64,000 nucleotides of DNA, taken from assembly GCA_905233845.1 (NCBI GenBank), contig CAJOFH010000006.1:49844-113843 (forward strand), read 5' to 3'. Every line of letters starts with the position of its first letter. The first letter of the stretch is position 1. A program made the position numbers and the translations under genes. Below, piece after piece: positions 1 to 64,000 of the stretch. The stretch is from an uncultured Muribaculaceae bacterium (GTDB lineage: Bacteria; Bacteroidota; Bacteroidia; Bacteroidales; Muribaculaceae). Below the pieces are notes generated by a model, which saw only the letters and a program-made list of their open reading frames with translations, was not told the DNA's origin and did not search any database.

Positions 1-482
1 TCAAACTGCTCGTGTTTCTCGAGTTTGGTACGTCCTGAGCCAATCATGTCGAAACCACCGCAGTTGCGGTACTCGTCGATAATTTCACGGGTGAGCTCTT
101 TGTAATCGTGCTCGATAAGTCCCTCAGGACCCATCAAGAAGCCATAGAGGCGGCTGTTCTTGTTAAGAGCCTTGATGCCGTCGAAGATGCCGCAAATCAC
201 ATTGTGACCGCCAGGAGCCTGACCGCCCGAGAGGATAACACCAACGTTGCAAACCTCATCACTGTGCATGCTTTTAGCGTTCTCGTCCCTTACGAAAGTG
301 ATTTCGGGAAGACCGTAGGTATTGGGGAACAACGCCTTGATATCTTCCTGGTCACCAGCCGACTGAGTGGCTTTGCCCTCAACCGCCTTTACAGGTCCCT
401 GCAAAGCGTTAGGAAGCTTGGGCTGATAAGATGAACGTAACTGCTGAAGAATGCTTTTTTGTTTGAATTTTAGAATATCCAT
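1..482 (-). CDS. pfp: Diphosphate--fructose-6-phosphate 1-phosphotransferase (N-terminal part, truncated by window edge)
   Basis: Minus-strand translation from ATG at 482: MDILKFKQKSILQQLRSSYQPKLPNAL...NVGVILSGGQAPGGHNVICGIFDGIK...GFLMGPEGLIEHDYKELT...GGFDMIGSGRTKLEKHEQF; GGQAPGGHNVI motif of long PPi-dependent phosphofructokinases. Not in the ORF track because it runs off the window. Confidence 0.9.
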   Translation of the reverse strand, partial: MDILKFKQKSILQQLRSSYQPKLPNALQGPVKAVEGKATQSAGDQEDIKALFPNTYGLPEITFVRDENAKSMHSDEVCNVGVILSGGQAPGGHNVICGIFDGIKALNKNSRLYGFLMGPEGLIEHDYKELTREIIDEYRNCGGFDMIGSGRTKLEKHEQF

Positions 483-642
483 ATTATTACCTATAAATGT
501 TTTTTAAGTATTTCCCAATATTTTTTGCAAAGTACGTAAAAAAAGGGAATTATTGCAATAATATAATGATTAAAAAATCTTTATGAGGCTGGTATACCGA
601 TTGCATAACAAATAATGGAGATAAATCTCGATGAAAAAATAA

Positions 643-673
643 GGCGCAAGATGATGATTTACCATCTTGCGCC
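643..673 (-). terminator. Rho-independent terminator downstream of the dockerin/CBM gene
   Basis: Perfect stem GGCGCAAGATG...CATCTTGCGCC; on the minus strand followed by TTATTTTTTC. Confidence 0.75.
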
Positions 674-731
674 GAGATTATATCCTAAGACCGATTACGG
701 GTTAATTATATTTCTCAAGCGAAATAATTAA

Positions 732-2210
732 TTAGTTGCCAAGAAGAATGTTATAAATGATGGTGATATCAACTGATGTGATAATGCCATCGCCATCTTG
801 GTCACCATTTACCATACCTTCGGTGGTGTTGTTGAGCAAGTAGTTGTACAGAATTGTAATGTCAACAGAGGTAACAATTCCGTCGCCATCAACGTCGCCA
901 GGAATTTTACTATTTAAATTAAGAATATAATCGCAGTTGTATGCCTGCTTATAGCTATTCCAAACGTCATAAACTGATTGTGTATAAACAGTTACGACAA
1001 ACATTTTGTTGGCTGGCAGCGAATTGGGGGCCAGTGTCATTGTGCCTTTACATTTCACGTCCATTTCATCCATGTGTTGTCCCGCATTGAGAAGACAACC
1101 TGAAGGCAATGTATAATCCTTCTTGAGGTCAAAACCAACGATATGGAGTTCATCATAGTCGATGAATTGGTTTTCAAGCAGTTGCACGTCGCCAAGATAA
1201 AGTCGCTTGATATTGTCTTGAGCCGTCATAGCTTGACCTGCCATTTCCTCGGTCACACGCAAGAACATTGGTTCCCAATAGTTAGGGTCACTAAGGTCTT
1301 CCTGTGAGAAGAACGCTGGTCTAGATGGGTCAATAGGCACGATAGTGATTTGGAATTGAGGGCCATGATTTTCTTCCCACTCATAAGTGTTGAGTGTGAA
1401 CTTGTAATTGCCTGCGGCTTTAACACCAACAAACTCTATGTAATTGTCGGTAATGACAGGTTCCAGCAATTCAATGCCATTTTTAGGAACAGTGTAAAGC
1501 AGCTTGCCAGCAAGGTTGTAAACACCACCAGCCACATAATCGAGGTCGGCGGTTTGGGTTGTACCATTGTTGAAGATTATGCCTGTTGGGCGGTCGCCTT
1601 CCACAATGTCGGGACCGATCCATTGATAAACGGGGTTGCCCTCGGTAGTGTTGCCAATAAATGTAATGGGATCACCTGGCCAAGTGCCAGATGTGGTAAA
1701 GTTTGAAGTGCCGCTCCAAGCCCAAACGTTACACTTGGTCCAACTTGTAGGTGCGACGAAGTAAGCAAACTCTTTACCTTCAACGAAAACTACACCTGAA
1801 GGCAGAGTGCTCACGTCAAAGCCTGTTGGGGTAATATAAGTGTCTGTAACATCTTGATATTCACCTTCTTCAATGTCATAAACAAAGAATGCTGTTCCTG
1901 TGACGCCACGAATGTCCTCACTCTGAATGGCGCCTGTGCCTTCTTCATCAATACCACCATCATTGAAGACGAGGTTGATGGCATCTTCATCAAAACTTTG
2001 GGTGAACCAAACCAGGCCATCAATATTGGTGGTGTAGGTTTGTGTCTTATCCATCATAGTGCCTGGCCAATTGCCATTTAAAGCAGTGCCAGCACCATTC
2101 CACACATAGAGGTATGGCGCATCGCCAGTAGTAGTGCGAACGTTAATTGTTACTGTGGCACTTGCTGTGATTGCTAATAAAGCAAAAAGTAAAAATGTAA
2201 TTTTCTTCAT
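732..2210 (-). CDS. Secreted protein with starch-binding (CBM26-like) modules and C-terminal dockerin-type repeat
   Basis: Signal peptide MKKITFLLFALLAITASA; two YVWNG..NWPG / VWAWSG..TWPG segments; C-terminal duplicated GDVDGDGIVTSVDITILYNYLL / GDQDGDGIITSVDITIIYNILL Ca-binding repeats. Confidence 0.75.
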   Translation of the reverse strand: MKKITFLLFALLAITASATVTINVRTTTGDAPYLYVWNGAGTALNGNWPGTMMDKTQTYTTNIDGLVWFTQSFDEDAINLVFNDGGIDEEGTGAIQSEDIRGVTGTAFFVYDIEEGEYQDVTDTYITPTGFDVSTLPSGVVFVEGKEFAYFVAPTSWTKCNVWAWSGTSNFTTSGTWPGDPITFIGNTTEGNPVYQWIGPDIVEGDRPTGIIFNNGTTQTADLDYVAGGVYNLAGKLLYTVPKNGIELLEPVITDNYIEFVGVKAAGNYKFTLNTYEWEENHGPQFQITIVPIDPSRPAFFSQEDLSDPNYWEPMFLRVTEEMAGQAMTAQDNIKRLYLGDVQLLENQFIDYDELHIVGFDLKKDYTLPSGCLLNAGQHMDEMDVKCKGTMTLAPNSLPANKMFVVTVYTQSVYDVWNSYKQAYNCDYILNLNSKIPGDVDGDGIVTSVDITILYNYLLNNTTEGMVNGDQDGDGIITSVDITIIYNILLGN

Positions 2211-2245
2211 AAAGCTAAAAATTTAGAATATTGTAATTAAATTAA

Positions 2246-2584
2246 TTATTTTAAAGATGCCAGCGCGGAGTCGAGTTTCAGCAGCATTTCACGCATCTGC
2301 TTTAGTCGGTCAACAACTTCATGTTGCTTAGAAATGCCGTCACGATTGCGCTTGATCATGGCTTGAGCCGAATCGAGTTTAAGACCTTTTTCCTTCACTA
2401 AATAATAAATCATCTTGATGGTCTCAATGTCCTTGACGGTATAAACTCTGATATTCTTGGCGTTGCGTTTAGGCTTGATAACCGTAAACTCCTTTTCCCA
2501 AAACCTGAGAGTGGAAGTGGGAATGTTTAAGATTTCGGCAACATCACCTATTTTATAGTATTTCTTACTAAGTTTATCATCCAT
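2246..2584 (-). CDS. MerR family transcriptional regulator
   Basis: YYKIGDVAEILNIPTSTLRFWEKEF...RVYTVKDIETIKMIYYLVKEKGLKLDSAQAMI, canonical MerR HTH. Confidence 0.9.
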   Translation of the reverse strand: MDDKLSKKYYKIGDVAEILNIPTSTLRFWEKEFTVIKPKRNAKNIRVYTVKDIETIKMIYYLVKEKGLKLDSAQAMIKRNRDGISKQHEVVDRLKQMREMLLKLDSALASLK

Positions 2585-2738
2585 AATTATGGGTTGTTAA
2601 TTAAATTTAGAGCTGATTATTTATAATTTACGAGTAAAATTATTACCTTTGCCCCAATTTTTGGTGCTAAAAGTACAACGTTTTTATGACGTGTGCAAGA
2701 AAACAATAGGTAAAATAATAAAAAACACATAAAATAAT

Positions 2739-5354
2739 ATGTTAACAGCAAAAGAAATCAGAGAATCTTTCAAGAATTATTTTAAGGAACATGACCATCA
2801 TATTGTTCCTTCGGCCCCAATGGTAATCAAGGATGACCCAACTCTCATGTTTACCAATGCTGGTATGAACCAGTTTAAAGACATCATTTTGGGCAACAAA
2901 GAAGCTCAGTGGAAGAGAGTAGCCGACTCGCAGAAGTGTCTTCGTGTGAGTGGCAAGCATAATGACCTAGAAGAAGTGGGACATGATACTTATCATCACA
3001 CAATGTTTGAAATGCTTGGTAACTGGTCGTTTGGCGACTACTTCAAGAAAGAGGCAATAGACTTCTGCTGGGAGTACTTGGTCGATGTTCTCAAACTCGA
3101 TCCTAGCATGATGTATGCCACCGTCTTTGAAGGTTCTCCAAGTGAGGGCTTGGAACGTGACAACGAGGCGGCAAGTTACTGGGAACAACACCTTCCAAAA
3201 GATCATATCATTAATGGTAGTCGCCATGACAACTTTTGGGAGATGGGCGATACAGGTCCCTGCGGCCCTTGCTCGGAGCTACATATCGACCTGCGTAGCG
3301 ATGAGGAAAAGGCCACTGTACCAGGAGCAGAGCTTGTCAATAAAGATAATCCTCAAGTAATTGAGATTTGGAATCTTGTGTTCATGCAGTATAATCGCAA
3401 GGCCGATGGTTCGCTTGAGCCTCTACCCGCCAAAGTGATTGACACTGGTATGGGTTTTGAGCGCTTGTGTATGGCATTGCAGGGCAAAAAATCGAACTAT
3501 GACACCGATGTTTTCCAACCACTCATCAAGAAGATTGGCCTTCTTGCAGGCAAGGTTTATGGCAAAGACCATGATATTGATGTGGCTATGCGCGTTGTTG
3601 CCGACCATGTTCGTACCATCGCGTTCTCCATCGCCGATGGTCAGCTGCCAAGTAATGCTAAGGCTGGTTATGTAATTCGTCGCATCTTGCGTCGTGCCGT
3701 GCGCTATGGCTATACCTTCCTCGGCTTCAAAGAAGCATTCATGCACTTGCTTGTTGACACACTTATTGAGTCGATGGGCGACGCTTATCCTGAGTTGCCA
3801 GCCCAGTCTGACCTTATTAAGCATGTAATTAAGGAGGAGGAAGACGCTTTCTTGCGTACTCTCGAGACTGGCATGAAGATGATAGATGGCGTGATTTCTA
3901 AGGCAAAAGCTTCAAACCAAACAGTGATTGATGGCGCAGTTGCGTTCACACTCTATGACACCTATGGATTCCCTCTTGACCTCACCGAACTTATCCTAAA
4001 AGAAAACAACATGACTGTCAATAAGGAACAGTTTGATACTGAGATGGCAAAGCAGAAGCAACGTGCTCGCAATGCTGCAGCTGTTGAGGCCAGCGATTGG
4101 GTTGAGTTGCAAGAGGGCGTGACCGAGTTTGTGGGCTACGACCTTACAGAGTGTGAAACCAAAATTTTGCGATATCGTCATGTGGTTCAGAAGAAATCAG
4201 AGTACTATCAGGTGGTACTCGCCAAGACACCTTTCTATGCCGAGATGGGTGGCCAAGTCGGCGACAAGGGTTGGCTCGTGTGTGGTGACGAGAAAATAGA
4301 AATCATCGACACCAAGCGCGAAAACAATCTGCCAGTCCACATTGTTAAGAAGATGCCTGCCGACCCAAGCGCCATTTTCGTTGCACGCATTGACACTGAG
4401 GCGCGTCGGGCGATTGCTTGTAACCATACAGCTACACACTTGCTTCACTATGCCTTGCGCCAGGTGCTTGGCAGTCATGTTGAGCAGAAAGGCTCGTACG
4501 TTGACGCCAATATGCTTCGTTTCGACTTCTCTCACTTCAAGAAGATGACTCCAGAGGAAATCCATGATGTGGAGCGCCTTGCCAATGCTTTGGTGCGTGA
4601 GGCTATAGTGCGTGAGGAGCATCGTGAATTACCAATTGCTGAGGCTCGTGAGATGGGTGCGATGGCGCTCTTTGGTGAGAAGTATGGCGACAAAGTGCGT
4701 GTTATCAAGTATGGCGATTCAGTTGAGTTGTGCGGTGGCACCCATGTAGCCAATTCAGGTAATATTGGAATGATAAAGATTGTGAGTGAGAGCTCAATTG
4801 CTGCAGGCATTCGCCGCATCGAGGCTATCACAGCAGCCAATGTTGAGGATGCCATCGATAGCATAGAAGTCACTCTCAAGGGTATCAAAGAACTCTTCAA
4901 CAATGCTCCTGATGTTATAGCTGCCATAAACAGATCAATTAATGAGAATGCAACTTTACATAAACAAGTTAATGATTTCATCAAGGAGCGCGTGAAGATG
5001 CTCAAGCAGAGACTCTATTCCTCTTCGATTATGATTGGCGACATTGCCGTGCTCAAGCTTGAAGGTCCGTTTGAGTCAGATATCGTAAAGAGCCTTGCAC
5101 TCTCCATCAAGAGTGACAGGCAGCCTCGAGTTGCATTTGTGGCAGCAACTCACATTGGAGATAAGCCTATGCTTACGATAGCGCTGAGCGACGATCTTGT
5201 AAAGGAAGGCAAGAATGCAGGTCAAATCATTCGTGAGGCAGCTAAGCTTATCCAGGGCGGTGGCGGCGGTCAGCCAGGCTTTGCTCAGGCTGGTGGCAAG
5301 AACGTTAATGGACTAGAAGCTGCTCTTGAGAAGATTATTGAACAATTATCTTAA
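2739..5354 (+). CDS. alaS: Alanine--tRNA ligase
   Basis: 871 aa; starts [71 protein letters not shown] motifs. Confidence 0.98.
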
Positions 5355-5360
5355 TATAAA

Positions 5361-6173
5361 ATGATAGGAGCAATAATAGGCGATACAATAGGCTCAATCT
5401 ATGAGTTCAACAATATCAAGACTAAGGACTTTGAGTTCTTTGTCAATGGTATGAGGCCAACTGATGATAGTGTTCTCACCATAGCCACAGCTCACTGGTT
5501 ACTGGACGAAGGTGAGAGTGGAGAGTACTATAAACATTATGCCAATAAATATCCACATCCTCATGGAGGGTATGGACCAAGTTTCAAAAGATGGGCGTCA
5601 TTCCCAAGCAGTTCTATTGCTCCACCTTATAATAGTTGTGGAAATGGAAGTGCTATGCGTGTGAGTCCTGTTGGGTGGGCTTTTGACAATGAGAAAGATG
5701 TGCTTGAGAACGCAAAGCGCTCGGCAGAGTGTACTCATAACCATCCCGAGGGTATTAAAGGCGCACAGGCTACTGCCTTGTGCATATTTATGGCCCGGAA
5801 AGGGGCAACAACTTCTGAAATTAAAGAGCGCATAGAGTTTGAGTTTGGTTATGACTTGTCTCTTGCCATCGATGAGATTCGTCCTCGTTATTCCTGGTAT
5901 GGAATGGATAACTCTGGTTATAATAGTGTCACCTGTCAAGGGAGTGTACCTCAAGCCATTTCTTGCGCTCTGCAAGCCAAAGATTTTGAGGATGCGGTTC
6001 GAAATGCTGTGTCAATTGGAGGAGATAGCGATACGATTGCCTGCATTGCTGGTGGTATTGCCGAAGCACTCTTTGGCGTTCCTGATTGGATGATAGAAAA
6101 AGTTTTGCTGTTGCTCGACAAGAGTCAAAATGAAGTAGTGAATCGGTTTCGCTCAAAATATTGTAACAAATAA
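5361..6173 (+). CDS. ADP-ribosylglycohydrolase family protein
   Basis: MIGAIIGDTIGSIYEFNN..., TDDSVLTIATAHWLL, GNGSAMRVSPVGWA, GGDSDTIACIAGGIAEA signature motifs. Confidence 0.93.
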   Translation: MIGAIIGDTIGSIYEFNNIKTKDFEFFVNGMRPTDDSVLTIATAHWLLDEGESGEYYKHYANKYPHPHGGYGPSFKRWASFPSSSIAPPYNSCGNGSAMRVSPVGWAFDNEKDVLENAKRSAECTHNHPEGIKGAQATALCIFMARKGATTSEIKERIEFEFGYDLSLAIDEIRPRYSWYGMDNSGYNSVTCQGSVPQAISCALQAKDFEDAVRNAVSIGGDSDTIACIAGGIAEALFGVPDWMIEKVLLLLDKSQNEVVNRFRSKYCNK

Positions 6174-6208
6174 AGAATAATATATTTTAAATCAATTATT
6201 TAATAATT

Positions 6209-6646
6209 ATGTTGAAAGAAATTTTAGCAATCTCGGGACGTCCCGGATTATACCGTCTGGTAAAATACGGTAAAAATAACATTATCGTTGAAAATATTAT
6301 TGATAAAAAACGTGGCACAGCAAGTCAGCGTGACAAAGTGATATCACTCGCCGACATCTCGATGTACACTGAGAGTGGTGACAAGCCACTGGGAGAGGTG
6401 CTTGAGGCCATAAAGGTAAAATATGACGCAAAGCCCTTAAATGCTGCCGACTATAAAGAGCCTGCCGCTCTTCAGGAGTTTTTCAAGGGTGTTGTACCCG
6501 ATTTTGATGTTGAGCGTGTTTATAACACCGATATCAAAAAACTCGTCAACTGGTACAATCTGCTTATAAATAATGGTTTTACTGATTTCTTGCCTAAAGA
6601 GGAAGAGAAAGAAGATGAAACCAAAGATGAGCCAAAAGCTGAATAA
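6209..6646 (+). CDS. DUF5606-like small conserved Bacteroidales protein
   Basis: MLKEILAISGRPGLYRLVKYGKNNIIVENIIDKKRG..., familiar conserved Bacteroidetes protein; acidic low-complexity C-terminus. Confidence 0.75.
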   Translation: MLKEILAISGRPGLYRLVKYGKNNIIVENIIDKKRGTASQRDKVISLADISMYTESGDKPLGEVLEAIKVKYDAKPLNAADYKEPAALQEFFKGVVPDFDVERVYNTDIKKLVNWYNLLINNGFTDFLPKEEEKEDETKDEPKAE

Positions 6647-6666
6647 AAATATTTAAAGTTAATATG

Positions 6667-6704
6667 CTCTAAAGATGTGTGGCTTAGATTGCACATCTTT
6701 AGGG
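6667..6704 (+). terminator. Intergenic hairpin (possible attenuator/terminator) between the DUF5606-like and NlpC genes
   Basis: 11-bp perfect stem CTAAAGATGTG ... CACATCTTTAG; no strong T-run after it. Confidence 0.4.
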
Positions 6705-6716
6705 CATTCTAATATC

Positions 6717-7352
6717 ATGAAGCGAATAACAGTATCATATCGTCACACATTATTTTATATACTGCTAGCATTGGTAAGCACACTTGCGGTGTCGTGTGGT
6801 ACTGTGAGGTCTATTGACTATAGTGAAATGCCCACGAATAGACACATGACCCCTGAGGATGTATGGGGGTCTGGGAAGAAACATGGGCGCGAATCACGCG
6901 ACAAAGGTACTGTGTACCAGCAAGGCGATAATAGTATCGAGAAGTGGAAGAAACTGGATATCAAATTAGGTCGACATGACAACCACATGCTTTATCGTGA
7001 GATAAAGAGCTGGCTTGGAACACCACACAAAGATGGGGCACACAAAAAGCATGAAGGTACCGATTGCTCGGGGTTCGTGATGGAGATTTACTATACTGTC
7101 TACAACATTAAGATTGAGCGCAACTCTGCACGCATTTTCACTCATAGCTGCTATGAGATATCTCCTGAAGAATTGCGTGAGGGTGATCTTGTATTTTTCC
7201 ATAATGGAAGTGGAAATAGAATAACTCACGTGGGTATTTATCTGAAAGATAATATGTTTGCCCATGCTTCATCGTCAAGGGGTGTTGTCATTGATGACCT
7301 CACTTCTCGTTATTATAGTGAACGCTTCTATGCTGCTGGCAGGGTGAAATAA
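6717..7352 (+). CDS. NlpC/P60 family lipoprotein (putative cell-wall endopeptidase)
   Basis: Preferred start MKRITVSYRHTLFYILLALVSTLAVSC (lipobox LAVSC); GTDCSGFVMEIYYTVYNI, GDLVFFHNGSGNRITHVGIYL, FAHASSSRGV: C-H-H NlpC/P60 motifs. Confidence 0.9.
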   Translation: MKRITVSYRHTLFYILLALVSTLAVSCGTVRSIDYSEMPTNRHMTPEDVWGSGKKHGRESRDKGTVYQQGDNSIEKWKKLDIKLGRHDNHMLYREIKSWLGTPHKDGAHKKHEGTDCSGFVMEIYYTVYNIKIERNSARIFTHSCYEISPEELREGDLVFFHNGSGNRITHVGIYLKDNMFAHASSSRGVVIDDLTSRYYSERFYAAGRVK

Positions 7353-7381
7353 AAATGTGTTAGATTCTTGTGTATACGAAA

Positions 7382-7421
7382 TAAGCGGAGATGGCTATAT
7401 AAATTATCCATCCCCGCTTAA
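7382..7421. terminator. Bidirectional terminator hairpin between convergent genes
   Basis: AAGCGGAGATGG ... CCATCCCCGCTT stem between convergent CDSs ending 7352(+) and 7447(-). Confidence 0.55.
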
Positions 7422-7446
7422 CTTGAGTTTTAGAGTGTTGCAAATG

Positions 7447-7734
7447 TCACTTTACATCCAAGTAGTCTCGCAATGTGTTGACATATTCTTCAAACGCTAG
7501 TTTGCCAGCATCTGTGACGCTGCATGTCGTTAGCGGCTTTTTGCCTTGGAAGCTCTTCTCGACTTTGATGTAGCCAGCTGCTTCCAGCTTGTCGAGCTGC
7601 ACACTGAGGTTTCCTGCCGTGGCTTGCGTCTGCTCTTTGATGTATACGAAACTCGCTTGCTCGCAATTCATCAAGATTGACATTATTGCCAACCGCAGTT
7701 GTGAGTGCAACAACGGGTTAAGTTCCTTTAGCAT
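7447..7734 (-). CDS. Winged-helix transcriptional regulator
   Basis: LRLAIMSILMNCEQASFVYIKEQTQATAGNLSVQLDKLEAAGYIKVEKSFQGKKPLTTCSVTDAGKLAFEEYV, ArsR/MarR-like winged helix. Confidence 0.85.
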   Translation of the reverse strand: MLKELNPLLHSQLRLAIMSILMNCEQASFVYIKEQTQATAGNLSVQLDKLEAAGYIKVEKSFQGKKPLTTCSVTDAGKLAFEEYVNTLRDYLDVK

Positions 7735-8363
7735 TGCTTTTTGGCTTTAGCGTTCAACACATGTCCAGGAATAATCATTGTGGCAACGAAGCACAGAATG
7801 AACAGCGGAATCACCCATGTGATAGTAAGTTTTACTCCTGACAGCACACAGCAAAGCACAAAGGTCCCAGCCACCAGACTGAAGGCGCCGCCAGCAACCA
7901 TCGACTTCTCTTGAAGAATGAAGCCTTGCATAGTTGAGCCAAATCCAGCCAGCAAAAATGCGAACACGAGCATTACCTCCCAAGAGTCCTTGCCAAAGAA
8001 CATGAATCCGATTGATATCAGAGTTCCCAAAGCAAACATCCAGCCAATTGTGCCCCACAGATTGCTAGTTATGCGATCAACATAGGTGAACGGCTCTTTC
8101 TCGATACGGTCTTTGTCCTTGCGATTGATTACCATCATGCCTATGCCTCCCACGATCCAGATAAGGAACCACAGCCAGTTGCAGGCACGATTGCCACCTG
8201 TGAGCAATAGTGATACCCCCACAAGCAGCCCAACGATAGCACTCACGTAACCCCACCATAGCAGCAAGTTTCCTTGACCGATGTGAAGGTGACGCTTGGT
8301 CTTGTTAATCATACTGGTGATTAACTCCAAACTCTCTTGATTGTTTAATCTCTTGTCTTCCAT
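7728..8363 (-). CDS. Multi-pass membrane protein, co-transcribed with the winged-helix regulator
   Basis: Several hydrophobic TM segments; overlaps the downstream regulator ORF by 7 nt. Confidence 0.75.
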   Translation of the reverse strand: MEDKRLNNQESLELITSMINKTKRHLHIGQGNLLLWWGYVSAIVGLLVGVSLLLTGGNRACNWLWFLIWIVGGIGMMVINRKDKDRIEKEPFTYVDRITSNLWGTIGWMFALGTLISIGFMFFGKDSWEVMLVFAFLLAGFGSTMQGFILQEKSMVAGGAFSLVAGTFVLCCVLSGVKLTITWVIPLFILCFVATMIIPGHVLNAKAKKQC

Positions 8364-8515
8364 ATTTTCCTTACATAACTAAAATGGTGAATAAAAAGTT
8401 TGTTTAGATTTATAAATCCATTGCAAAGATAAAGTAGTTTATAATATAAACCAAATTTTTCACAAAGTTTTTTTGAAAAAAATGAAAAAACTACCAATTA
8501 TAGTAGGATTTTTGA

Positions 8516-8554
8516 TAAAAAAAACGCTTCAGTGTGAAAATACAGAAGCGTTTT
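8516..8554 (-). terminator. Terminator downstream of tRNA-Arg
   Basis: AAAACGCTTC ... GAAGCGTTTT stem; minus-strand product followed by a T-run. Confidence 0.7.
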
Positions 8555-8565
8555 GACGATAAAAG

Positions 8566-8637
8566 TAGACCCATGGGGAGTCGAACCCCAATCGAAGGAA
8601 CCGGAATCCTTTATTCTATCCATTGAACTATGGGTCC
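8566..8637 (-). tRNA. tRNA-Arg (anticodon CCG)
   Basis: Reverse complement GGACCCATAGTTCAATGGATAGAATAAAGGATTCCGGTTCCTTCGATTGGGGTTCGACTCCCCATGGGTCTA folds as a cloverleaf: acceptor GGACCCA/TGGGTCT, anticodon arm AAGGA-TTCCGGT-TCCTT, T arm TGGGG-TTCGACT-CCCCA. Confidence 0.93.
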
Positions 8638-8753
8638 CAAAACAGAGGAACACATTATTTATATATTTACAATGTTTTCCTCTAAATGCGGTGCAAAAGT
8701 AGTGAAATATTTGTATCTTTGCAAAAATCATTAATCTATTTTATTAAGTAGCC

Positions 8754-9416
8754 ATGACTGTAAGAATTGAAGATAGTTGGAAACAAGAGCTTGCCGACGT
8801 GTGGGAGAAAGATTACTTTGTTAGACTCACTCAATTTGTGCGAGAAGAATACCGTAATGGTCAAGTCTTTCCTCCTGGTCGGCAGATTTTTGCCGCCTTT
8901 GACGCTACTCCTTTTGATAAGGTGAAAGTGGTGATACTTGGTCAGGACCCTTATCATGATGTGGGGCAAGCTAATGGAATGTGCTTTTCGGTAAATGACG
9001 GCATTCCTTTTCCACCTTCACTTCAAAATATCTTTAAAGAGGTGCATGATGATACTGGTGCTCCCATACCTACGAGTGGCGATTTGAGTCGCTGGGCGCG
9101 GCAAGGTGTTCTGTTGCTCAACTCGACACTCACTGTACAAGCACATCGTGCGGGCTCTCATCAGAATCGTGGTTGGGAGCTCTTCACCGATGAAGTTATA
9201 GCACATCTTGCTAATCATCGTGAGCACTTGGTGTTTATCCTCTGGGGCAGCTACGCTATCAGGAAAGGATCATTTATAGATCGCACTCGACACTTAGTGT
9301 TGACATCTCCGCATCCGTCTCCTTTGAGCGCTTATCGTGGTTTCTTTGGAAACCATCATTTCTCGCTTGCTAACGATTATCTTAGTCGTAATGGAGAGGA
9401 GCCAATTGTTTGGTAA
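8754..9416 (+). CDS. ung: Uracil-DNA glycosylase
   Basis: VVILGQDPYHDVGQANGMCFSV, GVLLLNSTLTVQAHRAGSHQNRGWE, TSPHPSPLSAYRGFFGNHHF motifs. Confidence 0.97.
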   Translation: MTVRIEDSWKQELADVWEKDYFVRLTQFVREEYRNGQVFPPGRQIFAAFDATPFDKVKVVILGQDPYHDVGQANGMCFSVNDGIPFPPSLQNIFKEVHDDTGAPIPTSGDLSRWARQGVLLLNSTLTVQAHRAGSHQNRGWELFTDEVIAHLANHREHLVFILWGSYAIRKGSFIDRTRHLVLTSPHPSPLSAYRGFFGNHHFSLANDYLSRNGEEPIVW

Positions 9417-9490
9417 TATTTTTTAGTGCCAAAAAGAAGATATTTTGTAAGAAATGCGTAACTTTGCAGTTTAAAAAAGATTTGATTCCT

Positions 9491-11308
9491 ATGCAGAAGA
9501 TTAGAAATGTCGCCATAATTGCCCATGTGGATCACGGCAAGACCACTCTTGTAGATAAGATGCTCGCTGCCGGCAATCTCTTTCGCGACAATCAAGTGGT
9601 GGGCACGCAAATACTCGACAGCAATGACTTGGAGCGTGAGCGTGGCATCACCATTCTGTCTAAAAACGTATCAATCACCTATAAAGACTATAAAATTAAC
9701 ATCATAGACACCCCAGGTCATAGCGACTTCGGCGGGGAGGTGGAACGTGTGCTTAATATGGCTGACGGATGTTTGCTACTCGTTGACGCTTTTGAGGGTC
9801 CTATGCCGCAAACTCGCTTTGTGTTGCAGAAGGCTATTCAGATTGGTCTTAAGCCCATTGTTGTAATTAACAAGGTTGACAAACCCAACTGCCGTCCCGA
9901 TGAGGTACAGGAGGCTGTTTTTGATTTGATGTGCAATCTCGATGCTACCGAAGACCAACTTGAATTCCCCACCATCTTTGGTTCGGCCAAGAACGGATGG
10001 ATGAGCAATGATTGGCAAGAGCCGACCGATAATATTACAGCTGTTTTAGATGCAATAATTGAACATATCCCAGCACCAATGGTTGTTGAGGGTGATGCTC
10101 AGATGCTTATCACTTCGCTTGACTACAATACTTATGTTGGACGAATAGCAGTGGGCCGTGTACATCGTGGCGAGCTTCGTGACGGTATGGACGTTGGTTT
10201 ATGCAAAAAAGATGGAACTGTGGCCCGTCAACGCATCAAAGAACTGCGTGTTTTTGAGGGAATGGGTCAAAAGCATGTAGAGAGTGTGCAGTGTGGTGAT
10301 ATCTGTGCCATTATAGGTCTTGATGGTTTTGAAATTGGCGATACAGTCACTTGCCTCGACAATCCCGAACCCTTGCCACGCATCGCTATAGATGAGCCTA
10401 CCATGTCAATGCTCTTTACGATAAATGACTCGCCTTTCTTTGGTAAAGAAGGAAAATTTGTTACTTCTCGTCATATCCATGACCGATTGATGCATGAGCT
10501 TGACAAGAATTTGGCTCTTAAGGTTGAAAAGAGTGAGACAGAGGATGCGTGGATAGTGTACGGTCGTGGCGTGCTACACTTGAGTGTTCTCATTGAGGAG
10601 ATGCGTCGTGAGGGTTATGAGCTTCAAGTTGGTCAACCCCAAGTAATCGTCAAGGAGATAGACGGAGTGAAATGCGAACCAATCGAGACACTGACAATCA
10701 ATGTTCCAGAGGAATACTCGAGTAAAATGATTGATATGGTGACACGTCGCAAGGGCGAAATGACATCGATGGAAACACAGAACGACCGCATCCACATGGA
10801 GTTCAAAATTCCATCTCGTGGCATCATTGGACTGCGCACAAATGTGCTCACTGCCAGTGCTGGTGAAGCAATTATGGCACACAGATTCTCGAGTTACGAG
10901 CCATGGAAGGGCGAAATAGTGCGAAGGGTAAATGGCTCGATTATAGCGATGGAGGGAGGTACGGCATTTGCATACTCAATAGATAAACTTCAGGACCGTG
11001 GTCGTTTCTTCATCTTCCCACAAGAGGAAGTATATGCAGGACAGGTCGTTGGCGAGCATACCAAGGAGAAAGACTTGGTTGTTAATGTCACTAAGAACAA
11101 AAAGTTGACTAATATGCGTGCTAGTGGAGCAGATGAGAAGACCCGCATTATCCCTCCCATTGTATTCAGTCTTGAGGAAGCGCTTGAATACATAAAGGCT
11201 GACGAATATGTAGAAATCACCCCAGGCCATCTGCGCATGCGCAAGATAATCCTTGATGAGATAGAACGCAAACATCAGGCAAAACTCAGGGGCGAAAGTG
11301 AAGAATAA
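9491..11308 (+). CDS. typA: Translational GTPase TypA/BipA
   Basis: Preferred start [69 protein letters not shown]-track start 9410 is 27 codons further upstream. Confidence 0.97.
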
Positions 11309-11346
11309 ACATTATTTTATTAACACCTAATTAAAATATCACTATT

Positions 11347-11931
11347 ATGAAGATTTTAATGAGAACATTAAGTGTTGTGGCTATGATTGCCATAATTGCA
11401 ACAGCTTCGGCTCCACAAGCTCAGGCAAAAAAGAAAAAAAACCACAAAAAACAGGCAATTGAGAATTTGTTGTTTGAAGGCAACAAGAAGCTTGAGTTTG
11501 GAGACTACGAAGAGGCAGTGAGAATTTACGAGATGGTTGACAAGAAAGGCGAAGTAAAAGGCACTCACAACCTTGCGTTATGTTATCAAGATGGAATGGG
11601 TGTACAGCAAGACTATTTCATGGCATTTAAACTTTTTGAGAAAGCTGCCAAGAAAGGTTATCGTGACTCACAAGAAGCCCTTGGTACCATGTACAAGAAT
11701 GGTTATGGCTGCAAGAAGGACTACAAGAAGGCAATAAAGTGGCTAGAGAAGGCTGCCAATCAAGGCAGTAGTGACGCCATGTATCTCCTTGCATCATGCT
11801 ATTACTATGGCCATGAGGAAAGTGGAGTCAAGATAGATATGAAAAAAGCAAGAGAATGGATGATTCGTTCGGCCGAGTTAGGTAATGAAACGGCTCGAGA
11901 CAATCTCCCAAAGTTGTTCCCAATGTACTAA
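11347..11931 (+). CDS. Sel1-like repeat (TPR-type) secreted protein
   Basis: Signal peptide; repeats NLALCYQDGMGVQQDYFMAFKLFEKAAKKGY / EALGTMYKNGYGCKKDYKKAIKWLEKAANQGS / YLLASCYYYG. Confidence 0.88.
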   Translation: MKILMRTLSVVAMIAIIATASAPQAQAKKKKNHKKQAIENLLFEGNKKLEFGDYEEAVRIYEMVDKKGEVKGTHNLALCYQDGMGVQQDYFMAFKLFEKAAKKGYRDSQEALGTMYKNGYGCKKDYKKAIKWLEKAANQGSSDAMYLLASCYYYGHEESGVKIDMKKAREWMIRSAELGNETARDNLPKLFPMY

Positions 11932-11959
11932 GTCTTTAGAACATTTTATATGATAAAAG

Positions 11960-11990
11960 CACCGCAAGTATTTATTACTTGCGGTGTTTT
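11960..11990 (+). terminator. Rho-independent terminator after the Sel1 gene
   Basis: CACCGCAAGTA-TTTAT-TACTTGCGGTG followed by TTTTGATTT. Confidence 0.8.
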
Positions 11991-12114
11991 GATTTAAAAA
12001 GATAATAAAATATTAATTGTGTTGTTAATCTCGAATATTATTACGATATTTGTAAACTCATTCAGTTGGAGGTGCTTCAAGAATGTAATAATACACCTTG
12101 TTATAATATTTGTC

Positions 12115-12879
12115 ATGATTAAAAAAATTTTAGCAGTGATACTAATTTCTTTATCTTGCCTGTCATGCAACTCACAGCAGGCAAGTGGCGACAATTCCGC
12201 TATCAGTAAAGTACAAGATGATGTCTACACGACTCGTTCAGGGAAACATGTGACCTTCACCTTCATCAAGCATGCGAGTATAGAAATCAAGTATGATGGT
12301 CTTTCTATACAGGTTGACCCTGTGATTAAGTTGCAACCTGAGACTGACTATTCTAAGTTTGACAAATCAGCATTCATTCTTGTCACTCATGAACATTTCG
12401 ACCACTTTGACAAAGAGGCAATAGCGACCTTGAGTGATGATAATACACGGGTCATCCTGAATAAACGTTGTGCCGAGATGCTTGGCAAAGGTGAGGCAAT
12501 GAGTAATGGCGAGACCCTTAGGTTGCGCGACGACATTACACTAGAAGCCGTACCTGCTTACAACATTACTCCTGGTCATCTACAGTTCCATCCTAAGGGT
12601 CGTGACAATGGTTATGTTCTCGATGTTGATGGAGTGCGCATCTATATTGCCGGTGATACAGAGGACATCCCAGAGATGTCGCAGCTGAAAGATATTGACA
12701 TCGCATTTTTACCATGCAATCAGCCTTACACGATGACACCTGAGCAGCTTTCTCGTGCTGCTCGCCAGTTCTCGCCCCGTGTTGTTTATCCATATCACTA
12801 TAGCGAGACTCCAGTGGAGATAATTAAGAATCTCTTGAGCGACACTAAGATAGAGGTTAAAATTCGCGAACTGAAATGA
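12115..12879 (+). CDS. MBL-fold metal-dependent hydrolase (UlaG/YfiR-like), lipoprotein
   Basis: Preferred start MIKKILAVILISLSCLSC (lipobox); ILVTHEHFDHFDKEAI, YIAGDTEDIPEM, YPYHYSET motifs. Confidence 0.85.
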   Translation: MIKKILAVILISLSCLSCNSQQASGDNSAISKVQDDVYTTRSGKHVTFTFIKHASIEIKYDGLSIQVDPVIKLQPETDYSKFDKSAFILVTHEHFDHFDKEAIATLSDDNTRVILNKRCAEMLGKGEAMSNGETLRLRDDITLEAVPAYNITPGHLQFHPKGRDNGYVLDVDGVRIYIAGDTEDIPEMSQLKDIDIAFLPCNQPYTMTPEQLSRAARQFSPRVVYPYHYSETPVEIIKNLLSDTKIEVKIRELK

Positions 12880-12917
12880 CTTTTAAATAGATAATTTTCA
12901 ATAACAAACAATTTAAA

Positions 12918-13454
12918 ATGAAGAAGATTTTATTTTTTTCGGTGATAATTTTAGCACTGGTTTCAGCATCATGCAAGAATGGTGGTAAAGACTCGAAATC
13001 TGTTCAGAAAGATTCTGCCCCATCTGTCCCATCAGCGGTGGTAAGCGATAGCGATACTGTTAAAGCTGCCACACCTGAAATGCCTGCTCAGCAGCCTTCA
13101 CAGGCTAATGCTCCGGCTGTAACATCGGCCAAGGTTCCAGTAGCCCCCGTTCCTGGTTTGGAGAAGACAAAGACACCAACTTTAGCTCCACCCCAAAAGC
13201 CAGCTGAGAAGCCTAAAGTTCCAGTAAAACCCGAGAGTGATACTGACAAGTTGATCAAGCAATATAGTGTAGCTATGTTGTCGCTAATCGAGGCATCAAA
13301 GACAGGTGGTGATGCTGAAGAAACCGCAACTCAACAATTCATTGAGTTGCAGGGTCAGCTCGACAAGCTTGAAAAGAGCGGTCAGCTCAGTGATACACAA
13401 AAAGAGCTATTCAAAGTCACTACTGACGCTTATAACAGGATGAAATCTAAATAG
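12918..13454 (+). CDS. Putative lipoprotein with Pro/Ala/Lys-rich linker
   Basis: Signal MKKILFFSVIILALVSASC lipobox; low-complexity PAQQPSQANAPAV...PPQKPAEKPKVPVKPE; no recognised domain. Confidence 0.7.
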   Translation: MKKILFFSVIILALVSASCKNGGKDSKSVQKDSAPSVPSAVVSDSDTVKAATPEMPAQQPSQANAPAVTSAKVPVAPVPGLEKTKTPTLAPPQKPAEKPKVPVKPESDTDKLIKQYSVAMLSLIEASKTGGDAEETATQQFIELQGQLDKLEKSGQLSDTQKELFKVTTDAYNRMKSK

Positions 13455-13485
13455 TTTTATTAACAATCCTTTAATTCATTTCATT

Positions 13486-13701
13486 ATGGCAGATAATCTG
13501 ATTGATCAAGCAAAAGACTTTATTCAGGACAAAGCTGGAGAAATCTTGAAGAATCCCGAGGAAATCAAGAAGAAAGCGATAGAGATTGGAAAGTCTATTA
13601 CCCCTGACTCTTTGGATGACAAAGTAGAAGGCGTTGTTGACAGTGCTGTTGATTTCCTCACTGACAAACTCACAAAGAAGGACGAATCAGAGAATAAATA
13701 A
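13486..13701 (+). CDS. Small hypothetical protein (helical, acidic/basic)
   Basis: 71 aa MADNLIDQAKDFIQDKAGEILKNPEEIKKKAIEIGKSITPDSLDDKVEGVVDSAVDFLTDKLTKKDESENK; spacing consistent with a transcription unit with the upstream genes. Confidence 0.6.
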   Translation: MADNLIDQAKDFIQDKAGEILKNPEEIKKKAIEIGKSITPDSLDDKVEGVVDSAVDFLTDKLTKKDESENK

Positions 13702-13725
13702 ATTCTCGTAAAGTCATTTTTTGTC

Positions 13726-13775
13726 ACACAGTCATTGATGCGCGGGCATTACGGTTCGGCATTAATGATTGTGTG
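13726..13775. terminator. Long imperfect hairpin downstream of the 71-aa ORF
   Basis: ACACAGTCATTGATG ... CATTAATGATTGTGT (15-bp stem with two G-U pairs). Confidence 0.45.
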
Positions 13776-13923
13776 TATTTATAGTAGGAGAGAGTAGGGT
13801 GGTTTGATGCTTTTTTAAATTTTGAAGAAATAATTGTCTTTAACCTAGAATCCTCTACTTGTTTTTTCTGTGTACTGATTTTTGCATCTGCTGCTCAAGT
13901 ATGAGCATACGCAATCGCCACCA

Positions 13924-14240
13924 CAGAAGTAGACTCTACAGCGAACCGACAATCTCGCTGTACAGATAATCGAACCACTTGCAACGCACCCCGGCACTTT
14001 GTCGATAATGGGACTAATGAGAAAGGAAAATTGCTCTCTCGTGTGAAATATTTCTCCAAAAGGGGAGTGTTTACTCAGATTTTTTGTTTATCTTTGCCAT
14101 GTAATTAGAGTTTTTGTCTGGTTTTAAATGCAGCACTCAATTAGGTGAAAATCTGATATGGCAAAATTTTGGTTAACATTTTGTCGCCCAGAATGTTGTA
14201 AAATATACTAAATTAAAATGCTGTGAAATTTAGGTTATTT
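13924..14240 (+). repeat. Diverged ~320-bp direct repeat, copy 1 (upstream of LRR gene)
   Basis: Shares CAGAAGTAGACTCTACAGCGAACC, TTGCAACGCA, TTTGTCGATAA, TTTTTGTCTGGTTTTAAA, GCAGCAC, ATGGCAAAATT, AAAATGCTGYGAAATTTAGGTTAT, in order, with copy 2. Confidence 0.9.
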
Positions 14241-14299
14241 ATTTGCATGTGAATCCTTCTATTAAATAAAAGTAATTTCAACTCACAAAAACATCAAAC

Positions 14300-16501
14300 A
14301 TGAAACATCAATCAAAATTATTGAAAGCATTAATAATTTGCTTTTTTGTAGCATTAATGCCTCAAGTGGTAAACGCTAAAACCGATCAACTTTGGGTGAA
14401 TGGATTGCACTACTTTATAGATACGAAATATAAATACGCAAAAGTTATTCCGTATTCTGATGATAATTATTATCATCTTAAAGGAGAGATTGTGATACCC
14501 GATAGTGTCACCTATGATAAAAAATCATATCCAGTTTTATATATTGATGAAAAGACTTTCTATAAAACCTATGGAATTACTTCAGTAATTATCCCCAACT
14601 CTGTAATCACGATTGGCAGTTATGCCTTTTTTGATTGCGATGATTTGGTCACTGTGACCATCCCCAATTCAGTGACTAAAATTGGTGAGAAGGCTTTTTA
14701 TGATTGCAGAAGCTTGACCTCGGTGACCATAGGCAACTCACGGAAAAGTATAAGTATAGGATATGAAGCCTTTGCCCATTGCTTTAAGTTGACTTCGGTA
14801 ACAATCGGTAATTCAGTGACTTCGATTCCCGAGAGATGTTTCGAAAATTGTTGTGGATTGACGTCGGTGACCATCCCCAACTCGGTGACAGAGATTGGCC
14901 GTGATGCCTTCGCGGGTTGCACGGCTCTGACCAGCATCACCATCCCCAACTCTGTAACCAAGATTGGCATTTATGCCTTCTTTGATTGCGCTGGTTTGAC
15001 CTCGGTCACCATCCCCGAGTCGGTGACCTTGATTGGTGACGAAGCCTTCGGTGGTTGCAGTGGCTTGACCACAGTCTATTGTTATATTAATGATCCATCT
15101 GTTTTTAAGTGCCAACCATTTGTAAATAATGTTACTATACGCGTCCCTGCTGAAAGTGTTGATTTATACAAAACAGCATGGAAAGAAAGTATTATCTTGG
15201 GAATAGGGGAATCCGCAGATAGGTTAGGTAAGGACTTGTCATTTAAAATTGATGGATTTTACTATAAAGTTAATAAAGACGGCAAAAGTGTGTCACTGCA
15301 AGGATGTTATGAAAACAAAAAAATGACAGGTGATTTAATAATACCCGAAACAGTCACATGTGATGGTTTAATTTGTAAAGTAACAAATATTGGCTTCAAA
15401 GCCTTCTATGATTGCAAGTCCTTGATCTCGGTGGACATTCCTTACTCGGTCACAGAGATTGGTTCTTGTGCTTTTATGAATTGCGCAAGTTTGACCTCAG
15501 TGACCATCTCCAACTCTGTGACATCGATTGGCGATCGTGCATTTTCTAGATGTAGTAGCTTGACCACGGTGACCATTCCTAACTCGATGTTAGAGATAGG
15601 CAGTGAAGCATTCTATTTGTGTAGCGGCTTAACCTCGATAACCATAGGAAACTCACTGAAAAGTATAGGATATAACGCTTTCTATATGTGCGACAATCTT
15701 AAAATAGTAAATGTCAACGACATTACCACTGTGTTTAAGATAAAGGGAGACAATCCACTTCGACGTGCTCATAATTTATATCTTAATGGCCAAAAGGTAA
15801 CAAAGCTTGTTATACCCAACTCTGTTACCAAAATACCTGAAAGTTTATTTAGTGGATGTGAAAGCATAACTTCGGTGAACATCCCCAACTCTGTGACTTC
15901 GATTGGTGAGAATGCTTTCTATAACTGCAAAGGTTTGACCTCGTTAGCAATCCCAAACTCAGTAACTGAGATTGGAGAACGCGCCTTCCAGAATTGTACC
16001 GGCTTGACCTCGGTAACCATCGGCAACTCGGTGACTGAGATTGGCCAATCTACTTTCTCTGGTTGCGGTGGCTTGACTTCATTGACTTTAGGAAATTCAT
16101 TGACATCGATCAAATATGCTGCTTTCTCTGATTGTAAAAATGTATTAATCAAATACAATGGTAGTAAAACTCTCACGAAATTAGGTTGGAAAAGAGAGTC
16201 GCGTAATGACCTTAGCGGTCGCGCTCCAACAGTACAAGAGATTAACTCTGTGGGCAAAGCCAACTTCAATAAACTTAAAAAAGGAATAATCACTCGTGGT
16301 ATGTCATTCAATACAATAGATAAATATAATGACTTAGCAAACAAATATTATGGTGATTTATTGTATGATTGCATGAGCATAGATACTTTTAGGAGAGAAC
16401 GAACGGTCAATAATACAAGTTATTACACAATAGGCTTTGAAGGTGGATATGATTACGATATTATCGTCCGCAATGGTGTAGTGACATCGGTGTCTTATTA
16501 A
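14300..16501 (+). CDS. BspA-type leucine-rich repeat surface protein
   Basis: Signal peptide; tandem LTSVTIPNSVTSIGxxAFxxC repeats (LRR_5); two LRR blocks separated by a non-LRR insert. Confidence 0.93.
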   Translation: MKHQSKLLKALIICFFVALMPQVVNAKTDQLWVNGLHYFIDTKYKYAKVIPYSDDNYYHLKGEIVIPDSVTYDKKSYPVLYIDEKTFYKTYGITSVIIPNSVITIGSYAFFDCDDLVTVTIPNSVTKIGEKAFYDCRSLTSVTIGNSRKSISIGYEAFAHCFKLTSVTIGNSVTSIPERCFENCCGLTSVTIPNSVTEIGRDAFAGCTALTSITIPNSVTKIGIYAFFDCAGLTSVTIPESVTLIGDEAFGGCSGLTTVYCYINDPSVFKCQPFVNNVTIRVPAESVDLYKTAWKESIILGIGESADRLGKDLSFKIDGFYYKVNKDGKSVSLQGCYENKKMTGDLIIPETVTCDGLICKVTNIGFKAFYDCKSLISVDIPYSVTEIGSCAFMNCASLTSVTISNSVTSIGDRAFSRCSSLTTVTIPNSMLEIGSEAFYLCSGLTSITIGNSLKSIGYNAFYMCDNLKIVNVNDITTVFKIKGDNPLRRAHNLYLNGQKVTKLVIPNSVTKIPESLFSGCESITSVNIPNSVTSIGENAFYNCKGLTSLAIPNSVTEIGERAFQNCTGLTSVTIGNSVTEIGQSTFSGCGGLTSLTLGNSLTSIKYAAFSDCKNVLIKYNGSKTLTKLGWKRESRNDLSGRAPTVQEINSVGKANFNKLKKGIITRGMSFNTIDKYNDLANKYYGDLLYDCMSIDTFRRERTVNNTSYYTIGFEGGYDYDIIVRNGVVTSVSY

Positions 16502-16726
16502 ACCAAAATCCTACAGTCAACAAAAAGAGGCGACCCTTGTTGTGGAAAGGGTTGCCTACTAATTTATCAATAGATGAGATATCTTGCCATCCGCATAGGT
16601 CGTGTTTGTTGTGGTCTGCTCTAAAAGACCTCTTAGTATAGTGTCGGCGCGCATGTGTGCAGAGATGGATGGAGCTACAGATGGGGCATCATGTGGCTAG
16701 TTACGTCCTCCACGCAGTCACTATCC

Positions 16727-17053
16727 CAGAAGTAGACACTCTACAGCGAACCGGCAATCTCGTTTAACAGATATCCGATCCTCTTGCAACGCAACTTCGT
16801 CAGTTTGTCGATAACGGGATCAAAGAGAAGGGAAAAAGAAGGGAAAAAGCTCTCTCATGTGAAATATTCTTTCAAAAGGAATGATTTTCTCAGATTTTAT
16901 GTCTATCTTTGCCTTGTTATCAGTTTTTTGTCTGGTTTTAAACGCAGCACTAAATTGGGTGAAAATTATGACATGGCAAAATTCTATGTAATCTTTTGTT
17001 ATCTAGAATGTTATGATATCTAAACAATTAAAATGCTGCGAAATTTAGGTTAT
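16727..17053 (+). repeat. Diverged ~320-bp direct repeat, copy 2 (downstream of LRR gene)
   Basis: Same ordered blocks as 13924-14240 (CAGAAGTAGACACTCTACAGCGAACCGGCAATCTCG ... AAAATGCTGCGAAATTTAGGTTATAAT). Confidence 0.9.
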
Positions 17054-17155
17054 AATATTTTGAGTTACGCAAAATTTAAACTATATTTGCAGTCCTTAAA
17101 AAGCATAAATTTAAGAGTAATTACTTTTAATAGACTATTATTATTTCGTAAATAA

Positions 17156-18670
17156 ATGAGTAATAAAGCTTTATTGATGATTCTTGATGGATGGGGGATA
17201 GGTGACCGCTCGAAGAGCGATGCCATTTTCTCCACCCCAACACCATATTGGGACCACTTGCTGGAGACTTATCCTAACAGCCAGCTGCAAGCCAGTGGCG
17301 AGAATGTTGGTTTGCCCGATGGCCAGATGGGCAACAGCGAGGTAGGTCATTTAAATATAGGTGGCGGTCGCGTGGTCTATCAAGATTTAGTTAAGATCAA
17401 TAAAGCTATTCGCGACAAATCCATCTTTAAGAATCCAGAGATTGTAAGTGCCTTCACATATGCCAAAGAGAATGGTAAGGCGATTCACTTCATGGGTCTA
17501 ACCAGCGATGGTGGTGTACACAGTTCGCTAGAGCATCTTTATGCTCTTTGTGATATAGCTAAGGACTATGAGCTTAAGGATGTATTTGTTCATTGCTTTA
17601 TGGACGGTCGTGATACTGATCCTGAGAGTGGTAAGGGATTTGTTGCAAAACTTGAGGAGCATTGCGCCAAGAGCGCTGGTATTGTGTCAACCGTCACAGG
17701 TCGTTACTATGCTATGGATCGTGACAAGCGCTGGGAACGCATCAAGCTGGCTTACGACCAGCTCGTTCATGGTGAAGGACGCAAGAGCGACAATATGGTT
17801 CAAGCTATTCAAGAGAGCTATGACGAGGGCGTCACCGATGAGTTTATAAAACCAATCGTTAATACTTCTGTTGACGGTCGCATTAAGGAGGGAGATGTAG
17901 TTGTCTTCTTCAATTTCCGCAACGACCGCGCCAAAGAACTTACTATCGTGCTTACTCAACAGGATATGCCAGAGCAGGGAATGGCAACAATCCCTGGGCT
18001 TCAATACTATTGCATGACTCCCTATGATGCTTCGTTCACAGGAGTTCACGTGATTTTCAAGAAGGAGAATGTTGACAACACGCTTGCAGAATTCCTTTCG
18101 TCACAAGGCAAGAAGCAGTTGCACATTGCCGAGACAGAGAAATATGCTCATGTTACCTTCTTCTTCAACGGTGGCCGAGAGGCACCATTCGACGGTGAAG
18201 ACCGCATACTCGTTCCTTCACCCAAGGTTGCAACCTATGATCTCAAACCAGAGATGAGTGCACCTGAGGTTAGGGACAAGCTCGTTGAGGCGATAAGGGA
18301 GAGGAAGTATGATTTTATTGTGGTAAACTACGCCAATGGTGACATGGTGGGTCACACAGGAGTCTATCCAGCCATTGTAAAGGCTGTAGAGACAATTGAT
18401 GAGTGCGTTCATGACACTGTTGAGGCTGCTCGTGCTGCTGATTATGAGGTGATTATAATTGCCGACCATGGTAATTGTGATCATGCCATCAATGAGGACG
18501 GTACACCAAATACAGCTCACTCTTTGAATCCAGTTCCATTTATCTATGTGACTGAGAATAAGGAGGCAAAGGTGGGCTGTGGTCGCTTGGCTGATGTGGC
18601 TCCTTCAATACTTCACATTATGGGGATTGAGCAGCCCGCAGAAATGACTGGCGAAAGCTTAATAGGTTAA
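17156..18670 (+). CDS. gpmI: 2,3-bisphosphoglycerate-independent phosphoglycerate mutase
   Basis: [68 protein letters not shown] motifs. Confidence 0.97.
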
Positions 18671-18759
18671 AAATTTTTGAAATAACATATATTTAAGAAA
18701 TAAAACAAGAAAAGAATAAAGCAACACATTTTTTTCATTTCATATACTCGTTTTACTAT

Positions 18760-18800
18760 GATGACTCAACGCAGTGATTGCATTGAGTCATCTTCTTTTT
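18760..18800. terminator. Terminator between convergent gpmI and lipoprotein genes
   Basis: GATGACTCAA ... TTGAGTCATC perfect 10-bp stem followed by TTCTTTTT. Confidence 0.8.
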
Positions 18801-18822
18801 ATCTTATAGGTATGTTGACATA

Positions 18823-19206
18823 TTACTCTTCAGGAGGTTCCATTCCATACAATCCATATTCTTTTCCGCACTTGAGGCAACTCCACACAGGGTGTGGATC
18901 AGGCTTCCACTCGCAACCCAAAGAAGAGTAGGGTGTAACAGTGGTATCTCCTTCTAAAGCCAACTGAGCAATAGAGTCTTCATATTCTACATCGACTAAT
19001 CCAAATCCAATTCTTGCAAATACTTTTCCGCCACAATTATCACATACATTGGGTTTAGCCGTATCGATGCAGATTTCTTTCCAGTTTGCATAAGGGTCGT
19101 TATTATCTGATGTGTTGCCAGTTTCAGATGTGTTAATAACACAAGAGAATAGAATTGTTGTGACAATGAATGTGACAACAAAGATGATAGTTTTGTTATT
19201 CTTCAT
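18823..19206 (-). CDS. Hypothetical lipoprotein with CxxC pairs
   Basis: MKNNKTIIFVVTFIVTTILFSC lipobox; NVCDNCGGKVF and WSCLKCGKEYGL: zinc-ribbon-like cysteine pairs. Confidence 0.65.
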   Translation of the reverse strand: MKNNKTIIFVVTFIVTTILFSCVINTSETGNTSDNNDPYANWKEICIDTAKPNVCDNCGGKVFARIGFGLVDVEYEDSIAQLALEGDTTVTPYSSLGCEWKPDPHPVWSCLKCGKEYGLYGMEPPEE

Positions 19207-19211
19207 ATTTG

Positions 19212-21656
19212 TTATAGTTCAATTGCATCTTTCACTTTGTCTGGTAGAAGTGCGAAGTCGATGACCTCTTTTATAGAATTGACAAAATGGAAGGTCAAGC
19301 CTTTTAGGTAAATGTCGTTGATTTCGTCAATGTCCTTCTTGTTGTCGTGGCACAGGATAATGTCGGTGATGCCTGCGCGCTTGGCAGCCAATATTTTCTC
19401 TTTTATGCCTCCCACAGGAAGTACCTTTCCTCGAAGGGTGATTTCACCAGTCATTGCCACATGGTCTCGTACCTTGCGCTGTGTGAACGATGACACCAGC
19501 GAAGTCACCATTGTTACGCCTGCCGATGGACCGTCTTTGGGAATTGCACCCTCGGGCACATGAACGTGTACGTTATATTTGTCGAAAAGTTCATAGTCGA
19601 TGTTGAAGATCTGACTGTGACTCTTGAGGTATTGCAATGCTATCATAGCGCTCTCTTTCATCACATCTCCCAGATTGCCTGTAAGAGTTAGTTTTTCGCC
19701 TTTTCCACGTGAAAGAGCGCTCTCGATGAAGAGAATTTCTCCTCCCACAGCAGTCCATGCCAGCCCAGTCACTACACCGGCAAAGTCGTTGCCTTCGTAC
19801 CGGTCGCTATTGAAGTCACGAGCACCCAAGAACTCCTTGAGGCTAGCTACGTCAATGCTTTTGGGATATTCATCACCACTTGCTTTCTTGCGTGCCACTT
19901 TACGGAGTACTTTGGCAATTTTTTTCTCCAACTCACGCACACCGCTCTCCCGGGTGTATCCGTGAATAATTTCGGTGATAGTAGCTTTAGGAAAAGCTAT
20001 TTCTTTTTTCTCAAAGCCGTTCTCTTGCAGCTGTTTGGACACTAGGTGCTTGCGTGCAATCTCGATTTTCTCTTCAGGGATGTAACTGTTTATCTCAATC
20101 ACTTCCATGCGGTCGAGCAGAGGCTTCGATATTGTACCGAGATTGTTGGCTGTGGCGATGAAGAGCACCTTAGAGAGGTCGTAGTCAACGTCAAGGTAGT
20201 TGTCATGGAAATGACCGTTCTGCTCTGGGTCGAGCACCTCGAGCAATGCCGAAGCTGGGTCGCCCTTGAAGTCTTGCCCCACCTTGTCAATTTCGTCAAG
20301 CACAATCACGGGGTTGCTGCTTCCGCATTTCATCATAGCCTCAATGATTCGACCAGGCATAGCACCGATGTATGTGCGACGATGCCCGCGAATCTCTGCC
20401 TCGTCGTGCAGACCGCCGAGTGAGATGCGCTCGTACTTGCGATGCAGCGCCTCGGCGATAGAGCGTCCTAGCGATGTCTTGCCAACTCCTGGAGGACCGT
20501 ACAGACAGATTATTGGTGCTTTGAGATCGCCACGCAATTTTAGTACTGACAGGTGTTCAAGAATGCGGTCTTTTACATTTTCCAAACCATAATGGTCGCG
20601 GTTTAATTTTGCTTCTACTTTCTTTAGGTTGAAGTTGTCGTTAGTATACTCATTCCATGGCAGATTGAGCATAGTGTCGAGGTAGGCATATTGTGTGGAA
20701 TAGTCGGGCGACTGTTGATTCAGTCGCTCAAGCTTTTTGAGTTCCTTGTCAAAATGCTTCAAGGTGTTCTCGTCCCACTTTTTCTCCTTGGCGCGACGCT
20801 CGAGTTCGGGGATGTCGTCATCGTTAGTGCCGAGTTCTTCCTGAATTGTGCGAATTTGTTGCTGTAGGAAGTGTTCACGCTGCTGTTGTGACAGGTCTTC
20901 CCGTGTACGTAACTGAATGCTCGCCTTTAAGTCGATGAGTTGTGCTTCTTTACTTAGTATTCCAAAGAGGTGATAAGCACGATTTTTGATGTCGCTCTCT
21001 TGGAGTAACATTTGTTTGTCTCTTGCCTCGAAGGGTATGTTTGTTGCGAGGAAGTGGATGAGGTATACAGGGTCGTCAATGTTGTTGATGGCAAACTTCA
21101 ACTCTCGTCCAGCGTCACCCATCTTGTTGAGCATGTCGAATGTCAACTCCTTGATAGAACTGATAATAGCCTCAAATTCTCCATCGTTCTTCTTGGGAAA
21201 CTTCTCATTGTATAGTGAGATGTTGCCGCGTAGATATGGCTCTCGGCTTGTGATTTCATCAAGGACGAAACTCGAGCGACCATGAAGAATCACGTTGGTG
21301 GAGTCATCGGGAAGTTTGAGGACCTTTATCACCTCGGCGACCGTTCCCACGGGGTATAGGTCGTTTTTGTCAGGATCATCCACATCGCTGTCAATTTGAC
21401 AAACAACTGCCAAAGGTTCACCTGTTCGCTGTGAGTCCTTAATGGCATTTAGTGATTTCGTTCGTCCCACCATCACTGGCATCGTCATGCCAGGAAAGAG
21501 TACCATGTTGCGCAGAGCAAGTACAGGTACATCCTTCAACTCTTTTTCTTTCAAAAGTTTGTCGTCACTATTGGCATGTATTTCGGCAAAGATAGGGATG
21601 GCATGAGCTCCGCCATCGTTCATCTCGAAATCTATATCTTTATTAAAATCTATCAT
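19212..21656 (-). CDS. lon: ATP-dependent protease Lon
   Basis: 814 aa; GPPGVGKTSLGRSIAEALHRKY, KDGPSAGVTMVTSLVSSFT (catalytic Ser), RGKVLPVGGIKEKILAAKRAG. Confidence 0.98.
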   Translation of the reverse strand: MIDFNKDIDFEMNDGGAHAIPIFAEIHANSDDKLLKEKELKDVPVLALRNMVLFPGMTMPVMVGRTKSLNAIKDSQRTGEPLAVVCQIDSDVDDPDKNDLYPVGTVAEVIKVLKLPDDSTNVILHGRSSFVLDEITSREPYLRGNISLYNEKFPKKNDGEFEAIISSIKELTFDMLNKMGDAGRELKFAINNIDDPVYLIHFLATNIPFEARDKQMLLQESDIKNRAYHLFGILSKEAQLIDLKASIQLRTREDLSQQQREHFLQQQIRTIQEELGTNDDDIPELERRAKEKKWDENTLKHFDKELKKLERLNQQSPDYSTQYAYLDTMLNLPWNEYTNDNFNLKKVEAKLNRDHYGLENVKDRILEHLSVLKLRGDLKAPIICLYGPPGVGKTSLGRSIAEALHRKYERISLGGLHDEAEIRGHRRTYIGAMPGRIIEAMMKCGSSNPVIVLDEIDKVGQDFKGDPASALLEVLDPEQNGHFHDNYLDVDYDLSKVLFIATANNLGTISKPLLDRMEVIEINSYIPEEKIEIARKHLVSKQLQENGFEKKEIAFPKATITEIIHGYTRESGVRELEKKIAKVLRKVARKKASGDEYPKSIDVASLKEFLGARDFNSDRYEGNDFAGVVTGLAWTAVGGEILFIESALSRGKGEKLTLTGNLGDVMKESAMIALQYLKSHSQIFNIDYELFDKYNVHVHVPEGAIPKDGPSAGVTMVTSLVSSFTQRKVRDHVAMTGEITLRGKVLPVGGIKEKILAAKRAGITDIILCHDNKKDIDEINDIYLKGLTFHFVNSIKEVIDFALLPDKVKDAIEL

Positions 21657-21920
21657 GTGATAAAAAAGTGTTTTCTATTTAAAAAAGTATCAAAAATAAA
21701 GTATAGCAATTCTGGTGCCAATGACAATACTATCCATGAGAAATAGATGAAATCATGGTGTTAGTTTATATCTATAAAGCAGATTAAATTTGTGGATATA
21801 ATAAGTGAAATGCTGTATGTTTAGTTGTATGTGTTGAATAAAATGGAGCTGAAAACATCTTCTTACTTTTACGCCCCCACTCAATAGATAATAGAGTATT
21901 ACTAATTTGAGCTGCTCATC

Positions 21921-22057
21921 TTAACACTGCCAGCAAGGTCTTATTTGCTGAATATCAGAACCTTAAGTCATTTTTGCAGCATAAATGTCTTTTCTACCAT
22001 ATGTGCAAAATTATAGTATAAAATCGAATTATGCAAATTTTCTTACGTTTTTTTAAC
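21921..22057 (+). repeat. Diverged ~140-bp repeat A, left edge of accessory island
   Basis: AACACTGCCAGCAAG...TTTGCTGAATATCAGAACCTTAAGTCATTTTTGCAGCA...CTACCATATGTGCAAAATTATAGTATAAAATCGAATTATGCAAATTTTCTTACG aligns collinearly to 36709-36850. Confidence 0.75.
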
Positions 22058-22384
22058 AAATAGACATGATAATATGCAGACCTCCAAAATGTTTCTTGCT
22101 AACATAGAATTGAGTCTGAAGGCCTCCCCCTTTTCATGATCAATGTGCTGTTCTGTAATTTGAAGAATATCTTCAGCTTTAGCATTTGATATTGATCCTG
22201 TAATACTATGCTTTGTAAGAATCTTATTCGCAGAATTAAGAATATGAAGGCCCCACAAACCGTTACTTAGTATAGTTTTCGATGGGCGTCTGTCACCTAA
22301 CAAATAATAGATATGCTCAAAAGCAGACATAACACACTCTACAAAGTAACCCACAATGAATCCCACAAAAGGAATGAAGAACAC
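22043..22384 (-). CDS. Hypothetical membrane-associated ORF (possibly a relic)
   Basis: 113 aa, hydrophobic N-terminus; stop lies inside repeat A; no recognised domain. Confidence 0.35.
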   Translation of the reverse strand: MFFIPFVGFIVGYFVECVMSAFEHIYYLLGDRRPSKTILSNGLWGLHILNSANKILTKHSITGSISNAKAEDILQITEQHIDHEKGEAFRLNSMLARNILEVCILSCLFVKKT

Positions 22385-22429
22385 TATATACTTGTTAAAA
22401 AAGGTAAATTAAGATTAATCATTGATGGT

Positions 22430-22741
22430 AACTGGTTATTAATAAGCAGGTTACCCACCCTCAATGATAACATTCCTAAACGACAGCTTCTTGATACAGA
22501 TAGCGGGTCACTATCCGTCAATTCTCACGAAGACATTAACATTAACTACGGCCTTCGTTCTATGCGTTCCATCACTAAAGATGACTCTTGGCAACTTGAA
22601 GTAACCGTACTCTACAAGTTCAACGCCACACAAAGCAAATACAAAGGCACTGGGACAGGCCAGGAAGAACGCTCACGACTAGGCAATCAATACTCTTACA
22701 ATGCTTCGATTTATCAAACATGTACACCCTCAGCATTGTAA
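22430..22741 (+). pseudogene. C-terminal remnant of an outer-membrane beta-barrel family protein
   Basis: ...SGSLSVNSHEDININYGLRSMRSITKDDSWQLEVTVLYKFNATQSKYKGTGTGQEERSRL resembles the last strands and tail of Bacteroidales outer-membrane beta-barrel proteins; no N-terminal part upstream. Confidence 0.6.
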
Positions 22742-22799
22742 GGAATAAAAAAAGCCATAGCGATTAATCACGCTATGGCACACTATAGCACATCCATTC

Positions 22800-23102
22800 T
22801 TACCAAAGAATTACGCTTGGGTTTGTTGCAGATACCAACGGTCCACTAACTGTAAAATGTGCGCCAAACTGGCAGTTGCATCTATGGCAAAGTGGTACAA
22901 TGTACCAGCGATAGTCATTAGGGTCGTCTAATTGAACATGTGCACCATCTGTTGCTTTAGCTAGCAGTTGGGCACAATCAACTCTGTGACACCAATTGGC
23001 TTTCATTCCAGTTGCTTTTTCCCAGTAATCCAACCATGATGAATAACCAACAGGAGCTGGCCTAGTTCCCTCTGCTAAATTATGAACCTTGAAAATACTC
23101 AT
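22800..23102 (-). CDS. Small HNH-like (treble-clef) protein
   Basis: CHRVDCAQLLAKATDGAHVQLDDPNDYRWYIVPLCHRCNCQFG: paired Cys/His metal ligands and GAHVQ motif; preferred start MSIFKVHNL. Confidence 0.6.
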   Translation of the reverse strand: MSIFKVHNLAEGTRPAPVGYSSWLDYWEKATGMKANWCHRVDCAQLLAKATDGAHVQLDDPNDYRWYIVPLCHRCNCQFGAHFTVSGPLVSATNPSVILW

Positions 23103-23191
23103 AAAATTTGTATTCAAAAGTTTTGTACTTTACTACAACCTGTCCCTGTAGTATTAGGACTCTTCACTAAACGGAGAGAATGCTGAGGAAC

Positions 23192-23398
23192 TTATCCTCT
23201 TGGAGGAAATGGGTCTTTTCCATGAGAATCCCTTTCTCGAATCTGGCCATTGCGACCATGAATGAAAAGTGATATTTGCCGAGCAGCGGCAATTGCATCA
23301 GACTGTCTGTCGAATGTAGAGGTTAATCTCAAATTGCCTTCGCCCCTAATACCCCACCTTCCTCCTACCGGAACGACGTGTTGGTTCTTGCACATCAT
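23192..23398 (-). CDS. DUF2188-like protein
   Basis: MMCKNQHVVPVGGRWGIRGEGNLRLTSTFDRQSDAIAAARQISL...ELxIHGRNGQIRERDSHGKDPFPPRG-type pattern; ends IHGRNGQIRERDSHGKDPFPPRG, typical DUF2188 tail. Confidence 0.85.
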   Translation of the reverse strand: MMCKNQHVVPVGGRWGIRGEGNLRLTSTFDRQSDAIAAARQISLFIHGRNGQIRERDSHGKDPFPPRG

Positions 23399-23536
23399 TT
23401 ACACCTCCTTTCTGATTTAAGAGTTAAACATTTTAAAAGTAATCTTTGTTTCATTCGCCATCGGATCGTTCAACCGGTCCTACCCGGGGTCTTAATATGA
23501 ACTTCAGGTGCATAGGTATACAAAAAAATCCGAATC

Positions 23537-23573
23537 TCCAAATATTCCGTGAAAAAATCACGGTAATTTTGGA
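23537..23573. repeat. Inverted repeat downstream of AAA ATPase
   Basis: TCCAAATATTCCGTGA-AAAAA-TCACGGTAATTTTGGA imperfect palindrome. Confidence 0.65.
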
Positions 23574-23611
23574 AACCGGACTGTTTCTGGGTGTAAATTT
23601 AATGTTTTGCG

Positions 23612-24952
23612 CTATTTTTTCACGTTACGAAGTTCTTGCAATTCCATCAGAAATTCACTTACCAAATCACGATATTCTAAAAACAGCTCCCTCTTTGCCA
23701 TTAATTCATCCAGTTTCGGATCAAGGTTCTTACTGTATTTTTTCTGGAAATTGATGGTATTGTGCACATATACATGTTTCTTTATATAGGTACACCCATT
23801 TTCATCTTTCTCAAACATGCGTACAGCATCACGCCTCAAATCTGGATTTCCCAGCAAACTCAGATCGTGAGTTGCTACGGCAATTTGGCAGTCCTCAGCT
23901 ATTGAAAGATACATCTTTACAATAAAGGCCAATGCTTTCGAATGTATGCCCGCATCTATTTCATCTATGCAGCTACACTTACGTCCCATCACGATGTCAT
24001 ATACAACCACCAGCAACCTTATAATATTGAGCGTTCCAAACGATTCCAACCCGCTATCCAGCGATTTATTGCCATAATGAGCGGTAGAATGGATAAAACG
24101 TAAGTTTTTGTGAGAAATCACACCCGTTGGATATTGTTCTCGCATTGCTCTAATCAAAATCTCAGGAGCGCCACTTTTTACTAAATCAGAAATCAGCACA
24201 CTAGCATCATCCACCTCGTAGTCCACAATGTTAGCACCAACATCCTTCAGCAACTTCAGCAGTAGTTTCTTCACTCGCTTGTCACGTTCCTGGTCACCTG
24301 TTTGTAGCCTGTCAGCAAGACTCTGTTCACCTCGTCTAACCAGACTGATTCTTTGACTAAAGTAATCATAGTTTTGCCTCAGAATGGAACTCTCTAGATT
24401 CAAAGCTCCAAATACTGACAAAACCGTACTGTTCTGAATCACGTTTGACACAAGCGTCCGTTGGTCCTTCTTGCTCAAGTCACAGGCCTGTCCAAACTTT
24501 ATGGCAACGGTATCTTTCTCCTCGTTATACACTCTCTGATAAATTGGAGGGTTCCCAACTTGCTGCAAAACCTCTTCTTCAATCCTATCTGCACTCACCG
24601 CCACCTTATAATAATATGGTACATTGTCTATATAATATGATATAGTGAGTACTGTAGGCTTGTTACGCGATTTGTCATCTAAGAGGAAGGGCCTGTATTC
24701 CGGCTTGTTATCTGGTTTTTCCGGCTTATCTGTAGCTATCATCCTAAGATAACTTAGGGCAGAGAACATCTTCGATTTACCAGTACCATTCAGTCCCACA
24801 CATAGCAGCAACCTTAGTATTCGCTTCCCATCTATCTCTTTATACCACTGTGGAGGCAATGCGCTCCCCTTCTCTTTATTAGAGGCCACAAAACTCAAGA
24901 CCTCCTCTTTTAGGTATGATCTGTAATTTTCAACAGTGAACCGTTCAATCAT
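23612..24952 (-). CDS. AAA family ATPase (ABC-type, AAA_15/AAA_21-like), stand-alone
   Basis: MIERFTVENYRSYLKEEVLSF; Walker A VGLNGTGKSK; Walker B CSCIDEIDAGIHSKA; H-loop VATHDLSLL. Confidence 0.88.
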   Translation of the reverse strand: MIERFTVENYRSYLKEEVLSFVASNKEKGSALPPQWYKEIDGKRILRLLLCVGLNGTGKSKMFSALSYLRMIATDKPEKPDNKPEYRPFLLDDKSRNKPTVLTISYYIDNVPYYYKVAVSADRIEEEVLQQVGNPPIYQRVYNEEKDTVAIKFGQACDLSKKDQRTLVSNVIQNSTVLSVFGALNLESSILRQNYDYFSQRISLVRRGEQSLADRLQTGDQERDKRVKKLLLKLLKDVGANIVDYEVDDASVLISDLVKSGAPEILIRAMREQYPTGVISHKNLRFIHSTAHYGNKSLDSGLESFGTLNIIRLLVVVYDIVMGRKCSCIDEIDAGIHSKALAFIVKMYLSIAEDCQIAVATHDLSLLGNPDLRRDAVRMFEKDENGCTYIKKHVYVHNTINFQKKYSKNLDPKLDELMAKRELFLEYRDLVSEFLMELQELRNVKK

Positions 24953-25016
24953 GATAAAAAATAGTCTTTTTTACTAAAAAACGCCGTAAAGGTAACAATT
25001 ATTGTACAAATAGCCA

Positions 25017-25043
25017 AATTTTCCGTGAATTTCCCACGGTTAC
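25017..25043. repeat. Inverted repeat upstream of AAA ATPase
   Basis: ATTTTCCGTGAATTTCCCACGGTTAC; CCGTG/CACGG arms like those in 23537-23573. Confidence 0.5.
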
Positions 25044-25317
25044 AATGCATTTTAGGCACAAAAGCCAATTAGTCATCGCTAACCAGCATTTTCTGTGATT
25101 TATGCAAGCGTATTAAAGTTTTCGTTTACAAACTCACAAGCATCTTACAAATCATCTAACGGCGCTTTAAGATCCCCTTATGCCCAATGTTTTCTCGCAC
25201 CTTACCCTTAAATATGGAAAAAATATTGAGACAGCTTATATTTTATATACTTCGAAGATATTTATGGATAAATAGAACGAAGTTGAAAAGATAAATAATT
25301 TAATAAAATAAAAGGCA

Positions 25318-25401
25318 ATGAAGAAGTTTTCACGTGAGGCCCTCTCGACGATATTTGAAGTTCTCGGAATCATCGCTGCTCTGATTGGTTTGTTCTTATA
25401 A
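25318..25401 (+). CDS. Putative 27-aa hydrophobic microprotein
   Basis: ATG...TAA encodes MKKFSREALSTIFEVLGIIAALIGLFL, Lys/Arg N-terminus and one TM-like helix; too short for the ORF track; speculative. Confidence 0.3.
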   Translation: MKKFSREALSTIFEVLGIIAALIGLFL

Positions 25402-25473
25402 GGACATCCATTATCAAGAGGGCTTAAAAGCAAAGACTTTGGTTTGTTATATTTACATATTCGAAAGAACCTT

Positions 25474-25674
25474 TTAGAAGTCCTTGTATTTGTCTCCCAG
25501 TTCAAGCAAATCCTTGAACTTTTCCATTCGTTCTGGCCTCAACTCACCATCATTCACCAACTTCTGTTGATGTTTCCACCAATTACGAAGGCCATGTTCC
25601 GAATCTACAAACTTCGATGACCTCCTATGGTTTTCTGCCATGAAGCACATAACAGCCTTCCATTTAACAAACAA
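25474..25674 (-). pseudogene. Remnant of a helicase-associated (HA) domain protein
   Basis: FMAENHRRSSKFVDSEHGLRNWWKHQQKLVNDGELRPERMEKFKDLLELGDKY resembles the W..Q.....G.L..ER...L HA-domain pattern (PF03457-like) without any helicase core. Confidence 0.55.
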
Positions 25675-25705
25675 TCTTTTCCCTGCGTCATATTCTCCCC
25701 CGAAA

Positions 25706-26959
25706 TCACTGTTCCATCAGCCACTTCCATATAGGCACCACGGGTATTCCATCTTCCGTGCCTTCCTCATCATAAGTAATCAGCAGGCACTTCCAGCCCA
25801 CATGCGCCTTGGCGTACTTCACCAGTGGCGGCACCTCCCTATTGTAAGTGGTTTCCTCCTTGATGCTATACGACACCTGAATGGCCAGTTGCTCGTCAGG
25901 CACGATGAAGTCTATCTCTTTCTCCGCATTCAGGAAAAACACATTCTTCTTGCCAAACCGCCTACATAGCTCCACCGCTACCATGTTCTCCAGTAGCGAC
26001 GTCTCTGAGTTCATTAAGAACAGGTTCAGCAGTCCATTGTCAACGAAATAGTATTTCTTCTGTGTCTCTTTCTCAGTCAGCTTCCCTACCTCGTTCTCCA
26101 TGGGCAGTATCAGCCAACTATCAGCTGCATATCCCGCATAATCAATCGTTGTCGGCACGCTGATGGGCGCTCCCGTTGCCGTAATCACATTCTTCAGCCT
26201 ATTATACGACAGCGGTTGCTTCACGCTCTCCGCCATCTTCTTAATTAGAATGTTCAATACCCTGTCGCTCTTAATGTTATTTCGGGCACAGATGTCACCT
26301 AGATATATCTTCTGATAAAGGCTCGATAGCATAGCCCGCTTGTTCTTAAACGACAATATCTCTGGCAGGCCACCGTAATAGAAGTATTCGTTCAGATGTC
26401 GCTTCACCTCACTTCTCTGAATCGTGTCATATTCCCAATGCGCTTTCAGATCCACCTGCTGCGCTGCCAGATATTCCTTGAATGAATATGGGTACGCATC
26501 ATAGATAAAGAACCGTCCGCCCAGCGTAGTTGCCACCTCCTTGCTCAGCATCTTCGCATTGCTGCCCGTTACATATACCCTGTATTTTGCATCAGTTAAT
26601 CTCCGTACGAACTTATCCCAGTGGGCTATGTTCTGCACCTCATCTAGGAACACAACAGGCTTTTTGCCATACAGTTCCAGATGGGTCTCCAGCAGACTAT
26701 TGAAGTCCTCAGTCTGAAACTCTGCCAGACGCTCATCCTCAAAGTCCACAAACAGTATCTCGTCCCATCCTTTTCCTGCCGCCTGTAGTTGTCGCACACG
26801 TTGGTACAACAGGTACGACTTACCAGCATGTCTTACACCAACTATCACATAGTTTCCATTCTCCTCAAAGTCAATGGGCCGGGGTACTATTTCCGCCTCA
26901 TCCACTTCACGTTGCTTACTGATTAGACACTGCTTTATGACATCTTTGCTAATACTCAT
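25706..26959 (-). CDS. ATP-binding protein, AAA_14 / DUF4143 family
   Basis: VIVGVRHAGKSYLLYQRVRQL, VVFLDEVQNIAHWDKFVRRLTD, VYVTGSNAKMLSKEVATTLGGRFF...YPYSFKEYL, C-terminal FFLNAEKEIDFIV. Confidence 0.93.
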   Translation of the reverse strand: MSISKDVIKQCLISKQREVDEAEIVPRPIDFEENGNYVIVGVRHAGKSYLLYQRVRQLQAAGKGWDEILFVDFEDERLAEFQTEDFNSLLETHLELYGKKPVVFLDEVQNIAHWDKFVRRLTDAKYRVYVTGSNAKMLSKEVATTLGGRFFIYDAYPYSFKEYLAAQQVDLKAHWEYDTIQRSEVKRHLNEYFYYGGLPEILSFKNKRAMLSSLYQKIYLGDICARNNIKSDRVLNILIKKMAESVKQPLSYNRLKNVITATGAPISVPTTIDYAGYAADSWLILPMENEVGKLTEKETQKKYYFVDNGLLNLFLMNSETSLLENMVAVELCRRFGKKNVFFLNAEKEIDFIVPDEQLAIQVSYSIKEETTYNREVPPLVKYAKAHVGWKCLLITYDEEGTEDGIPVVPIWKWLMEQ

Positions 26960-27247
26960 TTAAATTATATTTAATAAGAATTATGTGATTTTATAAAGTC
27001 CAGTTTGCAAATTTAGGTGCTTTCTATAAAATATAATTAACAAACTCCAAGTTTTTGCAATATTTTCACATTTTTTATTGCAAATCATTTTTTTACCCTT
27101 CAAAAGTGAAAACTCTCCAGGATTATTCTTGTCAAAATATAGTAGCATTATACCTTTATATTTTTTTAATCTAAGATTACCTTGCAAAATAATCTTATTT
27201 AATAATAGATATTATTCAACACGCTTATACAAAATACCAATCATAAA

Positions 27248-27559
27248 TCACATATTAAAATAATATCTAAGGGGCATTTCTGCATTACATTTCAACAATT
27301 TATCATTGATTGTCTGCACATCCATGTCATTTAAGAAGGTGTTTACTTTGTCCCCTCGTGAAATCTTAAGTTCATTTCTGCGTTTTTCAACCAACGACTG
27401 AGTAATCTTTGTCCCCTCTACATTTGACACGATTCTGATGGGTGACTTATACCATGTTTTCAAAAGGTTGATAAAACAAGCTTCCGTTTCCCCCTCGCAA
27501 ATAACAAGGGCGATTTTGCGCATCCACATAGATGGAGATGGTTCTCTTCTACTTGCCAT
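27248..27559 (-). pseudogene. Truncated RloB-like TOPRIM-family protein
   Basis: KIALVICEGETEACFINLLKTW and FLNDMDVQ motifs but only 103 aa; lacks the NPCFEIW motif seen in the intact paralogue at 30376-31065. Confidence 0.6.
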
Positions 27560-27561
27560 GA

Positions 27562-28794
27562 TTAGTCTTCCAATAATTGTTTGATACTAGACACAGAGGA
27601 GTCAACATAAGGCACTGCATCAAATCGTCCCTGTATATACCCTTTTTCAGCATCCATGTTCTCACGAAAATCCTTGAAATCGTATAATGAATAAACCTCT
27701 GTTGCACCCTGCTCGGTTTTATTAACAAACACGATTTGGTCACGTCTTAGTCTTTTAACGTCAATGAGATTCGTATTATGTGAGGTGAAAAGTAGCTGAC
27801 TACTCTCCGAAGCATGGATCAAATCCAAAATGAAGTCTGCCAGGCGAGTGTGAAGTCCCATGTCAAACCCATCCATCAAAATACTTTTCTTATTCTTAAC
27901 GACATCCAAGAGGCGTATAATTATTTGGAACAATTTACGTGTTCCATTTGATTCTTCCATATCCAAATCGAACATCACATCTTTCTGATTACGATGAAAC
28001 GTTTTGAAACGCAGCACATCAACAATCTTATATGAGAGTTCGGATTCTCCAGTTATAGCAACAGGAGCTGTTGTTTGTTCTTTTCTTGCCTCAATGTCGG
28101 TAATATCCATGTCGCATATTTCAAGAGCCTTAAGGATAACTCTTTTATATGTGTTGAAGTTGTCCAACACCATCATATCATTAACATTAACAAGTCCTAG
28201 AAGGAATTGGTTCATGAAATAACGATAAAGCTTTTGGGTTATTTCACGGTTCATTGAACTAGCACGACTCAGAAAAAGATTCTTTTCGCTGGTATTGGTT
28301 GCCACATCTGATGGTTTTGCCATTACACCACCTGTACCATAACTATATTTTCCATTAGAATTACGAACAAACACCTTTGCCCGTCTGCCCATAGGATAAT
28401 GATACAAACTTTCGCTTACAATGCGATCTCGAGTGAGTTCAAAAGAATACTCATACTCAACATTTTCACAAACGAAGTTAATTAGGAATCTACTTGTTTT
28501 TTTCTGCCATCCATCAAATTTGAAAGGTTCAAAGTTGAATGTTACACCTTCATTGTAGAGGTGAGACTCCAAGATCATTCTACAACAAAATGTAACAGCC
28601 TTCAATATGTTAGATTTTCCAGAAGCATTAGGACCAAATAATCCAACAGATTTTAATACTGGAACACCCTTCCACTCCATCACATTATGTTTTAATTCGC
28701 GGGCAAGAGCAGTATTAATGCTTGCAGCTCTGAAATCAATTCTTACTCTGTCTCGTATTGAGAAGAAATTTTCAAATTCAATTTTTAGTATCAT
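27562..28794 (-). CDS. AAA family ATPase, RloA-like (ABC-type AAA_15)
   Basis: Preferred start MILKIEFENFFSIRDRVRIDFRA; Walker A VGLFGPNASGKSNILKA; signature EESNGTRKL; Walker B ILMDGFDMGLH; H-loop LLFTSHNTNLID. Confidence 0.88.
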   Translation of the reverse strand: MILKIEFENFFSIRDRVRIDFRAASINTALARELKHNVMEWKGVPVLKSVGLFGPNASGKSNILKAVTFCCRMILESHLYNEGVTFNFEPFKFDGWQKKTSRFLINFVCENVEYEYSFELTRDRIVSESLYHYPMGRRAKVFVRNSNGKYSYGTGGVMAKPSDVATNTSEKNLFLSRASSMNREITQKLYRYFMNQFLLGLVNVNDMMVLDNFNTYKRVILKALEICDMDITDIEARKEQTTAPVAITGESELSYKIVDVLRFKTFHRNQKDVMFDLDMEESNGTRKLFQIIIRLLDVVKNKKSILMDGFDMGLHTRLADFILDLIHASESSQLLFTSHNTNLIDVKRLRRDQIVFVNKTEQGATEVYSLYDFKDFRENMDAEKGYIQGRFDAVPYVDSSVSSIKQLLED

Positions 28795-29146
28795 CTTAAT
28801 TGCGATTTTGTAGATTTTCTGCAAATATAGCAATTAAATTTGATTTTGCAATGTATTATATTCAAAATAAGGAGTAATTGTATGTATTTTAACAATTAAA
28901 CACTTTTGAAAGTGTAAAAAGTCGGCTTCTAATAAATGACTTTTTGAAATAATGACTTTTTTCGAGTGCAAAGGAGCTGGATTAACTTGTATTGGAAGAT
29001 TTTAACTTAGATAAATCTATATGCTTTTATCTAGTAAAGATAATTCATAAGACATGCATTCTTTTATACTCTATTTGGCTTTCAAAAACAGTCGCTCTTA
29101 TTAACAGTTGTTAAGAGCCGTTGTCTTGCCTTTTACTATTGTCTCC

Positions 29147-29290
29147 ACACTGCCAGTAGCTTCTACAACCTTAAGTATCAGATATTTAAGCGATTATAGA
29201 CCCATTTTAGCCAATTTCTGACTTTGCCCTGCAAAGATAGTATAAATTCCTGAAACACAGCATATTTACGACGATATTTTTAAAAAAAAT
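29147..29290 (+). repeat. Possible third, more diverged copy of the island-edge repeat
   Basis: CACACTGCCAGTAG...TTAAGTATCAG...TGCAAAGATAGTATAAATTCCTGAA...GCATATTTACG shares ordered blocks with 21921-22057; weak. Confidence 0.35.
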
Positions 29291-29404
29291 CACTTACCAA
29301 TAATGACATTTTTTTGAGATTTGCATGCTCATGTGCTCTAATATCAATACTAGTCACCTGTGATTCAGCAGGTTAATTACACTCAAAAATGCAACAAATT
29401 GCGT

Positions 29405-29637
29405 AAAAGTGGTATGATATTGGCGGTTGCTTAAATACCGAGGGGGTTGAACTCGTGAGTATCACTCACGACTTCAAGTTCCAAGCTCGTGATGGTAGAC
29501 AGAGAGCAGATGATGCACTCGACGCCAAGTGCGTTCAGACATTGTCTAAAACTATCTCAACAACCGTGCAAATGCATTTCTTGATTGGTTTACCTATAGC
29601 AATAACACCATTGATTTATTAAATATAAGAGGATAAT
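29405..29637 (+). pseudogene. Protein-coding relic (resembles Bacteroidales Fic/RhuM-associated proteins), frameshifted
   Basis: Reads YDIGGCLNTEGVELVSITHDFKFQARDGRQRADDALDAKCVQTLSKTI then in another frame FLDWFTYSNNTIDLLNIRG; no intact start or full-length frame. Confidence 0.35.
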
Positions 29638-29639
29638 AA

Positions 29640-30139
29640 TTATTTATTTTCCAAAAACCTATTAGCCAACTTAATAATATCAGCATCTCCAGTCTTTAGG
29701 GCTGTTTCTATAAAAAAAGAGCAGTGTCTTTATTATCAACACTTATGTTGGCTTCATCCTTTTCAATTGTCTTTTCAATTTGTTTTAAATGCGATATAAT
29801 AATATTATAACCATCTTGTGAAGTTTCATCATTTTTCATTTTTTCGTCCCAACTTGCTAAAGCATTAAAATAGGATTGAACCGCATTGCCAAAGGTTATA
29901 AAGATAAGATTACTCTTATTATATTGAATCTCTTTGTACAATTCAGCTTTTGCTTTTTGAACCTTTGCATCGACTATCTTCTGCACCTTTTCATCTTGAT
30001 ATAAGTGGGTATATATTTGCCATCCAACAAGTAGTGTGACAAGAACCGTTAATATACCAAGTGGAAAACTAACGCTATTAATGTCCAGTTCTTTACTAAA
30101 CAATGATATACTTGAAAATAGAAGAGCAATAATGCTCAA
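29640..30139 (-). CDS. Hypothetical TM + coiled-coil protein, apparent frameshift near C-terminus
   Basis: Track ORF 29708-30139 stops at a T7 tract; one extra T gives ...DNKDTALFFIETALKTGDADIIKLANRFLENK* ending at 29640. Confidence 0.55.
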
Positions 30140-30375
30140 TAAGACAGTTAAGATTAATAATTAATTTTTCATTTAATAAACCAATAACAAGAAGTATGAA
30201 TAGAGAAAATGAATTTAATTCAATAGATACCAGAATATGCTAATTCACCTTTCATATACAAATCAACGTTTGTAAGATTGAACATGATATTAAAGCAATT
30301 TCTGATTTATGACACAAACAATCATCCTACTATCTAATTAAAAAAGTAATAAACTAAATAAGCTCCCAAGAATCC

Positions 30376-31065
30376 CTATCTAATCTTATTTCTTAGCTTC
30401 TTGAGATCTGTATTAACAAAACCATTAATTTCCTTGCCTAGCAAAAATGTCTCTGTTGTAAATCTTTGAGGATTTTCTTTATCTGTCAAGTAGTTTCTTT
30501 CTGCATTTTTTATAGCATCTTCTAGTCTTACTGGATCTCTTTCAAAGTTAAAACCACCAGATATAGCGCTATGCACATACTCCTTGAAAGATGAATGTTT
30601 CTCAACCTCATCTTCTAATGGCTTATTCTCATAGAAATGATAGTAAAGCCAAATCTCAAAACAAGGATTGCTTTGCGCCACATTCCATGCATTGTAGATT
30701 TTAATTTCATCAAACGTTTTGGGTATGTTTGAATTCATTTGCGAACAAAAAACACGCAATGAGACAATCTTTCCTTCTTGCTCCCATGTATCTGTATCAA
30801 TTACAAACCAAACAGTGTCGTGATGTTCATATTCTACTGAATAAGTCCTTTCGTCACTTATCAGCACATGGCTGGCACGCTCCATAAGCTTAATTGGATC
30901 TGTTCCATCTTGAGGAGGTATAGTAATAACTTGTAAGTTTGAAGACAATCCCTCAAAGAATTTGAAATAATCAGGTTCTGTGCCTTTGCCCTCGCAAACA
31001 ATATATATTTTGTGGCAATCTCTTGAAGGCTCTCGCTTGCCGTAGTCTCTTCTTCTCTGTATCAT
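30376..31065 (-). CDS. RloB-like protein (TOPRIM-related nuclease candidate)
   Basis: Preferred start MIQRRRDYGKREPSRDCHKIYIVCEGKGTEPDYFKFFEGL; VWFVIDTDTW; SNPCFEIWLYYHF. Confidence 0.85.
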   Translation of the reverse strand: MIQRRRDYGKREPSRDCHKIYIVCEGKGTEPDYFKFFEGLSSNLQVITIPPQDGTDPIKLMERASHVLISDERTYSVEYEHHDTVWFVIDTDTWEQEGKIVSLRVFCSQMNSNIPKTFDEIKIYNAWNVAQSNPCFEIWLYYHFYENKPLEDEVEKHSSFKEYVHSAISGGFNFERDPVRLEDAIKNAERNYLTDKENPQRFTTETFLLGKEINGFVNTDLKKLRNKIR

Positions 31066-31066
31066 A

Positions 31067-32392
31067 TCACCAGTGTAAGTCTTTGAGATTAGACAAGAAA
31101 GGTATGCCCCCGTATCGACCATTCAAATAGCCATTCTCAATGTTGGCTGTCTTGTGAACATTGAAGTCACTCAGTGGGTACAGCTGAGTGGCTTGTTCTG
31201 CATCCTTTTGTGCAAACCAGATCTCATCAGGTCGAAAGATTCTTTGATCAAGTAGACCAGATTCATGTGTAGTGAATACTATTTGACCTCTGGCATTCTC
31301 ATTTTCTGAAAGTTTTTGCATTATATCTTTTATCATGATGGGATGAATGCTACGCTCTATCTCATCAACAACATATACCAAATCATTCTGGATAATAGCA
31401 TATAACAATGGCATATACTCAATCAAACGACGTGTACCATCTGATTCACCATGAAGAGACATTTCAATTTCTGATCCATCCAAATTCTTATGAACCGCAA
31501 CTAATGATTTAATAAATAGATTCCCATTTTCATAAATTACATTTACGACATCTGATGTGTTATTATCACGTACAAGTTGAGGTTTTCCTGGATCCGCTTT
31601 AGCCAATTTGACTAATTTCAATTTATCTTCACCTCTTAAATCCTCCTCTCTTAATATTTCCTTTTTGACTTTTAATCTGTGAATGCCCGTTTTAAGTTCT
31701 GGCAGTGTTTTAGCAACTAATTTTGAGAACTTGGAATCAACATCAATCATGTGAGGAACATAGCCGTTGAATGAGTCAGGAAGAACCAATTGTAACTTCT
31801 TAATAAACCATTTATAAGCATCTGAAACCAATGGACATTCATTAGCATAATACTTCCCCAAAAACGAGAGTAGAAGCATGTCAGGACGCACAAGTCTGTT
31901 CAAAGCGTCCTGAAACTGATCTGCTATACCTTTGGCAATATAAGTTGGATTAATACTAATATTTGATCCATCTCGTTTGAAAATATTCACATCTTTGCTT
32001 TTTTTACTCATAAGCAATTGCTCAGTGATTATTTCTTTTGGAGAAAACTCAATTTGATAATAAAAGATAGTTTTGTTATAAAAGAATTCTATAGCCAAAC
32101 CAGAAGATTTGAAATTATATTTTGGGTCGAATTTAAATGTCAATCCATCATAAAAATCGATCGTCCTCAAAGACTCAACTTCTACCATCGTTTTCAACAG
32201 ATCGATTGCTTTTAGAAGATTACTTTTACCAGCTCCATTTGCACCATAAATAGCACTCATTCGCAATGCTGTGGCATGTCCACACGAGATCTTGTGATTC
32301 TCATGACTGTGGCTTTTGCTTGATGGGAACATATTAAACTCAACTGCGTCCTTAAAAGACATTATATTTTCTGCAACAAATCTCAATAACAT
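31067..32392 (-). CDS. AAA family ATPase, RloA-like partner of the RloB-like gene
   Basis: MLLRFVAENIMSFKDAVEFNMFPS; IYGANGAGKSNLLKAIDLLK; GESDGTRRL; VYVVDEIERSIH; FTTHESGLL; its TGA (31069-31067) abuts the RloB ATG (31065). Confidence 0.92.
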   Translation of the reverse strand: MLLRFVAENIMSFKDAVEFNMFPSSKSHSHENHKISCGHATALRMSAIYGANGAGKSNLLKAIDLLKTMVEVESLRTIDFYDGLTFKFDPKYNFKSSGLAIEFFYNKTIFYYQIEFSPKEIITEQLLMSKKSKDVNIFKRDGSNISINPTYIAKGIADQFQDALNRLVRPDMLLLSFLGKYYANECPLVSDAYKWFIKKLQLVLPDSFNGYVPHMIDVDSKFSKLVAKTLPELKTGIHRLKVKKEILREEDLRGEDKLKLVKLAKADPGKPQLVRDNNTSDVVNVIYENGNLFIKSLVAVHKNLDGSEIEMSLHGESDGTRRLIEYMPLLYAIIQNDLVYVVDEIERSIHPIMIKDIMQKLSENENARGQIVFTTHESGLLDQRIFRPDEIWFAQKDAEQATQLYPLSDFNVHKTANIENGYLNGRYGGIPFLSNLKDLHW

Positions 32393-32968
32393 AATGATTC
32401 CGTTAAAAGTTCACGACAAATATAGTAATATTTCCTTGATTGACAAAGAAATTTCAACTAAAAATAATATTCTTAACCGAATTTAACAACAAATCTGAAT
32501 TTATGTGTCTTGTAGTTCGTCTTTGCATGACTCTATTCACAATGATATTTACGAAGAACACCACCATAAATACACATAATAATTCAGTAGGCACAAATAA
32601 TAAATAACAGCTGTTACAATGTTAAAGTAAAATTACACATAAAGATCATCTGTTTCGCTTTTACTTTGAAAAATTGCATAAATCATGCGATTTATTCAAT
32701 TAGATTCTTCTATATGCGTATTTTAATCGTATAAGAAATACTACTAGTAAAGCTTTTGTTCAATTTTTTGACAAAAAAAGTGCTTAAAACATCATACATT
32801 GAAAAAAAAACTATATTTTTGTAATTGGGGAATATCGCAGTTTTTTTAACTTTTGTTTTTAGCACTACAAAAATGCTCAAAAAACATCATTATTTCCTTT
32901 GATCTCAATCAATTATAATTCACAAAACTTAATCAAAATAAAGAGAGTCACCGATAAAATAAATAAAG

Positions 32969-35900
32969 ATGAGAGTTTTACTGTTGAACATTTCTGACAT
33001 ACATGTATTGTCACAGAATAAGCCGGAAAATGAAGGACTTGTTCTGAGAAAGTTTATTGTTGATGTAGAGGAACAAGCAAAGAGATTCGTCTATGAAGAT
33101 GTATACATATTGATTAGTGGCGACTTAGTATTTGCTGCTTCTGATGAAAGTTATGCTAAATTTGATGATATTATTGTGAAAGAATTAATGAGGGTTTTCG
33201 GTATAGACAGAACTCATTTCATCATTGTTCCTGGCAATCATGATATATCACAAAAAGCTGTTAGAGATGTAGAAGAATCTTTCATTCCCATCTTCAACAG
33301 TCAATATGATGAGAGCTTATTCAATGACTTGGTTCAAAAAGAAGCACAAAAAGAAATATTATTTGGTAAATTTGCTTCTTTTCAGCGTTATATGAAGGAT
33401 ACGATGGGTATTGATGATTACTCACTTCATGCAAATATGTACTGTATAAATCACACATGGAGTATCCATGTCCTAAATACAGCTATACTCTCTTGTGGTG
33501 CATATAATAATATAAATGATCAAGGGCACCTTGGAGTAGATACTCGATGCTTACATAATTTACTATCAGAAGACAAACACTCTAAGAAAATTTTGCTTAT
33601 GCATCACCCTGAGTACTTCTGTATGGACTGGGTAAAACAAGAATTGAGAAAACTATATGGTCAAGAGTATGCCATGGTTTTGTCTGGACACACTCACGAG
33701 CAATATATCTTTTGCGATGATAGAGAAGGCTATATCCGTTGCGAGGCGCCACAATTATTTACGGATAAATATGATGATATTTTAGGTTATAATTTCATTG
33801 AACTGGATGATGATAAGGTTGTAAAGATAACCTATCGTCAGTGGCAAGAGAAAAGAAATAAGTTTAGGGCCGGTTCTGATTTCGTTGACGATGAAGAATG
33901 TAATGGTGTAATTACATTTGTTGATGATGTGAGTGAGCAAAAACATGTATCACCAACGGACCTAACCACAATATTGATGCAGGAACGTCTGAGAAAGGAA
34001 ATGGAGTCATATTTGGGGCAACCGTATATTTGGGTAGATCGCTATTTGAGTGATGACCGTCTGGATAATGTCTTTAAGATGCAGGAGTCTACCTTATTTT
34101 CTGAACTTGATATAATTAAAAATGGCGAGAACATTCATGCAGTAGCACCATCACAGTATGGACTAACTTGCTATGGTAGTCATTTTCTTCTTACACTATG
34201 GGAAAGTCAACATGAATTTGGCATAAAAGTAGATGCTGATGGAATAAGAGTAAAAAAGTTTGAAAAACTTGTTGATGCCGAACTTAATCATTATGGTAAA
34301 GACAAAAAAGATGTAAAATGGATAGTCATTGATAATTGGAAACCTTATCGCAAAGACCAAAAGGGAATCAAAGCCTATTTGGAACAAGAGTTCCCTGATG
34401 CACATGTTTTGTTGATGACAATTTACCATGAAAGCGATTTCATCTCTGGAGAATCTTTTGAAGAGGAAGAGATAAAATCTAAAACTTTATATCTGACTCC
34501 TCTCAAAAGATCACAAGAACGATTGATGGTAGATGCGTACAATAGAGAAAAATTTATTGATGACAGTGAAGAAGTCCTTAATAAACTTGATGAAGATTTA
34601 AAGAACTTCAATCTACATCGTTCGCCTCACAGTTGTGCGACGCTATTGACCGTTTTCAAAGATTCTTTCGACCGTAATCCAGTGAACAGAACAGATGTTC
34701 TTGAGAATGTTCTCAGTATTATTTTTGATAATACTAGATTACCAAATTATAGAACAAAAAAACCAGACGCAAAAGATTGTGACTTTTGTTTGGGGTATTT
34801 CTGTTCGAGACTCATAAAAAAAAATGATTATTTTTTTAGTAAGGATAGTTTTGTCAATGATATTCGTGATTTCTGCCGAAAGATGGACTATGATGTAGAA
34901 GTAGATTTGCTTTTTGATATTTTGTGTTATAATAAAATTGTGATTGAAGACCATGGAGTCTATAAGTTCCATTTTACATTTTGGGTATATTATTTTGTAG
35001 CTTCATGGATGATAGCTAATGAAGATTATGCAAATGAAATATTGGAGAATCAAAACTATCTTCATTATCCCGAGGTTTTGGAATTTTATACGGGAAAGGA
35101 TCGGCATCGCAAAAATGCAGTTGAGACACTTATAAAGGATTTGTCTGTAGCGTCAAAATCAGTACAAGCAAAGACTGGTATGAAAGAGCAAGATGACCCC
35201 TTTGCCTTTTTACGATTTAGCCAAGGGGAGGAACAAGAAAAAAATATTATTAGGAGAATTGAATCTGATGTAAAACTGTCAAATCTGCCCCAATCTGTAA
35301 AAGATCAGACTGCAGATTTATCATATAATCCTTATGCTGCTTTTCATCAGGATATTTTCAAAGTGTATTCTGACTTCTCTGTAGGTTATTTAGTAAATAT
35401 CATTCGAATAGGCAGTAAAGTTTTTAGGAACAGTGATCAATTGGGTGCAGTTATCAAGCAAAATCTCCTATCAGAATTGACCTCTGCAATGAAGGTTCTT
35501 TCAAATATTATATATTTGGTTTCACCATTATTTTCTAAACAAGGTTTTATTCAACTTACTGACTATTCTTTTAAATTGACAAATGATTTTTATAAGTTAA
35601 ATGAAAAAGAGCGCACAATTAAAATACTTGTTACTATACCTTATAATCTTACGATGATGTTCAAGGAAGATATATTCTCATCCAAATTATCCCCGGTATT
35701 TGTTTCAAGTTTAAATAATGAGAGAGATAAAGTAAAACGCCACTTGCTGGCCTCTTTGCTCATCTATAAACAACCAGAAGGATGGGGAAAAGCAATAACC
35801 AATTATATGGATACTATAGGTCAAAATTCTTATTATCTGGGCACCTTGCTTGAACTGATGCTTACAGTATACCAAAATGGAGAATTGGACGAATCTGAAC

Positions 35901-36049
35901 AGAGGAGGTTGAAAAATTTAATAAGAGCTGCATTTTTTAAGAATAGTCAAGGGAGGCTACCATCTTCGCAGGGTGAGTACAATCAAATAGATTTATCGAA
36001 GACGTTTTTGCGTGGCGGAGACAACAAAGACACAGTTGGTTCAAATTAA
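32969..36049 (+). CDS. Calcineurin-like phosphoesterase fused to a STAND-like NTPase region and helical C-terminus
   Basis: N-term metallophosphatase motifs NISDIHVL, ISGDLVF, VPGNHDIS, LLMHHPEYF, LSGHTHEQ; then HAVAPSQYGLTCYGSHFLLTLW (degenerate P-loop position), VKWIVIDNWKP (Walker B-like), LTPLKRSQ, FHFTFWVYYFVASWM (winged-helix-like). Confidence 0.8.
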   Translation: MRVLLLNISDIHVLSQNKPENEGLVLRKFIVDVEEQAKRFVYEDVYILISGDLVFAASDESYAKFDDIIVKELMRVFGIDRTHFIIVPGNHDISQKAVRDVEESFIPIFNSQYDESLFNDLVQKEAQKEILFGKFASFQRYMKDTMGIDDYSLHANMYCINHTWSIHVLNTAILSCGAYNNINDQGHLGVDTRCLHNLLSEDKHSKKILLMHHPEYFCMDWVKQELRKLYGQEYAMVLSGHTHEQYIFCDDREGYIRCEAPQLFTDKYDDILGYNFIELDDDKVVKITYRQWQEKRNKFRAGSDFVDDEECNGVITFVDDVSEQKHVSPTDLTTILMQERLRKEMESYLGQPYIWVDRYLSDDRLDNVFKMQESTLFSELDIIKNGENIHAVAPSQYGLTCYGSHFLLTLWESQHEFGIKVDADGIRVKKFEKLVDAELNHYGKDKKDVKWIVIDNWKPYRKDQKGIKAYLEQEFPDAHVLLMTIYHESDFISGESFEEEEIKSKTLYLTPLKRSQERLMVDAYNREKFIDDSEEVLNKLDEDLKNFNLHRSPHSCATLLTVFKDSFDRNPVNRTDVLENVLSIIFDNTRLPNYRTKKPDAKDCDFCLGYFCSRLIKKNDYFFSKDSFVNDIRDFCRKMDYDVEVDLLFDILCYNKIVIEDHGVYKFHFTFWVYYFVASWMIANEDYANEILENQNYLHYPEVLEFYTGKDRHRKNAVETLIKDLSVASKSVQAKTGMKEQDDPFAFLRFSQGEEQEKNIIRRIESDVKLSNLPQSVKDQTADLSYNPYAAFHQDIFKVYSDFSVGYLVNIIRIGSKVFRNSDQLGAVIKQNLLSELTSAMKVLSNIIYLVSPLFSKQGFIQLTDYSFKLTNDFYKLNEKERTIKILVTIPYNLTMMFKEDIFSSKLSPVFVSSLNNERDKVKRHLLASLLIYKQPEGWGKAITNYMDTIGQNSYYLGTLLELMLTVYQNGELDESEQRRLKNLIRAAFFKNSQGRLPSSQGEYNQIDLSKTFLRGGDNKDTVGSN

Positions 36050-36099
36050 TGATTATTGTTAAACAATAACCTAGAGAAAATACATCTTAAAGATTAATT

Positions 36100-36640
36100 T
36101 TGAGGTTTCCGTTTTTAGTAAGTTCTTCATGTCCAGGCATACAAGAATATATGCTTGTCCACACTAAATTTACACTGGACCAAATTTTATTTGATATATC
36201 TCCATCGTCGTTGATAAAATATCTATAGTGTAAACTGTCTTTTCATACAAATGTTCTTTAAAGTGCCATACTGTCAGATTCACATAAAATTGGATGACAG
36301 CAAGATCGAGGTGCCTTGCTGCTTCTCATTTTCGTCACCATAGGGATTTATCATGCAGCAGAAGAAGCATAATGGATATTTTGAAGTAGAAAGCCACTTC
36401 TGTAACTTTACGTTTATATTGTCACCGAACATTTCTCACTCTATCTTATTGGCTGCCTATTTCATATGATTCTTTCAAATACGACATATAACTCTGGTTT
36501 TTTAGCAGTTTAATAATATGGTTTTTTATTTTTGCTCTTTTCACTATCATCTCTTTGTTGCGCCAAATAGCTTGATCTGGTAAACCATCTTTATTTACGA
36601 AAGATGAAAGACCATCCTGAAACAGATAATACCTTTATTC
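36100..36640 (-). pseudogene. Cluster of short coding relics between island and capsule locus
   Basis: Minus-strand fragments LFQDGLSSFVNKDGLPDQAIWRNKEMIVKRAKIKNHIIKLLKNQSYMSYLKESYEIGSQ* and MFGDNINVKLQKWLSTSKYPLCFFCCMINPYGDENEKQQGTSILLSSNFM*; no intact gene. Confidence 0.35.
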
Positions 36641-36708
36641 ATAGATAGTACTTTTTTGATAGTGTTTAGGTCATAAACTATCTGCTTGATTACCACACCT
36701 TTACACCT

Positions 36709-36850
36709 AAACACTGCCAGCAAGACTCAATTTATTGAATGTCAGCAAATTAAGTCGTTTTTGGAGCACTAGAGCCTTTCCTACCAATTCCAAAGTTATA
36801 CCACAAAATTGAAATACACAAATTATATTATGATTTTTTAAGAAATACGA
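36709..36850 (+). repeat. Diverged ~140-bp repeat B, right edge of accessory island
   Basis: AAACACTGCCAGCAAGACTCAATTTATTGAATGTCAG...TTAAGTCGTTTTTGGAGCACTAGAGCCTTTCCTACC...CACAAATTATATTATGATTTTTTAAG, collinear with 21921-22057. Confidence 0.75.
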
Positions 36851-36856
36851 TTTAAA

Positions 36857-36893
36857 GGAAAAATACTCGCAACCCTTTTTACGTGATTGCGAG
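36857..36893 (-). terminator. Terminator of the capsule operon
   Basis: CTCGCAA ... TTGCGAG stem; minus-strand product followed by TATTTTTCC. Confidence 0.65.
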
Positions 36894-36945
36894 CATGTTT
36901 TCGAATAAACCGTATGAATATAGTTTCCTAGTATTCTTTATTGCC

Positions 36946-37164
36946 TCAATGAACTTTCCTTTCAACAACCTCTTTTACTTTTTCAAATGATTTCATCTCT
37001 GCGATTTCCTCTGGCTCGAATTCAATGTTGAACTCCTCCTCAAGTTCAAGCATAAGATTTAAGTGGTGTAAGGAATCCCAGTTCTCGCTTGAATCTTGAG
37101 AACATGATGTGTCGATGGTCTCGTCCTCAAGTACTTCTCGCATAATGTTTATTAATTTCTTCAT
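36946..37164 (-). CDS. Acyl carrier protein
   Basis: 72 aa; SQDSSENWDSLHHLNLMLELEEEFNIEFEPEEIAEMKSFEKV with DSL phosphopantetheine site. Confidence 0.85.
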   Translation of the reverse strand: MKKLINIMREVLEDETIDTSCSQDSSENWDSLHHLNLMLELEEEFNIEFEPEEIAEMKSFEKVKEVVERKVH

Positions 37165-37167
37165 CTT

Positions 37168-38763
37168 CTATTTATTGAAATTTACATTGTAATAATTCTT
37201 GTTTTCCAGCTCATTATCAAGATTGAACTCATATAAGCGTTTTTCTCCGTTATTCTCGGATTTAATGAAAGTGAAACCAGCTCGATCATAGAAATCAGCA
37301 ACTTGACTATTCTTGGCAGTCATAATATATTCAGCTTTCACATGCTTTATATTATTGTCTCGTAACCAGTTAAGTGTTGTATTGAGAAACACGGTTTCAA
37401 TACCTTTGCCTAACACTCGGCAACTGAGGATCAAGTTGTAGATGCTGATGCAATACTCACTCTCTGGTTTAAGGAAAATAGTGCATGTTATGCCGTCATC
37501 ACCAAATCTGTCGCTCACGTTGGCACAAAAGATGAACCATCCCTGTTTCTCCATTCTATGAATATCAACCTCGGCGTATCGTCTTGTAGTGAGATTGAAC
37601 TGATTGGTTTTCTGAGTAAGTTGTGCAATACGTGAACGATTGAAGTCATTGACAGGCATAATATTGACACAAATCTCAAGACTCTTTATGTATTCATCCA
37701 TATTAGCAAAAGTGGCCTGAGATGCTCTACGTTGAGTATAGGCTCGGTATTGGTCAGCCTTTTTCTTGTCATCTTCTGTGACTGTGTATATTCGGAAATA
37801 TTTATCTACCAAATCCTTGAAGGTAGGCATTAAATCATATGGCTTGCCTGAGAATTCAGGCACTTCCACCATAGGCAAAGCTTGCCGAATCAGTTCCCGT
37901 TCAGAGGGATTGTCATCAACAAACACCATACTATCAAGTCCTATATTCAATTCTTCTGCTAATTCTTTAATATTTGTGACTTTATCATTCCAATTGATGC
38001 GCCAAGAGCTAAAATGTTGCTTGCGAAGAACCATGAAAGGATTATTTTCCCAAGCTTCTAAAACATCTGCCTCGTTATTTTTGCTGCAGACCGTGAGGAT
38101 GACACCATATCTGCTAAGAGACAACAAGGATTGCTGCCAGCAACTGAATGCATTACCGGGGTAATCGCCTCCAATTTTTATGCCAGATATGCCATCTTCA
38201 CCAAGTATTCCTCCCCATAAAGTGTTGTCAAGGTCAAGCACAAGGCATTTCTTTCGATTATATGCCAACTCGTCTTGTTTGTGTGTCCACCATGCCTTAA
38301 AATCTTTGGCCAGTTTAGGATTTAGAACTGTCTGCGAAATAAAATAGAACCTCCAGTTCACTAATTCATCTGCAGTATAATGTCGGGTAAATTCACTGAA
38401 ATCAACAACCTTTACCCTACTGTCCTTGCTTGCCAAATCGAATACTTTGGAATTGAAGTCATTGATTGCAGAATAGATGCTGAAATCATAACCGACAAAC
38501 TGTACATGAAAAAGTGTCTCTAAAGTAAATATCACTAATTGAGCGTTTTTAGGTATTTGCTGCAAAACAATCTGCAGTTTGTCGAAATAAGTGCTTATTT
38601 CCTCAGAAAGGTGCTTGTCAAAGTTTGATAATGGCAGTTGATAGAACCATATAAAATTATCAACATCAGGGATGATGCTGATATCGCCATAGCCAGAATA
38701 AGCAACATCTTTGTTTCCAAAGAATGGCTCTATAGTCTGATTTCGAAATATGAAATAACTCAT
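37168..38763 (-). CDS. HAD-IIIC / FkbH-like protein with C-terminal GNAT-like domain
   Basis: CLVLDLDNTLWGGILGEDGISGIKIGGDYPG, VCSKNNEADVLEAW, MVFVDDNPSERELIRQALP; C-terminal acyltransferase-like NWLRDNNIKHVKAEYIMTAKNSQVADFYDRAGF. Confidence 0.92.
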   Translation of the reverse strand: MSYFIFRNQTIEPFFGNKDVAYSGYGDISIIPDVDNFIWFYQLPLSNFDKHLSEEISTYFDKLQIVLQQIPKNAQLVIFTLETLFHVQFVGYDFSIYSAINDFNSKVFDLASKDSRVKVVDFSEFTRHYTADELVNWRFYFISQTVLNPKLAKDFKAWWTHKQDELAYNRKKCLVLDLDNTLWGGILGEDGISGIKIGGDYPGNAFSCWQQSLLSLSRYGVILTVCSKNNEADVLEAWENNPFMVLRKQHFSSWRINWNDKVTNIKELAEELNIGLDSMVFVDDNPSERELIRQALPMVEVPEFSGKPYDLMPTFKDLVDKYFRIYTVTEDDKKKADQYRAYTQRRASQATFANMDEYIKSLEICVNIMPVNDFNRSRIAQLTQKTNQFNLTTRRYAEVDIHRMEKQGWFIFCANVSDRFGDDGITCTIFLKPESEYCISIYNLILSCRVLGKGIETVFLNTTLNWLRDNNIKHVKAEYIMTAKNSQVADFYDRAGFTFIKSENNGEKRLYEFNLDNELENKNYYNVNFNK

Positions 38764-39164
38764 CTCTCTACTAACTCAATAAGACCATTGTTTTTAGAAT
38801 ACATAAAACACACTCTCTTATTGCCAATTGCACATGCAGGGGCAGGTTTGCTGACTTGAACAAAATGCTGAGACTTGAGTTCTTTGGATGCTTCTATTAT
38901 GTCGTCAACCTCGTAACACATGTGATATGGAGTGACCCCAGATGCTTCAAGAGTGCGGTTTATGGGACTTTGATCGTCTATCGGTGCAAGAAGCTCTATC
39001 AATGGCGTTTCGGGCTTGTTGAGAAAGCATACACGGACATCTTGCAGAAGATCGTCAATAGTCTCACTAGCTGAATATCCTTGAGCTAGATAAAATGCTT
39101 TGGTGGCATCTATATCGCGGCAAGCAATTCCTATGTGATGGAATCTTAGTTCGTTATTCATCAA
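38760..39164 (-). CDS. VOC (glyoxalase/methylmalonyl-CoA epimerase-like) family protein
   Basis: LRFHHIGIACRDIDATKAFYLAQGY...VCFLNKPETPLIELLAPID...GVTPYHMCYEVDDI. Confidence 0.85.
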   Translation of the reverse strand: MMNNELRFHHIGIACRDIDATKAFYLAQGYSASETIDDLLQDVRVCFLNKPETPLIELLAPIDDQSPINRTLEASGVTPYHMCYEVDDIIEASKELKSQHFVQVSKPAPACAIGNKRVCFMYSKNNGLIELVER

Positions 39165-39173
39165 TGTGTATTA

Positions 39174-39800
39174 TTAAATGAAGATCTTAGCTGGATTGCC
39201 CAAATATGTCTTACCATCCTTTGCATTTCGTGTAAGAACCGAGTTTGGAGCAATTGTTACATTAGTTCCTATCTTGACCTTTTGGATTGCAGTGGATTTT
39301 ACGCCAAATAGGTTACAATCACCAATTTCAACCGAACCGGATATGTTTACCGATGGCATTACCGTATTATAGTTGCCTAATTTGGTGTCATGCCCAACTT
39401 GAGTGAACACATTCAACAGATTAAAGTCTCCCATAGTGACATTACAACTGATGGAAGAATTGGGGCCTATGAAATTCCCCTTTCCCATTTTGACTGATTT
39501 CTTGTCGTAAAAAAAGACGTTCGAGGCGATAATGTTTGGAAATGACACGAGTGGATTTGTGACACGAGCCACGACTTGTTTTGCGACTTCAGGATTGCCG
39601 ATAGCCAGTACAACGTCTAATGGTTCATGGACGAAGTTCAATTCAGAAATATCGCCTAGCACTCTGCCATAGCCGATTTCTGTGCCAGTTTCCACCCCGT
39701 CATCATAAAAGCCTATGAAGTCATAGGTTGCTATTTGTCGAATTATACATGCAACCTCACGGCCGAAACCACCCGCTCCGATGATTGCTAATTTGTTCAT
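39174..39800 (-). CDS. Sialic-acid O-acetyltransferase NeuD / PglD-like acetyltransferase
   Basis: MNKLAIIGAGGFGREVACIIRQI...FIGFYDDG; left-handed beta-helix hexapeptides IGPNSSISCNVTMGDFNLLNVFTQVGHDTKLGNY. Confidence 0.88.
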   Translation of the reverse strand: MNKLAIIGAGGFGREVACIIRQIATYDFIGFYDDGVETGTEIGYGRVLGDISELNFVHEPLDVVLAIGNPEVAKQVVARVTNPLVSFPNIIASNVFFYDKKSVKMGKGNFIGPNSSISCNVTMGDFNLLNVFTQVGHDTKLGNYNTVMPSVNISGSVEIGDCNLFGVKSTAIQKVKIGTNVTIAPNSVLTRNAKDGKTYLGNPAKIFI

Positions 39801-40813
39801 TTGTACTGTTTAAAGATTTTAAAGGGCAGGCATAGCATCCGCCAGATCAACTCATGGTTCATAAGCCAATGTAGCACTTTCCACTTTATACCAGGATAGT
39901 CCACCACGTACAGTCTTGTAAATGGATAGAGTTGCATCGATTTGAGATGCTTAATCATATAGTTAGCCTTACCCAGTCGTAATGCTTTTATCAGCCCAAA
40001 GAAGATGTAACTGTTTGCCAACCCCATCCATCTGTCGGATGTTTTTGAGGACATCTCGTTACCACATCGCTCGTACTCGTCTATAAGATTCCTTGCCACA
40101 AAGGCATAGTCTGCAAGCATGTTGAAATTGCGCTCGCGTTCTTTGTTGTGCATAATGCTGCCTGGTTGCACAACATAACAATAGACAGTAGTATCAATAT
40201 GTATAATCCTATTTGCATGTAGCAGAACAAAAGGAGTAAAACTGCCATCTTCTAGACGATGACCCTCTGGGAAAGTCAGATTCAAAGACAATAGGTATTC
40301 ACGTTTTATAATATACCACCACACAGTGGCAAGGAAATTGTGAGTGGCGATATACTCATCACCGTTCATCACTTGTGATGTTCTAAGATCATTGTTGCCG
40401 GTTGAAGTGTTTTTAGTCCATAACACATCTCGCTCGCCACTTATCGAATTGAAACAGGCAACTTCCAGGTCATTATGCAATGCCACTTCAAGCACTTGTG
40501 GCAAAGAACCAAACACCAAGAAATCGTCCGAATCCACGAAGTAAAGATACTCTCCTTTGGCCTCTCGGATGCCCGTGTTCCTCGCTCCACTCAATCCTTT
40601 ATTCTCCTGATGAATAACACGAAACTGAGGGTGCTTGCCAACGTATTCATCACATATCTCCCCAGATGAATCAGTTGAACCGTCATTCACAAGAATTACT
40701 TCATAGTCATCCATACATTGCTGAACGATACTTTCCAGACACACAGGAAGGTATCGCTCAACGTTATATACTGGAATGATAATGGAGATTGATATCTCCT
40801 GATGGGGCGTCAT
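39797..40813 (-). CDS. Glycosyltransferase family 2
   Basis: ISIIIPVYNVERYLPVCLESIVQQ..EVILVNDGSTDSSGEICDEY...GLSGARNTGIREAKGEYLYFVDSDDFL. Confidence 0.93.
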   Translation of the reverse strand: MTPHQEISISIIIPVYNVERYLPVCLESIVQQCMDDYEVILVNDGSTDSSGEICDEYVGKHPQFRVIHQENKGLSGARNTGIREAKGEYLYFVDSDDFLVFGSLPQVLEVALHNDLEVACFNSISGERDVLWTKNTSTGNNDLRTSQVMNGDEYIATHNFLATVWWYIIKREYLLSLNLTFPEGHRLEDGSFTPFVLLHANRIIHIDTTVYCYVVQPGSIMHNKERERNFNMLADYAFVARNLIDEYERCGNEMSSKTSDRWMGLANSYIFFGLIKALRLGKANYMIKHLKSMQLYPFTRLYVVDYPGIKWKVLHWLMNHELIWRMLCLPFKIFKQYK

Positions 40814-40821
40814 AAGTAGTC

Positions 40822-41985
40822 TTACTTCTTTGCTTGCTTTATAGTCTCTACAATATATGCGAGATCATCATCAGTTACCATAGGACCACTGGGTAGGCAC
40901 AATCCCACCTTGAATAGTTCCTCGCTTACGCCATTTACGTATGCAGGTGCATCCTTGAAGACTGGCTGCATGTGCATAGGTTTCCACAATGGACGCGACT
41001 CAATGTTAGCTCTATCAAGCACTTGGCGTAACTGCTCATAGTCCATACCGAACTTATCTGGGTTAACTGTGATGGTGTTTAACCAGTAGTTGGGCTCCAT
41101 ATAATCCTCAGGAGCTACATGCAATTCGATTCCATCGATGTCGGCAAAAGCCTCTTGGTAAACGTCTTTAGTGTGAACATGATGGGCAAGATGATCATTA
41201 ACTATGGTCATCTGACCACGGCCTATACCAGCGCAGATGTTACTCATACGGTAGTTGAAACCAATGTGCTCATGTTGGTAGTATGGGAATGGTTCGCGGG
41301 CTTGGGTGGCATAGAAAAGAATTCGCTTGGCAGTTTCCTCATTGGGACAGATGAGTGCGCCGCCACCACTGGTGGTAATCATCTTGTTTCCGTTGAAGCT
41401 CATCACACCATAGTCACCAAAGGTTCCCACAGCCTGACCACGATAACGAGAACCGAAACCCTCAGCAGCATCCTCAAGAACAGGAATCTCATAGTGCTTA
41501 GCAACTTCCATTATCTCATTGATATAGGCAGGCATACCATAGAGATAAACAGGAATGATTGCTTTAGGCTTCTTACCTTTTGCAATACGATTCTTGATTG
41601 CATCCTCAAGCAGATTGGGATCCATGTTCCAAGTGCCAGGCTCACTGTCAACAAATACCGGAGTAGCGCCCTGATAAGTCACGGGATTTGCACTCGCCGC
41701 AAAGGTGAACGACTGGCAAATGACCTCATCACCAGCCTTTACGCCCAAATTTACAAGCGCAAGATGAATTGCTGCAGTTCCTGCACTAAGAGCAACAACC
41801 TTTTTGTTTAGAATCCGACCATCATCAGGATGGTTTATAAACTCCTCAAGGTCTTTCTCAAAACCATTAACATTAGGTCCCAAAGGCACCACCCAATTAG
41901 TGTCAAACGCCTCTTTAATAAATCTCATTTCCTCGCCTGCCTCACTCATATGAGCCAAGCAGAGCCATATTCGTTTATTTGTCAT
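40822..41985 (-). CDS. DegT/DnrJ/EryC1/StrS aminotransferase (PglE-like)
   Basis: VALSAGTAAIHLALVNLGVKAGDEVICQSFTFAASANPVTYQGATPVFVDSE; EDAAEGFGSRYRG; MSFNGNKMITTSGGGA (PLP Lys). Confidence 0.93.
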   Translation of the reverse strand: MTNKRIWLCLAHMSEAGEEMRFIKEAFDTNWVVPLGPNVNGFEKDLEEFINHPDDGRILNKKVVALSAGTAAIHLALVNLGVKAGDEVICQSFTFAASANPVTYQGATPVFVDSEPGTWNMDPNLLEDAIKNRIAKGKKPKAIIPVYLYGMPAYINEIMEVAKHYEIPVLEDAAEGFGSRYRGQAVGTFGDYGVMSFNGNKMITTSGGGALICPNEETAKRILFYATQAREPFPYYQHEHIGFNYRMSNICAGIGRGQMTIVNDHLAHHVHTKDVYQEAFADIDGIELHVAPEDYMEPNYWLNTITVNPDKFGMDYEQLRQVLDRANIESRPLWKPMHMQPVFKDAPAYVNGVSEELFKVGLCLPSGPMVTDDDLAYIVETIKQAKK

Positions 41986-41997
41986 ATACTATAAATG

Positions 41998-43011
41998 TTA
42001 CTTTTTATTTTCAACTTTGACTAAATAATCACATTTTGCAAAAGTTTCACCATAACAAGGGGTCAATCGCATAGCATCGAAATCTTCCCCTTTTGCCCAT
42101 GAAATTAGGGCACCAGGTAGATTGACTCCTGCCTCATAAGAGAATGGGAAACCACCACCAAATCGAGGATTAAGTTCTAAAACGTAATATTCTCCGTTTT
42201 CTTCAAGAATATCACAGTCAAGATTGCCAATGTGCTTCAATACTTTGCCAATTTTGGCACCAATCTCACGTATAGTCACATTATCTACAGTAATCGCTTT
42301 ATCTGTCTCACCAGCTCGCATTGCAAGTTTCTGCTTTACAGAAACAGCTACATGGTTGCCTTGTAGGTCATTCATGACATCAAGACCATACTCTTTACCC
42401 TTTATAAGCTGTTGAATCATTATGTATTCATCTCCTTGCGATGCAGTCGCGAGTATTGACTTTTTAACCTTATGCAAAAGAAGCTGATAAACCATTTCAA
42501 GTTCATCCAAGTCGTCAACAATCTCAATGCCAATGGAACCAGAACCCCAACGAGGTTTCAGTATTAAAGGAAATGCCAAATCCTCATTCTTTATTGCTTC
42601 TTTTGCTAGTTCTAGATTAACATAAGTTTTAGGTGTTCTTAGCCCTAATGAAGTAATGAACTCCGCTGTCTTTATCTTGTCAAAACAGATATCAACCACT
42701 TCTGGTGGAGAAACAACAGCTATAACACCAATATCCTTAAAGCATTGTTTGTGAGCAGCCAAAATTGGCAATTCAAGGTCATTAAGTGATATGAGCATGT
42801 TTACCTTATGCTCCTTACAAACATTTAGAAGTGTGTCGATGTAATTGTCAGCATATACAGCAGGCAATTGTACCTTAACATCGGCGGCACTTAAGGCGGG
42901 AGCAGTCAATTGCATGTCTCCACCTATAATTAACCCATCACCTTTTAATTGCTCCTTGAAGTATTTAAGCAAATATGTCCTACGACCAGCGCAAGTGAAA
43001 TAAATGTTCAT
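41998..43011 (-). CDS. ATP-grasp domain protein
   Basis: Preferred start MNIYFTCAGRRTYLLKYFKEQL; FPLILKPRWGSGSIGIEIVDD; VLELNPRFGGGFPFSYEAGVNLPG. Confidence 0.87.
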   Translation of the reverse strand: MNIYFTCAGRRTYLLKYFKEQLKGDGLIIGGDMQLTAPALSAADVKVQLPAVYADNYIDTLLNVCKEHKVNMLISLNDLELPILAAHKQCFKDIGVIAVVSPPEVVDICFDKIKTAEFITSLGLRTPKTYVNLELAKEAIKNEDLAFPLILKPRWGSGSIGIEIVDDLDELEMVYQLLLHKVKKSILATASQGDEYIMIQQLIKGKEYGLDVMNDLQGNHVAVSVKQKLAMRAGETDKAITVDNVTIREIGAKIGKVLKHIGNLDCDILEENGEYYVLELNPRFGGGFPFSYEAGVNLPGALISWAKGEDFDAMRLTPCYGETFAKCDYLVKVENKK

Positions 43012-44411
43012 TTGAGAAAATTCATTATTCCGCCAGTATGCCAAAATAACACATTGTCACTGACGATTTTGTTGTCAATATAATGTTTCATGCCCCATAG
43101 GGCTTTACCAGAATATGTTGTGTCAAAAATAAGTCCAGTACTTTTTGTCGCTTTTGTGATAAAATCAATTTCCTCACAATTAGCTCTCTCATAACCTCCA
43201 GATATGAATCTGTCATCAAAAAAGATTTGTTGGGCAAAATCTTTTTGTATGTTATAATACTCTGCAAGTTGATTTGCGAAATCTGCAACAATCTTTTTTC
43301 CTCTTTCCTTATTCCTGGCAACTGAGATTCCTATGACCTTAACATCATCCCAACCTATTAAATCAAGTCCAACAACTATTCCTGCATGTGTTGAGCCAGT
43401 TCCAGTAGGAAGAAATATGTATTTCGGTTTATATCTTTGCTTCTTGCATTGCTTAAATAATGACATCACTGCCTTCACATAAGCAATGCCACCAGGCAAA
43501 TCATGACCACCTCCATGTATATAATAAGGATTAAGTCCATCAGCCTTATAACGCTCAATCGCCATATCCATAGCTTTTGATATTCTATCGACTTCTACAA
43601 ACTCTGTCGTTGCAGTTGTGCTTCTTACAAGCAACGCATTGCCGTTTTCTGAGAAAAAGCGGTCAGCAGCTCCATGATACACAAGATGACAGTCCCAACC
43701 GTTTTTCGTTGCCATTAACGCTATAGCACGGTTATGGTTGCTCTGTATTCCACCTGTAGTAACCATTGCATTAGTCCCATTATCATGAAAGAATCGCTCA
43801 TATTCGAGCGCTTTTCTTGCTTTGCTGCCACCGCCAATTGAGGGGAATATGTCATCTCGCACAACCTTAACTGGCATATCATTGAGAATGATTTCGTCTA
43901 GTTGAAAAAAGGCTTCATCTATACTATTGAAATCTTCTAGAGAAAGTGAATACTTGAATCTGTCAACAATCTTTCCGTCACCATTATGGGCTGCATCATG
44001 CTCCACTGACAACAATTTAAATCCCAATCTCTGATATGTGCGTTGAGCTGGGATATTATCACCATTTGTGTACAAAAATATTTTATTCAAGTGAAGATGC
44101 ATAAAACCATATTCACATAATAAAGAAGTGGCCATTAAACCAATGCCTTTTCCCTTATTATTAGGATCAACAAAGATATACAGTTCAGGCTCTGAACTAA
44201 TGGATGTGAAGCCTCCCATAGCACATAATTTTCCTCCTGTTTCAAAAGCGAAATCAACTCTGTCATGACTATCAGAGACTTTGCAGAACCATTTTTTAGT
44301 CCCTTCAATAGTGATGGGAACTTCAAAGTGCATTGTTTTATGAATCTTAGGATTATTAACCCATTCAACCCTAACAGCCAAGTCCTCGTCTTTAAGCCTT
44401 CTTATTCTCAT
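43008..44411 (-). CDS. Fusion: N-terminal GNAT acetyltransferase + C-terminal PLP-dependent ACC deaminase/D-cysteine desulfhydrase-like enzyme
   Basis: GNAT: MRIRRLKDEDLAVRVEWVNNPKIH...NNKGKGIGLMATSLLCEYGF...PAQRTYQRLGF; PLP: GGGSKARKALEYERFF...TTGGIQSNHNRAIALMATKNG...LPTGTGSTHAGIVVGL. Confidence 0.87.
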   Translation of the reverse strand: MRIRRLKDEDLAVRVEWVNNPKIHKTMHFEVPITIEGTKKWFCKVSDSHDRVDFAFETGGKLCAMGGFTSISSEPELYIFVDPNNKGKGIGLMATSLLCEYGFMHLHLNKIFLYTNGDNIPAQRTYQRLGFKLLSVEHDAAHNGDGKIVDRFKYSLSLEDFNSIDEAFFQLDEIILNDMPVKVVRDDIFPSIGGGSKARKALEYERFFHDNGTNAMVTTGGIQSNHNRAIALMATKNGWDCHLVYHGAADRFFSENGNALLVRSTTATTEFVEVDRISKAMDMAIERYKADGLNPYYIHGGGHDLPGGIAYVKAVMSLFKQCKKQRYKPKYIFLPTGTGSTHAGIVVGLDLIGWDDVKVIGISVARNKERGKKIVADFANQLAEYYNIQKDFAQQIFFDDRFISGGYERANCEEIDFITKATKSTGLIFDTTYSGKALWGMKHYIDNKIVSDNVLFWHTGGIMNFLK

Positions 44412-45018
44412 CTCTTTCCACATTAAGGGGTCTAAATTTTGCTCCAGGAACCACAACGATGTCTTTCCTCTTGATCACATTCTTAATAGTCTTGATGAGA
44501 ACCTTGCAATCTAAACCGAACGACAGGTTTTCAGCATACCATGCATCAAATTCAAGACGTTCATCCCAAGGAAGGTTATTACGACCGTTAACTTGTGCCC
44601 ATCCTGATATCCCAGGACGGACAGAGTGACGAAGTTGCTCGCGCTCTGTATAATATGGCAGATACTGAACTAAAAGAGGTCTTGGTCCGATAAAAGCCAT
44701 ATCACCTTTCAGCACATTGATTAACTGAGGCAACTCATCAATACTGGTGGAGCGGACTATTCTTCCAACTTTTGTCAATCGCTGAGCATCTGGGAGAAGA
44801 TTGCCATCTTCGTCACGCTCATCAGTCATAGTCTTGAATTTGATTATCTTGAAAATCTTTGCATCTTTGCCCGGACGCTCCTGCAAGAAGAATGCCCCAG
44901 CTCCTTTATTTGCAAAATGCAGCCAAATTGTAACAACTATAAGTATTGGAGAAATGCAAATCAATCCAATCAACGAAATCCAAAAATCTAAAAATCGTTT
45001 AAAAAAAAGCTTATACAT
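44392..45018 (-). CDS. Undecaprenyl-phosphate sugar phosphotransferase (PglC/WcaJ-type)
   Basis: KRFLDFWISLIGLICISPILIVV...FFLQERPGKDAKIFKIIKFKTM...DELPQLINVLKGDMAFIGPRPLL...VRPGISGWAQVNGRN. Confidence 0.95.
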   Translation of the reverse strand: MYKLFFKRFLDFWISLIGLICISPILIVVTIWLHFANKGAGAFFLQERPGKDAKIFKIIKFKTMTDERDEDGNLLPDAQRLTKVGRIVRSTSIDELPQLINVLKGDMAFIGPRPLLVQYLPYYTEREQLRHSVRPGISGWAQVNGRNNLPWDERLEFDAWYAENLSFGLDCKVLIKTIKNVIKRKDIVVVPGAKFRPLNVERDENKKA

Positions 45019-46194
45019 TTAATTTAATGAGTTATATACTTTCAATATCTCCTGCCAGATAGCTTGACGGTTATAACGAGATACAATCATGTTACGAGCA
45101 TTGCTTGCCATTTGATTTACATCATTAGAATTATTTAAAAACCATTCCATCATCTCAAAGAGTGCATCTTCATTCTGTGCTGGAATCAATCGTCCATTTT
45201 TACCATCTTCAATGATTTCGTTACATCCATTAATGTCTGTCACTATTGAAGGTAACCCCATCGCTCCTGCTTGCATAACAACATTTGGAAACCCTTCACG
45301 ATAGCTTGGAAATACTAAAGCATCAGCAGCCATCATAAAAGGTCTCACATCTTTCTGCCAGTCCATAAAAATAGCGGATTTGTCATTTTTAAAGAAAGCA
45401 ACATTTTCAGGAGCTATCGGATCAAGCTTCGGCTCATATCCACCTACCATTACTAATTTACAATCAAGATGATGAGGAACAAGTCTTCTCATGCAGTCTA
45501 CCAACTCATTAATACCTTTATCCTTAACAACTCTTCCAACAAAGACAAATGCAAAATCATCATCCTTTAACCCTAGTTCTCTGCGCCATGTATCACGGTC
45601 CTTACCAGTATCTTCCACAGTCTTTTTAACAGAGAAATGCTCCGTATCAATACCATTGCTACTACCATTGCCAATAACTTGCATTTTCTTTGGATTACAG
45701 AGATGCAACTCTTTCATAGTCTTCATCATGTTGAAAGAGTTAGGGAAGACTTGAGTTGCGCAAGCATTGGTAAGTCGCTCCATGGCATTAAGAACTTTAC
45801 GATACAAACCACTATATACCAGCAATGGAAGACCAGCAGTTGTATGTAATCTATGTGGCACTCTCGCAAGTTTCCCTGCAAGCATGCCAAGTAATCCGGC
45901 TTTTGGTGTATGAGTATGAACTATAAAGGGTTTTTCTTTGCGAAATATTTTATAAATACGTATAAGTGCCTTCATGTCTCTCAATGGAGATGTATGACGC
46001 TCCATATTCACTCTTATGCCGCGAATATCTCCTTGCTCATGAAGCATGCTATCAAAGCATTCATCATCTGATGATAATGCAATTACCTCATATCCATTCT
46101 CAGACATGAATTTTAGCTGGTTCTGCAACAATCCCCTCATAGAACCAGGAATTGTTGTCATACGAATTATCTTCTTTTTAGAGTCTTCCATCAA
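45019..46194 (-). CDS. Glycosyltransferase family 4
   Basis: VHTHTPKAGLLGMLAGKLARVPHRLHTTAGLPLL; FVFVGRVVKDKGINELVDC; FPSYREGFPNVVMQAGAMGLPSIVTDINGCNEII. Confidence 0.93.
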   Translation of the reverse strand: MMEDSKKKIIRMTTIPGSMRGLLQNQLKFMSENGYEVIALSSDDECFDSMLHEQGDIRGIRVNMERHTSPLRDMKALIRIYKIFRKEKPFIVHTHTPKAGLLGMLAGKLARVPHRLHTTAGLPLLVYSGLYRKVLNAMERLTNACATQVFPNSFNMMKTMKELHLCNPKKMQVIGNGSSNGIDTEHFSVKKTVEDTGKDRDTWRRELGLKDDDFAFVFVGRVVKDKGINELVDCMRRLVPHHLDCKLVMVGGYEPKLDPIAPENVAFFKNDKSAIFMDWQKDVRPFMMAADALVFPSYREGFPNVVMQAGAMGLPSIVTDINGCNEIIEDGKNGRLIPAQNEDALFEMMEWFLNNSNDVNQMASNARNMIVSRYNRQAIWQEILKVYNSLN

Positions 46195-47443
46195 TTATTG
46201 ATTTGTCTAAAATCCCTTTCACATCAAAGATAACATGACAATCTTCACAAAGATCCTCGATGCTAATATTTATGAATTCTTTGTGAGCCACAGCCATAAT
46301 CACTGCATTGAATTTTTGAGTTGGTAACTTATTAATGATTTCAACTCCATACTCGTGCATTGCTATAGCTGGATTAGCCCATGGATCATAAACAGTGATG
46401 TTAACATTATACTCTTTCAATGAACGATAAATATCAACAACCTTGGTGTTGCGAACATCAGGACAGTTCTCCTTGAATGTGAAGCCCATAATAAGGATGT
46501 CGCTATTCAGCACCTGTATGCCTTTTTTGAGCATAAGCTTGATGGTCTCATTGGCAACATATTCGCCCATGCCATCATTCATACGACGACCAGCTAGGAT
46601 AATCTCAGGATTATAACCAAAACGCTGAGCACATTGGGCCAAATAGTAAGGATCAACCCCAATACAGTGTCCACCTACTAATCCTGGTTTGAAAGGCAAA
46701 AAGTTCCATTTTGTGCCAGCAGCCTCAAGAACATCTTGTGTATCAATACCCATACGATTAAAAATCTTTGACAACTCGTTGACGAAAGCAATATTAATGT
46801 CTCGTTGAGAGTTCTCAATTACTTTTGCAGCCTCTGCAACCTTTATACTGCTTGCCATGTGTGTGCCAGCTGTAATGACGCTTGCATAGACATTGTTTAC
46901 TTTTTCAGCCACAACTGGTGTAGAGCCACTGGTTACCTTCTTGATTTTTTCTACAGTGTGAAGCTTATCACCTGGGTTGATTCGTTCGGGGCTATATCCA
47001 GCGAAGAAATCTTCATTGAATTTCAAACCGCTAATGCGCTCAACAACTGGGATACACTCATCTTCAGTAACACCAGGATATACAGTGCTCTCATACACGA
47101 CAATATCTCCTTTATTAATAACTTTACCTACTGTAGTGCTTGCTCCAACAAGAGGTGTGAGATCTGGATTATTATTCTCATCAACAGGAGTAGGAACAGC
47201 TACAACATAGAAATTGCAATCACGAATAGCATTAATGTCAGTTGTACATTTGAAACCATTCTTCAATGCAGATTGCAATAAATCGTCTGCAACTTCAAGG
47301 GTTGCATCATGACCTTCCATCAAAGCATCTACTCGTGCTTGACTCATGTCAAAACCAACTGTCGGGTATTTTGTTGAAAAAAGACGTGCTAAAGGAAGTC
47401 CGACATAACCTAAACCAATAACACAGATTTTGATATCATTCAT
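46178..47443 (-). CDS. UDP-N-acetyl-hexosamine 6-dehydrogenase (WbpO/TviB-like)
   Basis: ICVIGLGYVGLPLARLFSTKYPTVGFDMSQ; VYESTVYPGVTEDECIPVVE; GLVGGHCIGVDPYYLAQCAQRFG. Confidence 0.93.
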   Translation of the reverse strand: MNDIKICVIGLGYVGLPLARLFSTKYPTVGFDMSQARVDALMEGHDATLEVADDLLQSALKNGFKCTTDINAIRDCNFYVVAVPTPVDENNNPDLTPLVGASTTVGKVINKGDIVVYESTVYPGVTEDECIPVVERISGLKFNEDFFAGYSPERINPGDKLHTVEKIKKVTSGSTPVVAEKVNNVYASVITAGTHMASSIKVAEAAKVIENSQRDINIAFVNELSKIFNRMGIDTQDVLEAAGTKWNFLPFKPGLVGGHCIGVDPYYLAQCAQRFGYNPEIILAGRRMNDGMGEYVANETIKLMLKKGIQVLNSDILIMGFTFKENCPDVRNTKVVDIYRSLKEYNVNITVYDPWANPAIAMHEYGVEIINKLPTQKFNAVIMAVAHKEFINISIEDLCEDCHVIFDVKGILDKSIIDGRL

Positions 47444-47457
47444 ATAACTTTTGTTAT

Positions 47458-48426
47458 TTATAAATTATTCCAATACCATTTAACGGCCTCTTTTAATCCA
47501 TCTCGCATGCTAAACTTAGGATTATAGCTCAGCAAGTTCTTAGCTTTATCAACACAAGCAAGAGAATGGGGAATATCACCAACTCGATTAGGACCATGAG
47601 TGGGCTCAATATGTTTTATCTGCTCATCAAACTCTCCTAAGTATTCCCGCAAGTAGCCAACAAGTTGATTTAGTGTAGTTCTCTCGCCAAAAGCTGTGTT
47701 GTAAATTTGATTCAACGCTTCTTCATTAGTTGTAGTAAGCGCGAGCATATTCATCTGAATCACGTTATCGATATAAGTGAAATCTCTACTGTATTCGCCA
47801 TCACCATTAATATTAGGAGCCTCGTGATTCATAAATTGTTTTACAAAAAGAGGAATTACTGCTGCATAAGCTCCATGTGGGTCTTGACGACGACCGAACA
47901 CGTTGAAGTAACGCAAACCTATATACTCAATTCCGTATGTGCGTGCAAAAACATCGGCATATAGTTCATCAACATATTTAGTTATTGCGTATGGTGAAAG
48001 CGGGCGGCCTATCTTATCTTCCACTTTAGGTAAAGTCTCACTGTCGCCGTATGTGGAACTGCTGGCTGCGAAAACAAATCGTTTGATACCAGCATCTCGA
48101 CTTGCAACAATCATATTAAGAAATCCTCCAATATTAACCTCATTGGTAGTGATTGGATCTTTAACCGAACGTGGAACACTACCTAAGGCAGCCTCATGGA
48201 GAACATATTCCATACTATCAACAGCCTTTCGGCAATCAGCAAGATTACGTATGTCACCTACCTGAAGCTCAAAAGTTTCAGGATACTTTTCAAAAAATGG
48301 CAATAAGTTCTCAATGTGACCTGTCGCAAAATTGTCGAGGACTCGAACTTGATGTCCTTTCTCAAGCAGATATTCAGTGAGGTTTGAACCAATAAAGCCA
48401 GCACCTCCAGTTACTAGTACTTTCAT
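47458..48426 (-). CDS. UDP-GlcNAc(A) C4-epimerase, WbpP/TviC-like (SDR family)
   Basis: MKVLVTGGAGFIGSNLTEYLLEKGHQVRVLDNFATGH; AASSSTYGD; SPYAITKYVDELYADVF; LRYFNVFGRRQDPHGAYAAVIP. Confidence 0.93.
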   Translation of the reverse strand: MKVLVTGGAGFIGSNLTEYLLEKGHQVRVLDNFATGHIENLLPFFEKYPETFELQVGDIRNLADCRKAVDSMEYVLHEAALGSVPRSVKDPITTNEVNIGGFLNMIVASRDAGIKRFVFAASSSTYGDSETLPKVEDKIGRPLSPYAITKYVDELYADVFARTYGIEYIGLRYFNVFGRRQDPHGAYAAVIPLFVKQFMNHEAPNINGDGEYSRDFTYIDNVIQMNMLALTTTNEEALNQIYNTAFGERTTLNQLVGYLREYLGEFDEQIKHIEPTHGPNRVGDIPHSLACVDKAKNLLSYNPKFSMRDGLKEAVKWYWNNL

Positions 48427-48432
48427 TGAAAA

Positions 48433-49809
48433 TTATCTTTTAAATTTATTAATAATCATTCTGTATTTACCACCTTTAGTTCTTTCAATCTCGTCAACAT
48501 ACTCGATTGTGAAATCCATGTTCTTACCGAATCTGTTATACATCTCCTCAAAGATGTGCCGTTCTTGCTTTTTCTGCTCATAACGTGATGGATCAACAAC
48601 AACTTTTATATGTATGTGATCTTTAGACTCCTGTACGAACTGTATATTCTTTACAGAATTAGGTAGGTTTTTCACTACGTTCGACAAGTTGGCAATACTG
48701 ATGTGCCCTCTTTCTTCTGAATAAAGCGAATCAGCTTTACGCCCATCAATAGCTTTTATCATCGGAAATCCATAATGATTTTCAGGCATCTCATCTTTCT
48801 CAAATTCTACAATATTGTCACCTATATCGTATCTTATCAAAGGAGTACCATGCGTATGAAATGCTGTGACAATGAGTTTTGTGCCTTGATCAGTTTTGAT
48901 GTGCTCAAAAACACCAGTATCTATACACTCATGCATATAACCATCTGGTAATTGTATGATAAATGGCGCTCCTTCACTTGACGCATATTGATCAATGACA
49001 GGGCAATCAAACACTTTTGTCAACAAATCTCGATGATGCTGTAATACGGTCTCCGAAGTTGGGAAAATAGCCATAGGAATGAATTTGGGTTTGATGCCAT
49101 TGTCATCCATATATTTTGCAACCTCACAAAGTGAAGTGACAAAACCATCCATCTCTTGTGGTTTGAACTCATTAAGATTCTCAACATAATAAGGCAAGTT
49201 CTCCAGGCTTGTAAAGAAACTTGAATAAATGCGTTGGTGAATGCATCGATTATCTCGCCAAAACACTTTCGTCCTTTGATTTAAAGGTATTATATTCTTG
49301 CCATTGAAACGGGCATTTTTATGTTTCAGGACATCAAATCCATATAGGCTTTTGAACCATTCAAGATAAGCCATTCTTTTTCGGCCATCATCATGAGTGT
49401 AGTAAACAGTCAATGACTTGCCTGTCGTTCCTCCTGTAATTGCCTTGTTGCCCTGATTCTTCGGGATTGTATAAACATCTTCAATATTCTCACGAAGCAT
49501 TTCTTTATCGACAATAGGGAGCAATGATATATCCTCTACTGTTTTAATCATAGTTAAATCTATGTCTTTATAAAGTTTTTTGTAGAATGGACTGTTTTTT
49601 ACAGCATAGTCTAAAAAATCAAGAAACATCTGGTTCTGAATCTCCTTCATCTTAGAAGCATCAGTGATATCTCGCTCTTTAAGTCTCTGCAACTCATCAT
49701 GAAAAACTCCTGTATATCTTCTTTTATACAACTTGCGTCCATACATGCTAATCATTTGGTTTTGTAGCCAAATGGGAGAAAGTGAGTAGATTTTCTCTTT
49801 TATATCCAT
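48433..49809 (-). CDS. CapK / phenylacetate-CoA ligase-like adenylate-forming protein
   Basis: Preferred start MDIKEKIYSLSPIWLQNQMISMYG; TGGTTGKSLTVYYTHDD; ASSEGAPFI; HGTPLIRYDIGD. Confidence 0.88.
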   Translation of the reverse strand: MDIKEKIYSLSPIWLQNQMISMYGRKLYKRRYTGVFHDELQRLKERDITDASKMKEIQNQMFLDFLDYAVKNSPFYKKLYKDIDLTMIKTVEDISLLPIVDKEMLRENIEDVYTIPKNQGNKAITGGTTGKSLTVYYTHDDGRKRMAYLEWFKSLYGFDVLKHKNARFNGKNIIPLNQRTKVFWRDNRCIHQRIYSSFFTSLENLPYYVENLNEFKPQEMDGFVTSLCEVAKYMDDNGIKPKFIPMAIFPTSETVLQHHRDLLTKVFDCPVIDQYASSEGAPFIIQLPDGYMHECIDTGVFEHIKTDQGTKLIVTAFHTHGTPLIRYDIGDNIVEFEKDEMPENHYGFPMIKAIDGRKADSLYSEERGHISIANLSNVVKNLPNSVKNIQFVQESKDHIHIKVVVDPSRYEQKKQERHIFEEMYNRFGKNMDFTIEYVDEIERTKGGKYRMIINKFKR

Positions 49810-49819
49810 GTTTAAATTG

Positions 49820-50635
49820 TCATTTAAATCGTTGTTGATGCAACTTCTTGTAAATAATTTTAGGCAACATCCCGACAATCAGTCCTTTAAAAGCTGTTGG
49901 ATAGTATTTTAATGGAATACCCAAGTGTTTATAAACCTCAAGACGTACTTTTGTAGCATTAAAGCGGTCTTTAAATGTTCTTCTTCGTGTGGCATTTTTA
50001 TCATCACGCATTTTATATAAATGTTCTTGCAGGTTATAGCCCCTATAACCTGCAAGATAAAACTTGTGCCATAGATAATAATCTTGCCCTCTACGCAATG
50101 TGTTTTTTACAGTATAATTACCTATAGCATTCAAAGCCGATCGCCTCATCATGACAGGTGCATGACAAAAAGGAGAACCTTTTACAAAATCTTTTATTTG
50201 TGGTTCTTCTTTAGATTTCCCTTTTCCCCAGTCTCCATTATCATCAAAATAAATCATGGGGCAACTGACCAGTGCATATTCTTGGTGTTTATCAAGAAAA
50301 TTTATCTCTTTTTCAAATCTTTCAGACAGTGAAATGTCATCCCCATCCATTCTTGCAACATACTCTGTATCAGCATATTCTAAGCAATGATTCAAAGTAG
50401 CGGCAAGTCTAATATTCTTTTCATTTTTGATAAGAATAATATTATCATGTTGGGAAGCATAATCTTGTGCTACTTGAAATGTGTCATCAGTAGAACAATC
50501 ATCACAAAGAATAATCTTGAAATTTTGATATGATTGAGCATACAACGAGTCGAGTGCCTCAACAAGAGTTGACGCACAATTGTAGATGCCCATTATTACA
50601 CTGATTCTTGAGTTTTTGTCATCCATAATATACAA
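49820..50635 (-). CDS. Glycosyltransferase family 2
   Basis: ISVIMGIYNCASTLVEALDSLYAQSYQNFKIILCDDCSTDDTFQVA...YVARMDGDDISLSERFEKE. Confidence 0.92.
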   Translation of the reverse strand: MYIMDDKNSRISVIMGIYNCASTLVEALDSLYAQSYQNFKIILCDDCSTDDTFQVAQDYASQHDNIILIKNEKNIRLAATLNHCLEYADTEYVARMDGDDISLSERFEKEINFLDKHQEYALVSCPMIYFDDNGDWGKGKSKEEPQIKDFVKGSPFCHAPVMMRRSALNAIGNYTVKNTLRRGQDYYLWHKFYLAGYRGYNLQEHLYKMRDDKNATRRRTFKDRFNATKVRLEVYKHLGIPLKYYPTAFKGLIVGMLPKIIYKKLHQQRFK

Positions 50636-51752
50636 AAGTCATTAAAAATACAAAAGCAGCATAAGCAAAGAGTATAGCAGCCATCCATTTGTCTTGATTA
50701 TCCCAAATTTTCATTCTTAGTAATGGATAAACTATAACTAATGGATACAAGAACCAAGACAAATAAGCAAAACGGTTACTGAATGTTGCACGAATAACCA
50801 TAATCCAAAACGCATTAGCAAGAATATACGTATTTGCTATAATATTATAAGCTAAATCATTAAAACTCCTTTTTACAGTTAAGTACCAGACCATCAGCAC
50901 TGGAAAAAAACTGTAAAACAAGAAGTCAAATCGAAATCCGGTACTAGAGAAAGTAGCTGTCGTCTCAGACATTCCAACTTCTATAAAATAATCAGATTTC
51001 TCTTCGTATAAATTTAAACTATTGAAGAAGTCACCTAAAAAATTACCAGCAACTAACGATATTAATATTGAACTAGCCCAAAAAAAGATTGCGACTTTTG
51101 TTGAACGGATTAAAAAAAAGCTTGCTAGTAAACATAATATTGGAAGTGCAGTTGAACGATGAATAGCATAAGCAATAAATAATAATAAAACAGAAAATAC
51201 CTTCTCCCAAATTTTCCCGGAAATCAAAACAACGGCCAATAAGACTATATGACATGCTAGACCATTACGAATACCATTAATTCCATAAGTATAAAAAGAG
51301 AAAGATGACATAAAGAATAATATAGCTATCCACGTATGATTTGGAAATAATTTTACACTTACCAGTAAAGCAATTCCTATATATAAAAATTCAACAATCA
51401 AAAGAAATTCTTTAGCTGTTAATCCAATATTCTTACAGAAGAACTCAAAATTATGCCATAACCATTCAGTAGTCAGACTAAAATTCTCATATTCATTAAT
51501 GACATTTTCATAACCAAAAACATAGTAACCAGTATCCACAAACGCTATATGCACTGGTCGTGGGCCAAGAAACATAATAATTATAATAGATAAAACTATG
51601 GAAAAGAATAAACCCACTTTTGATTTTGCATATAAACATTTATTATCATTAGAGAATGAGTAATAAAAAGATGTCAAAAAACACAAACCACAAATCAGAA
51701 CAATGAAGACTGTGTGATATAATTGTGGTGGAATAAAATAGAAAAAACTCAT
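50619..51752 (-). CDS. EpsG family polysaccharide polymerase (Wzy-like)
   Basis: About 10 TM segments; FVDTGYYVFGYENV...INGIRNGLACHIVLLAVVLI...AIHRSTALPILCLLASF, EpsG-like pattern. Confidence 0.8.
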   Translation of the reverse strand: MSFFYFIPPQLYHTVFIVLICGLCFLTSFYYSFSNDNKCLYAKSKVGLFFSIVLSIIIIMFLGPRPVHIAFVDTGYYVFGYENVINEYENFSLTTEWLWHNFEFFCKNIGLTAKEFLLIVEFLYIGIALLVSVKLFPNHTWIAILFFMSSFSFYTYGINGIRNGLACHIVLLAVVLISGKIWEKVFSVLLLFIAYAIHRSTALPILCLLASFFLIRSTKVAIFFWASSILISLVAGNFLGDFFNSLNLYEEKSDYFIEVGMSETTATFSSTGFRFDFLFYSFFPVLMVWYLTVKRSFNDLAYNIIANTYILANAFWIMVIRATFSNRFAYLSWFLYPLVIVYPLLRMKIWDNQDKWMAAILFAYAAFVFLMTFVYYG

Positions 51753-51763
51753 TTTTGATGCTT

Positions 51764-52717
51764 TTAATCAATCATTCTGTTTGATTTTGGAAGTGTTAAC
51801 CATTCTCCAATCTTAAAATCCCATTCAATAGGACGTATGTCTGCTCGTCCGCTACCAGGAAAGAAGGTAAACTCTCCAAATTTTAAATTATTATTCTCAA
51901 TGTAGAAATCTATTCGCACAAAAGGAAAAGGCTTTGATAATTCTGTGCTCAAAGATAATATTCTATCTAAAAATATTGGTTTCTTTATTTCATGTTTTTT
52001 ATCAGGGTTAGAAAAATCAATGTCATAGAAAGGAAGAAGGTTCCAATCAGGATCATAATAATTCAAATATTCTTCTTCTCCTTTAACATGAACATAAATA
52101 AAACGAGGAACACCATTAAAACAAAAACATTTATAATCTGTTAAACTCCCAGATTCATCTTCAAGATATCGTTCACATATAATTCGAGGTTTCATTTCAG
52201 CATAATGCCATTCACGCCCCATCCATGCTATGTCATGATTAAGCCAATATTTCATATGCTTCTTCCAAACCCACCAATCAATCTTAGTTTTATCTCTTAC
52301 TATGAGATTCCAGCCGCTTGCATGACTGGCTTTCAAAACGAATTGATTAGGAAGTTCATCAGGATTAAACTCATCTACATTTTCATAAACTTTATATAAA
52401 TCATTTAACAACTCGCCCAAACCTTGTTTTTCCAAATAGCCCCGAACTAGGTATTTATCTGCTAATATTGGCATCAAATCATTTCTATAATATAGTTTAA
52501 GCCATTGTAATTTTTCAGTATAGGCCTTAGGATTCTCAAGATCTAACACCTTTTGTGCTCTAGGGAAATATAAGTCTGTAACAGCTTTTTCATCAGTCTT
52601 AATCATTGACTTCTTCTTTCTAGAGGCTAATTGATGAAGCCACAACAATCTTAAATAAGGATTATTGTTTTTTATTTTTACTAGCTTTTTTCTTAGAGAG
52701 TTACTTATTAGTTTCAT
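51764..52717 (-). CDS. ATP-grasp fold amidoligase/TupA-like glycosyltransferase
   Basis: YTEKLQWLKLYYRNDLMPILADKYLVRGYLEKQGL...FVLKASHASGWNLIVRDK...CERYLEDESGSLTDYKCFCFNGVPRFI...FVRIDFYIENNNLKFGEFTFFPGSG. Confidence 0.9.
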   Translation of the reverse strand: MKLISNSLRKKLVKIKNNNPYLRLLWLHQLASRKKKSMIKTDEKAVTDLYFPRAQKVLDLENPKAYTEKLQWLKLYYRNDLMPILADKYLVRGYLEKQGLGELLNDLYKVYENVDEFNPDELPNQFVLKASHASGWNLIVRDKTKIDWWVWKKHMKYWLNHDIAWMGREWHYAEMKPRIICERYLEDESGSLTDYKCFCFNGVPRFIYVHVKGEEEYLNYYDPDWNLLPFYDIDFSNPDKKHEIKKPIFLDRILSLSTELSKPFPFVRIDFYIENNNLKFGEFTFFPGSGRADIRPIEWDFKIGEWLTLPKSNRMID

Positions 52718-53736
52718 CTTTTATATAATTTATATAATAAAAAATATAAATGCAGTCTTAGGCACAAGAATATTATCCTATGAGACTTTGTGGATTCTCG
52801 CAAACAAAAATGTTTAGACGCAACTGCATACATTCTGTCTTTCTTCATCAGTTTTATGTCTTGAAGGAACCTTTGATAATCTATTTTTACTGCATTTCTA
52901 ACAGTAAAGACAACGGCATTAATTAGTCGTTTTGCCAATGAATCTTCAACAGAATATCCATTATCATGACAAAATCGACAAATCGTGTTGTAAAGATTTA
53001 TCTGCATTTGCCAAGCGTTGTTCCTGTATTTCTCTGTTAAAGAGGCTCCATTATGACAATATATATAGTTGGGCTTATTAATTAGTGAAATGCGATTCAA
53101 TTTATTGCTCACTAATAGATTAAAGACCAAGTCCTCTTGATACACTTCACGTTCAGAAACAAACAAATCCTCACTAATAATGTCTCTCTTTATCATACGT
53201 AACCACATGAAATTTGGAAGCATCCTCTTGGAGTAATTGTTACTTTCTGAAACTATAGGTAAAACAAATTCTTCTTTGATATCGGTTATGCAGAATCTGT
53301 CATTGGGGAGAGAATGAGGTCTTAGATTACCTTCTTTCTCATAGTAATAGGCACAAATACACATCTCTGCATTATTATCGACTATACTATTATATAGATC
53401 TTTGAGATAGCTATCTTTCAAGTAATCATCACTGTCAATGAAGCAGAGGTATTTGCCGAAAGCGACTTTAAAGCCTGATAATCTTGCACTTGAAAGGCCA
53501 CCATTCTCTTTATGTACAACTCTTATGAAATCATGTTTTTGTGCATAATCGTCACAAATTTTTCCACTTTCATCAGTGCTACCATCATCCACAAGAATCA
53601 CTTCATAATTATCAAAATCTTGAGTAAGCACAGATTCGATGCATCTAGCTAAATAACCAGACACATTATATACCGGTATAATGACCGATACTTTAAAGTC
53701 AGATGACATATGTTTATTCTCCAATGAAGTCTTCAA
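52714..53736 (-). CDS. Glycosyltransferase family 2
   Basis: KVSVIIPVYNVSGYLARCIESVLTQDFDNYEVILVDDGSTDESGKICDDYA...CFIDSDDYL. Confidence 0.93.
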   Translation of the reverse strand: MKTSLENKHMSSDFKVSVIIPVYNVSGYLARCIESVLTQDFDNYEVILVDDGSTDESGKICDDYAQKHDFIRVVHKENGGLSSARLSGFKVAFGKYLCFIDSDDYLKDSYLKDLYNSIVDNNAEMCICAYYYEKEGNLRPHSLPNDRFCITDIKEEFVLPIVSESNNYSKRMLPNFMWLRMIKRDIISEDLFVSEREVYQEDLVFNLLVSNKLNRISLINKPNYIYCHNGASLTEKYRNNAWQMQINLYNTICRFCHDNGYSVEDSLAKRLINAVVFTVRNAVKIDYQRFLQDIKLMKKDRMYAVASKHFCLRESTKSHRIIFLCLRLHLYFLLYKLYKR

Positions 53737-54823
53737 ATTCTTTTATCGCGTTATCTATTGAAAAAAGATCGCCTCTATGCTTGGCACCGATTTTGTATTT
53801 CGACAGTAATTCTCCGTTTTGAAGAAATTGTTTTATTCCATCATATAAGCTATCATCATTATTATCTACAATCAAACCTGCTTCATCATCAAGTATCTCC
53901 TTCATTCCAGAACAATCTGTTGTCAATACAGGCGTTCCTACAATAATAGATTCAACAACAGCAGTGCTATATCCTTCAACGTAAGAGGGACACACGAACA
54001 AATCCATTTGACGAACATATTTATACGGATTGGATTTAAAACCCAACAAAGAAATGTGATCATCTAAACCTAGATTAGAAATCATTTCTTTTATTTTTAA
54101 TTCTTCAGAACCTTGGCCCAACAAATAAAAATGCCATTTATCATATCCACACTCTTTAATAGAGTGAAGAGATTTTATCAATCTGCGATAACCTTTTTCT
54201 TCACTCAATCGTCCGACACTGCAAATGTTGAGTATATCCCTATTTATCACTAAGTCACATTCAACTTTAGATTTTTCAATTATATCGTTCGTGTCAATAG
54301 CATTATGGATTACTTTGCAATTTAAATCAGCCCAGCCAGTTTTTTCAACAAATGATTCTAATGCCGTTTGTGCAACAAAAGCAATTCTATCAAATTTATA
54401 ATAAGCTTTTTTGCCTTCTTTCACGCTTCTAAAGGATGTGAAAAAATCTTCTGGACTAACCATTCCTGAATGAACCCAGGCATATGTTTTTATTTTTTTA
54501 TTATTACAACCACTTATCACACGAGCAGGGAAACGATGATAAAAAGCAATCTCCATATCATATTTCTCTCTTATAAATAACTTATGCAACAAACTAGGAG
54601 ACAACAATTTTGCCATTGTTATAAAACCCCTAAATTGTTTGTTGAAAATCGTCTTACGCTTTATATGCTTAGCAAAAGAATCCTTATATACGCCACGATT
54701 GAAGACTGTATAAAGAGTGATGTCATATTTGTCTGGATCCAGATTGTTTACCAAATTAACAAGAACCTTCTCGGCACCGCCACCACCTAAGTCAAAATGA
54801 AAGAAAAGTATTTTCTTCTTCAT
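53714..54823 (-). CDS. Glycosyltransferase family 4
   Basis: FHFDLGGGGAEKVLVNLVNNLD; NICSVGRLSEEKGYRRLIKSL; FVCPSYVEGYSTAVVESIIVGTPVLTTDCSGMKEIL. Confidence 0.93.
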   Translation of the reverse strand: MKKKILFFHFDLGGGGAEKVLVNLVNNLDPDKYDITLYTVFNRGVYKDSFAKHIKRKTIFNKQFRGFITMAKLLSPSLLHKLFIREKYDMEIAFYHRFPARVISGCNNKKIKTYAWVHSGMVSPEDFFTSFRSVKEGKKAYYKFDRIAFVAQTALESFVEKTGWADLNCKVIHNAIDTNDIIEKSKVECDLVINRDILNICSVGRLSEEKGYRRLIKSLHSIKECGYDKWHFYLLGQGSEELKIKEMISNLGLDDHISLLGFKSNPYKYVRQMDLFVCPSYVEGYSTAVVESIIVGTPVLTTDCSGMKEILDDEAGLIVDNNDDSLYDGIKQFLQNGELLSKYKIGAKHRGDLFSIDNAIKEFEDFIGE

Positions 54824-55860
54824 GTTCTCAAAAAATCCTCAGTTCTGTCTATTATTTTCTGATGCACAGTTTCAAAGTCAACAACATTTACTTTTTTCTG
54901 AAGCAAATCTTCTAATTGCATAATTGTTGCTTCATCCTCAAAAAAAACATATCCACAATTCTTTATCCAACTATAGCAACCTTCAATTTTGTAATTATTA
55001 TTTGGCAGAACAATGCATGGGGTGCCTGTGATAAAAGCAAAAATCATTCCATGCAAACGGTCAGTGATTACCCATTGGCTGCAGCCAAACTGATTCCATA
55101 TTTTATTCAATTCTTCTTCTCTTTCCATTACAGAAAGTCCTCCACGACCTATGTGAGTGTCATAATCGACAACATCAAATTTAGTTCCAATATGAGTTTT
55201 AAGTATACTTTTAAAATCATCTGATAGTTTTGATTCAAAATCATCTCGTAGGCAAAATGTAACACCTTTTCTCTCTAAAGCAGGTTTACGTTTGTCAAGC
55301 GTCATAACAATATCTGGAAGTAATTTTGAATTTGAAAACAAGGTTTTCATCACTTCGTGTGACCAACGCTCTCTGGCTGAAATAGTTAGATTTTTATGCT
55401 TTGAATAAACTTTTACAGCTTGGTACTTAAGATATTTGCCGCCCAAAGTGTTGCTGAAAAACATTGTCTGGGGAAAAAGTAGAATTCTATTACGTGGAAA
55501 AGCCTTAACCACCATTTGGCGAAGCAACTCAATATCAAAGTATAGATCACTCATATTTCCACCACCAACGACAGTGATAATATCGTCTTGATTACATATT
55601 TTTTGTAATGATTTTAAACTTGATAAAGTATTGCTTATAGGAATATCAACAATCTCATGGTCAGGAAAATGTTCTCTAAGGAATATCTCCTGAGCATAAG
55701 TGATAGCCACATCTCCTAAATTACCATAATCAGCAGCAAGGAAAACAATGCATTTCTTTTTCCCGCATAGGTAATCATATTCTGATAAATGAGATGTAGA
55801 ATACCAATATTTAATTCGGTAACGATTCTCAATATATAATATCTTGAATAGATTTGACAT
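54820..55860 (-). CDS. Polysaccharide pyruvyl transferase family protein
   Basis: CIVFLAADYGNLGDVAITYAQEIFLREHF; DIITVVGGGNMSDLY; WVITDRLHGMIFAFITGTPCIVLPNNNYKI. Confidence 0.92.
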   Translation of the reverse strand: MSNLFKILYIENRYRIKYWYSTSHLSEYDYLCGKKKCIVFLAADYGNLGDVAITYAQEIFLREHFPDHEIVDIPISNTLSSLKSLQKICNQDDIITVVGGGNMSDLYFDIELLRQMVVKAFPRNRILLFPQTMFFSNTLGGKYLKYQAVKVYSKHKNLTISARERWSHEVMKTLFSNSKLLPDIVMTLDKRKPALERKGVTFCLRDDFESKLSDDFKSILKTHIGTKFDVVDYDTHIGRGGLSVMEREEELNKIWNQFGCSQWVITDRLHGMIFAFITGTPCIVLPNNNYKIEGCYSWIKNCGYVFFEDEATIMQLEDLLQKKVNVVDFETVHQKIIDRTEDFLRT

Positions 55861-55867
55861 TTAATAA

Positions 55868-57406
55868 TTATCTTCTGATTTTTTTTACCAAAGCTTTTCT
55901 TAATGCAAGACGCTCATTTCTATTTAATCCAATTGAAAGGATTACAGTGCAAGTTAAAACAACTAGAATAATAGTCATCGGTACAGAATGAATATGTATA
56001 CTAAAGTTTAGCACAGTCACAAGCAAAACAGATATAACGAATACAAAACCACAAGGTCTAAAAACAGAACTTAAATAATTTCTAAAAGGCATTTTCATTT
56101 GCTTAATCATATAAAAAAGTCTATATAAATATCCACCAATAGAAACTACAAGCCTAACAATTAGAGCCCAAACAGGTGACATGCCAGCGTACATGAACAT
56201 AGCTGTAATAGGGAAATTGAGGAAAAGAATACAGCTTATTATAATTTGATATTTCTTTATTTTTCCAGTTGCGTAAACACTCATCCATAATGGACCAGAT
56301 AAAGCGTCAATTACACAAATCATTACCATAAAGTCACAAAACTCTTTAGCAAAATTAGGCACTTTTCCAAGCCAAAATGTAAGTAAACCTCCACATTCAA
56401 AAAATAGGGGAAGAGCACAGATGATAACAAGGAAAAAACTGTAACGAGTTGTCCGATATATAAGATCGAACAAATCGTTCATATTCCCCTTTGCATAAGT
56501 CTTTGTTATCTGTGGATTAAAGGCTGTCTGAAAGTTGCTAGTAAGACTATATGCAGCTCCATAAACTTGATTGGCAATAGTAAGAGCGGCATTGACGGCT
56601 ACTCCATGGAAGAAGTTTATTATCAAATCTACTCCTTGGAATGTGGCAAGTAATGAGGCACTACCAAATATGCTCCATCCAGAAAATGAAAGCATCTGTT
56701 TTAGCAACGGTTTCTCAATACCATGTTGAATACGACAATCTTTGAAATTAGAGTAATTATAGAAAACATAAAACAGTGTCATTCCTGCTGACACACATGT
56801 AGCTAAAGCTGCATAAGTGATAAGTCTATCAAAAGGAGAGATTAGCAACATGTAAACAATCAACAATTTCAGACACACATTAACAATGCCTACCACTGCA
56901 AAAACTGTCATCCGTTCGTAAGCAATCATACTAGCATTAAAAGGTGAACGTATTATCCTCAAAACTGTTGTCAATAATGCAAATTGATAAACCCAATTTG
57001 CAGCATACATTCTCCCTTCGGGGATTTTCATGAAGTTATTAAGGTAGTAAAGTCCTATTGTCTCACCTAATACTATGATTATTGCCGCAAATAATACTTG
57101 AACATGAAATCCGTTTGAGAAAACTTTTGTAACACCTTTAGGATTATTTTTCCCAATTTCAAAATTTAAAAAACGTTGAATAGAACCAACTAAAGTATTG
57201 TTAACAAAAGCAAATAAAACGACTATACTACCAACAACCCCATAAATGCCAAAGTCTTCAACGCCAAGTGTGTTAAGTACCACTCTTGAAGTATAAAGAC
57301 TAACGAACATAGCAAATAGCATGCGACCATATAATGCTATGGTGTTCTTTGCTATACGCTTATTTGCATCTGAACGAGTTTCTCTCTGTAAGGTCTCTTC
57401 AGACAT
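55868..57406 (-). CDS. Wzx-like oligosaccharide flippase
   Basis: 12+ TM; KNTIALYGRMLFAMFVSLYTSRVVLNTLGVEDFGIYGVVGSIVVLFAFVNNTLVGSIQRFLNFEIG. Confidence 0.92.
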   Translation of the reverse strand: MSEETLQRETRSDANKRIAKNTIALYGRMLFAMFVSLYTSRVVLNTLGVEDFGIYGVVGSIVVLFAFVNNTLVGSIQRFLNFEIGKNNPKGVTKVFSNGFHVQVLFAAIIIVLGETIGLYYLNNFMKIPEGRMYAANWVYQFALLTTVLRIIRSPFNASMIAYERMTVFAVVGIVNVCLKLLIVYMLLISPFDRLITYAALATCVSAGMTLFYVFYNYSNFKDCRIQHGIEKPLLKQMLSFSGWSIFGSASLLATFQGVDLIINFFHGVAVNAALTIANQVYGAAYSLTSNFQTAFNPQITKTYAKGNMNDLFDLIYRTTRYSFFLVIICALPLFFECGGLLTFWLGKVPNFAKEFCDFMVMICVIDALSGPLWMSVYATGKIKKYQIIISCILFLNFPITAMFMYAGMSPVWALIVRLVVSIGGYLYRLFYMIKQMKMPFRNYLSSVFRPCGFVFVISVLLVTVLNFSIHIHSVPMTIILVVLTCTVILSIGLNRNERLALRKALVKKIRR

Positions 57407-57408
57407 AA

Positions 57409-58647
57409 TTAGTCTCGTTTAAACAAGTCTCTTGTATAGACTTTTTCTTGCACGTCTGCAAGGTTTTGGTCGAAGCGATTTGCCAAGATCACTTGGCTTA
57501 AAGCTTTAAAGTGCTCTAGGTCGTTGATGACTTTGCTGCCGAAGAAGGTGGAGCCGTCTTCGAGGGTGGGTTCGTAGATGATGACTTTGGCGCCTTTGGC
57601 TTTGATGCGCTTCATCACGCCCTGGATGCTTGACTGGCGGAAGTTGTCACTGCCGCTTTTCATTGTCAGGCGGTAAACGCCAATTACGCACTCGCGTTCT
57701 TCTGTCTTGCTGTAATCGCCACGGTGGTAGTAGTCGTAGTAGCCTGCCATGCGGAGAACACGGTCGGCGATAAAGTCCTTTCTCGTGCGGTTGCTCTCGA
57801 CGATTGCTTCGATAAGGTTCTCAGGCACATCGGCATAGTTGGCGAGCAGTTGTTTGGTGTCTTTGGGAAGGCAGTAGCCGCCATAGCCGAAAGATGGGTT
57901 GTTATAGTGCGAACCAATACGAGGATCAAGGCAGACACCATTGATTATCGACTGTGTATCGAGGCCTTTCATCTCGGCATAGGTGTCAAGTTCGTTGAAA
58001 TAGCTTACTCGTAAGGCGAGGTAAGTATTTGCGAACAGCTTCACAGCCTCAGCTTCGGTTAAACCCATAAACAATGTGTCTATATCAGGCTTTAAAGCGC
58101 CTTCTTGCAGAAGTTCTGCGAATTGGTGAGCAGCTCTATCAAGTCGCTCGTCGCCCTCTGGACGGCCGACGATAATGCGGCTTGGATATAGGTTGTCGTA
58201 AAGAGCCTTGGTCTCACGAAGAAATTCTGGCGCAAAAAGGATGTTTTCACTTCCAGTTTTACGTCGGATGCTTTCGGTGTAACCAACCGGTATCGTTGAT
58301 TTTATCACCATGATAGCATCAGGGTTCACCTTCATTACCAGCTTAATCACCTCTTCCACATGGCGTGTGTCGAAGTAGTTGTTCACTGGGTCATAATTAG
58401 TCGGTGTGGCTATCACAACAAAATCCGCCTCACTATATGCCTTTTCGGCATCAAGTGTGGCGGTAAGTTTAAGCGGTTTCTCAGCAAGATACTGCTCAAT
58501 ATAATCGTCTTGGATCGGCGAGATATGGTTGTTGATTTTGTCAACCTTTTCGGGAATTACATCGACGGCAACCACTTCGTTATGCTGCGCCAGCAAAGTC
58601 GCGATACTCAAACCGACGTATCCAGTTCCTGCTACTGCTATCTTCAT
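57409..58647 (-). CDS. ugd: UDP-glucose 6-dehydrogenase
   Basis: [95 protein letters not shown]. Confidence 0.95.
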
Positions 58648-58917
58648 TAACTAAGAGTGATTCCCCACCAGAAATTGTGGGCAATTTTGAAAGTAGTATA
58701 TTCCTTTAGGACATCAAACGACATTAAATCGCCTGAATATCAGTATTTAAAATGTGTTTTGCGAATTTAAATAGGAAAAATTTATATCCTTTTAAAAAAC
58801 GCTTCAGTAAAAATGTCACCATAAATAGATGTCGAACATTTCACTTACTGCTATCTCTATGAAAATCAGTTGTTTCACAGAAAACAACATGTCATAAAAA
58901 TGGAATTACTCCATAAT

Positions 58918-58940
58918 CGATGCAAAATTACGCAAAAGCG
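58918..58940 (-). promoter_or_regulatory. Candidate Bacteroidetes promoter -7 element upstream of capsule locus
   Basis: Minus strand GCGTAATTTTGCATCG contains TAATTTTG (TAnnTTTG) in the ~560-bp gap upstream of the first capsule gene; weak single-motif evidence. Confidence 0.4.
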
Positions 58941-59207
58941 CCCAATAATAATCCACAGCATAGTTAATATTCGTTAATTTCCCCTATATTAATATTATGT
59001 ATAACTGCCAATGAATGCTATAGTTTTACATATTTTCATAGATTCAAGTAAAACTGTTAATTACAAAACGACACCTTTTATCTCCCAAAAGTGAAAAAAC
59101 ACCTTTTTCCCCACATTGAAACCTTATTGTTGACAAAATGATTAAGAAGTTGTATACAAGCAGTTGATAATCTCATAAGTATATATAAATCAAATAATTA
59201 AATTTTT

Positions 59208-59495
59208 ATGGTTAGAAATAGCGATCCAATTGAACGATTAAGGACATTGCTTGGTCCAGAAGACGAGATCATTATCTCAAACACAAATGGTGGTATAGAG
59301 TTGACAGTTGACCGTGACCATCTTGAGATGCTTCAATATTTCAAGATGTTCTGTTACATTCTATTCAATGAGAAAGAAGTAGAAATTATCTATTACGATG
59401 ACAAAAAACAGACAGCAAAAGAAGCAAACATAGTTCTTTTGCTTGTGGAAGAAATAGTCAACCGTTGGAACGAGAAACTAGATATCAATATTTAG
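59208..59495 (+). CDS. Small hypothetical protein
   Basis: 95 aa MVRNSDPIERLRTLLGPEDEIIISNTNGGIELTVDRDHLEML...; first of four tightly spaced ORFs. Confidence 0.65.
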   Translation: MVRNSDPIERLRTLLGPEDEIIISNTNGGIELTVDRDHLEMLQYFKMFCYILFNEKEVEIIYYDDKKQTAKEANIVLLLVEEIVNRWNEKLDINI

Positions 59496-59543
59496 TATTT
59501 TTAGTATTAATTTTTATTTAATTCTTACACATCTATCAAACTA

Positions 59544-59891
59544 ATGTACAATCTACTACAGGCTATGTTCTCCACATTATGGGGAGATGAGCCACAACCA
59601 AAACGAAAGGAAAACAGCACTCAGCCTATCGTGGAAGTTGTAAAACTTGAGAACAAGAGTGCGTCGCCAGTCAGAGCAAAAAGGCGATATGACATTAGTG
59701 GTGACATAGTGCGACTGCAAGACACATTCTTTGACGGACACAAAATGCAGAGCGGTTTTAAAATAGAAACCACCTTGCATGATTTGCTAATAGTCTGTCC
59801 TAGAAAACGCAGAGGCAAAAGCGCATATAACACTTTAGTAAAAGCACTCAATAACATGGGTGTGGAATTAAATATTATAACAAATAAATAA
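59544..59891 (+). CDS. Small hypothetical protein carrying CPRK motif
   Basis: TLHDLLIVCPRKRRGKSAYNTLVKALNNMGVELNI; C-terminal half similar to ORF 60422-60691. Confidence 0.65.
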   Translation: MYNLLQAMFSTLWGDEPQPKRKENSTQPIVEVVKLENKSASPVRAKRRYDISGDIVRLQDTFFDGHKMQSGFKIETTLHDLLIVCPRKRRGKSAYNTLVKALNNMGVELNIITNK

Positions 59892-59898
59892 TTTAGAA

Positions 59899-60417
59899 AT
59901 GAAACAATTAGAGTTTAAGAAAGAAGAGGGAACAAAGAAAGCTCAAAAGGCACAGAAAACAAGGAAAGCCAAGAAAAAGAAAGTTTTGTTGATGGGTAAA
60001 TTGTTTGAGGTTGATCTCTGTAATGCCCAGAATTTCGAGAAATCAGTAAACGAAGAATTAAATCAACTGATAGCACAACCAAATATCAAGGATCCATTAA
60101 CTGCAACATGGAACGGAGAAACGTTAACTATGGAACTTGGATTGACAGTTGATGATTTAAATGATCCCAACGTTTACCTTAATCCAGACAGTGATGCGAT
60201 ACCTCTTGAAGTAATAATTGTGCTTGAAGGAAATCAAAAACATAGTCTCTTCCCCTTCCATACACCATTCGGCAACATCTATAGATATCGTTTGGGTATT
60301 GAAGAGTTTATTACAGAATACAAGAGAAGTTCTCGAGCAAACAAGGCTTCGCGTTTCAAAACTATCGATGTGAAATACTCCTTGGTCAAAGGGTTAACAA
60401 TGACTTTAGGATATTAA
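59899..60417 (+). CDS. Hypothetical protein
   Basis: 172 aa with Lys-rich N-terminus; co-directional 7 nt after the previous ORF. Confidence 0.65.
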   Translation: MKQLEFKKEEGTKKAQKAQKTRKAKKKKVLLMGKLFEVDLCNAQNFEKSVNEELNQLIAQPNIKDPLTATWNGETLTMELGLTVDDLNDPNVYLNPDSDAIPLEVIIVLEGNQKHSLFPFHTPFGNIYRYRLGIEEFITEYKRSSRANKASRFKTIDVKYSLVKGLTMTLGY

Positions 60418-60421
60418 GGCT

Positions 60422-60691
60422 ATGACCAAAAAATTCAAACACAGTCTTGCTGTTGAAGAAAGGTTTTTCTCGCTTGACATTGCTGCGTTAAAAGAACACG
60501 ACTGTGGCTTTAAGAATGCCTACGAGAATGGAAATGAATACCATTTTGGCATTAAATTAAGCCAACTATTCATAATCTGTCCAAGGAAAGTACAGCGCAA
60601 GCAGCAATATCAACGACTCCAAAATTTCTTACAAGCAAAGAATATCACGCTCAACATTTCAAGTCGAAAGAAAGAAATGAAGAACAACTAA
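60422..60691 (+). CDS. Small hypothetical protein carrying CPRK motif
   Basis: KLSQLFIICPRKVQRKQQYQRLQNFLQAKNITLNI; paralogous to 59544-59891 C-terminus. Confidence 0.65.
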   Translation: MTKKFKHSLAVEERFFSLDIAALKEHDCGFKNAYENGNEYHFGIKLSQLFIICPRKVQRKQQYQRLQNFLQAKNITLNISSRKKEMKNN

Positions 60692-60781
60692 ATTGACGTT
60701 GCCAAAAGAGTAGTCACTCGTCCCTACTCTACAATAAAAATGTATCGATGTTAATGTGATTAACATACATTCCGATTGAGG

Positions 60782-60810
60782 CCAACCGTGTTATGGTTGG
60801 TCTTTTTTTC
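60782..60810 (+). terminator. Rho-independent terminator after the four-ORF cassette
   Basis: CCAACC-GTGTTAT-GGTTGG followed by TCTTTTTTTC. Confidence 0.85.
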
Positions 60811-60844
60811 GCTTTTATGCAGTTCAATTCTTTCTGACAAAACC

Positions 60845-61046
60845 TGTGACATTCTAATTTTGAAGGGCAAAATGTCACATTTTTTCATTGTGACAAACGC
60901 AATGTAATGTCACATAACCATCACACTATATTCCATTTGTACTCAACAAGTAACAACAAAAATGTGACATGTGACACACAATAATGACATATATGCCTTT
61001 CAGTCAAATACTGGCAATAATGCATATCCATCTCTCACATGTCACA
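60845..61046. promoter_or_regulatory. Cluster of seven TGTSACA sites upstream of the primase-like gene
   Basis: TGTGACA or TGTCACA at 60845, 60873, 60889, 60908, 60963, 60970, 61040 within ~200 bp. Confidence 0.7.
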
Positions 61047-61118
61047 AAGTAACAAAAAGTCATTTAATAATGGTCTAAATTTCTTATATACAGAATTAAT
61101 CTTTTAAACAAAAAATAT

Positions 61119-61274
61119 ATGAATTCTGAAATTAAATACCTGCCAACTGGAAAAATTTTCAGTAACAGGAAAGAAGCGAAAAAAGAAATTGGACATTCAA
61201 AATTCAACAAAGCACTGAAGGAGGGTCGCCTGTCATTCATGGCAATCTATAACCCAACCAAGGTGATTAACTAA
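61119..61274 (+). CDS. Small (51 aa) basic protein upstream of primase-like gene
   Basis: MNSEIKYLPTGKIFSNRKEAKKEIGHSKFNKALKEGRLSFMAIYNPTKVIN*; ends 22 nt before the next preferred start; below ORF-track length cut-off. Confidence 0.55.
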   Translation: MNSEIKYLPTGKIFSNRKEAKKEIGHSKFNKALKEGRLSFMAIYNPTKVIN

Positions 61275-61296
61275 ACTATTTTATCATTTGCAGACT

Positions 61297-63054
61297 ATGA
61301 TAACTGATCAAAATTACCGTTTCTGGACTAATATAAGCCTAGACGGATACAAAAAGAAAAGTGATGCTTCCGCTTGCTTAACAAGAAAGGGAGCAAAGAA
61401 AGTTGGCATGGAGACAATGTCATTCTACTGCGCCCAAGTCAATATAAAAGATTTCTTGTGGTTGGCAGTTAATGGACATACCTTCTGCAACCTATTCGAC
61501 TATGAGACCAACAAGGAATACTGGTTTGAAAATGCCTACGGATTCAAGTTTAAAACATCTCCAGTTTACACAACAAGGCGCAGAGATGGATGCATGAAAT
61601 TATTAATGAAGAGCGACAGGTTCTTTTATGGCACACAGACGATTTTTGTGGATATCGACTATACGAGGTTCACAAATATACTTGAATATCTCAGCGTGCT
61701 CACAATCCCACCAAGTTGCGTTTACATGTCCTACTCCGACAATATTGAAAAACATGGTGTTGTTTCACGGCGATTCAGGATGGTGTATGTATTTGACTCT
61801 ATACTCGACAGGGAAGCAACGATTGGAATCTCAAAATACATCCACAAGACTATAGAGCAAGACACAGGCGAACTGATGGAAGACGATTGTGGGACTAGGA
61901 TAAGTCAGTACATGAATGGAGTATATGGTAATATGGAGTGCTATCAAAGCAATTACATCTACTCAGTCTATGACTTTCCCCAAAGTCAGATTGTGTTATA
62001 CAATAATGTCCCAGTTGTACAACAAACAAAGAATAATGCCATCAATATCGAATTTGACAAAAACTTACTCCGAGACATGGGAAGCATGAGCTACGAAGAA
62101 TTTATGCATCGTTACTCTTGGAAGTACAAATATTTCTATCGTACCGAAGGACCTGATTGGATTGATGGGAAATATCAGTTGACAGATGAGAACTTCCTAC
62201 AATTATGGTGGTATAATGAAAAGCTTGTAGATGGGCAGAATAGGAGAAATACACTCTATAAAAGAGTTTGTCTTAGACGTATCATGTATCCCGACGTTGA
62301 CCCAGACACTTTACTGTTCAATGCCTATGTGGATTTTGTTAGGTTCATCGACAATAGCGACAGTGTAATACAACTGGACACCTTGAAGAACAAAGTCGTT
62401 GGGGCTTTTAGCAGAACCATTGAAGAGCTGAGAGAGTATTGTGCCTATGAGATTCAGTACTGGAAAGAACATAGATCAAAGTTCATCACTCATCCAGACT
62501 TCAGCGATCAAGCCAGTATTAATGAGATTAACAAAGAGATTCGCTACCTCGAGATAGACAAAATCTATGATAGAAGCAAATCAACAATGGAGAATCTTGC
62601 TGAATTGGATGTTCCACAAACAACCCTTTACAGATATTGTAATGACAGGCAAATTAATACTAGGCCACAAAAAGGACTTACAAAGGAAGAAGAACGTAGC
62701 TTGAAAAGAATAGAGAAACAAGAAAAGGTAGAATTGTTCAAGTCGCTATACGCCCCCGACAAATCCGAATCACAAAATCTGGAGATTATGAGGCAAAATG
62801 GGTTAGAGATGTCAGTTGGCACTTTGCATAATTGGAAAAAGAAGTATCTAAATGTATCGGCACAGCCACTTCAAGAAGAGACTGAGCTATATAACTCATT
62901 CAACTTCCAACTCCCAAAGATAAATATACCTCAAATGCCGAAATTTGAGCAAAATTATCCAAGACGAGACAAGCCAAAATTCACCAATGACCGTTTTCTG
63001 TCAGATGTTTATGGAATTCCTATGTATAATTCATCTCCAATAGATAATAATTAA
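61297..63054 (+). CDS. AEP-primase-like / replication-associated protein with C-terminal HTH-like segments
   Basis: Preferred start MITDQNYRFWTNISLDGYKK; QTIFVDIDYTRF (hDhD), SRRFRMVYVFDS, EDDCGTRISQYMNGVYG resemble archaeo-eukaryotic primase core motifs; VPQTTLYRYCNDRQI and MSVGTLHNWKKKYL HTH-like. Confidence 0.55.
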   Translation: MITDQNYRFWTNISLDGYKKKSDASACLTRKGAKKVGMETMSFYCAQVNIKDFLWLAVNGHTFCNLFDYETNKEYWFENAYGFKFKTSPVYTTRRRDGCMKLLMKSDRFFYGTQTIFVDIDYTRFTNILEYLSVLTIPPSCVYMSYSDNIEKHGVVSRRFRMVYVFDSILDREATIGISKYIHKTIEQDTGELMEDDCGTRISQYMNGVYGNMECYQSNYIYSVYDFPQSQIVLYNNVPVVQQTKNNAINIEFDKNLLRDMGSMSYEEFMHRYSWKYKYFYRTEGPDWIDGKYQLTDENFLQLWWYNEKLVDGQNRRNTLYKRVCLRRIMYPDVDPDTLLFNAYVDFVRFIDNSDSVIQLDTLKNKVVGAFSRTIEELREYCAYEIQYWKEHRSKFITHPDFSDQASINEINKEIRYLEIDKIYDRSKSTMENLAELDVPQTTLYRYCNDRQINTRPQKGLTKEEERSLKRIEKQEKVELFKSLYAPDKSESQNLEIMRQNGLEMSVGTLHNWKKKYLNVSAQPLQEETELYNSFNFQLPKINIPQMPKFEQNYPRRDKPKFTNDRFLSDVYGIPMYNSSPIDNN

Positions 63055-63131
63055 CAACTTGGAGAATGCTGGGGGGATATCGTAAAAAATATCCCACCAG
63101 CTCAAGACATTTGAAAAATTATTTAATATAT

Positions 63132-63159
63132 ATAGTAGTAGTTTGAAGACTACTACTAT
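63132..63159. other. Perfect hairpin downstream of primase-like gene
   Basis: ATAGTAGTAGT-TTGAAG-ACTACTACTAT palindrome (11-bp arms) immediately before the tandem repeats. Confidence 0.7.
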
Positions 63160-63330
63160 TATAATAGAATGATAAAAACGGGCAAAAATTGAGTAGGGTT
63201 ATGTCTCTATATATTATAATAGAATGATAAAAATGGGCAAAAATTGAGTGGTTTAAATCCTATATATTATTATAGAATGATAAAAACGGGCAAAAAATGA
63301 GTGGTTTAAGTCCTATATATTAGAATCAAA
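63158..63330 (+). repeat. Three (plus partial fourth) tandem 53-55-bp iteron-like repeats
   Basis: Units starting at 63158, 63213, 63266 (partial 63319): ATTATAATAGAATGATAAAAACGGGCAAAAATTGAGTGGTTTAAGTCCTATAT. Confidence 0.9.
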
Positions 63331-63394
63331 AATTGATTGCTAGAGTAGCTGAAATCCCTTGAAAACCTTATAAATGAATAAATATTTGCTAACC

Positions 63395-63640
63395 TTTAGA
63401 CTGCTAGGTATTATAGACCAGCGGAGGGTTAGCTATAAACACATCTAAAGATATATTGTATATATTTTGATGGAACGGACTTAGGTGGCGAAGAGTCATC
63501 CAAGCACCACCATCGCGAGCGCTTGTATCCTTGTTGGGGTCGCTAGCCTTAAGACGCTGGCACTTGGCTTGGAAAGCTCGGAAGAAGCAGCGGACATTAT
63601 CTGAAGAAGATAGTGCCCGCCTTCTTTTTTGTCCCTTTGA
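63395..63640 (+). ncRNA. Candidate structured RNA / GC-rich non-coding island with terminator-like end
   Basis: No long ORF; GC-rich stretch CGACTTAGGTGGCGAAG...GCGAGCGCTTG...GGGGTCGCTAGCC in AT-rich surroundings, ending in a stem (AAGAAGCAGCGG/CCCGCCTTCTT) plus TTTTTT. Confidence 0.4.
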
Positions 63641-63719
63641 GCTAAATTGAATAGCCCGTCATACCCTTATACATGAGAATTATATAACTTTATTATTAAC
63701 GATAACAACAAGAGAGAGA

Positions 63720-63875
63720 ATGACAAAAACAATTAGAACAATCAACATTATTGGAGCAGTGCTATTGATTATTAACATGGGATTCGAACTCCATGATAGA
63801 ATAAAAGCATACTGCCAAAACAAGAAGCAAGAAAAACAAACCGATGACTCCACCAGAAACGACACCAAAGTCTAG
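63720..63875 (+). CDS. Small (51 aa) single-TM protein
   Basis: MTKTIRTINIIGAVLLIINMGFELHDRIKAYCQNKKQEKQTDDSTRNDTKV*; followed by a terminator. Confidence 0.5.
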   Translation: MTKTIRTINIIGAVLLIINMGFELHDRIKAYCQNKKQEKQTDDSTRNDTKV

Positions 63876-63892
63876 CAAAGGAGGAGAGAATA

Positions 63893-63931
63893 TCATCGAA
63901 CTAATTAACGTGAGTTCGATGAATTTTATTT
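63893..63931 (+). terminator. Rho-independent terminator
   Basis: TCATCGAACT ... AGTTCGATGA perfect 10-bp stem followed by ATTTTATTT. Confidence 0.8.
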
Positions 63932-64000
63932 AGCTGAAAATTAGGAACATAGCGAGATTTTTAGTAATTTTGTAGTGCAAAAAACATTATTAAAAAAACA

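Follow-up and report, generated by a model that had tools for sequence, protein, structure and literature searches.

Within the window, the 64,000-nucleotide stretch of uncultured Muribaculaceae DNA analysed here, one gene (Table 1) encodes a calcineurin-like metallophosphoesterase (MPP) joined to a STAND-like region in which the Lys of the Walker A motif is missing, and the question is whether it is a broken copy of a defence protein or a sensor with an altered switch. The initial annotation had read a metal-binding set in the first ~300 aa, followed by a STAND-like middle region, a winged helix and a long helical C-terminus. These readings were borne out by Pfam (Metallophos, 6-244; nSTAND_NTPase4) and by the P-loop core of an AlphaFold model, and the metal-site residues D10, H12, D52, N90, H91, H212, H241 and H243 were invariant in the alignment with MPP-STAND relatives (16-19% identity). 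The GC content of the gene was 34%, against 42% over the window's first 23 kb and 37.5% in the polysaccharide locus downstream.

Table 1. Features of the MPP-STAND gene and its neighbours (columns: feature; position in the window; strand; remark)
MPP-STAND-helical single-protein candidate immune sensor	32969-36049	+	ATG start, 1026 aa, APSQYGLT P-loop
Calcineurin-like metallophosphoesterase, residues 6-244	32984-33700	+	Pfam PF00149 Metallophos, E=1.8e-9, above gathering score
P-loop NTPase (STAND) core, residues 389-512	34133-34504	+	AlphaFold region model, Foldseek, hhalign against DS-8 set
Altered Walker A APSQYGLT, residues 393-400	34145-34168	+	A393 and L399 in place of Gly and Lys
Walker B Asp D455 (WIVID)	34331-34333	+	Invariant, 22/22 family members
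H550, lid/P-motif region	34616-34618	+	Pro there invariant in 14/14 members outside the GL clade
Winged-helix segment, residues 621-677	34829-34999	+	Pfam nSTAND_NTPase4, E=9e-7, above gathering score
Long helical C-terminus, presumed sensor	35036-36046	+	Clade signature PE(I/V)(I/L)EFYTGxDR
AbiLi/RloA-like AAA_21 ATPase, divergent neighbour of the MPP-STAND gene	31067-32392	-	
AbiLii/RloB-like protein, partner of the AbiLi/RloA-like ATPase	30376-31122	-	
AAA_14/DUF4143 ATPase	25706-26959	-	PADLOC candidate PDC-S01

The segment APSQYGLT aligned to GAEKIGKT of DS-8 proteins (hhalign profile-profile comparison, 97.5% probability, E=5e-12), and in an AlphaFold model of residues 317-694 the GLT segment formed a strand-loop-helix (block pLDDT 84-89) within a core of beta-loop-alpha-beta-alpha-beta-alpha-beta topology. 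Absence of the invariant Lys from GxxxxGKS/T, as first annotated, was thereby confirmed at the true P-loop position. A Foldseek search with this region model returned ORC, RFC and Cdc6 ATPases, Avs4 (8dgf), RPP1 and NLRP3 (E from 6e-5 to 5e-3), with TM-scores that were modest because half of the region model was unreliable. Weak, short matches (62-138) in ORFs of ~350 aa that covered the P-loop stretch alone were disregarded as generic P-loops. AlphaFold confidence was low except in the P-loop core, the MPP core and the winged helix, and the full-length model (mean pLDDT of 48 with six sequences) was set aside as a guide to domain arrangement. The top PDB match of that full-length model was 9a6c_B (E=1.5e-10), a chain of a YydD-YydB model and a possible MPP relative.

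Among the hallmarks of STAND proteins, the beta-alpha topology of the P-loop followed by a winged helix was present, as was the Walker B hhhhD; the Walker A GxxxxGK[S/T] was not, being replaced clade-wide. The stretch proposed as winged-helix-like, FTFWVYYFVASW, proved to be the last part of the nSTAND_NTPase4 segment called by Pfam and not a separate motif, and LTPLKR, proposed as sensor-like, was not conserved as a motif across the family.

The architecture has precedents. NCBIfam DS8_antiphage (NF053861) matched residues 7-684 of the window protein with 116.5 bits (E=8e-34), against a curated equivalog cut-off of 790 bits, which by its sequence makes the protein a distant relative of DS-8 and not DS-8 itself; L046, a relative discussed below, scored 97 bits. 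DS-8 is a single MPP-NACHT protein that defends E. coli from phage, and mutation of either the catalytic residues of its MPP or a residue in its NACHT removes this defence (DeWeirdt et al. 2026; PMC13092281). With DS-8 validated in 2026 and the family listed by PADLOC in 2023 as candidate PDC-S60, MPP-STAND is a known architecture and not the under-described one of the initial annotation, whose proposal of an Avs-like protein with a phosphoesterase effector was right in kind but is no longer new. DS-8 and the window protein each combine an N-terminal MPP with intact metal site, a P-loop STAND/NACHT, a winged helix and a helical C-terminus in one chain, and they are homologous over most of their length (about 14% identity to L052 in the STAND/C-terminal part). 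DS-8 proper (L052, L062, L063, L065 and L094, all above the cut-off) keeps GK[S/T], Gly393 and Pro550, whereas the window protein has GLT and neither of the other two. A DNA search for the E. coli DS-8 from the K. grimontii plasmid gene gave no match.

The window protein falls within PDC-S60, its residues 5-986 matching positions 3-996 of the 1027 in the model (E=8.6e-42). PADLOC places MPP proteins (PDLC05051) and DUF4062 proteins (PDLC05050) under this one candidate name, with the P-loop state not part of its description; a literature search for a published mechanism of PDC-S60 found none. The order of effector, STAND and helical sensor is also that of Avs (AVAST) and bacterial NACHT/NLR-like proteins, and among P-loop folds the modelled core resembles Avs4, NLRP3 and RPP1. 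No Avs model was among the PADLOC matches to the window protein at E<=0.1, and the Walker A Lys, essential in PaAvs5 (PMC12931631), is absent from it. The DUF4062 effector of Swarozyc is common to clade members L007, L039 and L045, whereas the window protein has MPP and no DUF4062 by Pfam; in the Swarozyc protein studied, KpSwz, the auxiliary domain is of HTH/winged type, and its description includes no STAND core.

The missing Lys extended beyond the window. GLT was found in close relatives (L001-L004, 65-83% identity), which came from Bacteroidales and from one contig binned as Pseudobutyrivibrio, and at 26-30% identity GLT was found in L046 (MPP) and in L007 and L039 (DUF4062), and GLS in L045 (DUF4062). 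Canonical GK[S/T] was retained in L042/L056, L043, L052, L062-L065, L094-L097 and L100. In a 22-row tree, with deep branches long and weakly resolved, the eight GL[T/S] proteins, several of them from metagenome-assembled genomes, formed one clade (support 100/100), and other trees agreed. A complete switch between the eight GL and the twelve GK proteins (8/8 vs 12/12) occurred at exactly three columns, G393 to A, K399 to L and P550 to H, while the second P-loop Gly (G398) was, like D455, the same in 22/22. What is new here, as read from these alignments, is that loss of the Walker A Lys is a trait of the whole clade and is accompanied by a three-column switch of the pocket. H550 is reported only as a clean Pro-to-His switch because position 553, where Pro is kept in 7/8 GL members, fits the NACHT P-motif about equally well; its equation with the exact GxP/P-motif proline of NLRs was dropped.

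A decaying or pseudogenised DS-8 with a dead and unused NTPase would account for the loss of the Walker A Lys and Gly, but every clade member (8/8), even at 26% identity, carried the identical replacement, reading frames were open, and the NTPase and winged helix were the slowest-evolving parts. Between the window gene and L001, dN was lowest in the winged helix (0.077) and the NTPase (0.082) and higher in the MPP (0.118), and dS had reached about 2 or saturation. In the five GL members that diverge most (26-42% identity), 12% of ungapped columns were invariant, and these included A393, G398, L399 and D455. Codons for Leu399 in four relatives were CTA, CTG, TTA and TTA, which indicates that Leu was kept while codons drifted. 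Taken together, the shared GL residues, codon drift and low dN indicate that the altered pocket is held by purifying selection and is not in decay. The broken copy suspected as an alternative at the outset was thus ruled out for the clade by the shared GL, the intact frames and the low dN, and disuse of the NTPase is extremely improbable.

One copy stood apart: the gene of L002 (8001-11074) had a frameshift near residue 36 and DNHD for GNHD, and is to all appearances broken or misassembled. Two further MPP-STAND proteins were without the Walker A Lys, L051 of Paracoccus versutus plasmid pTAV4 (ORF from 4914), with GST, and L040 of a Sinorhizobium meliloti plasmid (5926-9150), with GRT. In both, A or S stood in place of the first P-loop Gly, with Pro in the following position. 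They represent a probable further loss of the Lys, weakly supported (68/95 in the 22-row tree, 92/92 in another tree) and possibly independent of that in the GL clade.

The surroundings of the gene agreed with the defence-like island of the initial annotation, in which it lay divergently from an RloA/RloB-like pair (AbiLi/AbiLii, 30376-32392). Defence genes also stood beside L002, L003, L004, L039, L048 and L049, so that homologues were not always housekeeping-linked. An AbiLi/AbiLii pair lay directly upstream of L002, L003 adjoined PDC-S01 genes, L004 had a C5 methyltransferase/Vsr set on one side and genes of type I restriction-modification on the other, L039 lay inside a type I restriction-modification locus, L048 adjoined AbiEi/AbiEii, and L049 adjoined an FRG protein (PDC-S15); the inspected neighbourhood of L047 held no defence neighbour. 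In the window itself, three AbiLi/RloA-like ATPases stood in a row (23612-32392, minus strand), one with a full RloB (30376-31122), one with a 103-aa RloB remnant (27248-27559) and one alone (23612-24952). AbiL-type modules look, from these remnants, to have been gained and to have decayed repeatedly.

The gene was found in 0/36 same-genus genomes searched, a distribution that fits an accessory defence gene. Beyond Bacteroidota, searches extended to plasmids, phages and viral contigs and included a single scan of genomes with a peptide pattern. Among 50,697 phage records none contained a relative of the STAND/C-terminal region, and viral contigs contained no GL relative; one canonical MPP-STAND (L056/L059) sits on a viral contig. 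The K. grimontii plasmid pNY3A gene (L042/L056/L059) shares 99% identity with a gene carried by viral contig IMGVR_UViG_2537562214. A YueH-family gene, typical of Bacilli, is present on this plasmid too, which perhaps makes the origin or host of the record questionable. The 83%-identical copy L001 came from a contig of 3.2 kb that had been binned as Pseudobutyrivibrio (Bacillota), and points either to mis-binning or to a recent transfer between phyla. On a Pseudomonas mandelii plasmid (L041, 6001-7017), the GL-type C-terminal sensor part stood as a free 338-aa ORF near CBASS genes, and a STAND part sought upstream of it was not found.

The window protein is probably a single-protein, NLR/Avs-like anti-phage sensor of the wider DS-8/PDC-S60 group, with a switch that does not use the canonical P-loop Lys. 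Its helical C-terminus would recognise an infection (phage-derived) signal, upon which, by analogy with DS-8, Avs and NLRs, the STAND core and winged helix would rearrange and protomers would assemble. Clustering would then turn on the N-terminal MPP, the site of which is intact, and the MPP would most likely hydrolyse a phosphate-containing metabolite or nucleotide, stopping the infected cell.

In the GL clade this switch would work without the canonical Lys, with nucleotide not required or else held in a non-standard manner, and a Lys-independent activation switch is the leading inference from the joint change of G393A, K399L and P550H and its retention by selection. Substitution of the Walker A Gly or Lys by Ala abolishes immunity in PaAvs5 (PMC12931631), and in NLRP3 K232A forms no ASC specks and P412A lowers hydrolysis to 20% (PMC9633759). 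Failure of these mutants, set beside a clade lacking the Gly, the Lys and the lid Pro, points to a switch that is nucleotide-independent or binds nucleotide differently. Loss of the Walker A Lys alone does not exclude nucleotide binding, and the GL STAND may still bind ATP/ADP non-canonically and work like other STANDs, with other basic residues or subunit contacts replacing the Lys. That all members keep G398 and D455 as well as Thr or Ser at position 400 agrees with this, as does LypA of Caulobacter, which was modelled with ATP and for which binding was suggested by its authors despite missing conserved Walker residues (PMC13236601). This reading, somewhat less likely than not, is weakened by the joint loss of first Gly, Lys and lid-region Pro, by the loss of function of the Lys-to-Ala mutants of PaAvs5 and NLRP3, and by the failure of the one candidate for a compensating residue: a basic residue at position 574 was at first present in 10/10 Lys-less and 0/7 canonical members, and was abandoned when five canonical members were added and L100 had Lys there.

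Effectors of three kinds preceded the shared STAND/C-terminal module. N-termini in the GL clade were MPP in the window protein, L001-L004 and L046, and DUF4062 in L007 and L039 (both above the Pfam cut-off) and L045 (just below it), with the DUF4062 members forming a separate group. In the DS-8 clade they were MPP in L052, L062, L063, L065 and L094, DUF4062 in L095, L096 and, partially, L098, and a TIR-like domain, read from the sequence, in L097 (G510); the DUF4062 and TIR members were nested among the MPP members (95-100% bootstrap). Matches of NF053861 to the TIR/DUF4062 fusions L095, L096, L097 and L098 ran from about position 284-304 onward, and a full-length cut-off would therefore miss them. 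In Swarozyc, DUF4062 acts as a TIR-like NADase and brings about abortive infection (PMC13174449). The MPP is thus most likely an exchangeable executioner, and repeated exchange on one sensor module suggests, by analogy, that it shares the role of the NAD-depleting domains, acting on an abundant small molecule.

PDB profile matches of the MPP were split among the cyclic-nucleotide phosphodiesterase Rv0805, lmo2642 and Mre11/SbcD nucleases. The match to Rv0805 is consistent with an MPP that removes a cyclic-nucleotide signal or alarmone instead of killing the cell, in the manner of SMPDL3A, the cGAMP phosphodiesterase to which the authors of DS-8 compared its MPP (PMC13092281); the repeated swapping of MPP for the NAD-depleting executioners TIR or DUF4062 argues against such signal removal, which is unlikely. 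An Mre11/SbcD-like DNA or RNA nuclease, that is, an Avs-type effector, is distinctly unlikely: Mre11/SbcD was among the profile matches and canonical (GK) relatives had SbcD-family matches, but cyclic-nucleotide phosphodiesterases matched equally well or better, the window protein showed neither a capping domain nor a DNA-binding domain of Mre11, and the exchange partners of the MPP are NADases. Nucleases are the effectors of many Avs proteins, which was counted in favour of a nuclease. It is somewhat unlikely, but conceivable, that the GL lineage gave up canonical ATP binding altogether, with ligand alone driving assembly, and that the MPP represents a novel executioner class, one that replaces TIR-type NADases and attacks NAD or nucleotides.

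With the Lys lost, the fold kept and the effectors swapped, the GL clade offers a natural test of the role of the nucleotide in STAND switches, and the exchange of MPP with TIR and TIR-like NADases is a direct lead on the function of the DS-8 MPP, which its discoverers left open.
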